The position numbers were made by a program, and so were the translations under genes. From Sporomusa sphaeroides DSM 2875 (lineage in GTDB: Bacteria > Bacillota > Negativicutes > Sporomusales > Sporomusaceae): a DNA stretch of 64,000 nucleotides. The stretch lies in contig NZ_CP146991.1 in NCBI RefSeq assembly GCF_001941975.2, forward strand, positions 228,501 through 292,500, given 5' to 3'. The notes below the pieces were generated by a model, which did not search any database, had not been told where the DNA came from, and was given only the letters and a program-made list of their open reading frames with translations. Below, piece after piece: positions 1-64,000 of the stretch. Each line of letters starts with the position of its first letter. Position 1 is the first letter of the stretch.

Positions 1-729
1 GACGTGTATGTTAAAGAGGTGGAAATTACTAAGATCGATGTAATTCCGGATAAGGTAGTCGTACGCGGTGAACTGGAAGTAAAAGTAATGTATGTAGCCG
101 ACCTGCCGGATCAGCCGGTCCATGCTTTTGAAAAAAGACATATCCGGTTTACCCGGGATATTGAAGTAGCGGGCGCTGAGCCGGATATGAAGGCTACGGC
201 CGATGTTACGGTAGAATTTGTGGACTATGACTTCCACTGCCATCATGACCGGCGCAAAGTGCATATCACTATTGTACTTAAAATATGGACCCGGGTGGTT
301 ACTACCACCGAGATGGATGTATTTGCTTTAAGCCCTGTTGATGAAATCGGTGTGTTCGAAAGCAATACCGCCAGCACCTCCAGCTCAGACAAAGTCAGTG
401 CCAGCCAGTTTTCTGACGAGAGTGTGTCGGCTTCCGAGACTGGCGGCGGTCACATAGAAGGCTTTGGCGAACAGAATGTAATTGTAACAGGACCCATGAC
501 GCCAACCGCCGGAACACCAACAACAGCCAGCGGTACTGTGACGGTTACAGGCAACACCGTCAATATTAGAACAGGTCCCGGCACCAATTTCCCGATTGTG
601 GCTAAAGTAAACCGGGGAGCAATGTTAACCGTTAAAGAGCAGGCTTTTGGCTGGTACAGAGTGGTGCTGCCTGATGGTAATACTACCGGCTGGATTGCCA
701 GCTGGCTTGTAACCGGCAATTCTTTTTAA
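1..729 (+). CDS. SPOCS (DUF3794) domain protein with C-terminal SH3 domain, 5' partial
   Basis: The reading frame is open to the left edge, so the N-terminus is probably outside the window (a GTG at 4 is the first possible start inside it). Visible residues 1-100 form a beta-rich region ending in a KVHITIVLKIWTRVV-like strand, typical of the SPOCS/DUF3794 domain of spore coat and LysM proteins. A low-complexity Ser/Thr/Gly linker spans about 115-175. Residues 178-241 form a bacterial SH3 domain (VNIRTGPGTNFPIVAKV, then GWYRV and GWIASWLV), a module that usually binds peptidoglycan. Inference: a spore- or cell-wall-associated structural protein. No catalytic residues are seen. Domain identity is fairly certain; the exact role is not. 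Confidence 0.8.
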   Translation, partial: DVYVKEVEITKIDVIPDKVVVRGELEVKVMYVADLPDQPVHAFEKRHIRFTRDIEVAGAEPDMKATADVTVEFVDYDFHCHHDRRKVHITIVLKIWTRVVTTTEMDVFALSPVDEIGVFESNTASTSSSDKVSASQFSDESVSASETGGGHIEGFGEQNVIVTGPMTPTAGTPTTASGTVTVTGNTVNIRTGPGTNFPIVAKVNRGAMLTVKEQAFGWYRVVLPDGNTTGWIASWLVTGNSF

Positions 730-751
730 TTCTGACAGGTTGATAAAGCAG

Positions 752-862
752 ACTTAGCTTCAGAGGAGGAGTACCCTCAGCTGAAGTTTAGTCGCCCTTG
801 CCCGGACGGATAAGCTGCTGGTTTAACTCCGGCTTATCCGGGGCGGGTAGGGAGGCTCAGGT
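752..862 (+). repeat. Family C structured repeat, copy C1
   Basis: The region holds two hairpins: CTTCAG...CTGAAG near 756-785, and GGATAAG...CTTATCC near 808-841. The reverse complement of 733-794 aligns with 41944-41998 (GGGCG-TTAA-CTTCAG...CTGAAG-CAAGTCT-CTTTAT in both). The hairpin arms differ but still pair. It fills most of the gap between the SPOCS gene and the next gene. Confidence 0.6.
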
Positions 863-878
863 CACAAACTAAAATAAT

Positions 879-915
879 GGCCCAGGGATGAACCAAATCC
901 CTGGGCCTTGTTTTC
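879..915 (+). terminator. Rho-independent terminator
   Basis: A perfect 9-bp stem GGCCCAGGG/CCCTGGGCC (879-887 and 899-907) is followed by TTGTTTTCC. It would end transcription coming from the SPOCS gene. Confidence 0.75.
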
Positions 916-918
916 CTT

Positions 919-1012
919 GTCCTAACAAAAAGTATAACTTTTTTAAAGGCAGGATAAGGGCAACAGCGGTTTGCGCTGTCGCCAAGGCTCGGCGCAAGCC
1001 GTATTTTCTTTG
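919..1012 (+). repeat. Family A intergenic repeat, copy A1
   Basis: About 95 bp starting GTCCTAACAAAAAGTATAAC are nearly identical to 32604-32698. The copy starts four bases after a terminator tail and runs up to the ribosome binding site of the HipA-like gene. The head folds as AAAAAGT-ATA-ACTTTTT. The same stem in copy A2 is AGAAAGT-ATA-ACTTTCT, a compensatory change. Confidence 0.8.
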
Positions 1013-1034
1013 TAATCAGAGAGGAGTTGGATGG

Positions 1035-1847
1035 ATGTTTCGGGCAATAAAATATCTTGGCCCGGTTGGGCTGGGAGCTACTTCGCCCCAACTGTTCCGG
1101 GCCGAGACCATTGATGGTGAAAGCAAGATTTGTGTGGTTAAACTCTCGGCTAACCGGCTTGGCTCCAAAGTACTGGTAAATGAGCTGTTGGCTGCTCAGT
1201 TTGGACGATGGCTCAAGCTGTGTTTTCCGGCAGGAGGAATGATTGATATTTCTGCTGACGTTCTTAATAAAAGCAGGCGCCTGGTAACGGCAGGTGTGCA
1301 GGCAGGCCGGCATTTCGGCTGTGAGTATCTAAAGGGAGTCGGGTATGTAAGCAAATATACTTTGCACCGGGCTATAAATAAAGAACAAATGGCCGGAGTC
1401 ATGCTGTTTGACCACTTGTTTCATAATCCTGACCGGACAGAAAATCGCAAAAATCTGTTAATCCGGAAAGAACAGGCCGGGTATAAGCTGTATGCCATTG
1501 ATAATTCCCACTTGTTCCGCCGGGGCAAGTGGAATATTGAAATGCTCCGGGGGATGACTGACGGTATAACCCTCAATCGCCGCCGGTCTTACGGGGTGCT
1601 GTTAAAGTACTATCTTAGACCAAAGGACTTTTATGCATACACTCAAGCCATCAAGGAGATTTCGCCAGGAGAATTGGCGCAGTTTGTCGAGAGTATTCCG
1701 GAGGAGTGGCTGCCGGACAAAGTGGAACGGCAAGCATTGCTTGAGTTTATTACCGCCCGGTGTGAAAAGGTCGGCTGGGTGACTGATCGGCTAGTGGATT
1801 TAATCCCTGATATAAATAGGGGTACCGATATTTACCAGGGTAAATAG
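1035..1847 (+). CDS. HipA-like kinase domain protein
   Basis: 270 residues from ATG 1035, preceded by AGAGGAG. An upstream in-frame ATG at 888 would translate the terminator and repeat A1, so it is rejected. The fold resembles the stand-alone HipA-like kinase family (HipA_2). Lys36 in VVKL is the likely ATP-binding lysine. HNPDRTENRKN at 130-140 matches the catalytic loop (D plus N). IDNSH at 155-159 stands where kinases have the metal-binding Asp. No HipB-like antitoxin gene is adjacent, so a classical toxin-antitoxin role is not indicated; the substrate is unknown. The 3' end overlaps the convergent L,D-transpeptidase gene by 48 bp. Confidence 0.75.
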   Translation: MFRAIKYLGPVGLGATSPQLFRAETIDGESKICVVKLSANRLGSKVLVNELLAAQFGRWLKLCFPAGGMIDISADVLNKSRRLVTAGVQAGRHFGCEYLKGVGYVSKYTLHRAINKEQMAGVMLFDHLFHNPDRTENRKNLLIRKEQAGYKLYAIDNSHLFRRGKWNIEMLRGMTDGITLNRRRSYGVLLKYYLRPKDFYAYTQAIKEISPGELAQFVESIPEEWLPDKVERQALLEFITARCEKVGWVTDRLVDLIPDINRGTDIYQGK

Positions 1848-2285
1848 TTCCTCGACATGAGAATTGTGCATCCGGACACAGCCGTTGGAGACCATTTTGC
1901 CAATCAGCCAGGGAGCGTTAGTTCCATGAACACCGTAGGCATCGTAATTAAGGCCCATCCAGCGGGTTCCCAGCACGCCGCCCGGGTTCGTGATTTTAGT
2001 GGCAACGGCATAATTGCCAAGCGGTGTGGGGGTCGCAGGCTTGCCGATAGCTACAGGGTATTGCCGGAAAGGACTGTTGCCGTCAAACAAAGTAAGCTGG
2101 CGCTGTGATCTCACTATAAGAATATTAGCCCTGGGGATTAGGTGCTTGGCTCTGTCTGTACGGGGAGCGGGTGTTACATCGGTAATGCTGGCAGGCTGAT
2201 TTTGGCAGTAAGTAATGTAATCCTGGCTTTCGGCAAGTTTAATTCTGCTTAGCGATTGGGGCAAATAGATCATTCTGACATTCAT
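1800..2285 (-). CDS. L,D-transpeptidase (YkuD family)
   Basis: 161 residues. ATG at 2285 has GGAGG ten bases upstream. The YkuD catalytic domain covers about 50-160. His120 lies in YGVHGTN, and Cys136 lies in SNGCVRMHN, the nucleophile motif. The family makes 3-3 peptidoglycan cross-links, or attaches proteins to peptidoglycan. No clear signal peptide is seen, which is odd for an enzyme acting outside the membrane; spore-related members such as B. subtilis YkuD also lack one. Single gene, divergent from cyanophycinase and convergent with the HipA-like gene. Confidence 0.9.
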   Translation of the reverse strand: MNVRMIYLPQSLSRIKLAESQDYITYCQNQPASITDVTPAPRTDRAKHLIPRANILIVRSQRQLTLFDGNSPFRQYPVAIGKPATPTPLGNYAVATKITNPGGVLGTRWMGLNYDAYGVHGTNAPWLIGKMVSNGCVRMHNSHVEELFTLVNIGTPIYIRD

Positions 2286-2429
2286 ATATTTCAGACCTCC
2301 GTTTTCTCCCGAATTCTTGCTACATTATATTCAGAGGCCGCATATTTGGTTAGTGCAATATTTTGTATAAAGGATAGGCAATTTTGGTAAAAATAGGAGT
2401 AAAGGTAAAAACGGGAGAATTATGACTAT

Positions 2430-3269
2430 ATGAGTGAACAAGCAGAGTCGAATAACAACAGTCCGGCAGGTAGTCTGCTGATTATCGGCGGTCATGAAGA
2501 TAAAACAGGCAAGTGTTTGATTTTGCAGCACTTTATCGATATGGCCGGTGGGCGGGACAGCCGTATTGTGATCATTGCCACCGCAACTGATGAACCGCGG
2601 GCCGTGGGCAATGAGTATAAAGAACTATTTTCTTCCCTGGGTGCCGTCTCGGTTACCAGTATGGCTGTTGCCAACAGGGAAACGGCAAATCAGAGAGAAC
2701 AGGCTGAAAGTATCAAAAGTGCCACCGGCATATTTTTTACAGGCGGTGACCAACTGCGGCTAACCAGTATTTTAGGTGGGTCGGCAGTAGACGCCGCTCT
2801 TCGTGCTGCCTTTAGACAGGGGGCGGTTATTGCCGGGACAAGTGCCGGTGCGGCCGTAATGAGTGAGACTATGATCGTTGGCGGTAATTCCAACGATACG
2901 CCGAAGAAATCTTCACTAAGCATGGCTCATGGTATGGGTTTTTTAAGTGAAGGGGTAGTGGATCAGCACTTTGCCCAGCGTGGGCGCATTAACCGCTTGC
3001 TGGCGGCTGTAGCGCAAAATCCGCATGTCTTAGGAATTGGCATTGACGAAGATACCGCTCTGGTTGTAGGGCCTGACCGGCTTTGCCGGGTAATCGGCTC
3101 ACAAACAGTGACCATAATTGATGGCAAAAATATTATTTACTCCAATATTTCCGAGTCTAACCGGGATCAACCTGTGGCTATTTCCAATGTTTTACTGCAC
3201 ATATTGCCTGCAGGCTATGGTTTTGATTTAACGACAAGGCTGCCGATACAGCTTGATTCCAGCAATTAA
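2430..3269 (+). CDS. cphB: Cyanophycinase
   Basis: 279 residues, peptidase family S51. It hydrolyses cyanophycin (multi-L-arginyl-poly-L-aspartate) to beta-Asp-Arg dipeptides. The nucleophile Ser138 sits in AGTSAGA (a nucleophile elbow). FFTGGDQ (102-108), DQHFAQRGR (178-186) and GIGIDEDTAL further on are family signatures. Length is usual for intracellular CphB. It lies 16 bp ahead of cphA on the same strand, so synthesis and breakdown of the polymer are encoded together. No isoaspartyl dipeptidase gene is next to it. Confidence 0.93.
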   Translation: MSEQAESNNNSPAGSLLIIGGHEDKTGKCLILQHFIDMAGGRDSRIVIIATATDEPRAVGNEYKELFSSLGAVSVTSMAVANRETANQREQAESIKSATGIFFTGGDQLRLTSILGGSAVDAALRAAFRQGAVIAGTSAGAAVMSETMIVGGNSNDTPKKSSLSMAHGMGFLSEGVVDQHFAQRGRINRLLAAVAQNPHVLGIGIDEDTALVVGPDRLCRVIGSQTVTIIDGKNIIYSNISESNRDQPVAISNVLLHILPAGYGFDLTTRLPIQLDSSN

Positions 3270-3285
3270 CTTAGGGGGATTTATC

Positions 3286-5949
3286 ATGCAGTTATTATCT
3301 GCCCGCTTTATCGTCGGACCTAACCTTTATAGTTATCGTCCGGTTATTAAAGCAATTCTTGATATTGGCATCTATGAAAATATTGCCAGCAATGCGATTA
3401 CAGGTTTTGTTGGCCGTTTATTGGCATTGCTGCCAGGCTTGTGCCAGCATTCCTGTTCGCGGGGCTATCCGGGAGGTTTTGCTGAGCGTTTACGGGAAGG
3501 CACTTACTTAGCGCATATTTTTGAACATGTGGCACTGGAAATCCAGTCGCTGGCAGGTGAGGAATATGCCTCCGGCTTTGGCAAGACCCGGGGCTCCGGG
3601 CGCCAGGGCGTCTATAATATTGTGTTTGGCTGCAAATCGGGGCAGGTCGGGCTGGCCGTCGCCGAGGGTGCATACCGGCTGCTTACAGCAGTGCTTGCCG
3701 GACAGGCTTTTGATGTGGAGGCATTGGTTGCTTCGCTGAGAAAAGTAGGTGAAGAGGCTAAGCTTGGGCCCAGTACCCAGGCCATTTATGATGCGGCGCG
3801 GCGGCGCGGTATTCCTGTTTTGCGTCCGGAGGCTGAGACTAATTTGCTTATTCTCGGCTATGGCTGCCGGCAAGAGCGGGTTTGGGCCACTGTCAGCAGC
3901 AAGACCAGCTCGGTGGCTGTTGATTTGGCCGGAGATAAATTTCTTACCAATACCTTACTCCGGCAGCATGCCGTTCCGGTGCCGCGAGGCTGTCTGGCCT
4001 TAAGCCTGGAGGAAGCGCTGGCTGCGTTTGCGGCTATGGGCACACCGGTTGTTATTAAGCCGGTCGGTGGTAATCATGGCAAGGGGGTTACCTTGCAGAT
4101 TGTTACCAGCGCTGCGTTGAAACGCGCTTATAGGCTGGCTGCGGAATATGATGAACGGATATTGGTGGAGGAATATATAACCGGCCGCCAGTACCGGTTA
4201 TGTGTTATCAATGGTAAACTGGTTGCAGGCGCCGAGCGTATACCGGCCCATGTTGTGGGTGACGGACAGCATACCATTGCTGAGCTTATCGATGTGGTTA
4301 ACTTAGATCCGGCCCGCGGCTTTGGTCATAGCCGGCCGTTGACCAGGCTGGAACTGGATGCTGCGGCTATTCTCACCTTAGCAAGGCAACACCTGACAGC
4401 GGCTTCTGTACCTGATGCCGGGCGTGTTGTCTATATCCGTGATAACGCGAATCTAAGCACAGGGGCAACTGCTGCCGATGTTACGGATTGTATTCACCCG
4501 GAGACGGTGCGGCAGGTAGAGCGGGCGGTGCGGCTCATAGGGCTGGATATAGCCGGTGTTGATCTTGTTGTTCCCGACATTTCTGAGCCGCTGTCCGGCG
4601 GCAATGGGGCCATCATCGAAATCAATGCTGCGCCCGGCCTCCGTATGCATCTGTATCCAAGCCAGGGAATGGCCCGTGATGTGGGTGCGGCCATTGTCGA
4701 CTATCTGTTTCCCGCCGGTACCGACGGACGGATACCCATTATAGCTATTACCGGGACAAATGGAAAAACAACGGTAACCAGACTGATTGCCCATACTTTC
4801 CGGCAGGCAGGCTACAAAACCGGTATGACCAGTTCTGACGGCATCTATGTCGATGAAAACTGTATTTTGCGGGGCGATACCAGCGGCCCTGCCAGTGCGG
4901 CCATGGTATTAGCCGATCCTGCTGTCCAGGTGGCCGTGCTGGAGGTGGCACGCGGCGGTATTATCAGAGGAGGCCTGGGATACGATTATGCCGATATCGG
5001 CATAATTACCAATATTACCGAAGACCATATCGGCCAGGACGGTATTGAAGACCTGGAGGATTTGGCTTATATAAAATCACTGGTAATTGAAACAGTACGC
5101 CCGGAGGGCGCTGTGCTGCTAAATGCCGATGACTGCCGGGTGGCGGCGCTCAAATCACGGGCAAAGGCGGAGATTATTTATTTTAGCACCCAGTCGGACA
5201 ATATTATTGTCCGCCGGCATTTAGGGGAAGGCGGCAAAGCGTGTTTTGTCAAAAATGGCAAGATTTACTTGGCTGACGGCAACCGGGAGCAGGCGGTCAT
5301 TGCTGTCGTGGATGTCCCGCTCACACTTGGCGGCCTTGCCCATCACAATATTCAAAATGCGGTAATTGCCGTGGCTGCCTGCAGGGCACAAGGACTTTCG
5401 CTGGCTGAGATTAGCAGCAGCTTGCGGAGCTTCCGCGAAAATCCTGGCCGGCTGATGCTGATGGATGTCGGAGATTGTAAGGTTTGTGTTGATTATGCAC
5501 ACAACCCTGCCGGCTGCCAGGCGCTGGTAAATACGCTCTGCCGTCTGAATGCCCGGCGGCTGATTGGCGTCATTGCCGCACCAGGTGACAGGCGGGATGA
5601 CGTAATTATCAGTCTGGGGCGGATGGCCGGAAAGGGATTTGACACTGTTTTTGTCAAGGAAGATAAGGACTTGCGCGGCCGGCAGCCTGGCGAAACGGCA
5701 GCTTTAGTCCGGCGCGGTTTGCTGGAAGCAGGCCTTGCACCGGAGCGGATAACCATTATTGCCGATGAAGTGGCAGCGGTAACTGCCGCTTTGGCTGAAG
5801 GCGAGGCCGGGGATTTGATTGCAGTGTTTTACGAAGACTATGACAGTGTTATCCAAACCGTCGCCAAGTTTCGCGAGACCCCAACAGCCGGCAGGCCGAC
5901 CGCTAAGTGTGAGGAACTGGTGGTTGCCGGTATAAGTGTGGAAGGATAA
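3286..5949 (+). CDS. cphA: Cyanophycin synthetase
   Basis: 887 residues from ATG 3286, with TAGGGGGA upstream; an earlier in-frame codon at 3253 lies inside cphB and is rejected. Three regions are visible: an N-terminal domain (1-160), an ATP-grasp domain (about 210-470, with VVIKPVGGNHGKGV and EINAAPG), and a Mur-ligase-like domain starting at ITGTNGKTT (490-496) with ARGGIIRGGLGYD and NITEDHIGQDG. The enzyme adds Asp to the backbone and Arg to the side chain in an ATP-dependent way. Length fits the family (about 870-900). In Firmicutes the polymer serves as a nitrogen and carbon store. It forms an operon with cphB. Confidence 0.94.
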   Translation: MQLLSARFIVGPNLYSYRPVIKAILDIGIYENIASNAITGFVGRLLALLPGLCQHSCSRGYPGGFAERLREGTYLAHIFEHVALEIQSLAGEEYASGFGKTRGSGRQGVYNIVFGCKSGQVGLAVAEGAYRLLTAVLAGQAFDVEALVASLRKVGEEAKLGPSTQAIYDAARRRGIPVLRPEAETNLLILGYGCRQERVWATVSSKTSSVAVDLAGDKFLTNTLLRQHAVPVPRGCLALSLEEALAAFAAMGTPVVIKPVGGNHGKGVTLQIVTSAALKRAYRLAAEYDERILVEEYITGRQYRLCVINGKLVAGAERIPAHVVGDGQHTIAELIDVVNLDPARGFGHSRPLTRLELDAAAILTLARQHLTAASVPDAGRVVYIRDNANLSTGATAADVTDCIHPETVRQVERAVRLIGLDIAGVDLVVPDISEPLSGGNGAIIEINAAPGLRMHLYPSQGMARDVGAAIVDYLFPAGTDGRIPIIAITGTNGKTTVTRLIAHTFRQAGYKTGMTSSDGIYVDENCILRGDTSGPASAAMVLADPAVQVAVLEVARGGIIRGGLGYDYADIGIITNITEDHIGQDGIEDLEDLAYIKSLVIETVRPEGAVLLNADDCRVAALKSRAKAEIIYFSTQSDNIIVRRHLGEGGKACFVKNGKIYLADGNREQAVIAVVDVPLTLGGLAHHNIQNAVIAVAACRAQGLSLAEISSSLRSFRENPGRLMLMDVGDCKVCVDYAHNPAGCQALVNTLCRLNARRLIGVIAAPGDRRDDVIISLGRMAGKGFDTVFVKEDKDLRGRQPGETAALVRRGLLEAGLAPERITIIADEVAAVTAALAEGEAGDLIAVFYEDYDSVIQTVAKFRETPTAGRPTAKCEELVVAGISVEG

Positions 5950-6044
5950 TTAAGAAAAAAATGTAAAAACAAAAAGGCTGGTTGCAGGCAAAAACCGGAA
6001 CAGGTAGAATATAGTAGTATATATTGTCTGTGGAGGTGTTCCGG

Positions 6045-6521
6045 ATGGAAACAAATCATGTAACAGCCGAACAGGAATTGCAGCTGGTAATTTTTCGCTT
6101 AGCAAAAGAGGAATACGGTTTGCCAATTACCAAAGTGCAAGAAATAAACCGTCTGGTTCCTATCACGAAATTACCGCAAACGCCGGTATTTATGGAAGGA
6201 ATTATTAACTTACGCGGACGGATTATCCCGGTAGTGGATTTGAGGAAACGCTTTGGGCTTGAGGTGTCCGACTATAACGATGATAGCCGGATTATTATTG
6301 TGGAAGTAAATGGACAGACTGTCGGCGTTATTGTTGATGCCGTTGCCGAAGTAGTGCGCATGCCGGCAGCTAATGTAGAACCCCCTCCCCCTTCATTTAT
6401 CCTTGACGCCAAATATATTCAAGGGGTTGGCAAGCTGGAGGAGCGTCTCCTTATTTTACTGGAAATTGATCAAATATTGACTTCGCAAGAAACCATTGTG
6501 TTAAAGCAGCTTAATGGATAA
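6045..6521 (+). CDS. cheW: CheW-like chemotaxis coupling protein
   Basis: 158 residues. ATG 6045 follows GGAGGTG; the upstream in-frame TTG at 6024 precedes this ribosome binding site and is rejected. A single CheW domain fills the protein: LVIFRLAKEEYGLPI, then INLRGRIIPVVDLR (a conserved CheW signature), then GVIVDAV. CheW links receptors to the histidine kinase CheA. No che genes are adjacent. The stop overlaps an in-frame ATG (6514) at the 5' end of ispE, so the two may be translationally coupled. Confidence 0.93.
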   Translation: METNHVTAEQELQLVIFRLAKEEYGLPITKVQEINRLVPITKLPQTPVFMEGIINLRGRIIPVVDLRKRFGLEVSDYNDDSRIIIVEVNGQTVGVIVDAVAEVVRMPAANVEPPPPSFILDAKYIQGVGKLEERLLILLEIDQILTSQETIVLKQLNG

Positions 6522-6531
6522 GGTTTTGGGT

Positions 6532-7380
6532 ATGCTAACAGTACAGGCTTACGCCAAAATTAATTTGGCATTGGATGTCCTTTATAAACGGCCGGATGGT
6601 TATCATGAAGTGGCGATGATTATGCAGGCCGTCAATCTTGCCGATACTGTCACGTTGACCAGTCAGACCGGGGATATTACGCTCAATGTCAATATCCTGG
6701 GCTTGCCGGGAGATGCCAGTAATCTGGCATATAGGGCCGCCGCTCTGCTGCAGGAATATGCTGAGCCCGGACAGGGCGTCCATATTGAACTGGACAAGCA
6801 GATTCCGCTGGCTGCGGGTTTGGCCGGCGGCAGTGCCGATGCGGCTGCCGTGCTGAAAGGGCTTAATGAATTATGGGGGCTTGATCTTAGTCTTGACGAG
6901 CTTGGCAAGCTAGCGGCAAAGCTCGGGTCTGATGTGCCTTTTTGCTTATATAATGGTACAAAGCTGGCTACCGGACGCGGCGAGCTATTAGCACCGTTGC
7001 CGGCGCTGCCAGCTTGTTATGTTGTGCTGGCGAAACCGGCTATTGAAGTGCCTACTGCCTGGGTGTACCGGCAGTTTAAAGTAGAACAGGCCGGGCGCAG
7101 GCCGGACATTGCGGCTATGAGCAAGTATCTTGCCGAAGGTAATCTTGCCGGGGTGGCCGCTAATGTGGCCAATGTGCTGGAAAGTGTAACCATCCCGGCA
7201 TATCCCGAAATTGCCCGGATTAAAGACCATATGCTTGCTTACGGGGCTATGGCGGCTCTTATGTCCGGCAGTGGTCCGACGGTATTTGGCATTGTCGGCT
7301 GCCGGGATCAGGCGGAGGCTATTGCCGGGCGCCTGAGGGATGAAGGGGTGCCTGAGGTATTTGTGGCAGAAACAGTTTAA
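6532..7380 (+). CDS. ispE: 4-diphosphocytidyl-2-C-methyl-D-erythritol kinase
   Basis: 282 residues from ATG 6532, which places the AYAKINLALDV motif as close to the N-terminus as in other IspE proteins; ATG 6514 is an alternative that overlaps cheW. GHMP kinase signatures: KINL and RPDGYHEV near the start, PLAAGLAGGSADAAA (ATP-binding loop), and LMSGSGPTVFG near the C-terminus. It phosphorylates CDP-ME in the non-mevalonate isoprenoid pathway. It lies directly upstream of a GntR regulator. Confidence 0.95.
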   Translation: MLTVQAYAKINLALDVLYKRPDGYHEVAMIMQAVNLADTVTLTSQTGDITLNVNILGLPGDASNLAYRAAALLQEYAEPGQGVHIELDKQIPLAAGLAGGSADAAAVLKGLNELWGLDLSLDELGKLAAKLGSDVPFCLYNGTKLATGRGELLAPLPALPACYVVLAKPAIEVPTAWVYRQFKVEQAGRRPDIAAMSKYLAEGNLAGVAANVANVLESVTIPAYPEIARIKDHMLAYGAMAALMSGSGPTVFGIVGCRDQAEAIAGRLRDEGVPEVFVAETV

Positions 7381-7387
7381 AGGTGGA

Positions 7388-8077
7388 ATGAAAGTGGAGA
7401 GGCGATTAGTACCTATTAAATTAGACAGTTATAAACCGCTCCGGGAAGTAGTGGCTGAAACATTGCGTGAGGCTATCGCCACCGGCATATTGGAGCCTGG
7501 CGAACGGTTGATGGAAATTCAACTGGCCGAAGAATTGGGTGTCAGCCGGACGCCGGTCCGGGAAGCCATTCGCAAACTGGAGTTAGAGGGGTTTGTGGTT
7601 ATGATTCCCCGGCGCGGCACGTATGTGGCTGACTTAACGATAAAAGATATTAACGAAGTGTTTGAGATACGTACCGCGCTTGATGTACTGGCCGCCGGGC
7701 TGGCTGTAGAGCGGATCACCGAGGAGGAACTGGAACAGATGGAGCGGCTGCTGGTGGAAATCGGCGATTTAAGTGTGCAAGGTGATGCCGATAAAATTGT
7801 TGAAGCCGATGGCCAGTTTCACGACCTTTTGTACAGAGCCAGCCGTAACGACCGTTTGGTAGGTATTATTAATAATCTTAGAGAACAAATTACCCGTTTC
7901 CGTTCGATTTCTATGCAATATCCGGGACGTATCCAGAATACAGTGGATGAACACCGGCGTTTGGTGGAGGCTATTGCCAGCCGCAATACCGACCTGGCTC
8001 AGCAAATTGCCCGTGAACACATGGAAAATTCTGAACAAACCTTGCTGCAAGATTTGAACGAACGTCGTCGCGCGTAA
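7388..8077 (+). CDS. GntR family regulator with FCD domain
   Basis: 229 residues from ATG 7388 (AAAGGTGG upstream, seven bases after the ispE stop). The N-terminal winged helix (about 12-75) contains LMEIQLAEELGVSRTPVREA, the classic GntR helix-turn-helix. The C-terminal all-helical FCD domain (about 80-220) carries the Asp/His metal or ligand site; FHDLLYRAS and EHRRLVEAI are typical. FadR-subfamily regulators respond to small organic acids. The ligand here cannot be read from the sequence. It is part of a gene string with ispE and the NTP transferase. Confidence 0.92.
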   Translation: MKVERRLVPIKLDSYKPLREVVAETLREAIATGILEPGERLMEIQLAEELGVSRTPVREAIRKLELEGFVVMIPRRGTYVADLTIKDINEVFEIRTALDVLAAGLAVERITEEELEQMERLLVEIGDLSVQGDADKIVEADGQFHDLLYRASRNDRLVGIINNLREQITRFRSISMQYPGRIQNTVDEHRRLVEAIASRNTDLAQQIAREHMENSEQTLLQDLNERRRA

Positions 8078-8099
8078 CCTCTCAAAGGAGTGTAAATGA

Positions 8100-8858
8100 A
8101 TGTACGATGCCATAATCCTGGCTGGTGGCGAAAACAATGAGCCGTTAGTCCACTATACCTCTCAGCCGTATGAAGCCATGATTGACATTTCCGGTAAACC
8201 GATGGTGGAATTCGTCGCCAGGGCACTTGCGGCCTGTCCACAGATTTCCCGGATTTTTGTCGCCGGCCCGCCAGAGGAATTAGCCAAATGTTCGTTTCCT
8301 GAACAGACGGTTATTGTGGCTGGCGGTCGTACAATCATGGATACGATTAGCTTGGGAATGAAGGCATTAGAACATGAACGCCTGACGTTAGTTGTGACTG
8401 CTGATATTCCACTCATCACGCCGGCAGCCATTGAGGATTTCTTAGCCCAGTGTGCCGGTGTACAAGCCGATCTGTATTATCCCATCGTTGCCCGCAGTGA
8501 TCATGAACGCCGTTTTCCTGGAAATCAGCGAACCTATGCGCGCCTGCGGGAAGGGACATTTACCGGCGGCAATATTTTTCTCGTTAATCCCCGGATTGTT
8601 CCCCATTGTATGGAGGTTGCCGAGCGTATTTTCGCCAACCGGAAAAATCCGTTTAAATTGTGCTGCCAGTTAGGCTGGACTTTTGTTGTGAAGTTTGTTT
8701 TAGGGATACTGAAGCTTAATCAGGTTGAAAAACGAGCTGGTGAAATTTTGGGAATCCAAGGCGCCGTTATCAGATCACAGTATGCAGAACTGGGAATTGA
8801 TGTAGATAAGCCTAGTGACTTAGAGTTAGTCAGGAATTGCTTTTCCCAAGGCTGCTGA
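8100..8858 (+). CDS. MobA-like nucleotidyltransferase family protein
   Basis: 252 residues. ATG 8100 has AAAGGAG at good spacing. The N-terminus IILAGGENN is a variant of the NTP-transferase LAGGxSxR loop, with the usual basic residue not evident. GKPMVEFVARAL and VTADIPLITPAAIEDF (metal-binding Asp) follow. The family transfers a nucleotide to a phosphorylated cofactor or sugar. The C-terminal ~90 residues are not recognised. Lying between ispE/GntR and purR, it is a single-domain housekeeping-like gene of unknown substrate. A terminator follows at once. Confidence 0.8.
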   Translation: MYDAIILAGGENNEPLVHYTSQPYEAMIDISGKPMVEFVARALAACPQISRIFVAGPPEELAKCSFPEQTVIVAGGRTIMDTISLGMKALEHERLTLVVTADIPLITPAAIEDFLAQCAGVQADLYYPIVARSDHERRFPGNQRTYARLREGTFTGGNIFLVNPRIVPHCMEVAERIFANRKNPFKLCCQLGWTFVVKFVLGILKLNQVEKRAGEILGIQGAVIRSQYAELGIDVDKPSDLELVRNCFSQGC

Positions 8859-8887
8859 GAAACGCGGATATTCCGCGTTTTTTATTT
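8859..8887 (+). terminator. Rho-independent terminator
   Basis: The stem AACGCGGA/TCCGCGTT (8861-8868 and 8872-8879) has a three-base loop and is followed by a T-rich tail. It ends the cheW-ispE-GntR-NTP-transferase string. Confidence 0.85.
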
Positions 8888-8898
8888 TCCTGACAGTT

Positions 8899-8945
8899 TG
8901 TGTGCCAATACAAGGCCCGGCGCGGGCGGCCTTCTTACCTGTTAC
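8899..8945 (+). repeat. Family B repeat, truncated copy B3
   Basis: The stretch GTGCCAATACAAGGCCCGGC and the following GCGGGCGGCC match the left end of the repeats at 34607 and 29680. The right half is missing. It starts about 15 bp after a terminator, as in B2. Confidence 0.6.
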
Positions 8946-9052
8946 AAAATTTTTGTCTATGGCAGGAATTGCACTCTCTATAGAGAATGGGAATAAAAAA
9001 ATATATTCAGGAGAAAATATTCGGTATTTCCTTGACTGTGGAGGATATTAGT

Positions 9053-9871
9053 ATGGAAAAAGTACGGAAAATGGAACGGGTAGCTGCTTTGACCAAGATT
9101 CTGGCAGACAGACCGCAGCATTTATTTTCACTCAGTTATTTTAGCGAGCTATTTGGCTTTGCTAAATCCACCATCTGTGAAGATATTACTACCATCAAAG
9201 AAACTATGGGGCATTTTGGCTTAGGTACGGTTGAGACGGTAGCCGGAGCCGCCGGTGGCGTCCGGTTTGTTCCTACTGTGCCGGCAGATGAGGCTGACAA
9301 GCTGTTGCATGAGCTGGCCTGCCGGCTGGCTGAACCTGACCGGATTATTCCCGGTGGATTTTTATATATGTCAGACTTGCTGTTTACGCCGCATCTCATG
9401 GTCAAAGCGGGAGAAATATTCATGGAACGGCTGGCTCACTTGTCTCCTGATTATATCTTAACGGTGGAAACCAAGGGAATTCCGCTTGCTTTTATGGTGG
9501 CCCGCGCCTTTGATTTGCCGCTTATTACTGTCAGGCGCGGCAGCAGGGTGACGGAAGGCTCGTCGGTCAGCATTAACTATGTAACCGGTTCATCCAAACG
9601 GATTCAAACCATGTCGCTGCCTAAGCGGGCGTTGCCGGCCGGTGCCAGAGTGCTGGTTATTGATGATTTTATGAAGGCCGGCGGCACTGCCAAGGGCATG
9701 GTTGACCTGGCGCAGGAAGTGGGGGCTGAAGTGACAGGCATTGGTGTGCTGGTCGCCACTGCCGAGCCTGAACACAAATTGGTGGAGGACTACCTGGCGC
9801 TGCTTATTTTACATGATATTGATGAACATACTAAAGTAACAGATATCAGACCGGTGTTAACAACCGGTTAA
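9053..9871 (+). CDS. purR: Pur operon repressor
   Basis: 272 residues from ATG 9053, which has GGAGG nine bases upstream. The in-frame ATG at 8987 has no binding site and would add 22 non-conserved residues. The N-terminal winged-helix domain begins at MERVAALTKIL and includes FGFAKSTICEDI. The C-terminal domain is a type I phosphoribosyltransferase fold with the PRPP loop VLVIDDFMKAGGTAKG. In Gram-positive bacteria PurR represses purine genes and is released by PRPP. prs and purL lie in the same window. Length is close to B. subtilis PurR (285). Confidence 0.93.
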   Translation: MEKVRKMERVAALTKILADRPQHLFSLSYFSELFGFAKSTICEDITTIKETMGHFGLGTVETVAGAAGGVRFVPTVPADEADKLLHELACRLAEPDRIIPGGFLYMSDLLFTPHLMVKAGEIFMERLAHLSPDYILTVETKGIPLAFMVARAFDLPLITVRRGSRVTEGSSVSINYVTGSSKRIQTMSLPKRALPAGARVLVIDDFMKAGGTAKGMVDLAQEVGAEVTGIGVLVATAEPEHKLVEDYLALLILHDIDEHTKVTDIRPVLTTG

Positions 9872-9914
9872 TACTGGTGAAGCCTCCTACTGCTTGAGGC
9901 TCATCAGTATTTCA
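9871..9914 (+). terminator. Hairpin between purR and ilvA
   Basis: ATACTGGTGAAGCCTC (9871-9886) pairs with GAGGCTCATCAGTAT (9896-9910), followed by a short T-containing tail. It overlaps the purR stop codon. It may be a terminator or a weak attenuator, because ilvA starts only 18 bp later. Confidence 0.6.
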
Positions 9915-9931
9915 ATAAGGAGGAAGAACGT

Positions 9932-11152
9932 GTGTCCGAAAACAGAAACAAGGTAACACTGACTGACATTGAGAAAGCCCGGGAGGCGTTAGCCGGTGTT
10001 ATTCACCACACTACCCTTGACAGAAGCAATACCTTTAGTGAACTGACTGGCAATGAAATTTTTTTAAAACTGGAAAATTTGCAAAAGACCGGGTCGTTTA
10101 AAATCCGGGGTGCTTATAATAAAATTAACAACTTAACGCCGGCGGAAAAGGCGCGGGGGGTCATTGCCGCCTCGGCCGGCAACCATGCCCAGGGCGTTGC
10201 CTATGGTGCCAAGCGGGCAGGGATTAAGGCTACTATTGTTATGCCTGAGATTGCGCCTTTAGCCAAAATTACGGCTACCCGGGGGTATGGGGCCGAAGTT
10301 GTACTGGCCGGAGGAGTTTATGATGAAGCTTACAGCCGGGCGGTTGAACTGCAGGCCGAAAATGGTCAGACTTTCATTCATGCCTTCAACGATCCGGCGG
10401 TTATTGCCGGGCAGGGGACTATCGGCCTTGAAATCCTGCAGGACCTGGAAGATGTTGACGCCGTTGTCGTGCCTGTCGGCGGCGGCGGCATGATTGCCGG
10501 TATCGCTGTGGCGGTAAAAGAAATGGCGCCTCACGTAAAGGTATATGGCGTACAGGCGCAAGGTGCGCCGGCTATGTATATGTCGAAAAAGGCGCATGCC
10601 ATCAAGACCACCAAAGATGCCGAAACGTTTGCTGACGGTATTGCGGTAAAGATTCCGGGAGATGTAACCTTTGGTTTGATAGATACATATGTGGATGATA
10701 TTGTCGTCATTGATGACGAAGCCATTGCCAATACCATTTTGATGCTGTTGGAACGGGCTAAACTGATGGTCGAAGGAGCGGGAGCCATCAGTCTTGCCGC
10801 TGTCCTGAATGATAAAATTCCGGCTAAAGGAAAAATTGTCAGTGTTATTTCCGGTGGTAATGTTGACGTCAACTTTATCTCCCGCATTATCGAGCGCGGC
10901 TTAGTTAAAGCCGGACGCCGCGTGCGGCTGCAGACCGTTGTTGTCGACAGGCCGGGCAGCCTGCAGCGTCTCTTAAGCAATATTGCCCGGCTGCAGGCTA
11001 ATGTACTGTATGTATCCCATGACCGGGTAGAACGGCATGTGCCTTTGGGGCAGGCCGTTGTGGAAATTGGCCTGGAAACCCGGGATGTTCTCCATACCGA
11101 GCATATTATGGCCTCGCTGCGCCATGAAGGGTATACGGTAGAGATTATTTAA
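9932..11152 (+). CDS. ilvA: Threonine ammonia-lyase with C-terminal ACT domain
   Basis: 406 residues. GTG start at 9932 with AAGGAGGA upstream. PLP-dependent fold type II: Lys57 in GSFKIRGAYN binds PLP, SAGNHAQGVA holds the substrate, and VGGGGMIAG binds the PLP phosphate. Residues about 330-406 form a single ACT domain (VDRPGSLQRLLSNIA). It converts threonine to 2-oxobutyrate and ammonia. The single short ACT domain is typical of the ~400-residue Firmicute form rather than the two-ACT E. coli IlvA. Whether it is biosynthetic or catabolic is not decided by sequence. Confidence 0.94.
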   Translation: MSENRNKVTLTDIEKAREALAGVIHHTTLDRSNTFSELTGNEIFLKLENLQKTGSFKIRGAYNKINNLTPAEKARGVIAASAGNHAQGVAYGAKRAGIKATIVMPEIAPLAKITATRGYGAEVVLAGGVYDEAYSRAVELQAENGQTFIHAFNDPAVIAGQGTIGLEILQDLEDVDAVVVPVGGGGMIAGIAVAVKEMAPHVKVYGVQAQGAPAMYMSKKAHAIKTTKDAETFADGIAVKIPGDVTFGLIDTYVDDIVVIDDEAIANTILMLLERAKLMVEGAGAISLAAVLNDKIPAKGKIVSVISGGNVDVNFISRIIERGLVKAGRRVRLQTVVVDRPGSLQRLLSNIARLQANVLYVSHDRVERHVPLGQAVVEIGLETRDVLHTEHIMASLRHEGYTVEII

Positions 11153-11248
11153 AGGAATTTAGCTGTTTGTGTCGAAGCGTTATAGTTGTTTGGTTTCAAT
11201 TGGCCTGGCTTACTTTTGTTAGACCAGGCCGTGAATGGAGGTATATGG

Positions 11249-12616
11249 ATGTCACAACTGTTGGCCGTCATTCTGGCAGCCGGGAAAGGCACACGGATGA
11301 AATCGGCCTTGCCCAAGGTTTTGCACCAGGTAGGCGGCAAACCCATGGTTCAGCATGTGCTGGATGCGGCAACCTTCGCCGGCGCAACCAAAAACGTCGT
11401 TATCGTAGGTTTTGGCGCGCAAAGTGTAGTGGATGCACTGCAGGGACAGGCGGAATTTGCAGTCCAGTCTGAACAACTGGGAACGGGTCATGCCGTTATG
11501 CAGGCCCGAAACGAACTTGTCTGTTTTAATGGCACAGTTATGGTGCTGTGTGGCGATACGCCGCTGCTGACCGGAGAACTCCTGCGCACACTCTATGCAG
11601 AGCATACTCAGGCTCAGGCGGCAGCAACCGTGCTGACGGCTATCATGCCTGAACCGGCAGGGTATGGACGGGTTATCCGGGATACTGCCGGACAGGTTGT
11701 TAAAATTGTCGAGCACAAAGATGCCGGCCCGGCCGAACTGGCAGTGAAAGAAATCAATACCGGCATCTATTGTTTTGAGGCAAAACTGCTGCTTAAGGCG
11801 CTGGAGGGTTTGACCTGCAATAATGCTCAGGGCGAGTATTATCTGACAGATGTTATTGCTATTTTAAACAGCCAGGGGCAGAAAGTATGGGCAGTGAGTG
11901 CTGCCGACCACCGTGAGACTATGGGGATTAATTCCCGGGTTCACCTGGCAGAAGCCGAAGGTATAATCAGGCGGCGCAAGCTGGAAACACTGATGGAAAA
12001 TGGTGTTACCATTATGGACCCGAACAGCACTTTTATTGATTCTCAGGTAGAAATCGGGCCTGATACCATTATTTATCCGTTTACCTGGATTGAGGGCTGC
12101 AGCCGGATTGGTGCCAATTCCGTCATCGGACCAAGCAGCCGTCTTGCCGATACCATTGTCGGTGATGACAGTATTCTTCACTTCACTTATGCGCATGACT
12201 GCACGGTTGGCAATCATGTAACCGTCGGTCCTTATGTCCATCTCAGGCCGCACACCGAACTAAAAGACGGAGTTAAAATCGGAAATTTTGTGGAAGTGAA
12301 AAATACGCTTGTCGGTGAAAGCAGCAAGATTCCCCATCTCAGTTATATTGGCGACACCGATATGGGGGCCGGCGTCAATATCGGCTCAGGCACTATCACG
12401 GTCAATTATGATGGCAAAAACAAACATCGCACTACTATTGAAGATGACGCCTTTATTGGCTGCAATACGAACCTGGTGGCACCGGTTACTGTTGGGCAGG
12501 GTGCCTATGTGGCGGCAGGCTCCACCATTACCAAAAATGTTCCCCCCGGTTCTCTGGGAGTAGCACGCGCCCGTCAAAATAATATTGAGGGTTGGGCGGA
12601 AAAACAGCGGAGGTAA
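11249..12616 (+). CDS. glmU: Bifunctional GlmU: GlcNAc-1-P uridyltransferase / GlcN-1-P acetyltransferase
   Basis: 455 residues from ATG 11249 (GGAGG upstream); the in-frame start at 11186 precedes the ribosome binding site. The N-terminal uridyltransferase begins with LAAGKGTRM, with GDTPLL further on. The C-terminal half is a left-handed beta-helix of hexapeptide repeats ([30 protein letters not shown]) carrying the acetyltransferase. The product UDP-GlcNAc feeds peptidoglycan and lipid A. It sits eight bases before prs, the usual glmU-prs-pth arrangement. Confidence 0.97.
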
Positions 12617-12624
12617 TTAAAAAA

Positions 12625-13569
12625 ATGGATAAAAAACGATTGCGGATATTCAGCGGCAACGCCAATCCGGTGTTGGCTCAGGAGATTGCCGCTTATCTTG
12701 GTTTGACAGTGGGAGATGCTTTTGTCGGCCGGTTTAATAACGGCGAAATTCAGGTTATGATTGACGAGAGCGTGCGCGGCACCGATGTATTCATCGTTCA
12801 GCCGACAAACTACCCGGTAAATGACAATATGATGGAATTACTGATTATGATTGATGCCGTTAAGCGGGCTTCGGCCAGAAATATTACGGCAGTTATTCCT
12901 TACTATGCTTATGCCCGTCAGGATAGGAAAACGCGTGGCCGTGAGCCTATTTCAGCGAAGCTTATGGCCAACCTCTTAACGACAGCCGGCGCTACCCGGG
13001 TTGTCACCATGGACCTCCATGCCGGGCAGATTCAGGGTTTCTTTGATATTCCGGTGGATAACCTGCCGGGTGTGCCTACGCTGGCCGAATATATCATGTC
13101 CCTGAACCTGGAAGATTTGGTTGTAGTGTCGCCGGACTTAGGCGGTGTATCGAGAGCGCGGCAATTTGCCGACAGGATGCACGCTCCGATAGCCATTATT
13201 GAAAAACGCCGGCCGGCTCCGGGGGTTGCCGAAGTGATGAACCTTATCGGCAATGTCGAAGGGAAAACCGCTGTTATTGTTGATGATATTGTCGATACAG
13301 CCGGTTCACTGACCGAAGGGGCCAATGCCTTAACCAGAATGGGTGCCAAAACGGTATATGCCTGCTGTACCCACGCCGTCTTAAGCGATCCGGCAGTAGA
13401 GCGTATTGCGAAATCTAATATTACTGAACTTATTGTTACTAATACTATCCCCATGCCGGAAGCCAAACTGCATCCCAAGATCAAGGTATTGTCGGTTGCG
13501 CCGCTGTTAGGGGAAGCCATTATTCGTATTTTTGGCGAACTATCGGTTAGCAAGTTGTTTGACAACTAA
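12625..13569 (+). CDS. prs: Ribose-phosphate pyrophosphokinase
   Basis: 314 residues from ATG 12625 with CGGAGGTAA upstream. [14 protein letters not shown] at the start, [11 protein letters not shown] (ATP site), and [15 protein letters not shown] (the PRPP-binding loop) are complete. It makes PRPP from ribose 5-phosphate and ATP for purine, pyrimidine, histidine and NAD synthesis. PRPP is also the effector of PurR, encoded 3 kb upstream. Family length is usual (about 315). Confidence 0.97.
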
Positions 13570-13590
13570 GGCTATAAGGGAGGCAATGCA

Positions 13591-13618
13591 ATAGGGCGCG
13601 AATATCGCGCCCTATTTG
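13591..13618 (+). terminator. Terminator after prs
   Basis: A perfect 10-bp stem ATAGGGCGCG/CGCGCCCTAT with loop AATAT is followed by TTGTAAAT. The tail is weak in T. Confidence 0.65.
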
Positions 13619-13633
13619 TAAATAAACATCTAT

Positions 13634-14266
13634 ATGAGCAGCTATTGGATTACCCGGGCTCAGCCGGCTGATATTGCGGCCATTGCCCGCTTATTTACTG
13701 AGAGCTTTTTAAGCAGTGTGCTGCACCATTGCGGTGGCCGCTTGCCTAAACCGCAGGCGATGGAAGATGTCTTCAGCCTGGTTTATGCCGCTGAGCCGGA
13801 GGCGGCGCTGATTGCCAAGGATGAGACCGGACGGCTTATTGGTTATTGTTTTGCCCCTGTACGCTTAAAGCGCCTGTGGCGTCAGGCCATTACCGGCGGA
13901 CATCTGATTAAATGGGCCTGGCGCTGGCTGACAGGCCAATATGGTTTTGGCCTGCATCCGGTCAAAATAATTATTCTCAATAAACTGGCCTTTCTGCGCT
14001 CTGCCGCTACTCCCGGCAAAGCCGCCAATGCCCGCATTTTATCCGTTGCGGTGGCCGCTGATGCACGGGGGCGGGGGATTGCCAGCGCTCTTATGGTTGA
14101 GGCTGATGCCTATTTTCGCCAGCAGCAGGCGAGAAGGGTGCGCCTGGAGGTAAGACCGGACAATCATTCGGCCATCAGAGTTTATGAAAAGCTGGGATAT
14201 TATTCCGGCGGGACGACCTATGACTCTCAGGGTCCGTGGCTTATCATGTTCAAAGATTTTTCCTGA
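13634..14266 (+). CDS. GNAT family N-acetyltransferase
   Basis: 210 residues, ATG at 13634; no strong ribosome binding site is visible. The C-terminal half has the acetyl-CoA loop ADARGRGIASALM (the RGxGIA signature) followed by EVRPDNHSAIRVYEKLGY, typical of GNAT proteins. The N-terminal part with TESFLSSVLHH and a basic segment (about 80-130) is not assigned. The acceptor substrate is unknown. It stands between prs and a polysaccharide deacetylase, possibly co-transcribed with the latter (17 bp gap). Confidence 0.85.
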   Translation: MSSYWITRAQPADIAAIARLFTESFLSSVLHHCGGRLPKPQAMEDVFSLVYAAEPEAALIAKDETGRLIGYCFAPVRLKRLWRQAITGGHLIKWAWRWLTGQYGFGLHPVKIIILNKLAFLRSAATPGKAANARILSVAVAADARGRGIASALMVEADAYFRQQQARRVRLEVRPDNHSAIRVYEKLGYYSGGTTYDSQGPWLIMFKDFS

Positions 14267-14283
14267 AACGAGGGTAGTATGCT

Positions 14284-15102
14284 ATGTTTGACACCAATGT
14301 CCGGCTAATCAGCATGCTGGGATTATTGACCGTGGTAGTGACCATCGGTTTGGTACTGGATTACTTTCGCATCATCAAACGACCGGTTCGCCTTGGTCTG
14401 AGTATAGCAGTGCTTGGCATTATTATCGGTTTTGTTTTGACTTTGAATGCCGTAATGCCTAGAAATCACTTTTACGGGCCGGTATATTCCGAAATCAGGA
14501 CAAGCCAAAAGCTGGTGGCGCTTACTTTTGATGACGGGCCATATCCGCCCTATACCGGTCAGCTGCTTGATTTATTAAAGGAAAAGCAGGTACCGGCCAC
14601 CTTCTTTGTTGTCGGCCAAAATGTCGCAAAACATCCTGAGCTGTTGCGGCGGATTGTCGCCGAAGGACACCAGGTAGGCAACCATACATATAATCATGTT
14701 GATTTGCTGAAAGCCGACCGTCAGGCTATCATTAGCGAGATTGAAAAAACCAATCAGGTGATTGCCGATGTTATTGGTTATGCGCCCCATGTCATGCGCC
14801 CGCCGCATGGCTTCCGGGATGCTGTTGTCATGGACATTATGGCCGAATATAAGCTAAAGGTAGTCGAATGGTCGGTTGCCAGCCGCGATTGGGTTAATCC
14901 GGGAGCTGAGGTAATTGCCGAGCGGACGTTAGGCAAGATAAAAAACGGCTCAGTCGTCCTGCTGCATGATGGTGACGGGGTTGCTGCCAAGCTGCCGCGT
15001 TCCCAGACGATAGCGGCGACCCGGATCATTATTGACAGGCTGGCGGCCGAGGGCTACCGGTTTGTTACGGTTGATGAAATTCTCAACATGTCGGAGGAAT
15101 AA
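14284..15102 (+). CDS. Polysaccharide deacetylase (NodB/CE4 family), membrane-anchored
   Basis: 272 residues. Two hydrophobic N-terminal segments (about 8-28 and 37-58) give a signal anchor, so the catalytic domain faces outside. The CE4 metal-binding motifs are present: TFDDGPY (Asp-Asp), GNHTYNH (HxxxH), RPPHGFRD, and LLHDGDG near the C-terminus. It removes N-acetyl groups from a cell-wall polymer or spore cortex sugar. Its stop codon directly abuts the pth ATG. Confidence 0.9.
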   Translation: MFDTNVRLISMLGLLTVVVTIGLVLDYFRIIKRPVRLGLSIAVLGIIIGFVLTLNAVMPRNHFYGPVYSEIRTSQKLVALTFDDGPYPPYTGQLLDLLKEKQVPATFFVVGQNVAKHPELLRRIVAEGHQVGNHTYNHVDLLKADRQAIISEIEKTNQVIADVIGYAPHVMRPPHGFRDAVVMDIMAEYKLKVVEWSVASRDWVNPGAEVIAERTLGKIKNGSVVLLHDGDGVAAKLPRSQTIAATRIIIDRLAAEGYRFVTVDEILNMSEE

Positions 15103-15663
15103 ATGAAAATTGTTGTAGGTCTGGGTAATCCCGGACAGGAATACAGCGCCACCCGCCACAATATCGGCTTCATGGCGGTAGATAAACTGGCAGAGCGGTG
15201 GACGGTCACCGCCTGGCGTGAGCGTTATAACGCGCAGGTGGCCGAATACCGGGGCGAGGAAACGGTTTTATTAGTAAAACCGCAAACCTTTATGAATTTA
15301 AGCGGCCGTGCGATAGTACCGCTGGCTGCTTTCTATAAAGTTGCCTATGAAGATATTATTGTTATCTATGATGACCTGGATTTACCTGTCGGACGGCTGC
15401 GCCTCAGACTGAAGGGCGGTTCAGGCGGACATCGCGGGATAGAATCACTCCTGTATGAGTCAGGCAAAGATGACTTTTCCCGGGTGAGAATTGGCATTGG
15501 GCGGCCGCCGCAGGGCTGGGAGACAGCAAACTATGTGCTGGGACGGTTTTCGCCGGAGGAAGCGCCTGTTATCAGAGAGGCTCTGGGACAGACCGCTGAT
15601 GCTGTCGAATGCATTATCAAAGAAGGCTTTTCCAAGGCCATGAATACATTTAATAAAGGGTAA
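15103..15663 (+). CDS. pth: Peptidyl-tRNA hydrolase
   Basis: 186 residues. ATG 15103 follows TCGGAGGAATAA. GLGNPGQEYSATRHNIGF holds the catalytic His19; KPQTFMNLSG and IYDDLDLPVGRLRLR are the other family blocks, with GSGGHRGIESL after them. It frees peptides from stalled peptidyl-tRNA. Normal length. Adjacent start and stop codons with the deacetylase suggest an operon. Confidence 0.97.
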   Translation: MKIVVGLGNPGQEYSATRHNIGFMAVDKLAERWTVTAWRERYNAQVAEYRGEETVLLVKPQTFMNLSGRAIVPLAAFYKVAYEDIIVIYDDLDLPVGRLRLRLKGGSGGHRGIESLLYESGKDDFSRVRIGIGRPPQGWETANYVLGRFSPEEAPVIREALGQTADAVECIIKEGFSKAMNTFNKG

Positions 15664-15670
15664 CAAAATC

Positions 15671-16894
15671 ATGCTTACAACACTTTACGCGGATAAAAAC
15701 GGAGAAATATTTGATGCTCCCGGTTGTCCGGCGGCGGGGCGTCTGGGAGAAACCTGTCTGGCCTTGCGGCCGGAAGACATGATTCCGCTGCCGGAAGGGG
15801 CGCAAATGATGTTTCTGCCGGGACGGGATGCGCTCTGCATGGCAGACGGCGCTGTCCGCAAGCTAAAGGGACGCCTGGCGGTGGCCGCTATGCTGCCTGT
15901 CGGCTATACCCGCACCTTGCTGCCTGCTTATACAAACCGTCCGAATGCACCGCAGCTGCCCTTATATGGCTATACGGCAGCCGCACTGGTTAATGATGAG
16001 ATTTATGTGGCCGCACACAAAACAGCAGATAACGCCAAATGGCATCCTTACCGCTATAACACCCCCGGCTTAAAGAAACGGGTAGCGCAGGTCAAACGGG
16101 ATTTGCCCAATAACCGTCTGGTAGAGCATTTGGCTAATTGTTCGCTGGTCTGGCACTGCTGTACCGCGCAGAACCTTTTTTACCGGCGGTGGGAAGCCGG
16201 TATTCCTGTTTCACCGGCCTGTAACGCCAATTGTCTGGGCTGTATTTCGCTCCAGCCGTCAGAATGCTGCCCGGCACCGCAGAGCAGAATCACGTTTGCT
16301 CCCAAGCCGGCAGAAATCGCTGCCATCGGCTTGTACCACCTGACCCATGCGCCTGATCCCATTATCAGTTTTGGCCAGGGGTGTGAAGGTGAGCCCTCGC
16401 TGGCAGCTGAGGCTATTGCCGACAGTATTACGCGTATCCGGAGCAAAACGGCACGCGGCCAGATTAACATTAATACCAACGCCGGCTTCACCCAGGGGAT
16501 CAAAACCATTGCAGATGCCGGTTTAAATAGTATGCGGGTAAGTATTATCAGCGCTTTGCCGGCTACCTATCAGGCTTATTATCAAACACAGTACAGTCTT
16601 GATGATGTTAAAAGCTCCATTGCCTACGCCAAACGGCAGGGCGTATATGTCTCACTCAATATGCTGCTGTTTCCCGGGCTTAACGACCGCCGGGAGGAAC
16701 AGGCTGCGTGGCTGGAATTCCTGGCAGAAACCGGTGTAGACATGATCCAGCTCCGCAATCTTAATTTTGATCCTGATGCCTTTTTGGCAGCCATGCCCGC
16801 AGGCGGTCAGCCTGGCGGCATAAGACCTTTCCTCCAAGCCATTACCGACAATTTGCCGGCTGTCAAGCTGGGGAGTTTTACGGAAATAATATAG
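15671..16894 (+). CDS. Radical SAM protein with long N-terminal extension
   Basis: 407 residues, ATG 15671, eight bases after pth. The [4Fe-4S] radical-SAM cysteines are Cys184, Cys188 and Cys191 (CNANCLGC, CX3CX2C). This is unusually far from the N-terminus: about 180 residues precede the core. SFGQGCEGEPSL resembles the GGE motif region, and SMRVSIISALP follows later. A second Cys-rich stretch (SECCPAP at 197-203) comes right after the cluster. The substrate is unknown. The context with pth and glmU is conserved-looking housekeeping. Confidence 0.85.
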   Translation: MLTTLYADKNGEIFDAPGCPAAGRLGETCLALRPEDMIPLPEGAQMMFLPGRDALCMADGAVRKLKGRLAVAAMLPVGYTRTLLPAYTNRPNAPQLPLYGYTAAALVNDEIYVAAHKTADNAKWHPYRYNTPGLKKRVAQVKRDLPNNRLVEHLANCSLVWHCCTAQNLFYRRWEAGIPVSPACNANCLGCISLQPSECCPAPQSRITFAPKPAEIAAIGLYHLTHAPDPIISFGQGCEGEPSLAAEAIADSITRIRSKTARGQININTNAGFTQGIKTIADAGLNSMRVSIISALPATYQAYYQTQYSLDDVKSSIAYAKRQGVYVSLNMLLFPGLNDRREEQAAWLEFLAETGVDMIQLRNLNFDPDAFLAAMPAGGQPGGIRPFLQAITDNLPAVKLGSFTEII

Positions 16895-16907
16895 TGGTTA
16901 TAGCAAA

Positions 16908-16939
16908 AAAACGTTTTGTGTTATTGCACAAAACGTTTT
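16908..16939. terminator. Hairpin, left twin
   Basis: AAAACGTTTTGTG pairs with CACAAAACGTTTT around the loop TTATTG. It lies between the ends of two convergent genes (radical SAM and RpiR 1) and can serve both. It is identical at all but one of 32 positions to the core of the hairpin at 23758-23809. Confidence 0.75.
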
Positions 16940-16950
16940 ACCATTTTGAA

Positions 16951-17802
16951 TTAATAGTGGTAATTAAGCAATTTTGCAAGCTCTTCGGTGTCTGCTAACC
17001 TTTTAGTCACCTTTGACCTTGCTGTTTGCGATAATTCTGTTATTAAAAGATCGGCAATATATAGCGGTGCCGTCATCGAATTGTGATAGGATAAGCTGTC
17101 ATATTCGCAAGGTAATATAATATCCGAGTACGGTACTAACGGTGCGGCAAAGCCATCAGTAATTGTTATTATTGATGGCTTTCTTAATTTTCGGATGGCC
17201 TTTACCATTTCTATTGTGGAGTTGGCATAACGTGGCAGGCTAATTACAATCATCAAATCATCGGTGGTAATATTTAAAATTTGATCAATGTCTTGCCCTG
17301 CAGGGGGAAGCAGTTCACAATTATCCAGCTGTTGGGCTAAGGATTGGTACAAAAAGAAGGCAATAGTAAAGGAAGTTCTTGCACCCAAGAAATAAATACT
17401 TTTAGCTTTTTTAATAAGTCGTATTGATTCTTGAATTACTTCTTCGGTTAGCATTTCCTGAGTATTTTTAATATTATCTATCTGTTTTTCAGCACATTTT
17501 GTTATCAGAGAAGTTTCGTTAGCCATTTCCAGGTTCTTTTCGAGCCTGGATTCCGGGGATAACTTTCTCCGGATATAGTTTTGCAGTTCTTTTTGCAATT
17601 CGGAATAGCCGCTAAAGCCTAGACTGAAAGCAAAACGCATAACCGTAGTGGTGCTGGTGCCAATACTTGCGGCTATTTGATCAAGGGTTTGAAAAGATGC
17701 TTCGACAAGATTATTTTGAATATATTCAGAAACCTGAAGCTGTGCTTTGGTTAAATCATTAGTGCTGCTTTGGATTTTTTGCAATATGTTTAGTTTCATC
17801 AT
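16951..17802 (-). CDS. RpiR family regulator (RpiR 1)
   Basis: 283 residues, ATG 17802. An N-terminal RpiR helix-turn-helix domain (about 1-80) contains LDQIAASIGTSTTTVMRFAF. The C-terminal SIS sugar/ligand-binding domain (about 125-260) has IYFLGARTSFTIA and IVISLPRYANSTIEMVKA. The ligand is likely a phosphorylated or carboxylated small molecule; it cannot be read here. The gene is divergent from the MFS exporter gene, and the shared intergenic region carries phased direct repeats that are candidate operators. A paralogue of the same length lies at 22868. Confidence 0.92.
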   Translation of the reverse strand: MMKLNILQKIQSSTNDLTKAQLQVSEYIQNNLVEASFQTLDQIAASIGTSTTTVMRFAFSLGFSGYSELQKELQNYIRRKLSPESRLEKNLEMANETSLITKCAEKQIDNIKNTQEMLTEEVIQESIRLIKKAKSIYFLGARTSFTIAFFLYQSLAQQLDNCELLPPAGQDIDQILNITTDDLMIVISLPRYANSTIEMVKAIRKLRKPSIITITDGFAAPLVPYSDIILPCEYDSLSYHNSMTAPLYIADLLITELSQTARSKVTKRLADTEELAKLLNYHY

Positions 17803-17840
17803 ACCATCCTAACTCCTGCCAATATCTTTGTTATCTATTA

Positions 17841-17979
17841 TAGTATCTTAATTTATGAATTGGCAATGTTTTTGAATTTTCAGGTCATATTCTTGACATT
17901 TGGCAAATGAGGTAGTATTCTAAAATTGCAATTGTAGTATTTAATACAAATTTATTTAAATATTATAGTATTTAATACA
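17841..17979. promoter_or_regulatory. Phased TAGTATTTAATACA boxes, candidate RpiR operators
   Basis: Two exact copies of TAGTATTTAATACA lie at 17935-17948 and 17966-17979, 31 bp apart (three helical turns). Each contains the dyad GTATT-T-AATAC. Weaker copies are TAGTATTCTA at 17913 (22 bp, two turns upstream) and TAGTATCTTA at 17841. The 17913 copy overlaps the -10 element of the MFS promoter. Confidence 0.7.
17893..17921 (+). promoter_or_regulatory. Sigma-A promoter for the MFS gene
   Basis: TTGACA (17893-17898), a 17-bp spacer, and TATTCT (17916-17921). The block TCTTGACATTnnnCAAATG recurs at 23844-23862 in front of the small 43-codon gene. Confidence 0.7.
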
Positions 17980-18021
17980 ATTAAAACAAGCAACCGGGCA
18001 ATTGTTGAAAGAAGGTAGCAA

Positions 18022-19224
18022 GTGGTACTTGATGAATGGAAAAAAGGCCTCTCCGTTCTTTGGTCGGTTCAGTTCATTGGTATGAGTGCGATCACTGGTG
18101 TTATTTCTTTTTTACCGTTATATGTAGCGCAGCTCGGCATAACGGAAGCTTCGGAAGCGGCAATGTGGTCTGGGGTTCTTGTGGGTTCTGCCGCTTTTTG
18201 CGCTGCTATTTCCAATCCCTACTGGGGTGCGATGGCTGACCGCAAGGGCCGGCAGTTGATGGTAGAAAGAGTCTTGTTCCTGTTTGCGTTAATTATCTTT
18301 GCGATGGCTTTTGTCTCTAATGTGTATCAACTGCTGTTTTTACGGATACTACAGGGGCTTTGCGGCGGGTTTGTCGCAGCTTCTACCGCATTAGCGGTGA
18401 GTATGATACCAAAGGAAAAAATAGCCGCGACAGTGGGAATGCTGCAAACATCTCTTATCATCGGCGGGGCTATGGGGCCAATGCTTGGCGGCTTCATTGC
18501 CGACCGCTTCGGTTATCGCCAGCCGTTTATTGCATTTGGCATACTTTGTATAGTGGCACTGGGGGTCACTCATTGGGCAATCACCGAAAAACATTCGCCT
18601 GTTCCGGCTGTCGACAAGCCTTCCCTCAAAGCAACCTTTGCTTCTGTGTGGTCAGTAAGTGATTTAAGGCTGATGCTTTTGGTGCAATTCCTTACGCAAT
18701 TTGCAATACATAGTATTGGTCCAATTTTACCTTTATTTATCCAAACAATCCTATCAACCCCAAACAATCTTGCGAGTATTTCCGGTTCTATTATTGCGAT
18801 TGTCGGAGTAACCAGTGCGATTGCTTCTGCCAGTATGGGGTTTCTCAGCAAGCATTTTTCTCATAAGCAAATTCTTATAACCGCCTCTTTGCTGGGTGGT
18901 ATTACGTTTATTGGCCAGCTGGCGGCACAGGATATTATTATGTTGGCTGTTTTGAGAGGTATCAACGGTTTATGCATCGGAGCCATGGTGCCAAGTTCCA
19001 ATACCATTATTGCTTTTCTCATTCCCGAATCCAAACGGGGGGCTGCCTTTGGGATGACCAACGGGGTTGCTCTCATGGGAAATGTTATTGGCCCTGTTTC
19101 AGCCGGTTTGCTATCACTGGTATTTGGGATAACAGCCATATTCTGGCTTACATCAATACTCTTTTTTCTGGTTTCTCTGCTGTTGTTCAGCAAGCTTGAA
19201 GGCCGTATGGAAGCCAGGCCTTAG
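18022..19224 (+). CDS. MFS transporter, drug/metabolite exporter type (DHA1)
   Basis: 400 residues, GTG start at 18022 with a weak GAAGGT upstream. About 12 hydrophobic segments. MFS motif A is ADRKGRQLMVER (between TM2 and TM3), and a motif C-like GAMGPMLGGFIADRFGYR lies near TM5, typical of antiporter-type DHA1 exporters. A second half with GAMVPSSNTII and AFGMTNGVALMGNVIGP completes the fold. It is divergent from RpiR 1 and probably controlled by it. Being an exporter next to an uptake symporter is odd; it may remove a toxic intermediate or analogue. Confidence 0.88.
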   Translation: MVLDEWKKGLSVLWSVQFIGMSAITGVISFLPLYVAQLGITEASEAAMWSGVLVGSAAFCAAISNPYWGAMADRKGRQLMVERVLFLFALIIFAMAFVSNVYQLLFLRILQGLCGGFVAASTALAVSMIPKEKIAATVGMLQTSLIIGGAMGPMLGGFIADRFGYRQPFIAFGILCIVALGVTHWAITEKHSPVPAVDKPSLKATFASVWSVSDLRLMLLVQFLTQFAIHSIGPILPLFIQTILSTPNNLASISGSIIAIVGVTSAIASASMGFLSKHFSHKQILITASLLGGITFIGQLAAQDIIMLAVLRGINGLCIGAMVPSSNTIIAFLIPESKRGAAFGMTNGVALMGNVIGPVSAGLLSLVFGITAIFWLTSILFFLVSLLLFSKLEGRMEARP

Positions 19225-19257
19225 TGAAGGGTATTAACGCGATACGGAAGGAAGAAG

Positions 19258-19312
19258 GTCAACAATTTATATTTTTGTTGAATTTAATTCAACAAAAATA
19301 TAAATTGTTGAC
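19258..19312. repeat. Perfect 55-bp palindrome
   Basis: 27 bp (19258-19284) are exactly reverse-complemented in 19286-19312 around a single T at 19285. The right arm ends inside the -35 element TTGACT (19308-19313) of the symporter promoter. It lacks a T-tract, so it is not a standard terminator. It may be an operator, or a cruciform-forming element. Confidence 0.9.
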
Positions 19313-19336
19313 TATTATCCGATAGAATGATAATAT
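19308..19336 (+). promoter_or_regulatory. Promoter of the symporter-aldolase-aminotransferase operon
   Basis: TTGACT (19308-19313), a 17-bp spacer and TAATAT (19331-19336). The -35 overlaps the right arm of the 55-bp palindrome. A 5' leader of about 130 bases precedes the symporter start. Confidence 0.65.
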
Positions 19337-19473
19337 GAATTTGCAGAAAGTTATCGGGTTAAGCAGAAAATTGGATGCAGCAAGGAGGTATGGATCGGGT
19401 TAACGGCAGTTGCGGTAGGCAGAAGCTTTTGGCGTATCAGTCTTATTACAAATTTTAGGAAGGGGTTGTATTC

Positions 19474-20712
19474 ATGAAGATCGTTTTGACGGGGAAAAAG
19501 GGGATTCCTGCCCAGATAGTTATAGCCTTTATTCTTAGTATTGTAGTCGGCTTGCTGTATCCCGCTTTTTCGAAGTCCATTAAGCCGTTGGGAGATATTT
19601 TTATTACACTGATCAGAATGATTATTGTACCGGTAATTTTTTGTACGATTACCACCGGTATTGCCGGTATGGGTGACATGAAGAAACTAAAGCGGGTAGG
19701 CACTAAGATGCTGGTGGTTTATGTTGGCATGACTTTTGTGGCCTGTGTTATTGGATTGGGCGTAGGCTATCTGGTCCGTCCGGGAATGGGTGTTACGATG
19801 GCGACAACGGAGGCCTTCACCCAGGCGGTTAAAACACCAAGTATCGGCGACTTTTTAATGATGATGATACCCTCAAATTTTGTGGGGGCGCTGGCTAAAG
19901 GCGATATTGTGCAGGTTTTGGTACTGGGCATTTTTGTGGGGGTTGCTCTCGTAGGCCTCGGCAACAGGGCTTCGGCGGTTAAAGACTTATTAGAGCAAGG
20001 CGCAAGAGTCAGCTTTTACATCATCGACATTATTATGCTGTACTCGCCCATTGGTGTATTTGCACTGATGGCTAATGCGGTGGCAGTTTACGGGGTTTCA
20101 GTCTTTGGGGCGATGATGAAATATATTCTTGCCGATTATCTTGCGGCGCTGATTATTGCGGTCCTGGTTTTTATCCTGCCGTTGATGTTGTATGCGCGGA
20201 TCAATATCTTTAAAGCATTCAAAGATATTGGCGCGGTGTTCGTTATGGCTGCATCAACCTGCAGTAGTGCGGCTACCCTGCCTTTGGCGATGGAAACCGC
20301 TACGAAAAAGTATAAACTGCCGCAATGGCTTGTTGACTTTTGCCTGCCGCTGGGCGGTACGGTCAATTCCACGGGAGCCGCTATGTATAAGGCGATTCTC
20401 ATTGTTTTTGCCGCTGACTTTTATGGACTTACGTTGTCTATCGAACAAATGGTTGTAACGGTGCTGATTTCGACCATGTTGTCTGTTGCTGCGCCGGGAA
20501 TTCCCGGTGGCGGGATTGTGATGAGCGCTATTATGTTGAACCTGATGGGGCTGCCGTATGAAATTGCCGGTATGCTTGCCGGTATATACCGGATGATTGA
20601 TATGGCCCATACCCCGCTGAATGTAGTTGGCGATATTGCCGGCGCGATTCTGATTGGCAAAAGTGAAGGCATTTGGTCAAATGAAGAATATATGAGGGAA
20701 GAAGAAGCCTAA
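19474..20712 (+). CDS. Dicarboxylate/amino acid:cation symporter (DAACS, GltP/DctA type)
   Basis: 412 residues, ATG 19474 with AGGAAGGGG upstream. It has about eight hydrophobic helices and two re-entrant-loop regions. TCSSAATLPLAMETA is the serine-rich hairpin motif, and GGTVNSTGAAMYKAI (variant of NMDGT-type region) and GIPGGGIVMSAIML follow, all typical of Na+/H+-coupled glutamate/aspartate/C4-dicarboxylate carriers. It would import a negatively charged amino acid or dicarboxylate. It is first in an operon with an RraA-family aldolase and an aminotransferase, which suggests import of a branched or hydroxylated glutamate-like compound (inference). Confidence 0.92.
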   Translation: MKIVLTGKKGIPAQIVIAFILSIVVGLLYPAFSKSIKPLGDIFITLIRMIIVPVIFCTITTGIAGMGDMKKLKRVGTKMLVVYVGMTFVACVIGLGVGYLVRPGMGVTMATTEAFTQAVKTPSIGDFLMMMIPSNFVGALAKGDIVQVLVLGIFVGVALVGLGNRASAVKDLLEQGARVSFYIIDIIMLYSPIGVFALMANAVAVYGVSVFGAMMKYILADYLAALIIAVLVFILPLMLYARINIFKAFKDIGAVFVMAASTCSSAATLPLAMETATKKYKLPQWLVDFCLPLGGTVNSTGAAMYKAILIVFAADFYGLTLSIEQMVVTVLISTMLSVAAPGIPGGGIVMSAIMLNLMGLPYEIAGMLAGIYRMIDMAHTPLNVVGDIAGAILIGKSEGIWSNEEYMREEEA

Positions 20713-20746
20713 CTGTGGGCAGTTCAAAGGCGAAGAGGAGGTAATT

Positions 20747-21439
20747 ATGTCAAACGCAGGCTGCAGAATCTTTTTAAAAATTAACCGTCCCGACAGAGAG
20801 CTGCTGGAAGGTTTTAGCGGTGTACCGGTGGCCAATATTGCTGATGAAATGAATCGCTTCAGTTGTGTGGATGCGCGGATTAAGCCTTTTAACTCCCGCC
20901 CTTTGCTGGGGACGGCCTTTACCGTGAAAGTAAGAGTTGCCGACAATTTGCTGCTTCATAAGGCGTTAGAACTGGCCCAGCCTGGAGATGTTATCCTGGT
21001 TGATGCCCAGGGAGATATGGCCAATGCGATAACCGGTGAAATTATGATGCTGACAGCCGACAAGAAAGGCCTGGCCGGTGTGGTTGTCGATGGGGCGGTG
21101 CGTGATGCCAAGGCATTGCAAGAATTGAATATGCCTGTATATGCGGCGGGGGTTACGCCCAGGGGGCCGTACAAGGACGGTCCCGGTGAAATCAATGTGC
21201 CGGTATGTATTGGCGGGGTGGTTGTCAACCCCGGGGATATTGTGGTCGGGGATGCGGACGGTATTGTAATCATCAATCCGGCCGATGCTGTGTCGATACA
21301 GGCAAGGGCTAAGGAAAAGCTGGTTAAAGAGCAGGCGATACTTCAGGGAATCAGGGATGGCCTTCCCCGGGACAAAAGCTGGGTGGATAAAACTCTAAAA
21401 GCGCTGAACTGCGAGATTATTGATGATTACTATCGGTAA
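20747..21439 (+). CDS. RraA-family protein, likely 4-hydroxy-4-methyl-2-oxoglutarate aldolase-like
   Basis: 230 residues, ATG 20747 with GAGGAGG upstream. The family contains HMG/CHA aldolases (which give pyruvate), oxaloacetate decarboxylases, and the RNase E inhibitor RraA. PGDVILVDAQGD and GVVVDGAVRDAKAL are present; Arg and Asp of AVRD match the substrate Arg and metal-binding Asp of characterised aldolases. It therefore looks catalytic rather than a pure regulator. Lying between a dicarboxylate-type symporter and an aminotransferase, it probably cleaves a 2-oxo acid produced by transamination. Confidence 0.85.
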   Translation: MSNAGCRIFLKINRPDRELLEGFSGVPVANIADEMNRFSCVDARIKPFNSRPLLGTAFTVKVRVADNLLLHKALELAQPGDVILVDAQGDMANAITGEIMMLTADKKGLAGVVVDGAVRDAKALQELNMPVYAAGVTPRGPYKDGPGEINVPVCIGGVVVNPGDIVVGDADGIVIINPADAVSIQARAKEKLVKEQAILQGIRDGLPRDKSWVDKTLKALNCEIIDDYYR

Positions 21440-21510
21440 AGGCAGCAGCTTGCCCTGCCGGATGCGGCAAACCAAGAATACCAATACGCAAAAGTATGGG
21501 AGGGTTTAAT

Positions 21511-22701
21511 ATGATTTCCAAACGGGCGCGTGAAGTTCAAATTTCTCCTACGGTGGCATTAACCGGAAAAATAGCTGAGCTTAAGCGGCAAGGGACAGAC
21601 ATCATTTCCTTTAACATTGGTGAACCGGATTTTCCCACACCGGATTATATAAAAAAAGCGGCTTTTGACGCCATTAATCAGAATTTTACCAAATACCCGC
21701 CTGCCAGCGGCTTTTTGGATCTGAAAGAGGCAGTGGCATATAAACTGCAGGTTGATAATGGAGTAAACTATGAACCCAAGCAGATCTGCGTGAGCAACGG
21801 GGCAAAGCAGGCAGTGGTTAATGCCCTGTACGCATTGTGCGGCGAGGGGGATGAAGTAATTATTCCGGTGCCTTGCTGGGTAAGTTATACTGAGATGGTT
21901 AAGTTGACCGGAGCCGTATCGGTGTTAGTCAAGGTCGATGAAAAAAATGGTTTTGCGCTTGATCTTGAGGCCATTGAGTCAGCTGTAACGCCACGCACTA
22001 AGGCGATCATCATCAATACACCCAACAACCCGTCCGGAGCGGTATACAGTGAGGAGAGCCTGCGGCAGCTTGCCGCTATGGCAGTGAAACACGATTTTTA
22101 TATAATTTCAGATGAGATTTATGAAAAACTTGTTTTTGATGGGGAAAAACATTTTTGTATTGGGTCGATCTCGCCTGAGGTGCAAGACCGGTGTGTAATT
22201 GTCAACGGGGTGTCCAAAGCATATGCCATGCCGGGTTGGCGGATTGGTTATTCTGCCGCTGCCAAACCGATTGCCAAAGCAATCGAAGCATTTCAAAGCC
22301 AGATGACTTCAGGAGCCTGCTCTGTTTCGCAAAAAGCGGCGCTTGCGGCAATAACCGGGCCGCAGGACGACCTGTATAACATGCGGGAGGAATATGATAA
22401 ACGACGGCATTTTATGCAGAAGCGGCTTAATGAACTAAATGGTTTTGCCTGTGACCCGGTTAAGGGAGCCTTTTATTTACTGCCGGATATTTCCGGACTG
22501 CTGGGCCGGTCATATGCCGGAAAAACGATTGACAGCTCTATGGAGCTTGCAGCCTTTTTGCTGGAGAGAGCTCATATTGCGGTAGTACCGGGGGAAGCGT
22601 TCAACACTAAGCACAAATTGCGGTTTTCTTATGCGAATTCAATGGAGAATCTGGCAGAGGGGCTTAACCGGATTGAAGCCGCTATTGCCCTGTTGAGCTG
22701 A
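21511..22701 (+). CDS. Class I/II pyridoxal-phosphate aminotransferase (aspartate aminotransferase-like)
   Basis: 396 residues from ATG 21511, 13 bases after GGGAGGG; the in-frame ATG at 21496 precedes the binding site. Fold-type I motifs: FNIGEPDFPTPDYI near the N-terminus, NTPNNPSGAVYS, SDEIYEKLVFDG, and the PLP lysine in GVSKAYAMPGWRIGY. A C-terminal Arg in KLRFSYA binds the alpha-carboxylate. It moves an amino group between an acidic amino acid and a 2-oxo acid. Third gene of the operon; a hairpin terminator follows at 22742. Confidence 0.92.
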   Translation: MISKRAREVQISPTVALTGKIAELKRQGTDIISFNIGEPDFPTPDYIKKAAFDAINQNFTKYPPASGFLDLKEAVAYKLQVDNGVNYEPKQICVSNGAKQAVVNALYALCGEGDEVIIPVPCWVSYTEMVKLTGAVSVLVKVDEKNGFALDLEAIESAVTPRTKAIIINTPNNPSGAVYSEESLRQLAAMAVKHDFYIISDEIYEKLVFDGEKHFCIGSISPEVQDRCVIVNGVSKAYAMPGWRIGYSAAAKPIAKAIEAFQSQMTSGACSVSQKAALAAITGPQDDLYNMREEYDKRRHFMQKRLNELNGFACDPVKGAFYLLPDISGLLGRSYAGKTIDSSMELAAFLLERAHIAVVPGEAFNTKHKLRFSYANSMENLAEGLNRIEAAIALLS

Positions 22702-22741
22702 TCAACGGATTTTGGTATACGGTGTTTTAAAGATTGAGTAC

Positions 22742-22798
22742 AAAGCCTTGTATCTTTTGGCTGTGTTATCATAGCCAAAGGATGCGAGGCTTTTGTTT
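22742..22798 (+). terminator. Terminator of the symporter operon
   Basis: A long imperfect stem: AAAGCCTTGTATCTTTTGGC pairs with GCCAAAGGATGCGAGGCTTT around GTGTTATCAT, followed by TTGTTTG. Confidence 0.75.
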
Positions 22799-22810
22799 GT
22801 TATGGAGGTA

Positions 22811-22845
22811 CAATTGTTGCACAATTGATATCTTTGTGATAGTCT
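22811..22845 (+). promoter_or_regulatory. Promoter region of RpiR 2 with an inverted repeat
   Basis: CAATTGTTGCACAATTG (22811-22827) contains two CAATTG half sites. A candidate promoter is TTGCAC (22817-22822), a 17-bp spacer and TAGTCT (22840-22845). The inverted repeat overlaps the -35, as would fit self-repression. Confidence 0.45.
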
Positions 22846-22867
22846 AAAATTGGTATAGGTTAGGGGG

Positions 22868-23719
22868 ATGGTAGTGGATTACATCGAAAGTAAAATCAAA
22901 GGAACCTCATTAACAAAAACAGAAGAAAAAATTGCGAGTTATTTTTTAGAGCATAAAAATCAATTTTGTTTTAAGACAGCGACAGATTTAGCGCTTGATA
23001 TAGGGGTAAGCGACACATCCATAATACGGTTTGTGAGAACACTTGGGTTTAATGGGTATGCTGATTTCCAGAAACACATGAAAGAGAATATAGTTCAGCA
23101 AATATCTGAATCCGGTTCGCCGTTGCAACGGCATAAAAAAGCGATTGAAAGAGGGCATATCAGTAATATGGCCGGAGAATTGCTGATGACCACGCTGGAA
23201 AATCTGAATAAGACCTATGATAAGATAGATATGGGTGTTATTGAAACCATTACAAATGTTCTTATTAAGAGCAGGAATAAATATATTGTTGGTTTTGGCG
23301 GGACGGCATCGGTTGCGCATTTTATGGAAAATAAGCTAGGCTGTTTTTTGCCTAATTGTCAAGGGATTTTCCATGCAGATGTTGCTGCGGTACATAGGAT
23401 TGCAGATATTACGGAGAAAGACTGTATTGTATTATTCACATTTCCCCGGTACACAGAGATGGCTCTTTCGCTGGTTGAAATTGCCCAGAGAAAAAAAGCT
23501 GAGATTATAGTTATTACAGATAAAATAACATGCCCTGTAGCTTTTTATGCCGACATAGTATTGACAGCTTACGTGCAGACTATGGGCTTTTGCAATTCCT
23601 ATATAGCACCGTTGTGGATTGCTGATTTGATTATATTGGCTGCCAGTGAAAAGAACACCGGGAGTGAAGGCAGAATAGAGCTGATCGATAAATATGTGAA
23701 TAAACATAAGCTGTATTAA
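22868..23719 (+). CDS. RpiR family regulator (RpiR 2)
   Basis: 283 residues, ATG 22868 (GGGGG upstream); a GTG four codons later is a weaker alternative. The N-terminal helix-turn-helix has ATDLALDIGVSDTSIIRFVR. The SIS domain begins near YIVGFGGTASVAH and contains VLFTFPRYTEMALSLVEIA, matching the SLPRYANSTIEMVKA stretch of RpiR 1. The two proteins have the same length but clearly diverged sequence. The gene stands alone behind the aminotransferase terminator and is followed by the right twin hairpin. Confidence 0.92.
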   Translation: MVVDYIESKIKGTSLTKTEEKIASYFLEHKNQFCFKTATDLALDIGVSDTSIIRFVRTLGFNGYADFQKHMKENIVQQISESGSPLQRHKKAIERGHISNMAGELLMTTLENLNKTYDKIDMGVIETITNVLIKSRNKYIVGFGGTASVAHFMENKLGCFLPNCQGIFHADVAAVHRIADITEKDCIVLFTFPRYTEMALSLVEIAQRKKAEIIVITDKITCPVAFYADIVLTAYVQTMGFCNSYIAPLWIADLIILAASEKNTGSEGRIELIDKYVNKHKLY

Positions 23720-23757
23720 AGCTGGAAATCTAATTTCATGAGAGGAATAACGGGAAA

Positions 23758-23809
23758 CAATATATAAAAAACGTTTTGTGTTACTGCACAAAACGTTTTT
23801 TATATATTG
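23758..23809 (+). terminator. Hairpin, right twin
   Basis: A perfect 23-bp stem (23758-23780 and 23787-23809) has loop TTACTG. Its core AAAACGTTTTGTG-TTACTG-CACAAAACGTTTT differs at one base from the hairpin at 16908-16939. It lies 38 bp after the RpiR 2 stop and contains a T-run in the descending arm. Confidence 0.8.
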
Positions 23810-23845
23810 AGGCAATTTTTTAACGCCGGTTTCTCAATTTATATC

Positions 23846-23874
23846 TTGACATTAAACAAATGTAGTTGTATCAT
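23846..23874 (+). promoter_or_regulatory. Promoter of the small 43-codon gene
   Basis: TTGACA (23846-23851), a 17-bp spacer and TATCAT (23869-23874). TCTTGACATTaaaCAAATG here matches TCTTGACATTtggCAAATG at the MFS promoter (17891-17909). Confidence 0.65.
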
Positions 23875-23937
23875 GTATTAAAAACGTGTGTATATAGTAT
23901 AAAGTGTAACTATGTAACTAAGAGGGTGGTGTTACTG

Positions 23938-24069
23938 GTGGAAAAAAAGCGTGAAAATGTGGAAATTAAACCCGGCAAGGAAGACTTGCATCCAGGAGAA
24001 TTCAACGAATTAGGCAGTCTTGATCCCAATGTCGATCAAACTCTGATGCGTTTGTCTGGTACGGTATAA
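23938..24069 (+). CDS. Small charged protein of unknown function
   Basis: 43 residues from GTG 23938, nine bases after GAGGGTGG (in-frame GTGs at 23926 and 23929 overlap that site). The protein is hydrophilic: a lysine/glutamate-rich start (MEKKRENVEIK), then ELGSLDPNVDQTLMRLSG. It has no cysteine, no membrane segment and no recognised domain. It has its own sigma-A promoter and its own strong terminator, so it is a genuine monocistronic unit. The promoter block is shared with the RpiR-linked MFS gene, which suggests joint control. I do not recognise a family. Confidence 0.6.
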   Translation: MEKKRENVEIKPGKEDLHPGEFNELGSLDPNVDQTLMRLSGTV

Positions 24070-24074
24070 TTCAT

Positions 24075-24117
24075 AGCCGGAATTCAGTGGCAGCTGGAAT
24101 TCCGGCTTTTTTTTTTT
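24075..24117 (+). terminator. Rho-independent terminator of the small gene
   Basis: The perfect 11-bp stem AGCCGGAATTC/GAATTCCGGCT (24075-24085 and 24097-24107) is followed by ten T. Confidence 0.92.
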
Positions 24118-24219
24118 GCAGGATTTGCTGTTATTGGTAAAGAATTAGAAGAATATCCGGTTGCCGCATAACAAAAAATATCCTTGCGCTGGGAGAAACC
24201 TTGCAGGAGGGCAGGATTA

Positions 24220-24879
24220 TTGAAAAACGGCAATTATATTAAATATGCTTTTGGCAGCCGCTGCTGCCATGTTGATGCCGTGCATGCCGCTTCGCCGAGA
24301 GCCGACCGCTTTACTGATGAGATTGTGACCGGTATTATGGCAAAAACAGGCTGTGCCGGTATTATCGGCACCGTTTCCCGTACTATTGCCGACCTTAACC
24401 GGCCGCCAGGCCAGGGCAACGATGAAGCTGTGTGGGAATACCGGGATGTTATCAGCCAGTTTCTTTATCATTCGGGACTGTTGGCACCGGGCGACAGAAA
24501 CCTGGCAAGTCCATATCTGCATGTTGGCATTCACGGGATGAAAGACCAGCTCCATGGCCCGCTAAGTATTGAGGTGGGAACCATCTATGGCAAAACCTGT
24601 TCTGTGGGGGTCAGAAAATGGTTTGGTGAAACCCTGAAAGCCAGAATGAAGACTGTTTTGCCGGGAACGAAAGTGGTTTTTGATAAACATTGGGTGGGCA
24701 ATCAGTCGCTGGCCGCACATCGTTGGGGCGAAGGACGGCGGTATTCGGGCTATGGGAAAAATTACAACGCGTTCCAGGTAGAAATTGCCCGGACGCTCAG
24801 AGAGCATTACCGCCCGGAGGTCATTGCGGTATTAGCCGGGGTGGTTGCAGAATTTAGTGGTATGTTTTCCAGGAGGTAA
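24220..24879 (+). CDS. N-formylglutamate amidohydrolase-like protein
   Basis: 219 residues from TTG 24220, nine bases after AGGAGGG; upstream in-frame codons lack a binding site. VHAASPRADRFTDEI and GTVSRTIADLNRPPG resemble the conserved DlNR block of the N-formylglutamate amidohydrolase family, and LHVGIHGMKD supplies His/Asp/Glu candidates for a metal site. The family hydrolyses N-formyl amino acids, but many members are only related by fold. It overlaps nothing and lies five bases from the next gene, so the two form a pair. Assignment is at family level only. Confidence 0.6.
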   Translation: MKNGNYIKYAFGSRCCHVDAVHAASPRADRFTDEIVTGIMAKTGCAGIIGTVSRTIADLNRPPGQGNDEAVWEYRDVISQFLYHSGLLAPGDRNLASPYLHVGIHGMKDQLHGPLSIEVGTIYGKTCSVGVRKWFGETLKARMKTVLPGTKVVFDKHWVGNQSLAAHRWGEGRRYSGYGKNYNAFQVEIARTLREHYRPEVIAVLAGVVAEFSGMFSRR

Positions 24880-24884
24880 TTATT

Positions 24885-25241
24885 TTGAGCAAAATCAAAA
24901 AAAATCTGAGTGATGCTGAAATGTTTAAAGGCTGGCAGGAAGAGCCAACCTTTGAGACTGAGTTAGAGGAAGAGCAGCCTGTCCGGCGGCCTGTTGCCTC
25001 TGCCCGGAAGGAGCCGGCAGACGATATTAACAGCGCTTATTTTACGCCGGAACTAAAAGAGGCTGTGGGGAAGGCTTTGCTGGAACTCAAGCTTACTATG
25101 TATAAGGCAGGTACTGTTGATTATCAAGTAAAAGTTTCTTGTCAGGGAAACCAGGTTCTGCTCACAGCCATTCCTGCCAAGGTAAAGGCCGAGCAGCCGG
25201 GGAAACAGCCTGGACAACGCGGCGGCAAACAGAGAGGATAG
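24885..25241 (+). CDS. Hypothetical protein, acidic-then-basic
   Basis: 118 residues from TTG 24885 with AGGAGG 8 bases upstream. Residues 1-50 are charged and probably disordered (ELEEEQPVRRPV). Residues 50-100 (YFTPELKEAVGKALLELKL, then YQVKVSCQGNQVLLTAIPAK) look like a small helix-strand domain. The tail is Gly/Lys/Gln-rich (GKQPGQRGGKQRG). No family recognised. It is paired with the amidohydrolase-like gene. Its last codons form the left arm of a 20-bp perfect stem. Confidence 0.7.
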   Translation: MSKIKKNLSDAEMFKGWQEEPTFETELEEEQPVRRPVASARKEPADDINSAYFTPELKEAVGKALLELKLTMYKAGTVDYQVKVSCQGNQVLLTAIPAKVKAEQPGKQPGQRGGKQRG

Positions 25242-25270
25242 GTTTACAGGACCTATCCTCTCTGTTTGCC
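25224..25270. terminator. Perfect 20-bp stem between convergent genes
   Basis: GGCAAACAGAGAGGATAGGT (25224-25243) is exactly complemented by 25251-25270 around TTACAGG. It includes the stop codon of the 118-residue gene. No T-tract follows on either strand, so it may be a Rho-independent terminator of unusual type or an mRNA 3' stabiliser. Confidence 0.65.
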
Positions 25271-25284
25271 ATGTTGCCTTTGGA

Positions 25285-25878
25285 CTACACGTGTTCGGAC
25301 GGCAACGGTTCATTGGTTAGTTTGAACAACTCGGCAGTAAACTGGGCAAGATGTTCTTTTTCTTCATTCATTATGTGACAGAATAGGCGTGCTACGGAAG
25401 GTTTTTCGGCGGCCTGCATGTAACGCTGATACTTATTGATGGCCTGTAATTCGTCGACTACAGCCCTGGTCAAAAAGTTCACTGTTACCATATCTTTGCG
25501 GTCAGGCAGGATACCTTGGGGATCGTCGACTTTCTTATTCTTGTTTTTAGGTCTAAACAGCGGGCGTTCCGCTACCAGTGCATCAAGACCTATGTCGCTG
25601 AATATTTCAGCCTGTACGGGGTCCAGACAGGAAACCATTTGCATCAGTTCGGCAAAGTGTTGCATTTCGTCTGCAGCGATATCCAGAAACAGCTGGCATA
25701 GACAAGAACCTCGCGCAGCCTCAAGATAAAAGGCGATAGCGTTCCGCTCATCGGCGGCGGCATCCCGCAAAAGTAGTAAATCCGGGTGACAGGGACATGT
25801 GTCGGCAGTTTCGGCAGTCGTAGTTTCTGCTAAAACCTTATTTTTAGGTGATTTTTTATAGGCACGGAAAAGAGCCAA
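25285..25878 (-). CDS. Ferritin-like / rubrerythrin-type di-iron protein
   Basis: 197 residues from TTG 25878. The in-frame GTG at 25887 is part of the AGGAGGTG binding site itself, so TTG eight bases after AGGAGG is the better start. Two four-helix-bundle halves are seen: DERNAIAFYLEA with DEMQHFAELM, and DELQAINKYQRYM with EEKEHLAQF, giving the E...ExxH pairs of di-iron ferritin-like proteins. The N-terminus has a CPCH motif. No rubredoxin domain is present. A role in oxidative stress or iron handling is likely. Confidence 0.82.
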   Translation of the reverse strand: MALFRAYKKSPKNKVLAETTTAETADTCPCHPDLLLLRDAAADERNAIAFYLEAARGSCLCQLFLDIAADEMQHFAELMQMVSCLDPVQAEIFSDIGLDALVAERPLFRPKNKNKKVDDPQGILPDRKDMVTVNFLTRAVVDELQAINKYQRYMQAAEKPSVARLFCHIMNEEKEHLAQFTAELFKLTNEPLPSEHV

Positions 25879-26054
25879 TGTATTCACCTCCTAGTACTGT
25901 TATATATTCTATGCCGGATAAGGGCCGGAGGTTAACGGCAGGAAATTTGCAATACATGTGAAATATTACAGGAAATAAGGTTGCAGTGTTGTTTTCTGCG
26001 GCAAAAATCAATTGGCGGCCAGATAAAGCATAGGTTAACAGGCAGGAGGATGGT

Positions 26055-27647
26055 ATGAGAAACTTACATCAGATTGGCAGGTATGTGAATTTTTTGGTGG
26101 TTGCAGCAGTGTTGCTGCCGCTTATTTTTATCGCCGGAGTGGTCTATGTTGAGCGTCAGCAGGCGGACAGCATGGTCCGGGTACGGGCGGAAGAGCTTGC
26201 CCGGCTGCGGGCAGTAGCAGCCACAGCCTGGCTGTCAAACCAGGCCGCCTATATTCGGGGTATAAGCAAATTGCCGGCTGTTACTGCCGGAACCCCAAAT
26301 GCCGCTGACGAGCTTGCTTCTTTTATTACGGCGGAGACAGGCTTGTTGGCACTGGGGTATGCCGAATCTGGCGGTACAGTTCAGGTAGATACCGGCGGCC
26401 GTACCGGCAGGGATATCGCCGGCAGCAATTATTTTATCGAAGCGGCTGCCGGACGGGAATACCAGGGGGAAGTCCCGGGGACCGACTGGCTGCAGAACGG
26501 GAATGTTACTATAGTGGCGGCGCCTGTTACCGTGAACGGAGAGGTAACTGGTATTGTATATGGTGTTATTCGGCAGGAAACCATAGCGGCAAGGGCGGCC
26601 GGTCTTGTTCCGGACATACCTGGCGGTAAGGCGCCGCTCAGCCGGTGGTTTTTCTGGCTGGGCAGCTTATACCTAATTGGAGTAATTCCGCTATTGCTGC
26701 TGGGCTGGTTTTTGCGCCGCTGGCAGGCACGCGCTGCCGCTTTCCCGGAAGATGCTATAGAACGGCAGGTGTTTGAATCTGGCCGTGAGCAGACGGTTGG
26801 CATGCAAAGCCCGGAGGAGGCGGCGGCAGAGGAGTTTGAGACTACACAAAATGAATTAATAGCCATATTGCAGCAGGAACTGGCACTGGCCAGCAAGCGT
26901 TCGGCAAAAGATACCGCAAGCGAGTCTGCGGCCGGCAGCAAACCGGCTGCTGTAACTGCAGCAGATATAACACCGGCAGCCGTAATTGACCGGGCGCTGG
27001 CCGCTAAAGCCTATAAACCAAAAACATTCGGGCAGCAAGCCCCGGCGGTGACCACCCTGCCGGACAATAAACCGGCAGTGACACCCGTTTCCCAGCCGCT
27101 TCATCGGCTGCAGCCGCTTATCGGCAAAAAGAATACCCCCAGGCTGCCTGCCGTTGATTCGCTGACCGGTTTGTACTCCCGGCAGGAATTTGAAAAAATA
27201 ATAGCTGCCCGTACAGGGCAGCCGGATAGCATAATGCTGGCTTTAAGCATCAATGGCATGAAAGTCATTAATGATTTTTTAGGCAGAGCAGCCGGTGATG
27301 CGATCATCACTGCCACTGCCGATATTGTTAAGACCGTGGCGGGGGCGGAGTGTATGGCAGCCCGTTTTGACGGGGATAAATTTATTGTCCTGCTGCCGGC
27401 TGCTTCGCCGGATATGGCTGAAGATATCAAAAAAGATGTTAAGTACCATGTTGATCTTCATAACCTGCGCAATCCGGAAGTTCCGTTAAGCATAACCCTG
27501 GGGGCGGCTGCCGCTGACGCGGATGGAGATCTGCGGAATGTCTGGGAGAGAGCCGAACGCGATATGGAAAGCCATAAAGCCGTGAACCGGGTGGAAGCCC
27601 GGCGATTCATCATGTGGTCAATGAAACGCAACCGCGGACGGTCATAG
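26055..27647 (+). CDS. Membrane protein with Cache-like sensor and degenerate GGDEF domain
   Basis: 530 residues, ATG 26055 (AGGAGG upstream). TM segments at about 12-31 and 199-220 flank an extracellular region of ~165 residues that looks like a single Cache domain (GRDIAGSNYFIEAAAG, then VTIVAAPVTV). A coiled or low-complexity linker (225-365) rich in Ala/Pro/Lys follows. The GGDEF-type domain starts at VDSLTGLYSRQEFE (367-380), but the signature is FDGDKF at 438-443 instead of GGDEF: the first Gly is Asp and the Glu is Lys. Diguanylate cyclase activity is therefore doubtful; a GTP-binding or receptor role is more likely. Confidence 0.85.
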   Translation: MRNLHQIGRYVNFLVVAAVLLPLIFIAGVVYVERQQADSMVRVRAEELARLRAVAATAWLSNQAAYIRGISKLPAVTAGTPNAADELASFITAETGLLALGYAESGGTVQVDTGGRTGRDIAGSNYFIEAAAGREYQGEVPGTDWLQNGNVTIVAAPVTVNGEVTGIVYGVIRQETIAARAAGLVPDIPGGKAPLSRWFFWLGSLYLIGVIPLLLLGWFLRRWQARAAAFPEDAIERQVFESGREQTVGMQSPEEAAAEEFETTQNELIAILQQELALASKRSAKDTASESAAGSKPAAVTAADITPAAVIDRALAAKAYKPKTFGQQAPAVTTLPDNKPAVTPVSQPLHRLQPLIGKKNTPRLPAVDSLTGLYSRQEFEKIIAARTGQPDSIMLALSINGMKVINDFLGRAAGDAIITATADIVKTVAGAECMAARFDGDKFIVLLPAASPDMAEDIKKDVKYHVDLHNLRNPEVPLSITLGAAAADADGDLRNVWERAERDMESHKAVNRVEARRFIMWSMKRNRGRS

Positions 27648-27650
27648 CTG

Positions 27651-29204
27651 CTAATCCGGCTTGAACTGCTGCAGTCCTTGCCGGAAGGCTGCGGTTGTTT
27701 CCTCAGTTTCGTCCAAAATATAAATGCGTCCAGGCTGGCCGGAAGCATCCCAGTCAATGCCATTCCACCAGATTGCCACCTTGATTTTGGGTAACAGGCC
27801 TATTTGTGCAAACATGGTTTTCATCCAGGCCGCCTTGTCGCCGCCCACCGAATTGGACCCAAATTCGGTAATCATAAACGGTTTGGCAAAATGCCTGTCA
27901 TATTCGTTATAAATTTCCGGGTAGATTTGGTCAAATTCCCGCCATTTTTCTCCGGCAAAATAAGTACCGGTATTGTAGCCTGTCAGGCCGATAATATCGA
28001 CATATTCATCTCCCGGATAATACATCAGGTAATGATTCCACTTAAAGTCGGGGAAGGATAAGTCATGCGGATTCCATACCCAGAGCACATTGTCAACACC
28101 ATTTTCATCAAATATGCGGCGGATGTGCCGCCACATGGCTTTATACAACTCGGCGTCCTTACTATAGTAAAAGGCCGAATAGGAGCACCAGTCACCGTTC
28201 ATTTCATTATTGAGCCGGAACAGGACCGGGTGGCCGAAGGCTGTTAACTGCCGGGCATACAGCTGGAAATAGTCATCATATTTTCCGGCGAGAATGTCAT
28301 AAATCGCGTCCGAACTATCGACAAAGTCATGGCTGGTCTGAAGTGTCAACTCGACGGTTCTCCCGTGCTTGTACGCGGAATTCAGGCCGAGAATGGGCAA
28401 ATTTTCATCAAGTGACTGGTACCGTACCAGGATGGGGAAGGTATAGTTAAGTTGTTCTTCCAAAATATCCAGCTTTTCAAAGGTCTGGGGGGCGCCTGGC
28501 TCAAAGATCCCCCAACGCTGCGGGCTTGCCGGACTAAAATACTTGTCATAAAAGGCGCGGGTTTCAGCATTAAGTGGTGTATGTGCCCGGCGCAGCGGCA
28601 GTGCAATCTGCGGTGCACCCTGGCGAGGGACCAGGGTAAAGCTGCCGGCAATTTTCCCGGCATTTTCAATAGGTGTGGCAGATTTGATAAAAACAGTATA
28701 GACTTCTTTACTATTTTTCGCCAGCTCGATACTGGCATAATAGTTTTTGTCATTAGGTGCATGCATGAGCTTGGGGCGCGTCCAGTGCAACCGGTGAACA
28801 GTAAAGTCGTTTTGCCGGTAGGTAGCCTCATACAGCCGGGTATGGCTATGGGTGTTGCTGATAAACCGGTTGCTGTAACTCATATAGTCGCTGGCAGTAG
28901 CCGGCGTACCGGACAAGTTATCATAAAAAATTTCAATGCGCAGAGAGTCGTTTGTCAGCACCGTAACTACCGGTGAGAGTGAGGCGTCAACCGTCAGATT
29001 ATGGGGGACAAGCAGGGAATAGCCGTTGGCATAATCGGTCAGGCGTTCATAGTTGTCATCAACATAGTGGATTTCCTTGACATCATCGTCAGGGCCTGGC
29101 GGCAATGAGCTATACTCGCCGTTGATAATGGTAGATGCATGTACGGGTATTGACAAAACTGCGGATAGAAGTATAGTTAATACTAGTCGGTAAATCTTGT
29201 ACAT
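27651..29204 (-). CDS. Secreted glycoside hydrolase family 26-like protein
   Basis: 517 residues, ATG 29204 with AAAGGAGA upstream. A Sec signal peptide spans 1-23 (hydrophobic core, then VHAS). Residues 25-200 form an unrecognised beta-rich region. The catalytic barrel (about 225-517) has the GH26 signatures: Glu334 in RLNNEMNGDW (acid/base) and Glu447 in MITEFGS (nucleophile), with WVWNPH before and IWWNGIDWD after. GH26 enzymes cut beta-mannans, beta-1,3-xylans or related polymers. The natural polymer is unknown. Single gene, convergent with the GGDEF-like gene (3 bp gap). Confidence 0.85.
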   Translation of the reverse strand: MYKIYRLVLTILLSAVLSIPVHASTIINGEYSSLPPGPDDDVKEIHYVDDNYERLTDYANGYSLLVPHNLTVDASLSPVVTVLTNDSLRIEIFYDNLSGTPATASDYMSYSNRFISNTHSHTRLYEATYRQNDFTVHRLHWTRPKLMHAPNDKNYYASIELAKNSKEVYTVFIKSATPIENAGKIAGSFTLVPRQGAPQIALPLRRAHTPLNAETRAFYDKYFSPASPQRWGIFEPGAPQTFEKLDILEEQLNYTFPILVRYQSLDENLPILGLNSAYKHGRTVELTLQTSHDFVDSSDAIYDILAGKYDDYFQLYARQLTAFGHPVLFRLNNEMNGDWCSYSAFYYSKDAELYKAMWRHIRRIFDENGVDNVLWVWNPHDLSFPDFKWNHYLMYYPGDEYVDIIGLTGYNTGTYFAGEKWREFDQIYPEIYNEYDRHFAKPFMITEFGSNSVGGDKAAWMKTMFAQIGLLPKIKVAIWWNGIDWDASGQPGRIYILDETEETTAAFRQGLQQFKPD

Positions 29205-29341
29205 AATTGTTCTCCTTTATCTATATAGGTATGGATGAAAGTGTACTATGATTATATCGCAAATCACAATAATTTCCTTAATAACAGTCTCCTAAAAGCC
29301 GCAAAAGTGCAAATACTATTCTATAAGTCTCCGATAAAGAC

Positions 29342-29357
29342 TATGATTTTTATCACA
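29342..29357. promoter_or_regulatory. Imperfect CRP-like site upstream of the ferredoxin gene
   Basis: TATGA-TTTTTA-TCACA matches TGTGA-N6-TCACA with one mismatch. It lies 69 bp before the ferredoxin start, in the divergent region shared with the GH26 gene. Confidence 0.4.
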
Positions 29358-29425
29358 GACGCAGCCGGGTATTTAGGAGTATATTTATGGTAAGGCTGGC
29401 TTACCAGAAAAAGGAGGGAAGAAAC

Positions 29426-29599
29426 GTGGCATATAATATTAACTCTGAATGTATCAAATGCGGTGCCTGTGCTTCGGTATGTCCGGTAGAGGCAATATCG
29501 GAAGGGAATACTCAGTATGATATTGATCCCGGTCTTTGTATTGATTGCGGTGCCTGTGCCGCTGTCTGTCCGGTAGAGGCTATCCATCCGGGCGAATAG
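29426..29599 (+). CDS. 2[4Fe-4S] ferredoxin, clostridial type
   Basis: 57 residues from GTG 29426 with AAGGAGGG upstream; the in-frame ATG at 29387 lies before the binding site. Two CxxCxxCxxxCP motifs (CIKCGACASVCP and CIDCGACAAVCP) bind two [4Fe-4S] clusters. Size and sequence are those of small clostridial ferredoxins, the electron carrier for KorDABC and NfnAB. Monocistronic, ended by a clear terminator. Confidence 0.96.
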   Translation: MAYNINSECIKCGACASVCPVEAISEGNTQYDIDPGLCIDCGACAAVCPVEAIHPGE

Positions 29600-29616
29600 G
29601 GTTTAGTAATGAGTAA

Positions 29617-29652
29617 GAAAAAACCAGCTTTCGGGCTGGTTTTTTTGTTTTT
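29617..29652 (+). terminator. Terminator of the ferredoxin gene
   Basis: AAAACCAGC (29620-29628) pairs with GCTGGTTTT (29635-29643), followed by a run of T. Confidence 0.92.
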
Positions 29653-29679
29653 AACAGCATATATATAAGGTTTGCGCGT

Positions 29680-29782
29680 CACCATAAGGGCCCCGGTGCG
29701 GGCGGCCATCATACAACGCTGGCTGCCGGTGCTTAACCTCCGCTTATGCATAATGGCCGCCCACGCCTCAGTAACATTGACG
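29680..29782 (+). repeat. Family B repeat, full copy B1
   Basis: It shares CATA(C)AAGG-CCCGG, ACAACGCTG, GCTTAACCTCCGCTTATGC and CGCC-ACGCCTCAGT with 34607-34705. GGTGCGGGCGGCCAT (29694-29708) pairs with ATGGCCGCCCACGCC (29753-29767) to make a long hairpin. The rest of the 410-bp gap (29783-30010) shows no gene, only AT-rich sequence before the kinase start. Confidence 0.75.
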
Positions 29783-30010
29783 GTTGCAGGGATTATGCCA
29801 GCAGTTTTTTTTAATGATAATATCTGAAAATTCTGGTTGACAAGGAAAGATTACGAGAGTAAAATTTATGAAACTGACTTTAATTATGTTGATAAAGTTG
29901 GATGTGAGTAATTGTGAAAGTAGTAGTAGGCAGCCGGATAATATCATATTTCTGTTGTCTGGTACGATGCAGGTATTTATTATAACAGGAAGTAATAGCG
30001 GGGAATTTTT

Positions 30011-31885
30011 ATGAAACATTTATCAATCACTTCGCATCTTTGGATTGCCTTCTTAGTTATTCCAATCATTACGTTTCTGATTCTTGGAATTTTACAATCA
30101 CTGGGGACTTATGAAACTCCGTTTCAATCAGTGGTTTTAAATATTGCTATTACTTTACTGCTTACTTCCTTGCTTGGTTATTTTCACGCCAGACGAATAC
30201 ATTCAACAATTAAGAGTCTGCTAGCCTTTATTCAAGCATTAATTAGCCAGGACGATGCGACGCAGGCTGCCATATTTCCCAGATTTGCCCCGCGTGAATT
30301 CGAATTGATGGCCGAACATTTTCAATTAATGGCTAAGAAACATAGTGAAAGCCGGCAAGAACTGTCCGCATTAAATGCCGAGTTAGAGCAGCGGATAGCA
30401 GAACGAACTAACAGTTTGCTAAGAACCAATCAGGAATTAGCCATTCTCAATCAGTTAATCACTCCGATTTCACCCCATCCGGGGGGAGCGAGTATTATTA
30501 AAGAGTGTCTAAGGCAATTTTCTGAGATATCCGGAGTTCATGTTAAATTGTATCTGAGAAAACCTGTATTATCGTTAATCGGGTCAGGAGAAGATATTCG
30601 CGGTATTAATGATATTGAAATTAATGATAAGCCCTGGTACATAATTTCTTACAGATATACTATTCAGCCAATACGCTCAGGCAATAACATCTTCGGTTGC
30701 TTCATAATTCCTCACTCACAGCTCAGCCAGCAAGACCGGGATTTTGTGGAGACCTTGTCACGTTCGGCAGGTATCATTTTTCAGAATGAAATATTGTCGC
30801 GAACACTGGAGCAAAATCATGCTGTCTTAAAGGCCGTACTGGAGAGTATGTATGATGCTATTACCCTGATTAACGGTCGCCAGGTAGTGTATGCGAACGG
30901 CCGGATGTCCGAACTGCTTGCTCTTCCCTGTTCTGAGATCATTGGTATGTCGGAGGATTATTTGTTTGCGATAATTGCCCATCGCCTTATCGATGCTAAT
31001 TGGGAAGTAATTGATCAAGCCAAGCGGGGATACGGTGTTTTTAATTTGAAACTTAAGCACGGTGCCGGCCATCAGTATATTCTGCTTACAGTTTTTCCGG
31101 TTACAGGCAATGGGAATGATGAAGTCGGCAAAGGCATGGTCTGGCGGGATATTACCAAGGAACATGAGGTTGATAAGCTGAAGAATGATTTAATTTCCAT
31201 GGTTTCGCATGAATTTAAAACACCCATTACCAGTATCAGGGGAAGTGTCGAAACGCTGTTACGCGAGGACGCCGACTGGGAGGAAGACTTTAAACGGGAG
31301 ATGCTGACAGGAATTCATGAAGATATTGAGCATGTCCAGGAGCTGGTGAATGACTGGCTTGACATCTCCAGGATTGAAGCCAAAGCTATCAGTTTGGACA
31401 AAGAACCTGTCCAGCCCCATGCTATTATTACCAGCGCTATCCGAAAGCTTCCCAAGCATTTTGCCAGCAATGCAAAAATTGAATCTATCGTAGATGATAG
31501 CTTGCCGTTTATCTATGGTGACAGAGTGCGCCTGGGCCAGGTTTTGCTGAACCTTTTTACTAACGCCATTCGTTATAACGATGACAGTCCCCATATTGAA
31601 ATTAGTGCACACAGTGATGAAGCATATGTCCACATCAGTGTCGCTGATAATGGGATCGGCATCAACGAACGGCATCTGGGGAAAATTTTTGACCGTTTTT
31701 ATTGTGTGGATAACGAGCGGGAGCGGCGTTTAGGCGGAACCGGCTTAGGCTTGACAATTTGCAAGGGAATTATCGAAGCACATAATGGTATGATTAAGGT
31801 CCAAAGCAGCGAAGGTATCGGCAGCATCTTTACGATTTCAATTCCTAAATACAGGAGCGCGGGTGCAGAGTATGAAAAAATATAG
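30011..31885 (+). CDS. Sensor histidine kinase (TM, GAF-like, PAS, HisKA, HATPase)
   Basis: 624 residues, ATG 30011. Two TM helices at about 9-29 and 42-60, with almost no external loop. A coiled segment (100-140) follows, then a GAF-like region (about 145-265), then a PAS domain (about 270-390, NHAVLKAVLESMYDAITLI). The HisKA box MVSHEFKTPITSI has the phospho-accepting His400. The ATPase domain has NLFTNAIRYN (N box), DNGIGI (G1), and GGTGLGLTICKGI (G2). The stimulus is probably cytoplasmic or membrane-derived. It overlaps the response regulator gene, so the two form a two-component pair. Confidence 0.93.
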   Translation: MKHLSITSHLWIAFLVIPIITFLILGILQSLGTYETPFQSVVLNIAITLLLTSLLGYFHARRIHSTIKSLLAFIQALISQDDATQAAIFPRFAPREFELMAEHFQLMAKKHSESRQELSALNAELEQRIAERTNSLLRTNQELAILNQLITPISPHPGGASIIKECLRQFSEISGVHVKLYLRKPVLSLIGSGEDIRGINDIEINDKPWYIISYRYTIQPIRSGNNIFGCFIIPHSQLSQQDRDFVETLSRSAGIIFQNEILSRTLEQNHAVLKAVLESMYDAITLINGRQVVYANGRMSELLALPCSEIIGMSEDYLFAIIAHRLIDANWEVIDQAKRGYGVFNLKLKHGAGHQYILLTVFPVTGNGNDEVGKGMVWRDITKEHEVDKLKNDLISMVSHEFKTPITSIRGSVETLLREDADWEEDFKREMLTGIHEDIEHVQELVNDWLDISRIEAKAISLDKEPVQPHAIITSAIRKLPKHFASNAKIESIVDDSLPFIYGDRVRLGQVLLNLFTNAIRYNDDSPHIEISAHSDEAYVHISVADNGIGINERHLGKIFDRFYCVDNERERRLGGTGLGLTICKGIIEAHNGMIKVQSSEGIGSIFTISIPKYRSAGAEYEKI

Positions 31886-32588
31886 GATATTTATTGTTGA
31901 TGACGAGCCCAAAATATTGCGCTTTATTGCAGCAAACCTTAAGTCGTTAGGGTATGAGGTTTACACCTTTCAAAACGGAACTGAGGCTCTGGCTAATTTT
32001 GACGCTTTGGACCCGGAACTGGTCTTGATGGACATTATGATGCCCGGTATGGATGGGTTTGAACTGTTAAAACGGCTGCGAAAGTTTTCCGACGTTCCGG
32101 TAATTATTCTGACAGCGCGAGGCAATTCCAATGATAAGGTGCAAGGCCTTAATATGGGAGCAGACGATTATCTTACCAAGCCGTTTTCACTGGACGAATT
32201 ATTCGCCAGAGTCAACGCTGTTCTGCGACGTTTTGCCGGCAAACTACCCGGCCAGGGCGCAGCCAGTGAGCTAAAAAACGGTGATATAATCATAAAACAG
32301 GCTCAGCGCCGGGTATGGATAAAAGACCGGGAGCTGAAACTGACGGAAACGGAATATAACTTGTTTTCGCTATTAATGGTCAATGCCGGCAAGGTACTTA
32401 CGCATGAACAATTGCTTTGCGAGGTGTGGGGAAGCGAATATCGTGATGATGTAGAATATTTGCGGGTGGCCATTGCCCGTATACGTCAAAAAATTAGAAA
32501 CAGTGCCTGCAGCGAAGAATGTATTGTTACCTATCCCGGAGTGGGATATATGATTGCCAGCAGGGAGGCCGAGGAACACCATCGATGA
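31872..32588 (+). CDS. OmpR/PhoB family response regulator
   Basis: 238 residues from ATG 31872 (GTG 31863 is an alternative). Receiver domain: acidic pair DDE at 10-12, phospho-acceptor Asp54 in LMDIMMPGMDG, and Lys in YLTKPF. The C-terminal winged helix (about 135-235) has VLTHEQLLCEVWG and VAIARIRQKI. It overlaps the kinase gene by 14 bp and is its partner. No target is evident: it sits upstream of fhs, but a terminator and repeat A2 separate them. Confidence 0.94.
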   Translation: MKKYRIFIVDDEPKILRFIAANLKSLGYEVYTFQNGTEALANFDALDPELVLMDIMMPGMDGFELLKRLRKFSDVPVIILTARGNSNDKVQGLNMGADDYLTKPFSLDELFARVNAVLRRFAGKLPGQGAASELKNGDIIIKQAQRRVWIKDRELKLTETEYNLFSLLMVNAGKVLTHEQLLCEVWGSEYRDDVEYLRVAIARIRQKIRNSACSEECIVTYPGVGYMIASREAEEHHR

Positions 32589-32603
32589 CAGATGGTGTTT
32601 TTT
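32575..32603 (+). terminator. Terminator of the two-component operon
   Basis: AACACCATC (32575-32583) pairs with GATGGTGTT (32591-32599), then TTTT. The stem includes the regulator's last codons and encloses the stop codon. Confidence 0.85.
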
Positions 32604-32698
32604 GTCCTAACAGAAAGTATAACTTTCTTAAAGGCAGGATAAGGGCAACATCGGCTTCCGCTGTCGCCAGAGGCTCGGCGCAAGCCGTGTTTTCTTTA
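32604..32698 (+). repeat. Family A intergenic repeat, copy A2
   Basis: About 95 bp starting GTCCTAACAGAAAGTATAAC, nearly identical to 919-1012. It begins exactly where the preceding terminator T-run ends. Head stem AGAAAGT/ACTTTCT. The remaining sequence to fhs (32699-32854) shows only a weak TACAAT -10 near 32762. Confidence 0.82.
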
Positions 32699-32854
32699 TT
32701 ATTTGTAATGTTTTTGTTATACCTGGCTGGAATTTTTTATGCGAACGTAATGAGTATTGCCCTACAATAAAAGAGAGTTGTCTAAGGTTAAGCAAAGTCA
32801 ACCAGGAATTACAGTCTTCACAAAAAAATATGAATTATGGCAGGGGGAGCATTT

Positions 32855-34522
32855 ATGAAAAGTGATGTCGAGATTGCGCAAGCCGCACAAATGAATCCTA
32901 TTGTTGAGGTAGCCCGGGAATTAGAGATTCCCGCCGAAGAATTGGAACTCTACGGTAACTACAAAGCAAAAGTTGCTCTTAAGACCTGGGAGCGGATCAA
33001 AAACAGGCCGGATGGCAAACTGATTCTGGTTTCGGCGATAAATCCGACTCCTGCCGGTGAAGGAAAAACAACAACAACCGTTGGACTTGGCGACTCCCTG
33101 CGGCGAAAAGGCAAAAAGGTTGTCATCGCTCTGCGTGAACCGTCCCTAGGACCCTGTTTCGGGGTGAAAGGCGGTGCCGCCGGCGGTGGTTACTCACAGG
33201 TAGTGCCAATGGAAGATATCAATCTTCACTTTACCGGCGATTTTCACGCCATTACTACAGCCCATAACCTGCTGGCTGCCATTATTGATAACCACCTGCA
33301 TCATGGAAACGCCCTTGGCATCGATCCGCGGCGTATTACCTGGCGCCGGGTACTTGACCTTAATGAGCGGGCTTTGCGCAATGTTGTATGCGGGCTTGGC
33401 GGCAAGGCTAACGGTGTGCCAAGAGAAACCGGCTTTGATATAACGGTTGCCTCGGAAATGATGGCCATTCTTTGCTTAGCCAAAGATCTGGATGATATGA
33501 AAGAGAGAATTGGCCGGATTATTGTTGCCTATACCTATGCGGGCAAGCCTGTTACTCCCGAAGACCTAAAAGTAACCGGAGCCTTAGCCTTGCTGTTCAA
33601 AGATGCCATCAAACCCAACCTTGTACAAACACTGGAAAATACGCCGGCTTTCGTTCATGGCGGCCCGTTTGCCAATATCGCGCATGGTTGTAACAGTGTG
33701 TCGGCTACCAAGTATGCCCTCAAGCTGGCAGATTACTGTGTAACCGAAGCCGGTTTCGGCGCCGATCTTGGAGCAGAGAAGTTTATTGACATCAAATGCC
33801 GTTTTGCCGGCTTTAAGCCAAGTGTTGTGGTTATCGTAGCCACTGTTCGTGCCCTGAAAATGCATGGCGGCGTTCCTAAGAATGAACTGGCCGGTGAAAA
33901 TATGGGAGCTCTGGAAAAGGGCCTTGCCAACCTGACCAAACATATTGAGAATATCCAGCAATTTGGCCTGCCGGCTGTGGTAGCCATCAACGCGTTCCCG
34001 ACCGACACCGCCCAAGAGTTAAGTTTTGTGGAAGAACAGTGCAATAAGCTGGGTGCCGAAGTGGCCTTATCCGAAGTATGGGCCAAGGGCAGCCTGGGCG
34101 GGCAGGTGTTGGCGGAAAAGGTACTGGCTGCCTGCGAACGGCCTAACGAATTTACCTTTGCCTATGATGAAACAGCGCCAATTAAAGATAAAATTTCAGC
34201 AATTGCCACTAAAATTTATGGAGCAGACGGCGTAAACTATACGCCTGCTGCGGAGAAAACGATTCAGGAACTTACGGCTTTGGGTTTTGATAAGACGCCG
34301 ATTTGTATGGCCAAGACCCAGTATTCTCTCAGCGATGATATGAATAAAGCAGGCCGTCCAACAGGATTTAGCATTACCGTTCGCGAAGTGCGGGTAGCAG
34401 CCGGCGCAGGCTTCCTGGTAGCCATAACCGGTGAAATCATGACTATGCCAGGACTTCCCAAGGAGCCCTCTGCCGTTAAGATGGATATTGATAATGATGG
34501 TAAGATTGTAGGTTTATTCTAA
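32855..34522 (+). CDS. fhs: Formate-tetrahydrofolate ligase
   Basis: 555 residues from ATG 32855 with CAGGGGGAG upstream. The P-loop [18 protein letters not shown] lies near residue 65. [22 protein letters not shown] and [18 protein letters not shown] are family signatures, with [10 protein letters not shown] later. It makes 10-formyl-THF from formate and ATP, the first methyl-branch step of the Wood-Ljungdahl pathway on the THF side. Length is usual (about 556). Single gene with its own terminator, as in many acetogens. Confidence 0.97.
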
Positions 34523-34538
34523 GCAAGTGTAAAACCAG

Positions 34539-34588
34539 AGTGCCGCAAAATGCTTCTTAAAAAAGCGTTTTGCGGCACTTGTTTTTTT
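34539..34588 (+). terminator. Terminator of fhs
   Basis: AGTGCCGCAAAA (34539-34550) pairs with TTTTGCGGCACT (34568-34579), followed by TGTTTTTTT. Confidence 0.92.
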
Positions 34589-34606
34589 CCTAACTGGATA
34601 AGTTTG

Positions 34607-34705
34607 GCGTGCCATACAAGGCCCGGCGCGGGCGCCCGTCAGACAACGCTGCGACCGCTTAACCTCCGCTTATGCCTAACGGTCGCCCGCGCCTCAGTCG
34701 TGTTG
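34607..34705 (+). repeat. Family B repeat, full copy B2
   Basis: It starts GTGCCATACAAGGCCCGGCG. GGCGCGGGCG (34625-34634) pairs with CGCCCGCGCC (34684-34693), and GCGACCG with CGGTCGC inside. It shares the central GCTTAACCTCCGCTTATGC with B1 while stem sequences differ but stay paired. It lies about 20 bp after the fhs terminator. Confidence 0.75.
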
Positions 34706-34854
34706 AAAGTATTTTTCTTATCTTACATAATAGTTTCCGGGGCTCACCATGTCCACATACGCTGGCGTAAGTCTTGCACTTTATGGTAAAATAGAAAAGG
34801 GCGGGATTGTCTCAGCGTTCCGGTATGACAGTCTCCAGGAGAGGAGCGATGTAC

Positions 34855-35538
34855 ATGGTGGAATTAGAGTATTTAAAACACCTACCTATTTTTGAGGAGT
34901 TGGCTCCGGTTGATCTGGCAGCCATCGACAATGTCACGGTTGAACGCCGTTACAAAAAAAATATGATTATATTTATGGAGGGTGAGCCTGGCGAAGGTTT
35001 CCATTATGTTAAAAGCGGTAAAGTAAAAATCGTTAAAATGGCTCAGGATGGTAGAGAGCATATTATCAATATTTTGGGGCCCGGCGAAGTGTTTGCCGAA
35101 GTGCTGCTTTTTAACCGTGGACCCTATCCGGCTACATCGGTGGCCTTGGAAGACTCGGTCATTGGAATTATAAAAAATGTGGAACTGGAAAACGTGGTAG
35201 TCGACAACCCACGTATTGCATTGCATATTATCAGAGTCATGAATAAAAAGCTGCTGCATGCGCAAATGAAAATTAAGACCCTCGCGTTATCGGATACGTT
35301 TGCCCGCACAGCGCAAATCCTTGGCCGGCTGGCCCAGCAGTATGGCCGGGAGGTAACCGGAGGAATTCGGATTGACATTGATATGACCCGCCAGGATTTA
35401 GCCAATTTGGTGGGGACAACCCGGGAAACCGTCAGCCGGGTTCTCAGCTCGATGAAAAAGGATAAGGTTATTGATTTAGCCGAACAGCAAATTATTATCC
35501 TGGACGAACAGCGCCTGAGCCGCTATCAGGAAATGTAA
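34855..35538 (+). CDS. Crp/Fnr family transcriptional regulator
   Basis: 227 residues from ATG 34855, nine bases after GAGAGGAG (ATG 34849 is only three bases away from it). The N-terminal cyclic-nucleotide-binding-type barrel (about 5-120) has EGEPGEGFHYVKSGKVKIV and FNRGPYPATSVAL, but no clear cAMP pocket. No cysteine cluster for an Fe-S centre is seen. The helix-turn-helix ends with TRETVSRVLSSM: Arg, Glu and Arg stand as in the recognition helix of E. coli CRP (RETVGR), predicting a TGTGA half site. A perfect such site lies at 54328. Confidence 0.92.
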   Translation: MVELEYLKHLPIFEELAPVDLAAIDNVTVERRYKKNMIIFMEGEPGEGFHYVKSGKVKIVKMAQDGREHIINILGPGEVFAEVLLFNRGPYPATSVALEDSVIGIIKNVELENVVVDNPRIALHIIRVMNKKLLHAQMKIKTLALSDTFARTAQILGRLAQQYGREVTGGIRIDIDMTRQDLANLVGTTRETVSRVLSSMKKDKVIDLAEQQIIILDEQRLSRYQEM

Positions 35539-35603
35539 TGTTGGCACAACTTCTTGCAGATAAATGCGCAGACATATAAAGCTGCAACTTTTATAAAAGA
35601 CAC

Positions 35604-35632
35604 TTGACTTATACCGGTGCACACAGTATAAT
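35604..35632 (+). promoter_or_regulatory. Promoter of the serA T-box leader
   Basis: TTGACT (35604-35609), a 17-bp spacer and TATAAT (35627-35632). Confidence 0.85.
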
Positions 35633-35639
35633 CGATATA

Positions 35640-35950
35640 AGTTCATAGTTACCATGATGAACAGGAAGCCGAATGCAAGGTGTTCAGAGAACCGGCGGTT
35701 GGTGCGAGCCGGTACACCAAACAGGCAGGTTCCGCCTGGGAGTGGCTGGTGAAGAATCAGTATGGGATCCGCCCAATACAGCGGTTAAAGTTGGCCGGAA
35801 GGCAACATGGGTGGCAACGCGGGAATAGTTCTCGTCCCTAAGGGGATGGAGAACTTTTTTATTTGCCGGTACATGTAGTATTTTCGGTCTAAGCTGGGTG
35901 GCAACGCGGGTGAAAACTCGCCCCAATTGTAGTGGGGTGAGTTTTTTTTT
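35640..35950 (+). promoter_or_regulatory. Serine T-box riboswitch with two antiterminator/terminator modules
   Basis: One Stem I is seen: CAGAGAACCGGCGGTTGGTG and GCGAGCCGG form the distal part. The specifier is UCC (35731-35733, serine) before GCCTGGGAG. Two T-box cores follow: TGGGTGGCAACGCGGG at 35808-35823 and again at 35895-35910. Each is followed by its own terminator: AGTTCTC...GAGAAC plus T-run (35827-35861), and AACTCGCCCC...GGGGTGAGTT plus T-run (35915-35950). The second module has no Stem I of its own. Target: serA, consistent with uncharged tRNA-Ser sensing. Confidence 0.88.
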
Positions 35951-36040
35951 ATCCTGATGGAACATATACCTTTCTATCAGGGTAAGGGCACATGGCTTCC
36001 CACTTTTGCCGAAGGCTTCGCGCCGGTGTCCGTAAAGACT
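35951..36040 (+). repeat. Family A repeat, diverged copy A3
   Basis: It starts TCCTGATGGAACATATACC directly after the second T-box terminator tail. It keeps GGGTAAGGGCA, GGCTTCC and GCCGAAGGCTTCGCGCCGG, which align with A1 and A2, but is clearly more diverged. The stretch 36041-36177 after it holds two imperfect hairpins (CATCAGC...GCTGATG and TGCCGCC...GGCGGCA) without T-tracts, lying inside the serA leader. Confidence 0.6.
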
Positions 36041-36177
36041 AAATAAATACCAGTGAACTCATTTCAGCAGAGCCAAACATCAGCGGTTCAGGCGGAAAGT
36101 CTGCCCTGCCTGAGCTGATGCCGCCTGTGGCGGCAGGATTCCTGACTCAACGATTAAGATAAAATGGAGGTAGAATT

Positions 36178-37758
36178 ATGAAAATACTTATTTCGGAACA
36201 GATTGCACAAAAAGGGGTTGAAAAACTTACGCAAGAAGGCGCGAGTGTTGATATAAAAACCAATCTTTCGCGCGAAGAACTATTGGCAATTATCGGTGAG
36301 TATGATGCACTGATTGTCAGAAGCAACACCAAAGTCAATGAAGAATTATATCAAAAAGCCACCCGGTTAAAGGTGGTAGGACGCGCCGGCAATGGTGTCG
36401 ACAATATTGAAATGAATGGTGCCACCAAACGCGGGATTATTGTTGTCAACACCCCGGAATCCAACATCGTATCGGCAGCCGAACTGAGTATTGGCCTGTT
36501 GTTTGCTACCTGCCGCAATATTCCGCAGCTTCATAACCGTCTCCAGGAACGCGTTTGGGATCGTTCCGGCCTTAAAGGCATGGAGCTTCAGGGGAAAACA
36601 GTAGGTATTGTGGGTTTGGGACGGATCGGGTCGCTGGTGGCAACCCGGTTGAAATCATTTGGGATGAACATTATTGCCTATGATCCCTATATCAGCGACA
36701 GCCGGTTCAAGAATCTGGGTGTGGAGAAACAAGAAAAGCTGGAAGATTTGATGAGCAAGTGCGATATTCTTACCGTGCATACCCCTAAGACTGAAGAAAC
36801 CTATGGGATGATTGGCAAAGACCAGTTTAAAGCTGCGAAAAAAGGCATGACTGTCATCAATTGTGCCCGGGCCGGTATTGTGAACGAGGCTGCGCTGATT
36901 GAGGCCATGAAAGCCAATATCGTCAAACGGGCCGGGGTTGATGTGCCGGAAGGGGAACCTGAGCCTACTTCGCCGCTGTTGGATGTAGACAATGTGATTA
37001 TAACGCCTCACGCGGGTGCCGATACGGTTGAGGCCCAGGATAATGTCGGTATAACCGTGGCTCAAGAAGTGATTGCCGCGCTAAGGGGAGAAATGGTGCC
37101 AAACGCCGTCAATCTGCCTACCCTGCCGGCGCAGGAGCTGGATACCGTCAAAGCCTATCTAAAGCTGGGTGAAACCCTGGGCAAGATGTATTACCAGCTG
37201 GAAAAGGAAGCTGTAGATAAGGTAGAGATTATTTACAGAGGCGAGGTTGCGGCCATGGAAACCTCGGTCATTTCACTGGCTATATTGAAGGGCTTGTTTG
37301 AGCCGGTTCTTAAAGAGCGGATAAATTATGTGAATGCCAATGTTATTGCTAAAAGCAGGGGTGTTACCGTAACCGAAAGCAAAGAATCTATAGTGGAAAA
37401 TTACCTGACCTTGATTACCGTCAAGGTTAAATCAAAAGGCCGGGAGTTTACCATCAGCGGCACTACCTTTGGCAAAGGGGAGCTGCGGATTGTTGAAATT
37501 AATGGCTATGAATTTGATGTTCATCCTGCTCCTTATATGCTGATCGCGGAAAACATGGATAAACCCGGTGTTGTCGGACAAATGGGAACCTTACTGGGGG
37601 TTGGCAAGGTCAATATTGCCACCATGCAGCTTGGGCGTAAGTTCACCGAGCAGCAGGCCATGATGGTGCTGACCGTTGATTCGGAAGTTTCCAAAGAAAC
37701 TTTGGAATTCCTTGGCGGGGTCGAAGGCATTCTGCGGGTCCGGTTTGTAAAACTATAG
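36178..37758 (+). CDS. serA: D-3-phosphoglycerate dehydrogenase
   Basis: 526 residues, ATG 36178 with ATGGAGG upstream. Substrate and nucleotide domains: VVGRAGNGVDNI, then the Rossmann motif VGIVGLGRIGSLVA, then NCARAGIVNE and the catalytic TPHAGADTVEAQ (His). An intervening domain (about 320-450) and a C-terminal ACT domain (MLIAENMDKPGVVGQMGTLL) make it the long form of the enzyme. First step of serine synthesis. The serine T-box upstream agrees with this role. A perfect hairpin terminator follows. Confidence 0.96.
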   Translation: MKILISEQIAQKGVEKLTQEGASVDIKTNLSREELLAIIGEYDALIVRSNTKVNEELYQKATRLKVVGRAGNGVDNIEMNGATKRGIIVVNTPESNIVSAAELSIGLLFATCRNIPQLHNRLQERVWDRSGLKGMELQGKTVGIVGLGRIGSLVATRLKSFGMNIIAYDPYISDSRFKNLGVEKQEKLEDLMSKCDILTVHTPKTEETYGMIGKDQFKAAKKGMTVINCARAGIVNEAALIEAMKANIVKRAGVDVPEGEPEPTSPLLDVDNVIITPHAGADTVEAQDNVGITVAQEVIAALRGEMVPNAVNLPTLPAQELDTVKAYLKLGETLGKMYYQLEKEAVDKVEIIYRGEVAAMETSVISLAILKGLFEPVLKERINYVNANVIAKSRGVTVTESKESIVENYLTLITVKVKSKGREFTISGTTFGKGELRIVEINGYEFDVHPAPYMLIAENMDKPGVVGQMGTLLGVGKVNIATMQLGRKFTEQQAMMVLTVDSEVSKETLEFLGGVEGILRVRFVKL

Positions 37759-37807
37759 CGGCTGCTGGGGCTGGGAAAACCCGGCAAAGTATTGTGAAGG
37801 TGTATCC

Positions 37808-37850
37808 GGATGCTAAAAAAACACTCAGTATGAGTGTTTTTTTAGCATCC
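37808..37850 (+). terminator. Terminator of serA
   Basis: A perfect 20-bp stem (37808-37827 and 37831-37850) has loop GTA; the descending arm contains seven T. Confidence 0.88.
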
Positions 37851-38006
37851 TCACGAATAAAGAAATTTCCGACTATTCCAAGCGCACTTTGTGGGCAGAT
37901 TCCATAGGTTCGTCAGTCAATTCCTGCATTTGGTCGTAATTTGCTGTTGTGGTGTTTACGCAGCAGCTAGTATAGTGATAGAAATGCCTTTAAAGGAGGT
38001 CTTTAC

Positions 38007-39170
38007 GTGAGCCAATCCGTGTCCCCTCAATCGGTCGAGGAGTTGCAGCACCTGGTGCGGACTGCCGCCGCTGCCGGCAGTCCGATATATACTTACCGCT
38101 CAGGCCAGTCTGAGGGAGTAATGCTTGATTTGTCCAACCTGAATCAAATTTTCGAAATTGACGCCGCCAACCTTGTCGCCGTCGTCGGTCCCGGCGTTAC
38201 CCTCGGCATCCTGGCCGCCAGGCTGGCTGAGCAGGGCCTGCGCTTTATCCCGGCCGACACTCCCTTTTATCAGGACAAAACAATGGGCCGGTTGTTTTAT
38301 GAAGGCTGTTCCAACCTGTCCAGCCTTAAATACGGGAGTGCCAAGCATTTTCTGATGGGCTCGGAAATTGTCCTGCCTGACGGCGAACTATTAACAACAG
38401 GCGGGAAAACCGTTAAGAATGTAACCGGCTATGATTTTACCCGTTTTTTTAACGCGCCTTATACCGATTATGGTATTACGGTTAAGTTTCTGTTAAAGCT
38501 GCTGCCCTTACCGGAAACACGTACCGGGCTTGCCGTCGCCTTTAATGAGGTGGATGAGGTGCTGGCTTTTGCCCGGGATTTGAAAGAGAACGGTGTGGTG
38601 CCGGCGTATCTGTTATGGGTGGACAGGAATGTGCAAGACTTTTTTCAGGAGCCGCCGCAGGGCCAGCTTGTCTTGCTGGAGTTTGACGGTCTGCAGGAAG
38701 AGTCCGGTGAGCAATGTCAGAATGCCGCTGTTCTCATCCAGAAGCATGGCGGCACAATCCGGGAGCGCAATGAAGGTCGCGGGCAAACGGCAAGCCGCTG
38801 GAGCGCTCTTTACCGGTGTGCCGATAAGTATGTACTGACCGATGAATATAAAATGGCTTTTACCCGCCAGGCGGAATTCATCAGCCTGTTTTACGAATTA
38901 GCCGGGCGCCGCGGGGTTAAAGCCGGCCTGTTCGGCCAGGTGGCCGAAGGCAAACTTAACCTTGTTTTTGCCGGAGTGCAGCCGGAGCACGCCTTTATTG
39001 AGGAACTTGCCGCAGCCCTGATACGGGCAGGCGGCGTTCTTGCCGGCAAGTATGACCGCCTGACGGGAAAATGCCGGAGCGGCCCCCTGGCAGAGCTTGA
39101 GCAGCGGGCCAAAGCCGCTTTTGACCCCAAACAGATTTTAAATCGACCGACCTTACAGGAGGTGAAATAA
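38007..39170 (+). CDS. FAD-binding oxidase subunit, GlcE-like
   Basis: 387 residues, GTG 38007 with AAAGGAGG upstream. The N-terminal FAD-binding domain of the PCMH/GlcD type has YRSGQSEGVMLDL and VVGPGVTLGILAARL. It is shorter than GlcD and ends with RALIRAGG and FDPKQILN. In the E. coli glycolate oxidase complex GlcE is the second FAD subunit. The order here is E-F-D. A glycolate or D-2-hydroxy acid (lactate) dehydrogenase complex is likely; the electron acceptor is not shown by the sequence. Confidence 0.85.
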   Translation: MSQSVSPQSVEELQHLVRTAAAAGSPIYTYRSGQSEGVMLDLSNLNQIFEIDAANLVAVVGPGVTLGILAARLAEQGLRFIPADTPFYQDKTMGRLFYEGCSNLSSLKYGSAKHFLMGSEIVLPDGELLTTGGKTVKNVTGYDFTRFFNAPYTDYGITVKFLLKLLPLPETRTGLAVAFNEVDEVLAFARDLKENGVVPAYLLWVDRNVQDFFQEPPQGQLVLLEFDGLQEESGEQCQNAAVLIQKHGGTIRERNEGRGQTASRWSALYRCADKYVLTDEYKMAFTRQAEFISLFYELAGRRGVKAGLFGQVAEGKLNLVFAGVQPEHAFIEELAAALIRAGGVLAGKYDRLTGKCRSGPLAELEQRAKAAFDPKQILNRPTLQEVK

Positions 39171-40439
39171 ATGGAGCAGCATTATGCTAAGTGGCAGCAA
39201 CAACTGGTCAAATGTATTCGCTGTGGCACCTGCCGGTCGGTTTGCCCGGTATTTCAAGTCTCCGACAATGAAAATACCACAGCCAGAGGCAAAGTAAAGC
39301 TGCTGGAAGCTGTCAGCGAAGGCAAGCTGGCACTGACCCCTGAGCTGCAAGCCAGGATGTCCAAGTGCTTGCTGTGCAAAGCCTGTGCTCCCGGCTGTCC
39401 CTCAGGTGTCAGAACCGATGAACTGTTTTTAAGTGCCAGACGCGCCCTGGCCGTGAAAAACGGCCTGCCAATAGCCAAGAAGCTGGCCTTTACCGGCCTG
39501 ACTTATCGTAAGCTGTTTGATCTGGGGCTCAAAATGGGTGCCGCCTTCCAGAGCATTGTCTTCAAAGACGCTCCTGGCGGCAGAGGCAAGCTGGCGCGCT
39601 TTCCCCTGCCTGGCGCCGGGCTTAGTCAGCGGCGCATCATCCCGCCGTTAGCTTCCACGCCCTTAAGAAGCCGCCTGCCGGAAACCAGCAAGGTAGCTTC
39701 CCCCAAGGCCAGAGTGGCATTTTATACCGGCTGCATGCTCAATTATGTTTATCCGGAATCAGGGGAAGCCATTGTCAAAATCCTCAAAGCCCACGATGTG
39801 GAAGTGGTTATTCCGGCCAGGCAGAGCTGCTGCGGGACACCGGCCTTTACCTCCGGCGACTATCAGGTGGGGCGGTATCTGGCTGAGGAAAATGTTAAAG
39901 TGCTGGCAGCCGGCAACTATGACGCCATTATCACCGGCTGCGCTTCGTGCGGAGCCGCCTTAAAACACGAATACGGCGCTATTATCGAAGATCCGGCCGT
40001 GAAAACAGCCTGGGAAGCGCTGGCCGCCAAAGTAAAGGATATTACCCAGTTCGTGGCCGAAGTGGGGCTCAAACAGGATTTGCGGGAAGTAAAGGCTAAA
40101 ATTACCTATCACGACCCCTGCCATTTAGTCCGCGGCATGGGTGTTACCAAAGAGCCGCGTCAGCTGTTAAAGGCCATTCCCGGCGTGGAATACGCCGAAA
40201 TGAAGGATGCCGCCAAATGCTGCGGTGCCGGCGGCACCTTCAGCATGGCCTATTATGATATTGCCCGGACCATCAATGACTGGAAACTGGATAATGCGGA
40301 AAAGACGGGTGCCGGTATTCTGGCCACCGGTTGTTCGGCCTGCCGGATGCATATTACCGACGGACTGGGACAGCGCGGCAGCAGCATGCGGGTATTACAC
40401 ACGGCCGAAATTATTGCCCAGGCGTACGGCCTGGACTAG
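39171..40439 (+). CDS. Fe-S subunit with CCG domains, GlcF-like
   Basis: 422 residues, ATG 39171, abutting the stop of the GlcE-like gene. Two [4Fe-4S] motifs lie at the N-terminus: CIRCGTCRSVCP and CLLCKACAPGCP. Two cysteine-rich CCG domains follow: CMLN...SCCGTP...CASC and DPCHL...KCCGAGG...CSAC. It passes electrons from the FAD subunits to an acceptor. A similar protein accompanies LctD in some lactate dehydrogenases, but no EtfA/EtfB genes are present here. Confidence 0.92.
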   Translation: MEQHYAKWQQQLVKCIRCGTCRSVCPVFQVSDNENTTARGKVKLLEAVSEGKLALTPELQARMSKCLLCKACAPGCPSGVRTDELFLSARRALAVKNGLPIAKKLAFTGLTYRKLFDLGLKMGAAFQSIVFKDAPGGRGKLARFPLPGAGLSQRRIIPPLASTPLRSRLPETSKVASPKARVAFYTGCMLNYVYPESGEAIVKILKAHDVEVVIPARQSCCGTPAFTSGDYQVGRYLAEENVKVLAAGNYDAIITGCASCGAALKHEYGAIIEDPAVKTAWEALAAKVKDITQFVAEVGLKQDLREVKAKITYHDPCHLVRGMGVTKEPRQLLKAIPGVEYAEMKDAAKCCGAGGTFSMAYYDIARTINDWKLDNAEKTGAGILATGCSACRMHITDGLGQRGSSMRVLHTAEIIAQAYGLD

Positions 40440-40453
40440 GAGGGGGAGGAAAC

Positions 40454-41830
40454 ATGGAGCAGCAAATGCTTGCTGAGTTAAAACGGCTGGTTGGCGCCCA
40501 ATATGTTATGGAGCAGCTGGAAGACCGCATCTGTTATTCCTTTGACGCCACCTTCCGGGATTTCCCCCCCGATGTGGTGGTTAAGCCCGGCAGTGTGGAG
40601 GAGATTGTAGCTATCGTCAAACTGGCAAGGCAGTACAATGTGCCGGTAACAGCCAGAGGCGCGGCCACCGGTCTGTCCGGCGGCTCGGTACCGGTGCAGG
40701 GCGGTATCGCCCTGGTGCTTACCCGGCTTAACCGGATTATAGAAATTGATAAAGCCAACCGGGTGGCGGTGGTGGAAACCGGGGTGATTACCGAAGCCTT
40801 TGTCAATGCCGTAAACCAGGCCGGCTTGTTCTATCCGCCTGATCCGGCCAGCGCCAAGACCTCCACCATGGGCGGCAATATCGCCGAATGCGCCGGCGGC
40901 CCCCGTGGGGTCAAATACGGCATTACCAGGGATTATGTGCTGGGGCTGGAGGTCGTGCTGCCTGACGGCAGTGTTGTCGAACTGGGCAACAAATTTGACG
41001 GCGATATGGCCGGGCCGGACTGGACTATGCTGCTGGTCGGCTCGGAGGGGACGCTGGGTATTGTTACTAAAATCTACCTGAAGCTTGTCGATAAACCCAG
41101 CGCCAAACAAACCCTGCTGGCTATTTTTAACAGCCTGGATGATGCTGCCAACACGGTCAGTGAAATGATTGCCTCCGGCACTATTCCGACCACCCTGGAA
41201 ATTATGGATAACCTGACCATCCGGGCGGTGGAGGATTACCTTAAGGTTGGCCTGCCGGTTAATGCCGAGGCCATTCTCCTGATAGAAGTGGACGGCAGCG
41301 CGGCCGCCATTGCCAAACAGGCCGGACATGTCATGAAGGTGTGCAAACAGTGCGGCGCCACCGAGATCCAGGCAGCCTCGACGCCTGAGGACATTGACAA
41401 ACTGTGGCAGGCCCGCCGCGCTATTTCTCCGGCCTGCGGCAAGATCAACCCGACTAAAATCTCCGAAGACGCCACCGTGCCGCGCAGCCAGATTCCGGCC
41501 ATGGTTCGCCGGCTGCGGGAGATTGCCCAAAAATATAATTTAAAGATGGTTATTTTTGGCCATGCCGGTGACGGCAATCTCCATCCCAATATTTTGAGCA
41601 ATAAGCACGACCATGAAGAGATGGAACGGGTCGAGCAAGCGGTGGAGGAATTGTTTAAAGCTGCGTTGGACCTTGGCGGCACGCTGTCCGGCGAACATGG
41701 CATCGGCTATATGAAAGCGCCGTTTCTCAAATGGGAGACAGGCGAAACCGGTTTCGCCGCCGGGCAGAAGATTAAACAGGTAATGGATGAACAGGGACTG
41801 CTGAATCCTGGTAAATTGTTTAATGCCTAA
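40454..41830 (+). CDS. FAD-binding oxidase catalytic subunit, GlcD-like
   Basis: 458 residues from ATG 40454 (AGGAGGGGGAGG upstream); the longer frame from 40331 overlaps glcF and is rejected. The FAD domain has TARGAATGLSGGSVP, PPDPASAKTSTMGGNIAEC and GVKYGITRDYVLGLEVV. The C-terminal domain has FGHAGDGNLHPNI and the GEHGIGYMK stretch typical of GlcD/D-lactate dehydrogenases. It oxidises a 2-hydroxy acid to a 2-oxo acid. The downstream korDABC genes would process 2-oxo acids further, which is suggestive but not proof of a joint pathway. Confidence 0.92.
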   Translation: MEQQMLAELKRLVGAQYVMEQLEDRICYSFDATFRDFPPDVVVKPGSVEEIVAIVKLARQYNVPVTARGAATGLSGGSVPVQGGIALVLTRLNRIIEIDKANRVAVVETGVITEAFVNAVNQAGLFYPPDPASAKTSTMGGNIAECAGGPRGVKYGITRDYVLGLEVVLPDGSVVELGNKFDGDMAGPDWTMLLVGSEGTLGIVTKIYLKLVDKPSAKQTLLAIFNSLDDAANTVSEMIASGTIPTTLEIMDNLTIRAVEDYLKVGLPVNAEAILLIEVDGSAAAIAKQAGHVMKVCKQCGATEIQAASTPEDIDKLWQARRAISPACGKINPTKISEDATVPRSQIPAMVRRLREIAQKYNLKMVIFGHAGDGNLHPNILSNKHDHEEMERVEQAVEELFKAALDLGGTLSGEHGIGYMKAPFLKWETGETGFAAGQKIKQVMDEQGLLNPGKLFNA

Positions 41831-41857
41831 GTGCCTGCCGGCAGTAAATGTATCCTG

Positions 41858-41998
41858 AGGCTAACCCGCTCTAAGGCTCCTGCTTCTACCAATGGGGGGT
41901 TATACCCCGGCGGGCACAGGCGAGCGGCTAAGCCCCTGGAAGTTGGGCGGTTAACCTTCAGGTGGAGTTAAACCTCCACCTGAAGCCAAGTCTACTTT
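41858..41998 (-). repeat. Family C structured repeat, copy C2
   Basis: On the minus strand it reads GGCTTCAGGTGGAGG-TTAA-hairpin, then TCCAGGGGCTTAGCCGC, a variable hairpin (CCGGGGTATAACCCC core), then GGAGCCTTAGAGCGGGTTAG. It aligns end to end with copy C3 at 42203-42325 in opposite orientation. The two copies bracket the korD gene. Confidence 0.8.
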
Positions 41999-42015
41999 AT
42001 GGGGAGGAAGAAGAA

Positions 42016-42201
42016 ATGCTAAAAATCGTGACCCGGTACTGCAAGGGCTGTGGCATCTGTGTTGAGTTCTGCCCGAAAAAAGTACTGCAGCTTGATGAAA
42101 TGGGCAAGATTGAGGTGGCTGCTGCCGACAACTGTGTGGCCTGCGGACAATGCGAGCTCAGATGCCCGGATTATGCCATTTATGTAACTGCAGATAAATA
42201 G
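42016..42201 (+). CDS. korD: 2-oxoacid:ferredoxin oxidoreductase, delta (ferredoxin) subunit
   Basis: 61 residues from ATG 42016 (GGGGAGGAAG upstream); the longer frame from 41962 runs into repeat C2. Two [4Fe-4S] motifs: CKGCGICVEFCP and CVACGQCELRCPD. It is the internal electron-transfer subunit of four-subunit 2-oxoacid:ferredoxin oxidoreductases. It is separated from korA by 153 bp that contain repeat C3, so a processing or partial termination event between them is possible. Confidence 0.92.
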   Translation: MLKIVTRYCKGCGICVEFCPKKVLQLDEMGKIEVAAADNCVACGQCELRCPDYAIYVTADK

Positions 42202-42202
42202 A

Positions 42203-42325
42203 GACTTGATTCAGGTGGGGGGTTAACCCCAACTGAATCCTAGTCGGAATTATCCAGGGGCTTAGTCGCGCTTACTCCCGCCGAAAGAGACGGGAGTCTT
42301 AGAGCGAGTTAGCCATCGGATAAAT
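42203..42325 (+). repeat. Family C structured repeat, copy C3
   Basis: It reads GATTCAGGTGGGGGGTTAAC-hairpin, then CCAGGGGCTTAGTCGCGC, the hairpin CTCCCG...CGGGAG, then TCTTAGAGCGAGTTAGCC. C2 is its inverted partner. The variable hairpin is shorter than in C2. Confidence 0.8.
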
Positions 42326-42354
42326 AGGAAGATGACGAACGGAGGAATGTATTT

Positions 42355-43491
42355 ATGGCAAAAGCAGTACTGATGCAGGGAAATCATGCTTGTGCAGAAG
42401 GCGCGCTTGCCGCCGGTGCCAGGTTTTTCGCCGGCTATCCGATAACACCGTCTACCGAGGTGGCCGAGCTGTTGGCCAGGCGCCTGCCGCAGGTGGGCGG
42501 TACCTTTATCCAAATGGAGGACGAGATTGCCGGCATGGCCGCCACCATCGGCGCCTCACTGACAGGTGTGAAATCCCTGACAGCCACCAGCGGTCCCGGT
42601 TTTTCCCTGAAACAGGAGTTAATTGGCTATGCCTCTATGGCCGAAGTACCCTGTGTTATCGTCAATGTACAGCGGGTTGGCCCCAGCACCGGCCAGCCGA
42701 CCTCGCCGGCCCAGGCCGATATCATGCAGGCCCGCTGGGGTTCCCATGGCGACAGGGGAGTTATTGCCCTCAGCCCTGCCAGTGTCCCGGAATGTTTCAG
42801 CCTGACGGTGGAGGCCTTTAATCTGGCTGAGAAATATCGCACGCCGGTAGTGCTGCTGCTGGACGAAATCATCGGTCATATGCGGGAAAAAATCGAGCTG
42901 CCCGAGCCGGACAGCCTGAAGCTTATTAGCCGGAAAAAGCCCGCTTTGCCGCCGGGCGAGTTTCTTCCTTATAAGCCGGAAGCAGATGGTGTTCCCCCCA
43001 TGCCGGCCTATGGTGACGGCTACCGGTTTCATGTAACCGGGCTGGCCCATGATTATACCGGCTTTCCCAGCGGTGCCAACAGTACTTCGCATGAATTGAT
43101 TGCCAGGCTGCATACCAAAATTACCGATCATATTGATGATATTGTTACCTTTGAAGAACAGCAGCTGGACGATGCCGAGGTTGCCGTTATTGCCTTCGGC
43201 GGTACGGCCCGTACGGCCTATGCCGCCATTGAAATGGCGCGTGAACAGGGAATCAGGGCAGGCTTGTTCCGGCCCATTACCATCTGGCCGTCGCCGGAAA
43301 AACAGCTTGCCGCCCTGGCGAAGCAGGTCAAAACCATTATTGTGGCCGAACTCAACTACGGGCAGTATGTCGATGAAGTGGAGCGGATTGTTGCCGGACA
43401 GGCCCGGGTGATATCGCTGGCCAAATGGAATAATGATCCGATTGCACCTGCCGAAATGCTGGCAGCCATTGCCGAAGCAAACGTCAAATAG
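42355..43491 (+). CDS. korA: 2-oxoacid:ferredoxin oxidoreductase, alpha subunit
   Basis: 378 residues, ATG 42355 with ACGGAGGAATG upstream. GNHACAEGALAAGARFFAGYP and MEDEIAGMAATIGASLTG mark the pyrimidine-binding domain of the thiamine-diphosphate enzyme; SGPGFSLKQE and RVGPSTGQPTSPAQADI follow. The C-terminal transketolase-like domain ends with ELNYGQYVDEVER. The complex turns 2-oxoglutarate (or a related 2-oxoacid) and CoA into acyl-CoA, CO2 and reduced ferredoxin. The substrate among 2-oxoacids is not decided. Confidence 0.94.
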   Translation: MAKAVLMQGNHACAEGALAAGARFFAGYPITPSTEVAELLARRLPQVGGTFIQMEDEIAGMAATIGASLTGVKSLTATSGPGFSLKQELIGYASMAEVPCVIVNVQRVGPSTGQPTSPAQADIMQARWGSHGDRGVIALSPASVPECFSLTVEAFNLAEKYRTPVVLLLDEIIGHMREKIELPEPDSLKLISRKKPALPPGEFLPYKPEADGVPPMPAYGDGYRFHVTGLAHDYTGFPSGANSTSHELIARLHTKITDHIDDIVTFEEQQLDDAEVAVIAFGGTARTAYAAIEMAREQGIRAGLFRPITIWPSPEKQLAALAKQVKTIIVAELNYGQYVDEVERIVAGQARVISLAKWNNDPIAPAEMLAAIAEANVK

Positions 43492-43503
43492 GGAGGGAAC
43501 AAG

Positions 43504-44322
43504 ATGGAACAATTACTGGAAAAATACTTTCGCCCCAAACTGCCGCATATGTGGTGTCCCGGCTGTGGCAATGGCATTGTAACGGCCGCCATTGTCCGGG
43601 CTATTGACAAGCTGGGGCTTGATCAGGATAAAACCACCATTGTGTCGGGAATTGGCTGCTCGTCACGGGCTCCCGGCTATCTGCATTTTGACACCCTGCA
43701 TACGGCCCATGGCCGGGCGCTGCCGTTTGCTACCGGGATTAAGCTGACCAAGCCGGGGCACAAGGTGCTGGTTATTACCGGTGATGGCGATGCTACCGCT
43801 ATTGGCGGCAATCATTTCATTCATGCTGCCAGACGCAACATTGATCTTACTGTCATTGTCTTTAACAACAATATCTATGGTATGACCGGCGGGCAGTACT
43901 CGCCGCTGACGCCCCATCTGGCCAAAGCCACCACCGCCCCTTACGGCAATGTTGACCGCGCTTTTGATTTAGCTGAGCTGGCCAAAGGGGCCGGTGCCAC
44001 CTTTGTTGCCAGGTCAACCACCTACCATGCCAAGCAGCTTGCCGAACTGGTAGCCAAAGCCATCCAGCACGAAGGCTTTGCCGTGGTGGAAGCCATGACC
44101 GGCTGTCCCATCTCGTTCGGCAGGCAGAACAAGCTGGGAAAACCGGCCGCACTGCTGGCCTGGCAGCGGGACAATACCGTGCCGGTCGAAGCCATGGGCA
44201 AGCTTACACCGGAGCAGCTGGCCGGGAAAATTCCCATAGGTCTGCTGCATCAGAAAACTGCGCCTGAATATACGGCCGAATACGGCAAAATCATCAAACA
44301 AGCGATGGGAGGGCGTTCTTAG
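43504..44322 (+). CDS. korB: 2-oxoacid:ferredoxin oxidoreductase, beta subunit
   Basis: 272 residues, ATG 43504 with GGGAGG upstream. The TPP-binding domain has MWCPGCGNGIV, GIGCSSRAPGYL, HGRALPFATGIKL, and GDGDATAIGGNHFIHAARRN (the GDG...N Mg/TPP motif). YGMTGGQYSPLTP is also conserved. It lies between alpha and gamma genes in the usual order. Confidence 0.95.
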   Translation: MEQLLEKYFRPKLPHMWCPGCGNGIVTAAIVRAIDKLGLDQDKTTIVSGIGCSSRAPGYLHFDTLHTAHGRALPFATGIKLTKPGHKVLVITGDGDATAIGGNHFIHAARRNIDLTVIVFNNNIYGMTGGQYSPLTPHLAKATTAPYGNVDRAFDLAELAKGAGATFVARSTTYHAKQLAELVAKAIQHEGFAVVEAMTGCPISFGRQNKLGKPAALLAWQRDNTVPVEAMGKLTPEQLAGKIPIGLLHQKTAPEYTAEYGKIIKQAMGGRS

Positions 44323-44323
44323 C

Positions 44324-44845
44324 ATGATGGAAGTCAGATTAAGCGGCTCAGGCGGGCAGGGATTGATCCTGGCCGGCATCATTCTGGCCGAAGCCGCCAT
44401 TGCCGACGGCAAAGAGGCCATACAGTCCCAGTCCTACGGGCCGGAAGCCCGCGGCGGCTCCAGCAAATCGGAGGTCATTATCAGTGATGCACGCATCCAT
44501 TATCCTAAAGTTGCGACTCCTGACCTGCTTCTGGCCATGACCCAGGAAGCACTCAATAAATATGGTCCGGACCTCAAGGAAGACGGCCTGCTCATTATTG
44601 ACAGCACCTTTGTCCGGGATGTGCCGGCACACTACAAACAGGTGCATGCCGTTCCCATTACCCAACTGGCAAAAGATAAGTGCGGCCGTGAACTGTTCGC
44701 CAACATCGTTGCCCTCGGGACCATTGCCAAACTCACCGATACCGTCGGCCTGACCGCTCTGGAACAGGCCGTGCTGGCCCGTGTGCCCAAAGGAACTGAG
44801 GAAATGAACAGGCTGGCGCTCCAAACCGGTTATCAGGCTGTGTAA
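44324..44845 (+). CDS. korC: 2-oxoacid:ferredoxin oxidoreductase, gamma subunit
   Basis: 173 residues, ATG 44324 (an ATG one codon later is possible). SGSGGQGLILAGIILAEAA and SYGPEARGGSSKSEV are family signatures. It closes the korDABC operon; the start is one base beyond the korB stop. A hairpin terminator follows. Confidence 0.95.
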   Translation: MMEVRLSGSGGQGLILAGIILAEAAIADGKEAIQSQSYGPEARGGSSKSEVIISDARIHYPKVATPDLLLAMTQEALNKYGPDLKEDGLLIIDSTFVRDVPAHYKQVHAVPITQLAKDKCGRELFANIVALGTIAKLTDTVGLTALEQAVLARVPKGTEEMNRLALQTGYQAV

Positions 44846-44848
44846 CAG

Positions 44849-44896
44849 TATATGGCAACCTCTGAAGATTGTTTGTCAGAGGTTGCCATATATTTT
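44849..44896 (+). terminator. Terminator of korDABC
   Basis: ATATGGCAACCTCTGA (44850-44865) is exactly paired with 44876-44891, followed by ATTTTAG. Confidence 0.82.
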
Positions 44897-44959
44897 AGGG
44901 TAATTTATTAATACATTATGCTACAATAACAGTAAAGCCTGGCGTATGGAGTGAATGGC

Positions 44960-46702
44960 ATGGACATTGGCTTAATGGACGTAATAAAAAATATTGCCGT
45001 GCTGGGGGTAGCTGCCTATTTAACTACCCAACTGCCGCCTTTTCGCCGGGCACTCAGCCAGTCGCAGTACCGGCTGCGGGATAAGCTGGTTTTAATTTGC
45101 ATTTTCGGCTTCTTTTCAGCACTGGGGAATTATCTTAGCATCCCCGTCCTGGGAGCCATAGCCAATACCCGTATTGTCGGCGCTGTAGCGGGCGGGCTTC
45201 TGGGTGGCCCGATGGTGGGGCTGGGCGCAGGGATTATTGGTGCTATCCCCCGGTATTTTATGGGGGGCTTTACCATGATTCCGGCTGTTATAACCAACGT
45301 TATCGTAGGCTATCTGAGCGGACTGGTTTATGCCCGGTACGGTGTCCGGAATATCGGGGTGAAAACAGCCTTGGCCGTGTCCTTTGGCGCTGAAATTATC
45401 CTCAAGGTCATGATACTAGCCTTTTCAAGCTCGTCTGAAGCTGCGTGGGAATTAGAACGGGTTATTGCCATTCCGACGACTGTTGCTAATTGTCTCGGGG
45501 TCATGCTATTTGTATATATTGTGCGCGACGTATACCAGGAGCAGGAAAAAGTTCAGGCCAAGGCAGCACAGCAAGCCATGCAGGTCATCCACAAGGCCAA
45601 TGGAGTTTTGTGGAGCGGTTTAACTATAACGTCAGCCCAGCAGGTGGCAGAGATCATTCACTCGGAAATAGAAGCCAATGCGGTAGCCGTTACTGACACG
45701 GAAAAAGTGCTGGCTTTTATCGGCGAAGGTGCGGATCACCATATTATTGGACAGCCTTTTATAACGCAAGCTACCAAACTGGCCAGGCAACACCGGCATA
45801 CTGTTATCACCAATGACAGGACAAGTATTGGCTGCCCCGTCTGCTCCTGTCCCCTTACGGCGGTAATTGATGCCCCCTTGCTTGTTAATAACCGTTTCCA
45901 GGGGAGTATTAAGGTATATAAAACAGGTGCCGGCATTATTTTGCCTTATGAGGCTGAATTAGTGCAGGGGATTGCCAATTTTTTGAGTCTGCAGTTGTTG
46001 CATGGTGAACTGGAAGCCAAAACTATGCTGTTAGCACAAGCTGAGTATAATTCCCTTCGCGCCCAAATTCACCCCCATTTCATGTTCAACACCTTAGGCA
46101 CGATCAGAGCTATCATAAGGACAGACCCGGAGCAAGCCCGGGCATTAATTAAGGACTTGTCCGACATTATCAGACGGCATATCCGTCCGGGCAGAGAAAT
46201 GAATACCATCGCGGAAGAAATGGATTTTGTGGACAGCTATATCCGCCTGGAACAAGCCCGGTTTGGTGACCGTATCCAAATTATTAAAGTCATTGATCCG
46301 GAATCTTACGATCAGGCAGTGCCTGTTTTTGCCGTGCAAGTGCTTGTGGAAAATGCCGTAAAACATGGGATTTCGCCTAAAAAAGAGGGCGGTATTATTG
46401 AAATCCGTGTACGCAGGGAGGATAATATTGTTTACATTTCGGTGCGGGACAACGGCGTTGGTATTGCGGGTAAGTCCCCCGCGCACTTGCTGGAGGCACA
46501 GCCTATGTCCCAGATTTCGGCAGGGATCGGGATTGGGATTAATAATGTTCATGCCCGTATTCAGCGGCTGTTTGGCCATGAATTCGGTATTTCGATAAAA
46601 AGCGGAGAAAACGAAGGCACCTGCGTGTCCATTCGTTTGCCCTGGCGGGAGGTGGCGTCAGATGACGCGGATGAAGGGCGTAAAAGTTGTTATTGCCGAT
46701 GA
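44960..46702 (+). CDS. LytS-like sensor histidine kinase
   Basis: 580 residues from ATG 44960, eight bases after GGAG (GTG 44951 overlaps that site). Six or so TM helices in residues 1-185 form the 5TM-LYT receptor (GALGGLLGGPMVG-like: AGGLLGGPMVGLGAGIIGA). A GAF domain follows (about 215-350). The His_kinase domain has AQIHPHFMFNTLGTI with the phospho-accepting His. ATPase boxes: LVENAVKHGI and DNGVGI, with GIGINNVHARI. It overlaps the LytTR regulator gene by 41 bp. A carboxylate transporter lies downstream, suggesting sensing of an organic acid. Confidence 0.93.
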   Translation: MDIGLMDVIKNIAVLGVAAYLTTQLPPFRRALSQSQYRLRDKLVLICIFGFFSALGNYLSIPVLGAIANTRIVGAVAGGLLGGPMVGLGAGIIGAIPRYFMGGFTMIPAVITNVIVGYLSGLVYARYGVRNIGVKTALAVSFGAEIILKVMILAFSSSSEAAWELERVIAIPTTVANCLGVMLFVYIVRDVYQEQEKVQAKAAQQAMQVIHKANGVLWSGLTITSAQQVAEIIHSEIEANAVAVTDTEKVLAFIGEGADHHIIGQPFITQATKLARQHRHTVITNDRTSIGCPVCSCPLTAVIDAPLLVNNRFQGSIKVYKTGAGIILPYEAELVQGIANFLSLQLLHGELEAKTMLLAQAEYNSLRAQIHPHFMFNTLGTIRAIIRTDPEQARALIKDLSDIIRRHIRPGREMNTIAEEMDFVDSYIRLEQARFGDRIQIIKVIDPESYDQAVPVFAVQVLVENAVKHGISPKKEGGIIEIRVRREDNIVYISVRDNGVGIAGKSPAHLLEAQPMSQISAGIGIGINNVHARIQRLFGHEFGISIKSGENEGTCVSIRLPWREVASDDADEGRKSCYCR

Positions 46703-47444
46703 TGAAAAATTAATGGCCCAGGAACTCCGGGCTTTGTTGCTGGAGCTATATTCCGATTTGCAGATAGTAGGCGTGGTGCATGATGGTGAGACTGCGTTGC
46801 AGTTAGTGAAAACTCATAAGCCTGATATTGCCTTTTTAGATATTCAGATGCCGGGAATGACCGGGCTGGCGGTAGCGAAACGGCTTATTGCCGCTGAAGA
46901 GCCGCCGGCAGTGGTTTTTGCCACTGCCTATGATGAATATGCGTTAAAAGCCTTTTCGGTAAATGCGATGGACTACATTCTTAAACCATATGATGAGGCA
47001 GATATCCGGCGGGTCATGGAAAAGTTCGAGAAAATGCTGGCCGGAACCAGCGTAAAACCAAAGGAGAGCGATAATAAAGATTTGTCAAAGCCAGGCGGTA
47101 TCCGTAAATTTTCACTCGAAAAGGGAGACCGGATGGAGATTATCGATAGTGACAAAATTGAGCTGATTTATGCCAAAGATAGGCTTGTATACATTAAAAC
47201 TTTGGATGGAGAGATTTATCGAACCAAGCTGACACTGCAGGAATACGAAGGCAAGTTGCCGGCAGAGTGTTTTTTCCGCTGTCACCGGAATTATATCGTG
47301 AACGTCAATCAGATTAAAGAAATTGCCACCTGGTTCAATAAAGGATATATTCTGATATTGAAGAAAAATGCGGCAGGCAAAAGTCAGGAAGTTCCGGTAG
47401 GCCGGGCGTATGCTGCCAGGCTGCGGGAGTATATAGAACTGTAA
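46662..47444 (+). CDS. LytTR family response regulator
   Basis: 260 residues, ATG 46662 with GGGAGGTGG upstream (ATG 46671 possible). Receiver: DDE at 13-15, Asp60 in AFLDIQMPGMTG, Lys in YILKPYDE. The C-terminal LytTR DNA-binding domain (about 155-258) has IELIYAKDRLVYIKT, FFRCHRNYIVNVNQIKEI and EVPVGRAYAARLRE. Partner of the LytS-like kinase. Probable target: the DASS transporter and CoA-transferase genes just downstream (inference from position). Confidence 0.95.
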   Translation: MTRMKGVKVVIADDEKLMAQELRALLLELYSDLQIVGVVHDGETALQLVKTHKPDIAFLDIQMPGMTGLAVAKRLIAAEEPPAVVFATAYDEYALKAFSVNAMDYILKPYDEADIRRVMEKFEKMLAGTSVKPKESDNKDLSKPGGIRKFSLEKGDRMEIIDSDKIELIYAKDRLVYIKTLDGEIYRTKLTLQEYEGKLPAECFFRCHRNYIVNVNQIKEIATWFNKGYILILKKNAAGKSQEVPVGRAYAARLREYIEL

Positions 47445-47467
47445 CCGCCTGTGAGGCGGTTTTTTTG
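47443..47467 (+). terminator. Terminator of the LytS/LytTR operon
   Basis: AACCGCCT pairs with AGGCGGTT around GTG, followed by seven T. Confidence 0.92.
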
Positions 47468-47591
47468 TGCTTGTTATTGTCCGCTGGTAAGTGATTTTTT
47501 GTTGTTGGTCGAGATAACATAGCTTCCCCGGCTATTAGTATTTAGAATTAAGCCAGGTTTCAAAATATTTAAACTATTGCGGAGGGGAAGT

Positions 47592-48995
47592 ATGAGTAAA
47601 CAGAAATGGTTGTGTCTCCTAGCTGCTTTTGCCTGCCTGTTCGGGATCGTCTGGCTGACGCCCGAGGTAAAGGGGCTTAGCTTGGCAGGGAAAAAGTCAA
47701 TTGGTGTGGCTGTTTTTGCTATTATCGTGTGGGTTTCTCAGGCACTGGACGATGCGATTAGCGGGCTTGTTATTGTATTTTTGCTGGCGGCGCTGGGTGC
47801 CACCAAACTGGGAGAAGCCTTTAGCGGGTATGCCAATACCGCAGTCTGGTTAATTGTCATCGGCTTTATTATGGCCGGGTGTATGGAAAAATCCGGGCTG
47901 TCGAAAAGGATTGCCTTGTTGCTGGTTAATTCTGCCAAGGGATCAGCTGTAAAGGTGTATTGGGCGGTAGCCTTGGTCATGCTGGTCACAAGTTTCCTGG
48001 TGCCTTCGATCACCGCCCGGACACTGCTAATGCTGCCGATCATTGTCGGCATTGGCCAGGCATTCGGTGCCAAACAGGGGGAAAGCAATATTGTTAAAGC
48101 GCTGCTGTTTATTGTGGCTATGAGCGGTACTATGATGAGTATCGGCATTCTTACCGCCCATGTCGGCAACCCCATTACCGTTGGTTTGATTGAGGTCGCT
48201 ACCCAACAAACCATTTCCTGGGCGGAGTGGTTTAAAATCGGCGCTCCGCCTGCTTTTCTGCTGGCAGGAGTATCAGTATTCCTGCTGCAAAAAATGTGGG
48301 CTCCTGAAATTAAGAGCCTGGGACAAGGCCAGGATTATGTGCGCAGGGAGCTTGCCGCCTTAGGGACACTTACCTCCCAGGAAAAGTATACGCTGGTAGT
48401 ATTTTTGCTCACCCTGGCCTTGTGGGCCACCGACTCGGTTCATAAAATAAATGTTGTGCTGGTGGGAATGGTGTCGGTTGTCTTGCTCTTGTGGCCCGGT
48501 TCGGGGATTATGGACTGGAAAGAAGCGCAAAAGAAAGTTCCTTGGAATATTTTTGTTCTTTACGGGGCCGGTTTGTCTATGGGAACGGCGCTTGTGACTT
48601 CCGGGGCCGCTAAATGGCTGGCAGGTACTATGCTTGGACCAATCGCTCCGATGGCGCATGCCATGCAAATGATTGTCCTGATCTGGATTGCAACCGCGCT
48701 GCAGATATTCTTCACCGGCGGCGGTCCGAAAACCACTGCCCTCACGCCGATTGTTATTGCCCACGCGGCGACCATCGGTGCCAATCCATTGCCGTTCGCG
48801 CTCATTCTGGGCATGAATATGCAGCATCAGTATCTGCTGCCGGTAAGCAACATGCCGAACGCCATTGCGATTGGTACAGGCCATGTGACCTCAGGCGATA
48901 TTATTAAGACCGGTGCGGTAATGAGTATTCTGGCCGCTGCCTTTATGAGTGTTATGGTCGTAACCTACTGGCAGTGGCTGGGGGTAGTGCAGTAA
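47592..48995 (+). CDS. DASS/SLC13 family anion symporter
   Basis: 467 residues from ATG 47592 (GGAGGGGAAG upstream). About 11-12 hydrophobic helices. Two family repeats with Ser-Asn-type substrate clefts: SGTMMSIGILTAHVGNPIT in the first half and FFTGGGPKTTALTPI in the second. The family carries dicarboxylates, citrate or sulfate with Na+. The SNT sodium motifs are replaced here by related sequence, so the coupling ion is uncertain. The LytS/LytTR system upstream and the CoA-transferase downstream suggest a C4-dicarboxylate or similar acid. Confidence 0.88.
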   Translation: MSKQKWLCLLAAFACLFGIVWLTPEVKGLSLAGKKSIGVAVFAIIVWVSQALDDAISGLVIVFLLAALGATKLGEAFSGYANTAVWLIVIGFIMAGCMEKSGLSKRIALLLVNSAKGSAVKVYWAVALVMLVTSFLVPSITARTLLMLPIIVGIGQAFGAKQGESNIVKALLFIVAMSGTMMSIGILTAHVGNPITVGLIEVATQQTISWAEWFKIGAPPAFLLAGVSVFLLQKMWAPEIKSLGQGQDYVRRELAALGTLTSQEKYTLVVFLLTLALWATDSVHKINVVLVGMVSVVLLLWPGSGIMDWKEAQKKVPWNIFVLYGAGLSMGTALVTSGAAKWLAGTMLGPIAPMAHAMQMIVLIWIATALQIFFTGGGPKTTALTPIVIAHAATIGANPLPFALILGMNMQHQYLLPVSNMPNAIAIGTGHVTSGDIIKTGAVMSILAAAFMSVMVVTYWQWLGVVQ

Positions 48996-49010
48996 GAGGA
49001 GGTTTAACTT

Positions 49011-50516
49011 ATGAACAATTTATCAGCAAGAATCCGAAATACAACATTGCAGGAAAAAATTATTTCTGCAGAGGAGGCCGCGTCTTTGATTAAGGCCGGC
49101 ATGAATATCGGCACAAGCGGTTTTACCCCTTCCGGCTATCCCAAGGCGGTGCCGCTGGCTTTGGCCGAAAGAATCCGGCAGGAAAAATTTACAGTCAACC
49201 TGTGGACCGGCGCCTCGGTCGGTAAAGAACTGGACGCGGCTTTGGCGGAAGTAGGCGGAATCGCCAAAAGGCTGCCCTATCAGACTAATGCTGTTACCAG
49301 GCAGGCCATTAATAGCGGGCGCATGCAGTATACCGACCTGCATTTGAGTCATGTGGCGCCAATGGCCCGTGCCGGTTTTCTTGGCGGCAAGGTGGATGTT
49401 GCTATTGTGGAAGCCTGTGCCATTACCGAAGCCGGACATATCGTTCCCACCACCTCGGTGGGCAATGCCGCCGCTTTCGTGCAGTTGGCCGATACAGTCA
49501 TTGTCGAACTTAATGTGGCGCAGCCGCTGGCACTGGAAGGAATGCATGATATTGTCACACCCGGCCTACCGCCCGTACAGGCCGTATTGCCGCTGGTTAA
49601 TGTAGCCGATAGGATTGGTGTGCCGTATATTCCCTGCTCAATCGAGAAAATCGCCGGCATTGTCGTAAGTGACATTCCTGACGACGTTCGGCCCCTGGCT
49701 GCCGTTGATGCCGATGCCAAAGCCATGACCGGGCATCTTATCAAGTTTCTGCAGGCGGAAATTAAGGCCGGGAGAATGCCTGCAAACCTTCTGCCGTTGC
49801 AATCGGGGGTCGGCTCTGTTGCCAATGCCGTTATCACCGGACTGGTGGACTCGGATTTTTCCAACCTGACGGTGTACACCGAGGTAATCCAGGACGGTAT
49901 GCTGGATTTAATTGATGCCGGCAAACTCACCTTTGCCTCCGGTACGGCGCTTACCCCGTCACCGCAGGGGTTACAGCGGTTTTATGCCAATCTTGACAGA
50001 TACAAAGACAAGCTGGTTTTGCGGCCGCAGGAGATTTCCAACCATCCGGAAATCGCGCGCCGGTTGGGGATTATTGCCATGAATACCGCTATTGAATTTG
50101 ACATCTATGGGCATGTCAACTCCACTCATGTCATGGGCAGTAAAATTATGAACGGCATCGGCGGTTCCGGTGACTTTGCCCGCAACGGTTATCTGACCTG
50201 CTTTTTCAGCAGCTCGGTAGCCAAGGACGGGGCAATATCCTGTATTGTGCCCATGTGCTCCCATATTGACCACACTGAGCACGATGTTGATGTATTCATT
50301 ACCGAACAGGGGGTGGCCGACATACGCGGTCTCAGCCCCAAAGAGCGGGCCCGGAAAATCATCGGCAATTGTGCCCACCCGCGTTACCGTCCCCGGTTGC
50401 TTGACTATCTTGAACGGGCAGAGAAAGCTACCGGCGGAGCCCATACGCCGCACTTGTTAGCCGAGGCGCTGTCCTGGCACTGCCGTTTCCTGGAGACCGG
50501 AACCATGCAGTTCTAA
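49011..50516 (+). CDS. Acetyl-CoA hydrolase/transferase family CoA-transferase (succinate:acetyl-CoA type)
   Basis: 501 residues, ATG 49011 with GAGGAGG upstream, 15 bases after the transporter stop. The N-terminal block ISAEEAASLIKAGMNIGTSG and FTPSGYPKAVP are like Cat1/AarC. TVYTEVIQDGMLDLID probably carries the catalytic Glu. FVSSSxAK-type FFSSSVAKDGAISCIVPMCSH and TEQGVADIRGLSPKERA are conserved. It moves CoA between acyl-CoA and a free acid such as succinate or acetate. Together with the transporter it would activate an imported acid at no ATP cost. Confidence 0.92.
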   Translation: MNNLSARIRNTTLQEKIISAEEAASLIKAGMNIGTSGFTPSGYPKAVPLALAERIRQEKFTVNLWTGASVGKELDAALAEVGGIAKRLPYQTNAVTRQAINSGRMQYTDLHLSHVAPMARAGFLGGKVDVAIVEACAITEAGHIVPTTSVGNAAAFVQLADTVIVELNVAQPLALEGMHDIVTPGLPPVQAVLPLVNVADRIGVPYIPCSIEKIAGIVVSDIPDDVRPLAAVDADAKAMTGHLIKFLQAEIKAGRMPANLLPLQSGVGSVANAVITGLVDSDFSNLTVYTEVIQDGMLDLIDAGKLTFASGTALTPSPQGLQRFYANLDRYKDKLVLRPQEISNHPEIARRLGIIAMNTAIEFDIYGHVNSTHVMGSKIMNGIGGSGDFARNGYLTCFFSSSVAKDGAISCIVPMCSHIDHTEHDVDVFITEQGVADIRGLSPKERARKIIGNCAHPRYRPRLLDYLERAEKATGGAHTPHLLAEALSWHCRFLETGTMQF

Positions 50517-50559
50517 TTAAATGTAAAAAAATACTAAAAATTACAGATGATGCAAACTA

Positions 50560-50588
50560 TTGACAGATATTGGAACACTAATTATAAT
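50560..50588 (+). promoter_or_regulatory. Promoter of the Mn2+ riboswitch transcript
   Basis: Consensus TTGACA (50560-50565), a 17-bp spacer and TATAAT (50583-50588). Confidence 0.92.
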
Positions 50589-50604
50589 AAAAGTATAATT
50601 AAAT

Positions 50605-50735
50605 ATTGCCTCAAGGGGAGTAACCTTTACAGCAAAGTCGTCAGTGCGCGGTGCGTGGGCCCCGGCTTTGTTGGCAGTATACTGCTGTTGGTAAGACCTT
50701 GCCTTTTTTTATTAAAAGGTAAGGTCTTTTTAATT
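50605..50735 (+). promoter_or_regulatory. yybP-ykoY (Mn2+) riboswitch with terminator
   Basis: Conserved blocks in order: CAAGGGGAGTAACC (50613-50626), GCAAAGTCGTCAG (50632-50644), CCCCGGCTTTGTTGGCA (50660-50676), GGTAAGACCTTGCC (50690-50703). The last block can pair with the first (ligand-bound P1) or form the terminator AAGACCTTGCCTTTT/AAAAGGTAAGGTCTT (50693-50728) with a T-run. This is the classic design that opens expression at high Mn2+. Downstream genes: a small membrane protein and a P-type ATPase, a frequent target of this riboswitch. Confidence 0.93.
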
Positions 50736-50767
50736 TTTATGTAGAGAACAACCGGAAAGGAGGGCTT

Positions 50768-50950
50768 ATGGACCGGCTGTTTGCAATCTGGACAGATCAA
50801 AAAGCCTATGAACAAAAGGCGATCTGGGGGGATATACTTGGACTGGCAAAAAATAACCGGCTATTTTGGCTTGCTGTGTATTATGATTGCCATTTTAGCC
50901 CAGGTAATTGCCAATACAGTTCCGAATTATCTGGGTATCCAACCATCTGA
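50768..50950 (+). CDS. Short ORF with strong ribosome binding site; possible 5' part of the next gene
   Basis: ATG 50768 follows AAAGGAGG at good spacing, the best start signal in the operon. It opens a 60-codon frame (MDRLFAIWTDQKAYEQKAIW...) that overlaps the next gene out of frame. Its first 20 residues look protein-like; the rest shadows the hydrophobic gene. Removing one G from the run of six at 50825-50830 would join it to the downstream frame and give one ~131-residue membrane protein. Either a sequencing slip, a phase-variable tract, or a short translated leader. Confidence 0.4.
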   Translation: MDRLFAIWTDQKAYEQKAIWGDILGLAKNNRLFWLAVYYDCHFSPGNCQYSSELSGYPTI

Positions 50951-51167
50951 CGCAATTATCCGCTGGGCAACCTATTTGTGGGCTTATGCCACCATTGTGA
51001 CCGGATTTTATCTGAAACAAAAAAACGGACATTTTTTCGAAATATGTCTGGGCTTGCTGGCTGGCGCTTTATGCCTGGTAGAATGGCTGATCATGCCGGT
51101 GACCGTGATCTATTTTTTCCGGGTTTTCACTAAGCTTAGCAAGATGAACGGTGGTTTGCCATTTTGA
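50838..51167 (+). CDS. Small membrane protein upstream of the P-type ATPase
   Basis: 109 residues if started at TTG 50838; the frame is open from 50781. Three hydrophobic segments: YFGLLCIMIAILAQVIA (about 7-25), a middle segment near IRWATYLWAYATIVTG (40-57), and FEICLGLLAGALCLVEWLI (66-85), ending in a basic tail. No family recognised. The start is doubtful: only GGGGGG precedes TTG, while a strong binding site serves the overlapping ORF at 50768. It lies between the Mn2+ riboswitch and the ATPase, so a role tied to cation export is likely by context. Confidence 0.65.
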   Translation: MDWQKITGYFGLLCIMIAILAQVIANTVPNYLGIQPSDAIIRWATYLWAYATIVTGFYLKQKNGHFFEICLGLLAGALCLVEWLIMPVTVIYFFRVFTKLSKMNGGLPF

Positions 51168-51208
51168 TTGCCTGCATGATCACTTAAATAACAAGGAGGC
51201 TTACTTTC

Positions 51209-53950
51209 ATGGAAAAGCAGTGGCACCAGTTGACCTCAACCGAGGTTTTAACTGCACTTAATTCAGACCTGGAGCGCGGTCTGTCCTCAGCCGAAGTGGC
51301 CAATCGTCTGGCGCAATATGGCTACAATGAATTGCGGGAAAAAGCCCGGGAGCCCCTGTGGAAAAAGTTTCTCAATCAGTTTAAGGATTTTCTGGTGTTA
51401 ATTCTCCTGGTGGCCAGCGTCATTTCGCTGGCCGTTGGCGAAGTGGCCGATTCGCTGGTTATTATCGCCATCGTAGTGCTCAATGCCGCCCTGGGGGTAT
51501 TTCAGGAGGCCAAAGCCGAAAAGGCCCTGGAAGCCTTAAAGAAGATGAGTGCTCCGACCTCGAAGGTTGTTCGCGATGGCGGGATTAGTACCATTCCGTC
51601 CCGGGAACTGGTCCCCGGCGACATCATTCTCCTGGATGCCGGCGATTATATTCCCGCTGATGTGCGGATACTGGAGTCGTTTAACCTGAAGGCCCAGGAG
51701 GCCTCTTTAACCGGTGAATCGGTGCCGGTTGAGAAGGAATGTGCTGTGGTTGCAGCAGAAGCGCCCCTGGCAGAGCGCCATAACTTAGGTTTCATGAGTA
51801 CTGTCGTAACTTACGGCCGCGGTAAGGCCGTCGCCGTCGGTACGGCCATGAATACCGAGATTGGCAAAATTGCCGCCATGCTGCAGACTGTCACCGAAGA
51901 CAGCACCCCGCTGCAAAAAAAGCTGGCCGAGTTTGGCAAGGGACTTGGCGTTATCTGTCTGGCCGTTTGCGCCATTATTTTTGCCATGGGGCTGTGGAAA
52001 GGTTATCAGGACGGTGCGTTAACCTTTGATGAAGTGCAGATGATGCTGATGACCTCTATCAGTCTGGCCGTTGCCGCCATTCCCGAAGGCTTGCCCACAG
52101 TGGTGACCATTGTGCTGGCGCTGGGGATGCAGCGGATGGCCAGAAAAAATTCCATTATGAAAAAGCTTCACGCCGTGGAGACTTTGGGCAGTATCTCGGT
52201 AATTTGTTCTGATAAAACCGGAACACTTACCCAAAATCAAATGACGGTGGTTAAAGTTTTCACTCCTGGCAGGATGTATGCGGTAAGCGGCGAAGGCTAC
52301 AATCCTGCAGGCCAATTTACCCATCAGGAACTGCCGGTAGAGGCAGCGGCCGAAACCGAGCTTGACTTGCTTTTGCGCAGTGCTGTCCTGTGCAATGACG
52401 CCCAGTTAAAAGCCGCTGCCGATAATAAAACCTGGTCGATTATCGGTGACCCCACAGAAGGGGCCTTGGTGGTGGCCGGCTACAAGGGCGGCTATACTCA
52501 ATCTCAGCTGGCGGGGCAATTTCCCCGGCTGCAGGAAATTCCCTTTGATTCCGGCCGGAAGATGATGACCACCCTGCATCGATTTGACAGACAACTGCGC
52601 ACCTTTACCAAAGGCGCTCCCGATGTCCTGTTAAGCCGTTGCACGGCCATTGCCACCGGCGGTTCGGTCCGCCCCTTGACCGAGGCAGAAAAGGCCGTCA
52701 TCCAGGCGGCTAATAAAGAAATGGCTTCCAGCGCCCTGCGGGTACTGGCTGTAGCCTACCGCGACTTTGACAGCAAGCCGGATATGACTAATCCGGCCGA
52801 CATTGAAACCCAGCTGGTATTTATCGGACTGTTGGGCATGATTGATCCACCCCGGCTGGAAGTCAGGGCAGCGGTTGAACTGTGCAAAGGCGCCGGTATC
52901 CGGCCGGTGATGATTACCGGCGACCATCCCGATACTGCCTTTGCCATTGCCAAAGAACTCGGCATTGTAACAGGCTCAGCCCAGGTGCTTACCGGCAAAG
53001 ACCTTGACGCCATGTCCCCGGAGGCTTTAAAACAGGCCGGGGAGACGACCGGCGTATTTGCCCGGGTATCCCCGGAGCATAAGGTTGCTATTGTCGAAGC
53101 GCTCCGCCAGAACAAACATATTGTCGCCATGACCGGCGACGGTGTGAATGATGCGCCTGCCTTGAAAAAGGCCGACATCGGGGTGGCTATGGGCATAACC
53201 GGCACCGATGTTACCAAAGAAACCGCCGATATGGTAATATCTGACGATAACTTTGCCACCATTGTTGCGGCTGTGGAAGAAGGCCGGGTTATTTATACCA
53301 ATATTAAAAAGTTTATCTACTTCCTGCTCTCCTGCAATGCTTCCGAAGTCCTGGTCATCTTCTTTGCCATTCTTTTCGGCTGGCCGCTCCCGTTGTTACC
53401 CATTCAGTTGTTATGGGTTAACCTGGTAACAGATGCCTTCCCGGCTTTGGCCCTGGGGGTTGAAAAGAAAGAACCCAATGTAATGCGCCTTAAGCCGCGT
53501 GACCCGGCTGAGCCGCTGCTTGGCGGCAAGCTGAAAACCCTGATTGTGGTGCAGAGCCTGGCTATTGCCGTCACGGTGTTAGTGTCCTTCCAGTACGCTT
53601 TGGCAAGCTATGGCGGTGACCTCACAGTGGCCCGGACCTTTGCCTTTATTACCCTAATTACCACCCAGATTACCTGCGCCTATGCGGCCCGTTCCGAATA
53701 CTATTCCGCATTCTCACTGGGCTTTTTCAGCAACAAATTTTTAAACGGCGGCGTTGCGCTTTCCTTTGGCCTGCTGCTAGTGTCGGTTTACGGCCCCTTG
53801 CATCTGATATTTAAAACCATTGAGCCAGGCCTGCACGAATGGGGCTTTCTGCTGGCCGTGGCTGTTATCCCCTTCCTGATTACTGAGTCTGCCAAATGGC
53901 TGTTAAAATTGTCCGCCAAACCGGCTCAGTCCATGGATGTAAGCAACTAA
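51209..53950 (+). CDS. P-type cation-transporting ATPase (P2A, Ca2+/Mn2+ type)
   Basis: 913 residues, ATG 51209 with AAGGAGG upstream. An N-terminal cation-ATPase domain (LERGLSSAEVANRLAQYGYN), an actuator loop ASLTGESVPVEKE, the phosphorylation motif CSDKTGTLT (Asp335), KGAPDVLL in the nucleotide domain, and TGDGVNDAPALKKADIG in the hinge. M4 has the Ca2+-pump PEGLP motif and M6 has NLVTDAFPALALG (N..TD), as in SERCA-type pumps. The Mn2+ riboswitch in front suggests that it exports Mn2+ (or Ca2+ and Mn2+). Confidence 0.93.
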   Translation: MEKQWHQLTSTEVLTALNSDLERGLSSAEVANRLAQYGYNELREKAREPLWKKFLNQFKDFLVLILLVASVISLAVGEVADSLVIIAIVVLNAALGVFQEAKAEKALEALKKMSAPTSKVVRDGGISTIPSRELVPGDIILLDAGDYIPADVRILESFNLKAQEASLTGESVPVEKECAVVAAEAPLAERHNLGFMSTVVTYGRGKAVAVGTAMNTEIGKIAAMLQTVTEDSTPLQKKLAEFGKGLGVICLAVCAIIFAMGLWKGYQDGALTFDEVQMMLMTSISLAVAAIPEGLPTVVTIVLALGMQRMARKNSIMKKLHAVETLGSISVICSDKTGTLTQNQMTVVKVFTPGRMYAVSGEGYNPAGQFTHQELPVEAAAETELDLLLRSAVLCNDAQLKAAADNKTWSIIGDPTEGALVVAGYKGGYTQSQLAGQFPRLQEIPFDSGRKMMTTLHRFDRQLRTFTKGAPDVLLSRCTAIATGGSVRPLTEAEKAVIQAANKEMASSALRVLAVAYRDFDSKPDMTNPADIETQLVFIGLLGMIDPPRLEVRAAVELCKGAGIRPVMITGDHPDTAFAIAKELGIVTGSAQVLTGKDLDAMSPEALKQAGETTGVFARVSPEHKVAIVEALRQNKHIVAMTGDGVNDAPALKKADIGVAMGITGTDVTKETADMVISDDNFATIVAAVEEGRVIYTNIKKFIYFLLSCNASEVLVIFFAILFGWPLPLLPIQLLWVNLVTDAFPALALGVEKKEPNVMRLKPRDPAEPLLGGKLKTLIVVQSLAIAVTVLVSFQYALASYGGDLTVARTFAFITLITTQITCAYAARSEYYSAFSLGFFSNKFLNGGVALSFGLLLVSVYGPLHLIFKTIEPGLHEWGFLLAVAVIPFLITESAKWLLKLSAKPAQSMDVSN

Positions 53951-53967
53951 CCACTGCCGTTTTATGC

Positions 53968-54015
53968 AGAAAGACCGGACGATTTCCTTAACAGGATTAG
54001 CGTCCGGTCTTTTAC
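53968..54015. terminator. Bidirectional terminator
   Basis: AAAGACCGGACG (53970-53981) pairs with CGTCCGGTCTTT (54001-54012). T-runs lie on both flanks, so it serves the ATPase gene and the convergent DUF1450 gene. Confidence 0.85.
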
Positions 54016-54020
54016 CTTTT

Positions 54021-54245
54021 TCAGCCCAGCAGATTTTTGATTTCTTCAAAGAGATCATGCGTAATGTCGCCGGTGACCAGATGATCATTGACCTTGGCAA
54101 TATACATTTCGGCACAATCGCCGCATTCGCCCAAACAGGGTTCTATCGATATCTCAGCCGTTTTAAATCCGGCCCGGCATTTTTCCACAAGCTCTTCCAT
54201 ACCTTCGTTTTTCAGGTTGTTTTCACAGAACTGCAGCACATTCAT
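54021..54245 (-). CDS. DUF1450 (YuzB-like) protein
   Basis: 74 residues, ATG 54245 with AAGGAGG upstream. Cysteines at positions 7, 23, 37, 41 and 44 (CENN, CRAG, CLGECGDC). The CLGxCGxC motif resembles thioredoxin-like ferredoxins and metal-binding folds. Function of the family is unknown; B. subtilis YuzB is the named member. Single gene between the ATPase and the siroheme reductase operon. Confidence 0.82.
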   Translation of the reverse strand: MNVLQFCENNLKNEGMEELVEKCRAGFKTAEISIEPCLGECGDCAEMYIAKVNDHLVTGDITHDLFEEIKNLLG

Positions 54246-54327
54246 GACTTTGTCCTCCTTGGATTTTTTTCGAAGTTTAGTTTTGGCCTGATAACGGCAA
54301 ACTATGTGCAGAGATTTAGTCAGGTTC

Positions 54328-54343
54328 TGTGACGAGAATCACA
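54328..54343. promoter_or_regulatory. Perfect CRP-like operator
   Basis: TGTGA-CGAGAA-TCACA. The -10 TATAAT (54388-54393, or TAATAT 54385) downstream lacks a -35, so the promoter probably needs an activator. The site centre lies about 60-65 bp upstream of the expected start, as in class I CRP activation. Confidence 0.7.
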
Positions 54344-54429
54344 CCGTCCTGTGACATTTGGCAGCGAAATGGAAAGAAAACCTGTAATATAATTGATTCA
54401 GGAGATAGAGCCGGAAGGAGATAATAAGC

Positions 54430-54828
54430 ATGGCTGATTTTAATAAACAACAAATGATTGCCGAATTTAAAAAACAATTTGGTTTTGTGCCTCCCTGCAG
54501 TATGGGTGCAGGCGATTTGGGCGAAGATATGCAAAAAATCATTAGCGAATACCATCACATTATTTGGGGCGAGGGTGTTATTCCCCTGAAGTACCGTTAC
54601 TTGATGGCACTGGCTACCGCCGTTTACGGCGATGATGATGTCCGCGCCAAGCTGGAACTGTTAAAAGCCCTGAATCATGGAGCTACCCGGGAAGAAGTTA
54701 TTGAAGTGTTTCGGCAGCAAGTGTGGATGAAAGGTGCTCACACTATTGTCAAACTTAGCCCATTGATTAAATTTATGGATACCATCTATGAAAAAGCCCA
54801 GCATAACGGTGAACCGGGCAGTCACTAA
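54430..54828 (+). CDS. Carboxymuconolactone decarboxylase-like (AhpD-fold) protein
   Basis: 132 residues, ATG 54430 with CCGGAAGGAG upstream. The core ALATAVYGDDDVRAKLELLKAL and GATREEVIEVFRQ matches the helical CMD/AhpD repeat. The redox CxxC of AhpD is absent (the region reads ATAVYGDDDV), so a peroxidase-reductase role is unlikely. Only one Cys (CSMG) is present. It is first in an operon-like set with the siroheme reductase. Confidence 0.82.
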   Translation: MADFNKQQMIAEFKKQFGFVPPCSMGAGDLGEDMQKIISEYHHIIWGEGVIPLKYRYLMALATAVYGDDDVRAKLELLKALNHGATREEVIEVFRQQVWMKGAHTIVKLSPLIKFMDTIYEKAQHNGEPGSH

Positions 54829-54829
54829 T

Positions 54830-54886
54830 TCCTGAGACTAACCTGCTTAATACTCTCAGTTTCTATAAGCGGGAGTTTGGGCGGCA
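54830..54886 (-). repeat. Family C repeat, short copy C4
   Basis: On the minus strand: ACTCCCGCTTATAGAAACTG then AGCAGGTTAGTCTCAGG, aligning with the right ends of C2 and C3 (GAGCGGGTTAGCCTCAGG). It lies in the gap before the siroheme reductase gene. Confidence 0.55.
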
Positions 54887-54930
54887 CCCCTGGTGAAACA
54901 TATTATGAAAAAATAAAGGAGGTGGCAGCC

Positions 54931-55899
54931 ATGCTGCCCAAAGGAGCAAACTTACAGAAAATCAGGGAAGGAAAACGAACCTATGCGATAACTCCCCATT
55001 TACCCGGCGGTTTTATCAAGCCGGAAGTCATGCAAAAGTATGTGGATGTTTCGAAAAAATATGGCGGAATCATGAAGTTGACCTCGGCCCAGCGCATTAT
55101 GATTACCGGATTAAAGGCCGAAGATATTGAAGCTATCTGGGAAGATCTTGGTATGCAGCCGGCCCTGGGTTTTGCCAACTGCGTGCGCAGTGTTAAGATT
55201 TGCCCAGGCAATGCTTTCTGCAAGCGGGGTAAACAAGACAGTATTAAACTCGGCCTGGAACTTGATAAACGGTATATCAAAAAAGAAATGCCCAGCCGGA
55301 TTAAATTGGGGGTGTCGGCCTGCCCTAACTCCTGTGCGGAGTCTTATGTCAAGGATGTCGGTGTCATTGGCACCGATGCAGGCTGGGATATCTACGTCGG
55401 CGGCAGCGCCGGGGCGCATCCCCGGCTGGCCGATAAGCTTATTGAAGGACTCAATTATGACGACACCCTGCGGATTATTGAGATAGTTATGCGCTATTAT
55501 CAAAAACATGCCGATATTGAGCGTATCGGACAATTTATTGACCGCATCGGCTGGGAAAAATTCAAGACCGATATTCTGGCAGAGTTCTATGGTGAAAAAA
55601 GTGCGGTTGTCGAGCCGAAGGTACCACAAACCGAGGCAGGAGAAAAGATTGTGCCCCTGCCGGGCGGGCTTACCGAAGGCAGCCTGGTATTTGGCGATGC
55701 CATTACCGCCGACAGTGTCATCAGCGATATTATCCGGGTTTATCCGCAAACCGTCCCGGTATTCCGCTCTTTCGGCATGGGATGCTTAGGTTGCCCGTCT
55801 TCAGCCGGTGAACCTGTTACCCAGGCTGCGGAAATTCACGGTCTTAACCTGAAAGAGTTGCTGGCCGCCTTAAATAAAGTCGTTCCGGCCAACAAATAA
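54931..55899 (+). CDS. Siroheme nitrite/sulfite reductase-like protein with C-terminal DUF1858
   Basis: 322 residues from ATG 54931 (AAGGAGGTGG upstream); the in-frame TTG at 54877 precedes it. The N-terminal ferredoxin-like half-domain (about 10-70) is followed by the Fe-S/siroheme region: CPGNAFC (CX5C) and ACPNSCAESYVKDVG (CX3C). Residues about 250-320 form a DUF1858 domain with the GCLGCPSS disulfide motif. At ~320 residues it is far shorter than assimilatory reductases (~500-570), as in small Asr/Dsr-like proteins. It probably reduces nitrite, sulfite or a related compound in the cytoplasm. Its neighbours and a CRP-like site suggest control by anaerobic regulators. Confidence 0.85.
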   Translation: MLPKGANLQKIREGKRTYAITPHLPGGFIKPEVMQKYVDVSKKYGGIMKLTSAQRIMITGLKAEDIEAIWEDLGMQPALGFANCVRSVKICPGNAFCKRGKQDSIKLGLELDKRYIKKEMPSRIKLGVSACPNSCAESYVKDVGVIGTDAGWDIYVGGSAGAHPRLADKLIEGLNYDDTLRIIEIVMRYYQKHADIERIGQFIDRIGWEKFKTDILAEFYGEKSAVVEPKVPQTEAGEKIVPLPGGLTEGSLVFGDAITADSVISDIIRVYPQTVPVFRSFGMGCLGCPSSAGEPVTQAAEIHGLNLKELLAALNKVVPANK

Positions 55900-55914
55900 A
55901 GGAGGATAACAACA

Positions 55915-56583
55915 ATGAGCGCTTTTTTAGCACCCATCCATTACTGGTTGTATAACAAAATTCGCCATGTCATTGAACGGGAACAAAGAATTTTTGCCGA
56001 AGCCGACAGCCTGTGCGGCGCCACCGCCGAGGAGGCCCGTTCCCAGGCCTGGCAAAGCTATGGGGAACCACTGCCAGATGCCGACCTGCAGGAGTATATT
56101 GATCAAAGCAATATTCATGGCTGGCTGCAGCGGCAGATTAATATTGCAGAAAGCCGGGAGGCTGCTTTTGTCCAGGCGCTGGTTGATAACTGCGGTGACG
56201 CGGCCATTGATGTAGCGCGCAAGGCGTTTGGCGAACATGGCGCGCATTGCGCCCGGCACGCCGCCGCCCAGGGTAAGTACGAGACGGCTACCGCCCCTGG
56301 TATTTACAAAGCCATAAATGATTATTATCTAAATGGTATGCCTTGCGATCAGGCAGATGCTATTATTGAAAACGCCGCTGACAAGATGGTGTGGGAAAGT
56401 GCGGTTTGCCTGCAGGAACCCAATTGGAAGCGGGCCGGGGCGGATGGCCAAACCATGAAAAAACTTTATAACGAATGGCTTACCACTTTTGTCAATACGC
56501 TTAATCCCGGATTTTCCTTTCGGCAAACGACTGACGCCAAGGCAGGCGGTACTGCTAATCGATACGAAATCACCAGGATATAG
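55915..56583 (+). CDS. Conserved hypothetical protein, all-helical
   Basis: 222 residues, ATG 55915 with AAAGGAGG upstream, 15 bases after the siroheme reductase stop. Cysteines and histidines recur (LCGA, NCGD, GAHCARHAA, MPCDQA, VCLQ), giving candidate metal or heme ligands. Predicted mostly alpha-helical, no signal peptide or TM helix. I do not recognise a family. Its place suggests a partner of the reductase. Confidence 0.7.
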   Translation: MSAFLAPIHYWLYNKIRHVIEREQRIFAEADSLCGATAEEARSQAWQSYGEPLPDADLQEYIDQSNIHGWLQRQINIAESREAAFVQALVDNCGDAAIDVARKAFGEHGAHCARHAAAQGKYETATAPGIYKAINDYYLNGMPCDQADAIIENAADKMVWESAVCLQEPNWKRAGADGQTMKKLYNEWLTTFVNTLNPGFSFRQTTDAKAGGTANRYEITRI

Positions 56584-56590
56584 GCTGTAA

Positions 56591-56619
56591 GAGCCGTAGT
56601 ATGTAAACTACGGCTTTTC
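56591..56619 (+). terminator. Terminator of the siroheme reductase operon
   Basis: AGCCGTAGT (56592-56600) pairs with ACTACGGCT (56607-56615), followed by TTTCC. Confidence 0.82.
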
Positions 56620-56623
56620 CCTA

Positions 56624-56652
56624 TTTCCAAAACTGGCGGCTTATGCTATAAT
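56624..56652 (+). promoter_or_regulatory. Promoter of nfnAB
   Basis: TTTCCA (weak -35, 56624-56629), a 17-bp spacer and consensus TATAAT (56647-56652). Confidence 0.55.
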
Positions 56653-56700
56653 CTTGTCTTGTATTGTCAACATAATATCGCAGCAGGGGAGGATGATTAG

Positions 56701-57579
56701 ATGTATAAAATAGTCGAAAAACGGCAGTTGGCACCACAGATTTACTTGATGGATGTGGAAGCACCCCGGGTGGCTAAATCAGCCAAACCAGGCCAGTTTA
56801 TTATTGTAAAGACGGACGAGAAAGGTGAGAGGATTCCGCTTACCATTTGCGATTATGATACTGTTAAGGGAACGGTTACAATTGTATTCCAGACATTAGG
56901 TAAATCAACCCTGGAAATGGCTGATTACCAGGCTGGTGATTATTTTACCGATTTTGCCGGACCGCTGGGTGAGGCCTCTGAGTTTATTTCTGAGGAAATT
57001 GAGGCCTTAAAACAGCAGAAAATTATTTTTGTTGCCGGTGGTGTGGGAACCGCCCCGGTTTATCCGCAGGTAAAATGGCTGCAGCAGCAGGGGGTTCAGG
57101 TTGACGTAATCATCGGGGCGCGCAACAAGGAAATGGTCATTTTGGAAGAAGAGCTGAAAGCTCTGAGCGCCAGGGTATATGTTACCACCGATGATGGATC
57201 TTACAGCCGGAAAGGCCTGGTTACCGATGTGTTAAAAGAGCTTATTGACAATGGCACCCGGTATGACCATGTTATTGCCATTGGTCCAATGATTATGATG
57301 AAGTTTGTAGCCAAGCTGACCAAGGAGTATGCTATCAAGACAACTATCAGCTTGAATCCGATTATGGTTGACGGCACCGGTATGTGTGGCGCCTGCCGTG
57401 TTTCGGTAGGTGACGAAATCAAATTTGCCTGTGTTGACGGCCCGGAATTTGACGGCCATTTGGTCGACTTTGACGAAGCTATGCGTCGCCAGGCTATGTA
57501 CAAAACTGAAGAAGGCCGGGAGATGCTGGCAATGGAAAAAGGCAGCCACACCGGCGGTTGTTGTGGAGGGCATAACTAA
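56701..57579 (+). CDS. nfnA: NfnA-type sulfide/dihydroorotate-dehydrogenase-like FAD/NAD(P) protein
   Basis: 292 residues, ATG 56701. An FAD-binding barrel (PGQFIIVKTDEKGERIPLTI) and an NAD(P) domain (VAGGVGTAPVYPQVKWL). The C-terminal Fe-S motif GMCGACRVSVG...FACVDGP matches the [2Fe-2S]-binding end of DHO dehydrogenase electron-transfer subunits and NfnA. A last cysteine pair lies in GGCCGGHN. It is the small subunit of the NADH-dependent ferredoxin:NADP+ oxidoreductase complex (electron bifurcation). Its last codon overlaps the NfnB start. Confidence 0.93.
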   Translation: MYKIVEKRQLAPQIYLMDVEAPRVAKSAKPGQFIIVKTDEKGERIPLTICDYDTVKGTVTIVFQTLGKSTLEMADYQAGDYFTDFAGPLGEASEFISEEIEALKQQKIIFVAGGVGTAPVYPQVKWLQQQGVQVDVIIGARNKEMVILEEELKALSARVYVTTDDGSYSRKGLVTDVLKELIDNGTRYDHVIAIGPMIMMKFVAKLTKEYAIKTTISLNPIMVDGTGMCGACRVSVGDEIKFACVDGPEFDGHLVDFDEAMRRQAMYKTEEGREMLAMEKGSHTGGCCGGHN

Positions 57580-58967
57580 TGAGCAAAGCAGCTAGAGTAC
57601 CAGTACGTGAACAATGTCCCAAACAACGTGTTACCAATTTTGATGAAGTATGCCTGGGCTATTCGCTGGAGGAAGCCGTTGCGGAAGCCAACCGCTGCCT
57701 GAATTGCAAAAACGCCAAATGTGTTGGCGATTGCCCTGTAGCAATAAATATTCCGGAATTTGTCAGCCATGTTAAAAAAGGCGAAATTGCCGAAGCTGCC
57801 AAAGTGATTGCCCAGGCCAGTGCTCTGCCTGCTGTCTGCGGCCGCGTATGTCCGCAGGAAACCCAGTGTGAGGGCAAGTGTATTCTGGGAATTAAGGGTG
57901 AAGCTGTGGCCATTGGCAAACTGGAGCGGTTTGTGGCCGACTGGGCCCGGGAAAATCAGATAACGGCGGCGGAAGCGGCACCGAAAAACGGCAAGAAAGT
58001 AGCCGTAATCGGCAGTGGTCCTGCCGGACTGACCTGTGCCGGCGACTTGGCCCTTAAAGGCTATGAAGTCACCATCTTTGAAGCGCTGCACGAACCAGGC
58101 GGCGTATTGGTTTATGGTATCCCGGAATTCCGGCTGCCGAAAGAAACCGTGGTTAAAGCCGAGATCGAGAACCTCAAAAAACTGGGTGTTGCGATTGAGA
58201 CTAACGTGGTTATTGGTAAAACAGTCACCATTGATGAACTATTGAATGAAGAAGGCTTTGATGCCGTATTTATTGGGTCAGGCGCCGGCTTGCCGAAGTT
58301 TATGGGAATTGCCGGTGAAAACGCCAACGGCGTATTCTCTGCCAATGAGTTTTTAACCCGTAACAATCTGATGAAGGCTTTTAAAGAAGACTATTCAACA
58401 CCCATCAAGGTGGGTAAAAAAGTCGCTGTAGTTGGCGGTGGCAACGTAGCTATGGATGCCGCCAGAACAGCCGCCCGCCTGGGTGCGGAAACTCATATTG
58501 TTTATCGCCGGTCGGAAGCCGAACTGCCTGCCCGGGTTGAGGAAGTGCATCATGCCAAAGAAGAAGGGGTAATTTTTGATGTGCTGACCAATCCGACAGA
58601 GATTCTGGTGGATGAAAAAGGCTGGGTGACCGGTCTGAAGTGCGTTAAAATGGAACTGGGTGAACCGGATGCCGGTGGCCGGAGAAAACCGGTGGTTGTA
58701 GCTGACTCCGAGTTTGTTATGGAAGTGGATACGGTCATCATGTCTCTCGGCACTTCGCCTAATCCGCTCATTTCCTCGACTACCCAGGGACTGGAAATCA
58801 ATAAATGGCAATGCATTGTCGCCGATGAGGAAACCGGTTTAACCAGCCGCGAACGTGTTTACGCCGGCGGTGATGCCGTTACCGGCGCAGCCACAGTCAT
58901 TCTGGCCATGGGCGCAGGCAAAAAAGCCGCAGCCGCCATTGATGAAATGCTTATGTCTTCGAAATAA
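57579..58967 (+). CDS. nfnB: NfnB-type NADPH-dependent glutamate synthase-like subunit
   Basis: 462 residues, ATG 57579. An N-terminal Fe-S region (CLNCKNAKCVGDCP and CGRVCPQETQCEGKC) is followed by two Rossmann folds: VIGSGPAGLTCAGDLALKGY and VGGGNVAMDAARTAARLGA, ending with YAGGDAVTGAATVILAMGAG. It is similar to GltD/NADPH-GltA, and its place directly after NfnA marks it as NfnB. The pair moves electrons between NADH, ferredoxin and NADPH, an essential function in many acetogens. No GltB large subunit is nearby. Confidence 0.93.
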   Translation: MSKAARVPVREQCPKQRVTNFDEVCLGYSLEEAVAEANRCLNCKNAKCVGDCPVAINIPEFVSHVKKGEIAEAAKVIAQASALPAVCGRVCPQETQCEGKCILGIKGEAVAIGKLERFVADWARENQITAAEAAPKNGKKVAVIGSGPAGLTCAGDLALKGYEVTIFEALHEPGGVLVYGIPEFRLPKETVVKAEIENLKKLGVAIETNVVIGKTVTIDELLNEEGFDAVFIGSGAGLPKFMGIAGENANGVFSANEFLTRNNLMKAFKEDYSTPIKVGKKVAVVGGGNVAMDAARTAARLGAETHIVYRRSEAELPARVEEVHHAKEEGVIFDVLTNPTEILVDEKGWVTGLKCVKMELGEPDAGGRRKPVVVADSEFVMEVDTVIMSLGTSPNPLISSTTQGLEINKWQCIVADEETGLTSRERVYAGGDAVTGAATVILAMGAGKKAAAAIDEMLMSSK

Positions 58968-58983
58968 CATGTCAATATAGCTA

Positions 58984-59020
58984 GAACCGCCCCATGCCGG
59001 CAGGCAGAGGGCGGTTTTAT
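58984..59020. terminator. Terminator after nfnB
   Basis: AACCGCCC (58985-58992) pairs with GGGCGGTT (59009-59016), followed by TTAT. It lies between convergent genes. Confidence 0.78.
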
Positions 59021-59028
59021 ATTTAGAC

Positions 59029-59724
59029 TCACAGTTTATACAGGAGATACAAGCCTGCTAAGATCAGCGGCTGATGTACAAGGTAAACCGGCAAAGAATG
59101 GCGCCCGAGCCAGCCTAGCCAGCCGGCCGGGCGGTACAAAGCGGCCCCAGGCCACAGCGGCTGTTTTGCCGGATATAAGAGTTTGCCTGCTGCCAGGCCA
59201 TAGAGGACTATGCCCAGCCAGGGGAATATGGGGTAATAATCAAGCGAGGCAAAGCCGGGAGGCGTGATGCCCAAAGGGATAAACCAGGGCAGCGGCGGTG
59301 TCAGGGTAATGGCTAGTTTTCCTGCTATGATGCAGACTGTTCCGGCCACTGCCAGTGTCAGGGCGCTATACTGTTTCAGCCAGGGGGCCAGCAGCATGGC
59401 GCTGCCCAGCAGATGCAAAATGCCAAACCGGATATATTCTGCCGGCTGGAGAAGGTAGGTGACTGCCGTAATAATCAGGCCGGTGCCCAGTACTTTGAGT
59501 CCGCGCTGCAGTGAATTACGGCTAAGCGTACAGCTTATTCCCGATACCAGCATAAACAGTACTGCCGCAGCTTTGCCCTGGTAATACCAAAACCCATTCA
59601 GATAATCAACCGGCCAGTGGTAAAAATAGGCCAGGTCAAACACGATATGAAAAATGATCATTAGCAGGATAGCGATTCCACGCAGTAAATCTATTTCGGC
59701 CAGTCGGGCGGTTGGCTGGGGCAA
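59029..59724 (-). CDS. DUF1624 (heparan-alpha-glucosaminide N-acetyltransferase-like) membrane protein
   Basis: 231 residues from TTG 59724, nine bases after AAGGAGG. The frame extends upstream to 59799, but those codons have no binding site and contain no conserved motif. RLAEIDLLRGIAILLMIIFHIVFDL is the family N-terminal signature (with the conserved His in TM1), followed by about seven TM helices ending in PVYLVHQPLILAGLYLL. It belongs to the acyltransferase-3/HGSNAT superfamily. The acceptor is unknown. Confidence 0.87.
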   Translation of the reverse strand: MPQPTARLAEIDLLRGIAILLMIIFHIVFDLAYFYHWPVDYLNGFWYYQGKAAAVLFMLVSGISCTLSRNSLQRGLKVLGTGLIITAVTYLLQPAEYIRFGILHLLGSAMLLAPWLKQYSALTLAVAGTVCIIAGKLAITLTPPLPWFIPLGITPPGFASLDYYPIFPWLGIVLYGLAAGKLLYPAKQPLWPGAALYRPAGWLGWLGRHSLPVYLVHQPLILAGLYLLYKL

Positions 59725-59950
59725 GACGGGTGGCCTCCTTATGGCAGGAAACGGAGTTTCCCGGCGATGCTTTGTCATTACTTTAACAATAAAATACAAT
59801 TCGCATTACGTCAAGTGACCCTGTTTCAGCACTATATTAATTTCACAAATCCGGTAACTTTTTGTGCTATTTGTGACACAATATAATAAATAATAGTAAT
59901 ACTGTTAGCAGGAATACCCTTCGGCAAAGGGAATTATAGTAGCAGATGGA

Positions 59951-59980
59951 GGCTCTGGCCCACCTATATGGGTCAGAGCC
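59951..59980 (+). other. Leader hairpin of the small transporter gene
   Basis: GGCTCTGGCCCA (59951-59962) pairs with TGGGTCAGAGCC (59969-59980), one mismatch. No T-tract follows. It lies 24 bp before the start codon of the transporter gene. It does not match guanidine riboswitch motifs. Confidence 0.5.
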
Positions 59981-60003
59981 TATTGACGGCAGGAGACGAT
60001 CGC

Positions 60004-60348
60004 ATGAAAGAAATCTATATAATCTTATTCTCAGTCCTGCTGGGGGCTGTTGGGCAGATTGCCTTTAAATACGGCGCCACCCATATTCCTGAAACAGGTT
60101 CGATTACGGAAAAAATCATAGCTGCCTGGCCGATTATCGGTGGTCTGTTTCTCTATGGCCTAAGTACCCTGTTCTGGATTTATGCCTTGCGCACTGTCGA
60201 GCTAAGCTACGCTTATCCGCTGATTAGCCTGGGCTATGTACTGGTGTTTGCCGCCTCTTATTTTCTGTTTCAGGAATCGATCAGTCCTCTCCGGCTGGGT
60301 GGTTTGGTATTAATTATCAGTGGTATTGTCCTCGTTGCTAAGTCATAG
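60004..60348 (+). CDS. Small DMT-superfamily (SMR/ArnE-like) transporter
   Basis: 114 residues from ATG 60004 (GCAGGAGA upstream); the frame from 59968 includes the leader hairpin and is rejected. Four TM helices: 1-20, about 37-55, 62-82 and 90-112. The first helix has LGAVGQIAFKYG where EmrE-type drug exporters carry a conserved Glu; here that Glu is missing, so it is closer to ArnE/ArnF or EamA-like subunits. Substrate unknown. Confidence 0.82.
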   Translation: MKEIYIILFSVLLGAVGQIAFKYGATHIPETGSITEKIIAAWPIIGGLFLYGLSTLFWIYALRTVELSYAYPLISLGYVLVFAASYFLFQESISPLRLGGLVLIISGIVLVAKS

Positions 60349-60362
60349 CAGTAAGTGCTAAA

Positions 60363-60424
60363 TTAACCGAATCTTAACATTTTTTTACAGTTAGTTAACA
60401 AAAGGCGCGGTTATGTGCTATAAT
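60363..60424 (+). promoter_or_regulatory. Pho-box array and promoter of the phosphate permease operon
   Basis: TTAACC (60363), TTAACA (60374), TTTACA (60384) and TTAACA (60395) repeat every 10-11 bp, the pattern bound by PhoP of Gram-positive bacteria. TATAAT lies at 60419-60424, 18 bp after the last repeat, which may also act as -35. Confidence 0.8.
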
Positions 60425-60458
60425 CAGTTTGAATTCGACAATTTTTAAGGAGGCTATT

Positions 60459-61088
60459 ATGGGATTTGGCTTAAAGCCCCGTGAAGAAAAGTTTTATGGC
60501 TATTTATTAGAAAACACGCAACTAATCCGGGATGCGGCCGATGTGTTACAAGAAGCGATAAACCGGGATGGTGACTTATCCGAATTAATGGTTCGGATTG
60601 ACGAGCTGGAAAAAAAAGCTGACGTCAATACGGCCAAAATTGTCGGTTTATTACACAAAACCTTTATTACGCCGCTTGACCGTGAAGACATCTACAGTAT
60701 TGCTCACAAGCTTGATGATGTCATTGACTGTATTCAAGGTACCATTGAACGTATGGAGTTATATAATGCCGGTACCGCATCCGATGGAGCCAGGGAACTT
60801 GCTGTGCTTGTAGGCAAAAGTGTCAAACAGATTGACAAGGCGTTTACCCATTTACCTGAGATAAAAAAACAAAAAGAGAAGCTGGAAGAGCGCTGTGCCC
60901 GGATTATTGAGTATGAAGCTATGGGTGACAGGCTGTACCGTCAGGAAATGGCCAAATTGTTCAGAGAATGCAAGGATCCGATTGAAATTATTAAATGGAA
61001 AGAAATTTTGCTGCATTTGGAAGAAACCTTGGATATCAGTGAGGATATTGCGAATTTGCTAAAGGGAGTCATCGTAAAATATGCCTGA
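60459..61088 (+). CDS. DUF47 PhoU-like phosphate transport regulator
   Basis: 209 residues from ATG 60459 (AAGGAGG upstream); the in-frame ATG at 60429 overlaps nothing useful and precedes the binding site. All-helical PhoU fold: FYGYLLENTQLIRDAADVL, TFITPLDREDIYSIAHKLDDVID (the family signature), KEILLHLEETLDISEDIANLL at the end. DUF47 proteins commonly partner Pit permeases. Its stop overlaps the permease start by 8 bp. Confidence 0.94.
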   Translation: MGFGLKPREEKFYGYLLENTQLIRDAADVLQEAINRDGDLSELMVRIDELEKKADVNTAKIVGLLHKTFITPLDREDIYSIAHKLDDVIDCIQGTIERMELYNAGTASDGARELAVLVGKSVKQIDKAFTHLPEIKKQKEKLEERCARIIEYEAMGDRLYRQEMAKLFRECKDPIEIIKWKEILLHLEETLDISEDIANLLKGVIVKYA

Positions 61089-62073
61089 TCTGACGTTGCT
61101 CTATGTTGTGGTATTTTTTGCGCTGGCATTTGATTACATCAATGGTTTTCATGATACTGCCAATGCCATTGCCACTTCGGTATCTACCCGCGCTTTGGAA
61201 CCACAGTATGCCGTTATGCTGGCGGCGGTGCTAAACTTTGCCGGGGCACTCTACAGCACAGGTGTGGCGAAGACCATTGGCGGCGATCTTGTTAAATCGG
61301 CATCCTTAGTCAGTCAGCCTGTGATCATATCGGCGTTGATTGGTGCTATTGTCTGGAATCTGATTACCTGGTGGCTGGGTATTCCCAGCAGTTCCTCGCA
61401 CGCGCTTGTCGGCGGCGTTTTGGGAGCCGTGGTTGTCGGCGCAGGTTTTGAGGCCATTAACCTTATCGGGGTTGAGAGGATTTTCCTGTCCCTGGTACTG
61501 TCACCGCTCATTGCCATGGCTGGCGGCTATATCATTATGATTGCCCTGCTGTGGATGTTTGGCAGACAGGAGCCGGGTAAGTTAAATTCAGGCTTTAAGA
61601 AGATGCAGTTGTTGTCTGCCAGCATGATGTCGTTTTCGCATGGTTCTAATGATGCGCAAAAGGCTATGGGCATTATTACCCTGGCGCTGTTAAGCTCAGG
61701 GCAGATAGCGACACTGGAAGTGCCCTTTTGGGTAAAACTGTCCTGTGCCACGGCAATGGCTTTAGGTACGGCAGCCGGCGGCTGGAAAATCATCAAAACT
61801 ATGGGCGGGAAAATTTTTAAGCTTGAGCCTATTAGCGGCTTTGCTGCTGATTTGAATTCATCACTTGTTATTTTTGCGGCTACCAATCTTCACCTGCCTG
61901 TCAGCACTACCCATGTGGTATCAGGCTCAATTATGGGTGTGGGTTCTTCCAAACGGATTTCCGCTGTGCGCTGGGGTGTGGCTCAGCAAATGTTATTTGC
62001 CTGGGTATTGACCATTCCTTTTAGTGCCGTCACCAGTGCTCTGATGTATAAAATACTAAAACTATTTATGTAG
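61081..62073 (+). CDS. pit: Inorganic phosphate transporter, PiT family
   Basis: 330 residues, ATG 61081. Two PiT repeats with the signature FDYINGFHDTANAIATSVST at the N-terminus and FSHGSNDAQKAMGII in the middle; about ten TM helices. It imports phosphate with cations (H+ or Na+, or as metal phosphate). Controlled with DUF47 under the Pho boxes at 60363. Confidence 0.95.
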   Translation: MPDLTLLYVVVFFALAFDYINGFHDTANAIATSVSTRALEPQYAVMLAAVLNFAGALYSTGVAKTIGGDLVKSASLVSQPVIISALIGAIVWNLITWWLGIPSSSSHALVGGVLGAVVVGAGFEAINLIGVERIFLSLVLSPLIAMAGGYIIMIALLWMFGRQEPGKLNSGFKKMQLLSASMMSFSHGSNDAQKAMGIITLALLSSGQIATLEVPFWVKLSCATAMALGTAAGGWKIIKTMGGKIFKLEPISGFAADLNSSLVIFAATNLHLPVSTTHVVSGSIMGVGSSKRISAVRWGVAQQMLFAWVLTIPFSAVTSALMYKILKLFM

Positions 62074-62103
62074 CAATAATATGAATATATAGGCTTTTAC
62101 GAT

Positions 62104-62140
62104 GGCAGCTCAAGGCGCAAGCACAGGGCTGCTTTTCTTT
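62104..62140 (+). terminator. Terminator after pit, with trailing hairpin
   Basis: GCAGC (62105-62109) pairs with GCTGC (62128-62132), then TTTTCTTTT. A second hairpin ACAGAAC/GTTCTGT (62148-62154, 62161-62167) follows after CTGACA, a sequence head like that of families A and B. Further to 62258 (a GC-rich patch GCCGGTACAGGGCGGCGC) nothing is recognised. Confidence 0.5.
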
Positions 62141-62258
62141 TAATCTGACAGAACACATAAGTTCTGTGAGCCACTGAGGTCTTATAAAACAAAAGGTGCC
62201 GGTACAGGGCGGCGCTGACGGTTGTAAGGACCGCAGCCGGCAATTCTTGCTTATCACC

Positions 62259-62288
62259 TTGCTATTCATTTATCAACTCAATTATAAT
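62259..62288 (+). promoter_or_regulatory. Promoter of purL
   Basis: TTGCTA (62259-62264), an 18-bp spacer and consensus TATAAT (62283-62288). A leader of about 85 bases follows, with CAGGTACTGCTCCTG able to fold. No clear PurR box is seen. Confidence 0.65.
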
Positions 62289-62377
62289 AGTAATAATATC
62301 TTGCCGTGTTTTTCATGATATTTCAGGGACAGGGGGCAGGTACTGCTCCTGACTGTAATAATAAGGAGGTATGTGTT

Positions 62378-64000
62378 TTGAGCACCGTTCGCCGTATATT
62401 TGTTGAAAAGAAACCGGGTTTTGCCGTAGAAGCGGAAGGCGTCTACTCTGATTTGAAACACCATCTGGGGATAACCGGTTTGACCGGAGTGCGTATTCTG
62501 CATCGCTATGATATCAGCGGGATAAGCGACTCTGAATTTGAGTCGTCACTTTATACCATATTCTCCGAACCGCCGGTGGATTTTCTCTACCGGGAAGAAA
62601 TGCCTGTTCCTGCCGGGGTCAGGGTGTTGGCTATGGAATATTTGCCAGGTCAATACGACCAGCGTGCCGATTGGGCCGCCCAGTCGGTGCAAATTCTCAC
62701 GCAAAAGGAACGTCCCGACATTCGTACTGCCAAAATACTGGTATTGGAAGGGGAACTTTCCGACGCTGAGCTTGCTAAAATCAAGGATTACTGTATTAAC
62801 CCCATCGAAGCCCGGGAAGCGCTGCTGGAGAAACCGGCAACCCTGGGGCTGCCAACCGAGACTCCGCCCGATGTTGCGGTACTCAACGGGTTTATTGGGT
62901 TGTCACAGGCGGAACTGGTCCGGTTTTTAGCAGAGCGGGGTCTGGCGATGAGTCTGGAGGATTTGGCTTTCTGTCAGGCTTATTTCCGCGATACGGAAAA
63001 GCGTGAGCCAACGATTACGGAAATAAAAGTTATTGATACCTATTGGTCTGATCATTGCCGGCATACCACCTTCCACACCAGGATTGAAGCGGTGGAAATT
63101 GAAGACGGGCGGTTCAGCCGTCCGGTGGCTGCCGCCTGGCAGGGGTACCGGCAAGCCCGGCAATATATATATGGTGACAAGGCTGCCGGGCGTGATATCA
63201 ATCTTATGGATATTGCCACCACTGCCATGAAAGAGCTAAAGAAGCAGGGGCAGCTTGCCGATTTGGACGAATCCGAGGAAATTAACGCCTGCAGCATTGT
63301 GGTACAAGCCGATGTTGACGGCAGGACCGAGGACTGGCTGGTGATGTTTAAAAATGAAACCCATAACCACCCGACAGAAATCGAACCCTTTGGCGGAGCG
63401 GCTACCTGTCTGGGCGGCTGCATCCGTGACCCGCTGTCAGGCCGTTCTTATGTGTATCAGGCCATGCGTGTTACCGGCAGCGGTGACCCCCGTGTCCCGC
63501 TGGCTTCCACCTTGCCTGGCAAATTACCGCAGCGCAGGATTACTACCGGCGCCGCGGCCGGTTACAGCTCATACGGCAACCAAATTGGCCTGGCAACAGG
63601 CCAGGTGGCTGAAATCTATGATCCCGGCTATATTGCCAAACGCCTGGAGATTGGCGCTGTTATGGCGGCCGCACCGAAAGAGAATGTCATCAGGACAGTG
63701 CCGGCGGCCGGGGATGTTGTTATTTTGGTCGGCGGACGGACCGGACGCGACGGCTGCGGTGGTGCGACAGGCTCCTCTAAGGCCCATACGGAAGAATCGC
63801 TGGAGAATTGCGGTGCCGAGGTACAAAAAGGCAATCCGCCGACAGAACGGAAAATTCAGCGGCTGTTTCGCCAGCCGGCAGTCAGCACCATGATTAAACG
63901 CTGCAACGATTTTGGCGCCGGCGGCGTTTCGGTAGCCATTGGCGAATTGACAGATGGTGTAATTATTACCTTAGATGCTGTTCCCAAAAAATACGAAGGT
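62378..64000 (+). CDS. purL: Phosphoribosylformylglycinamidine synthase, 3' partial
   Basis: TTG start at 62378 with AAGGAGGT seven bases upstream; 541 codons are open to the window end, so the gene is truncated here. Motifs: DTYWSDHCRHTTF (the PurL signature), MFKNETHNHPTEIEPFGGAA (ATP/Mg site), GAAAGYSSYGNQIG, GGRTGRDGCGGATGSS, and FGAGGVSVAIGELTDG at the cut. An N-terminal ~200-residue extension points to the long single-chain form found in some Firmicutes, which ends in a glutaminase domain outside the window. It converts FGAR to FGAM in purine synthesis. It was missing from the supplied gene calls because it has no stop in the window. Confidence 0.95.
   Translation, partial: MSTVRRIFVEKKPGFAVEAEGVYSDLKHHLGITGLTGVRILHRYDISGISDSEFESSLYTIFSEPPVDFLYREEMPVPAGVRVLAMEYLPGQYDQRADWAAQSVQILTQKERPDIRTAKILVLEGELSDAELAKIKDYCINPIEAREALLEKPATLGLPTETPPDVAVLNGFIGLSQAELVRFLAERGLAMSLEDLAFCQAYFRDTEKREPTITEIKVIDTYWSDHCRHTTFHTRIEAVEIEDGRFSRPVAAAWQGYRQARQYIYGDKAAGRDINLMDIATTAMKELKKQGQLADLDESEEINACSIVVQADVDGRTEDWLVMFKNETHNHPTEIEPFGGAATCLGGCIRDPLSGRSYVYQAMRVTGSGDPRVPLASTLPGKLPQRRITTGAAAGYSSYGNQIGLATGQVAEIYDPGYIAKRLEIGAVMAAAPKENVIRTVPAAGDVVILVGGRTGRDGCGGATGSSKAHTEESLENCGAEVQKGNPPTERKIQRLFRQPAVSTMIKRCNDFGAGGVSVAIGELTDGVIITLDAVPKKYEG

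Follow-up and report, generated by a model that had tools for sequence, protein, structure and literature searches.

A perfect 55-bp palindrome ahead of the DAACS operon of Sporomusa sphaeroides: a possible lineage-specific operator downstream of a conserved RpiR1 control region

The palindrome and the genes around it

The window, a stretch of 64,000 nucleotides from Sporomusa sphaeroides DSM 2875 (contig NZ_CP146991.1, positions 228,501 to 292,500), contains a 6.9-kb cluster made up of RpiR1, an MFS gene, a palindrome, the DAACS, RraA and aminotransferase genes, and RpiR2, the whole bracketed by two copies of a 34-bp direct repeat (Table 1). The palindrome is the longest perfect inverted repeat in the window. 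It is separated by 33 bp from the MFS stop codon (19224) on its 5′ side and by 161 bp from the DAACS start (19474) on its 3′ side. A separate dyad, CAATTGTTGCACAATTG, is located at 22811-22827 upstream of RpiR2 and is a candidate autoregulatory site.

Table 1. Coordinates of the cluster and of the sequence elements within it (window positions).
Feature	Position	Strand	Basis or remark
Left copy of 34-bp direct repeat (hairpin)	16906..16939	.	
RpiR1, HTH_6 + SIS regulator	16951..17802	-	Conserved next to the operon (four genomes)
Promoter TTGACA-17-TATTCT of the RpiR1-controlled operon, 5′ of MFS	17893..17921	+	Common to four genomes
First GTATTTAATAC box, likely RpiR1 operator	17937..17947	.	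Alignment, pattern scan
Second GTATTTAATAC box, likely RpiR1 operator	17968..17978	.	Alignment, pattern scan
MFS transporter, MdtG-like	18022..19224	+	
Perfect palindrome, 55 bp	19258..19312	.	Inverted-repeat search; base composition; copy count; class-wide scan
Left internal dyad TCAACAA-N9-TTGTTGA, candidate operator half	19259..19281	.	
Right internal dyad TCAACAA-N9-TTGTTGA	19289..19311	.	
Putative secondary promoter TTGACT-17-TAATAT, -35 overlapping the right-arm end	19308..19336	+	Promoter scan
DAACS transporter, sodium:dicarboxylate symporter family	19474..20712	+	
RraA-like aldolase/decarboxylase family protein	20747..21439	+	
Class I/II aminotransferase, aspartate-transaminase-like	21496..22701	+	
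Intrinsic terminator 3′ of the aminotransferase gene	22744..22791	+	
RpiR2, second RpiR-family regulator	22868..23719	+	
Right copy of 34-bp direct repeat	23766..23799	.	33/34 identical

The inverted-repeat search returns two arms of 27 nt (19258-19284 and 19286-19312) that are 100% complementary around a single central T, at the same coordinates and with the same absence of mismatches as in the initial annotation. There are several prominent features. First, the sequence is extremely AT-rich, with only 10 of its 55 positions occupied by G or C (18%), and it is identical when read on either strand. Second, each arm holds a perfect 7-bp dyad of its own, with the two dyad centres 30 bp (about three helical turns) apart; this arrangement is infrequent in shuffled arms (p = 0.015), and the internal symmetry of the arms is the highest among 78 perfect hairpins sampled from the same genome. 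Third, the 55-mer folds strongly as single-stranded DNA (-24.2 kcal/mol, z = -11.4), and the MFS-DAACS intergenic region folded as RNA is far more stable than its shuffles (z = -6.65), the 27-bp stem staying intact. Finally, the right arm ends in TTGAC and supplies part of the -35 element of a putative promoter, which consists of TTGACT (19308-19313), a 17-nt spacer and TAATAT (19331-19336), with a TG preceding the -10. The elements of this promoter and their overlap with the right arm are thus present as originally described, but the score is close to background: the match is 9/12, and the region has 22 such sites as compared with 15.8 ± 4.0 in shuffled sequences. For these reasons we treat it as a putative and weakly supported promoter.

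The location of the palindrome shortly 3′ of a stop codon is one typically occupied by an intrinsic terminator, and perfect stems at such positions are frequent in this genome. However, the palindrome differs from long-stem intrinsic terminators in its 18% GC content, in having no GC core, and in having no T-run within or after the 3′ arm. The + strand RNA carries its U-run on the 5′ side of the stem and its A-run on the 3′ side (arm sequence AATTCAACAAAAATATAAATTGTTGAC, in which T runs are never longer than two), no T-tract follows the palindrome, as had been noted from the outset, and the order of U and A is wrong for a terminator on both strands. The terminator scan does not list the palindrome, and intrinsic termination is ruled out for either strand. 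The suggestion that a strong hairpin ends the MFS transcript therefore fails as intrinsic termination, given the missing U-tract and the A-rich 3′ arm. A role in RNA processing or in protection of a 3′ end is possible.

A conserved RpiR1 control region and an inserted cluster

Judging from sequence comparisons, the main conserved control of the operon is not the palindrome but the RpiR1 promoter with its two GTATTTAATAC boxes (17893-17978), located some 1.3 kb upstream of it. The promoter and both boxes are conserved in an alignment of four intergenic regions representing three families, namely those of the window, L171 (genome G003), L154 (G019) and L246 (G060). G003 and G019 keep the sequence of window positions 17850-17980 beside RpiR1, with a TTGACA-17/18-TATTCT-like promoter followed by two boxes, and nearly every copy of the box in these two genomes and in the window reads GTATTTAATAC. 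In G060, which belongs to another family, the class-wide pattern scan finds tandem boxes without a mismatch, flanked by an RpiR1 gene (85% identical) and an aminotransferase gene. In context the boxes read TGTAGTATTTAATACA, which is similar to the half-sites TGTAGT/ACTACA of the RpiR-family regulator RccR (PMC5489143), and the GTATTTAATAC boxes resemble these half-sites better than the palindrome does. RpiR1 probably binds the GTATTTAATAC boxes.

DAACS orthologues with matching neighbours are present in G003 and G019, with identities of 91% and 85%, respectively; the G003 locus and L039 of the MAG CTSoil_079 are one and the same. There is no MFS gene between the DAACS gene and the RpiR1 promoter in G003, and in G019 only the first part of the MFS gene is left, in degraded form, at the equivalent place. 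The comparison thus indicates that in the window the MFS gene stands between the DAACS operon and the promoter ancestral to it, with the palindrome in the gap so created. RpiR2 was not found in the orthologous clusters. The gap between RpiR1 and the DAACS gene in G019 (L154, ~6803-7494) contains the MFS remnant and, after it, an imperfect inverted repeat of another sequence (GTACACAATT...AATTGTGTAC). In G003 (L171, 10286-14988), which has the closest orthologous cluster, the order of the RraA and aminotransferase genes is swapped relative to both the window and G019.

The 34-bp repeats bracketing the cluster have the sequence AAAAAACGTTTTGTGTTA(T/C)TGCACAAAACGTTTT, and a genome-wide scan for their 30-bp core finds these two copies only. 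In the window a radical-SAM gene lies to the left of the left copy, and a promoter, a small ORF and an N-formylglutamate amidohydrolase-family (FGase) gene lie to the right of the right copy. An empty site is present in G005, G006 and G011, where the radical-SAM gene is followed directly by this promoter, small ORF and FGase gene, with an unrelated terminator-like hairpin in between. Because the flanks of the cluster adjoin each other in these three genomes, the most plausible account is that the cluster was inserted at a terminator in the lineage of the window. No transposase-like gene is seen among its main ORFs. In the window a small conserved ORF (23939-24070), ending LGSLDPNVDQTLMRLSGTV, lies upstream of the FGase gene, and similar sequence is likewise placed in G005, G006 and G011.

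Base rate of perfect hairpins and the search for relatives

Perfect arms of 27 bp are not due to chance. The longest perfect arms in order-2 Markov sequence (four 1 Mb runs each for genome-like and AT-rich intergenic composition; loop ≤3) are only 11-13. However, the same is true of perfect hairpins elsewhere in the genome: a sample of 2.05 Mb out of 5.0 Mb, analysed with crude ORF calls, contains 78 of them (arms ≥16, loop ≤10; 76 if the sequence pieces are scanned one by one), mostly at gene ends. The palindrome is the second longest of these, the longest having a 30-bp stem. Fifty of the hairpins are laid out as terminators, and for 40 of these 50 a stop codon is no more than 120 bp away. 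The initial annotation was correct that a chance origin is extremely unlikely, but since this holds for some 78 perfect hairpins in the sample, length alone fails to separate the palindrome from terminators. It is unusual in its low GC content, its missing terminator signature and its nested symmetry, rather than in its length.

Perfect palindromes with a GC content of 22% or less number six in the 2.05 Mb, and three have a MarR gene nearby: one is situated about 90 bp 5′ of a MarR start codon (ATG), another occupies the space between a MarR gene and divergently oriented TolC/RND-type efflux genes, and the third is at most 1 kb from a MarR gene. The two AT-rich perfect palindromes at MarR-gene promoters have arms of 22 and 16 bp (C1:4272742-4272789 and 4334268-4334301) and are likely to be MarR operators; one of the two precedes a TolC/RND-type efflux operon.

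The palindrome itself is single-copy in its genome. Scanning 380 genomes of the class for the four-half-site pattern, with up to three mismatches allowed, finds this locus only, the other 379 being without the palindrome, and no relative was found among the viral contigs and plasmids searched. A repeat family or mobile palindrome is ruled out by these results; the palindrome shares an intergenic location with REP-type and mobile palindromic repeats, but differs from them in being present once. An Rfam search of positions 16000-24500 gave no match. The near matches to TTGTTGAA-N5-TTCAACAA inspected in the same genome sit within genes and give no sign of a regulon, nor of a regulator gene carrying such a site for its own control; the sole intergenic exception in the half-site searches is a dyad with one mismatch (G000 3322158), which is about the number expected by chance. 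At the DNA level G010 gave a weak match (73% identity, E 1e-3), located at the start of a holB-like gene (DNA polymerase III delta-prime type); we attribute it to chance. The palindrome was also not brought along by the MFS gene, as homologues 50-72% identical lack it in the downstream stretch examined, and the best of them is instead adjoined by a divergent LysR gene.

Neither of the two intact DAACS orthologue loci (G003 and G019) contains the palindrome, which rules out a conserved operator of the operon. Absence from relatives was regarded in the initial annotation as evidence against its proposals, and the same RpiR1 promoter and operon do indeed occur there without the palindrome. However, these relatives also have no intact MFS gene at the site, so that conservation is refuted but function in this lineage is not.

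Operator, RNA hairpin and other interpretations

Most likely the palindrome is an ordinary protein-docking site, and less likely an RNA hairpin. Our tentative proposal is that it is a local, lineage-specific operator with two dyads serving the secondary promoter. Two 23-bp mirror-image dyads would accommodate a transcription factor next to the -35, either as two dimers or as a single tetramer, and the bound factor would block RNA polymerase there. The secondary promoter would give the DAACS-RraA-aminotransferase genes a separate start, because the MFS gene parts them from the ancestral RpiR1 promoter at 17893. We infer all three components, namely use of this promoter, binding of a protein to the palindrome, and repression. 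In favor of an operator are the dyads nested within the arms, for which a plain RNA stem has no need, and the reach of the right arm into the -35. The initial annotation had already suggested a large operator with room for two dimers; the arm dyads and the AT-rich palindromes at MarR promoters support it, whereas the searches yielded no regulator partner and no second genomic site for the TCAACAA half-site. Also against an operator are the background-level promoter score, the lack of conservation, a position after the MFS stop that is typical of an RNA hairpin, and the different boxes carried by the neighboring RpiR genes (including CAATTGTTGCACAATTG upstream of RpiR2).

Two types of regulator come into consideration, RpiR2 first and a MarR-type protein second. 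RpiR2 is as lineage-specific as the palindrome and is encoded just 3′ of the operon, which makes it the first candidate. RpiR proteins form tetramers and bind near-palindromes with varied linker length (PMC12713135; PMC5489143), and operators of the RpiR/HexR/RccR type are likewise inverted repeats. However, the GTATTTAATAC boxes associated with RpiR1 differ from the palindrome, and a direct reading of its sequence finds neither the HexR consensus TTGT-N7-8-ACAA (PMC5489143) nor that of RccR; the HexR half-site TTGT/ACAA is present, but with N13 in the same orientation and N9 in the other. The specific scheme in which an RpiR2 tetramer occupies a four-half-site palindrome, added once the MFS gene had intervened and conferring independent control on the DAACS-RraA-aminotransferase genes, is improbable as it stands. 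Operators of MarR-family winged-helix proteins are also AT-rich perfect palindromes at promoters, and two comparable palindromes lie beside MarR genes in this genome. In contrast, no MarR/TetR-type gene was found in the cluster, the palindrome is twice the length that one dimer needs, and the TCAACAA-N9-TTGTTGA half-site is unlike the two MarR-adjacent palindromes.

The main rival to an operator is an RNA hairpin, a stem in the MFS-DAACS message that is either cut by an RNase III-type enzyme or protects the 3′ end of the MFS portion, such that MFS and the downstream genes would differ in expression level. At 27 bp, a perfect duplex has sufficient length for RNase III, and the stem survives intact in the folded intergenic RNA. 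Read-through into the palindrome is expected because the conserved promoter is 5′ of MFS, and its distance from the MFS stop is within the range of most terminator-like hairpins of this genome. Nonetheless, an RNA element would leave the nested dyads and the -35 overlap as coincidence, there is no terminator signature, and the relatives have nothing comparable; we consider it rather unlikely, and favor the operator. Somewhat less probable again is a by-product of little function, either a quasi-palindrome perfected by template switching or a scar of the rearrangement by which the MFS gene and the cluster were joined. The single copy, the restriction to one lineage and the lack of a visible regulon would all fit such an origin, as would the recent changes in this stretch (an MFS gene that is absent or a remnant in relatives, and a cluster inserted between direct repeats), but unselected perfect symmetry tends to decay by mutation unless the event was very recent.

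It is very unlikely that the palindrome acts as a supercoiling-sensitive cruciform whose extrusion under negative superhelicity competes with opening of the secondary promoter. An AT-rich centre, long perfect arms and a strong single-stranded DNA hairpin favor extrusion in principle, and E. coli promoters are enriched in cruciform-capable repeats (PMC6060812), but a general enrichment is uninformative for one site and the promoter is weak. An assembly or sequencing artefact can be almost entirely discounted, as the assembly comprises two contigs at 99.99% completeness, 55 bp is short, and many other perfect hairpins lie at normal terminator positions.

The firmer results are the definition across three families of the RpiR1 control region of the DAACS/aminotransferase operon, and the evidence that this catabolic cluster was inserted as a unit between direct repeats. 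If the palindrome is an operator, the locus would represent a case of regulatory rewiring in which a gene came between a conserved promoter and its operon, the direct coupling to the old repressor was lost, and a new local site was gained.
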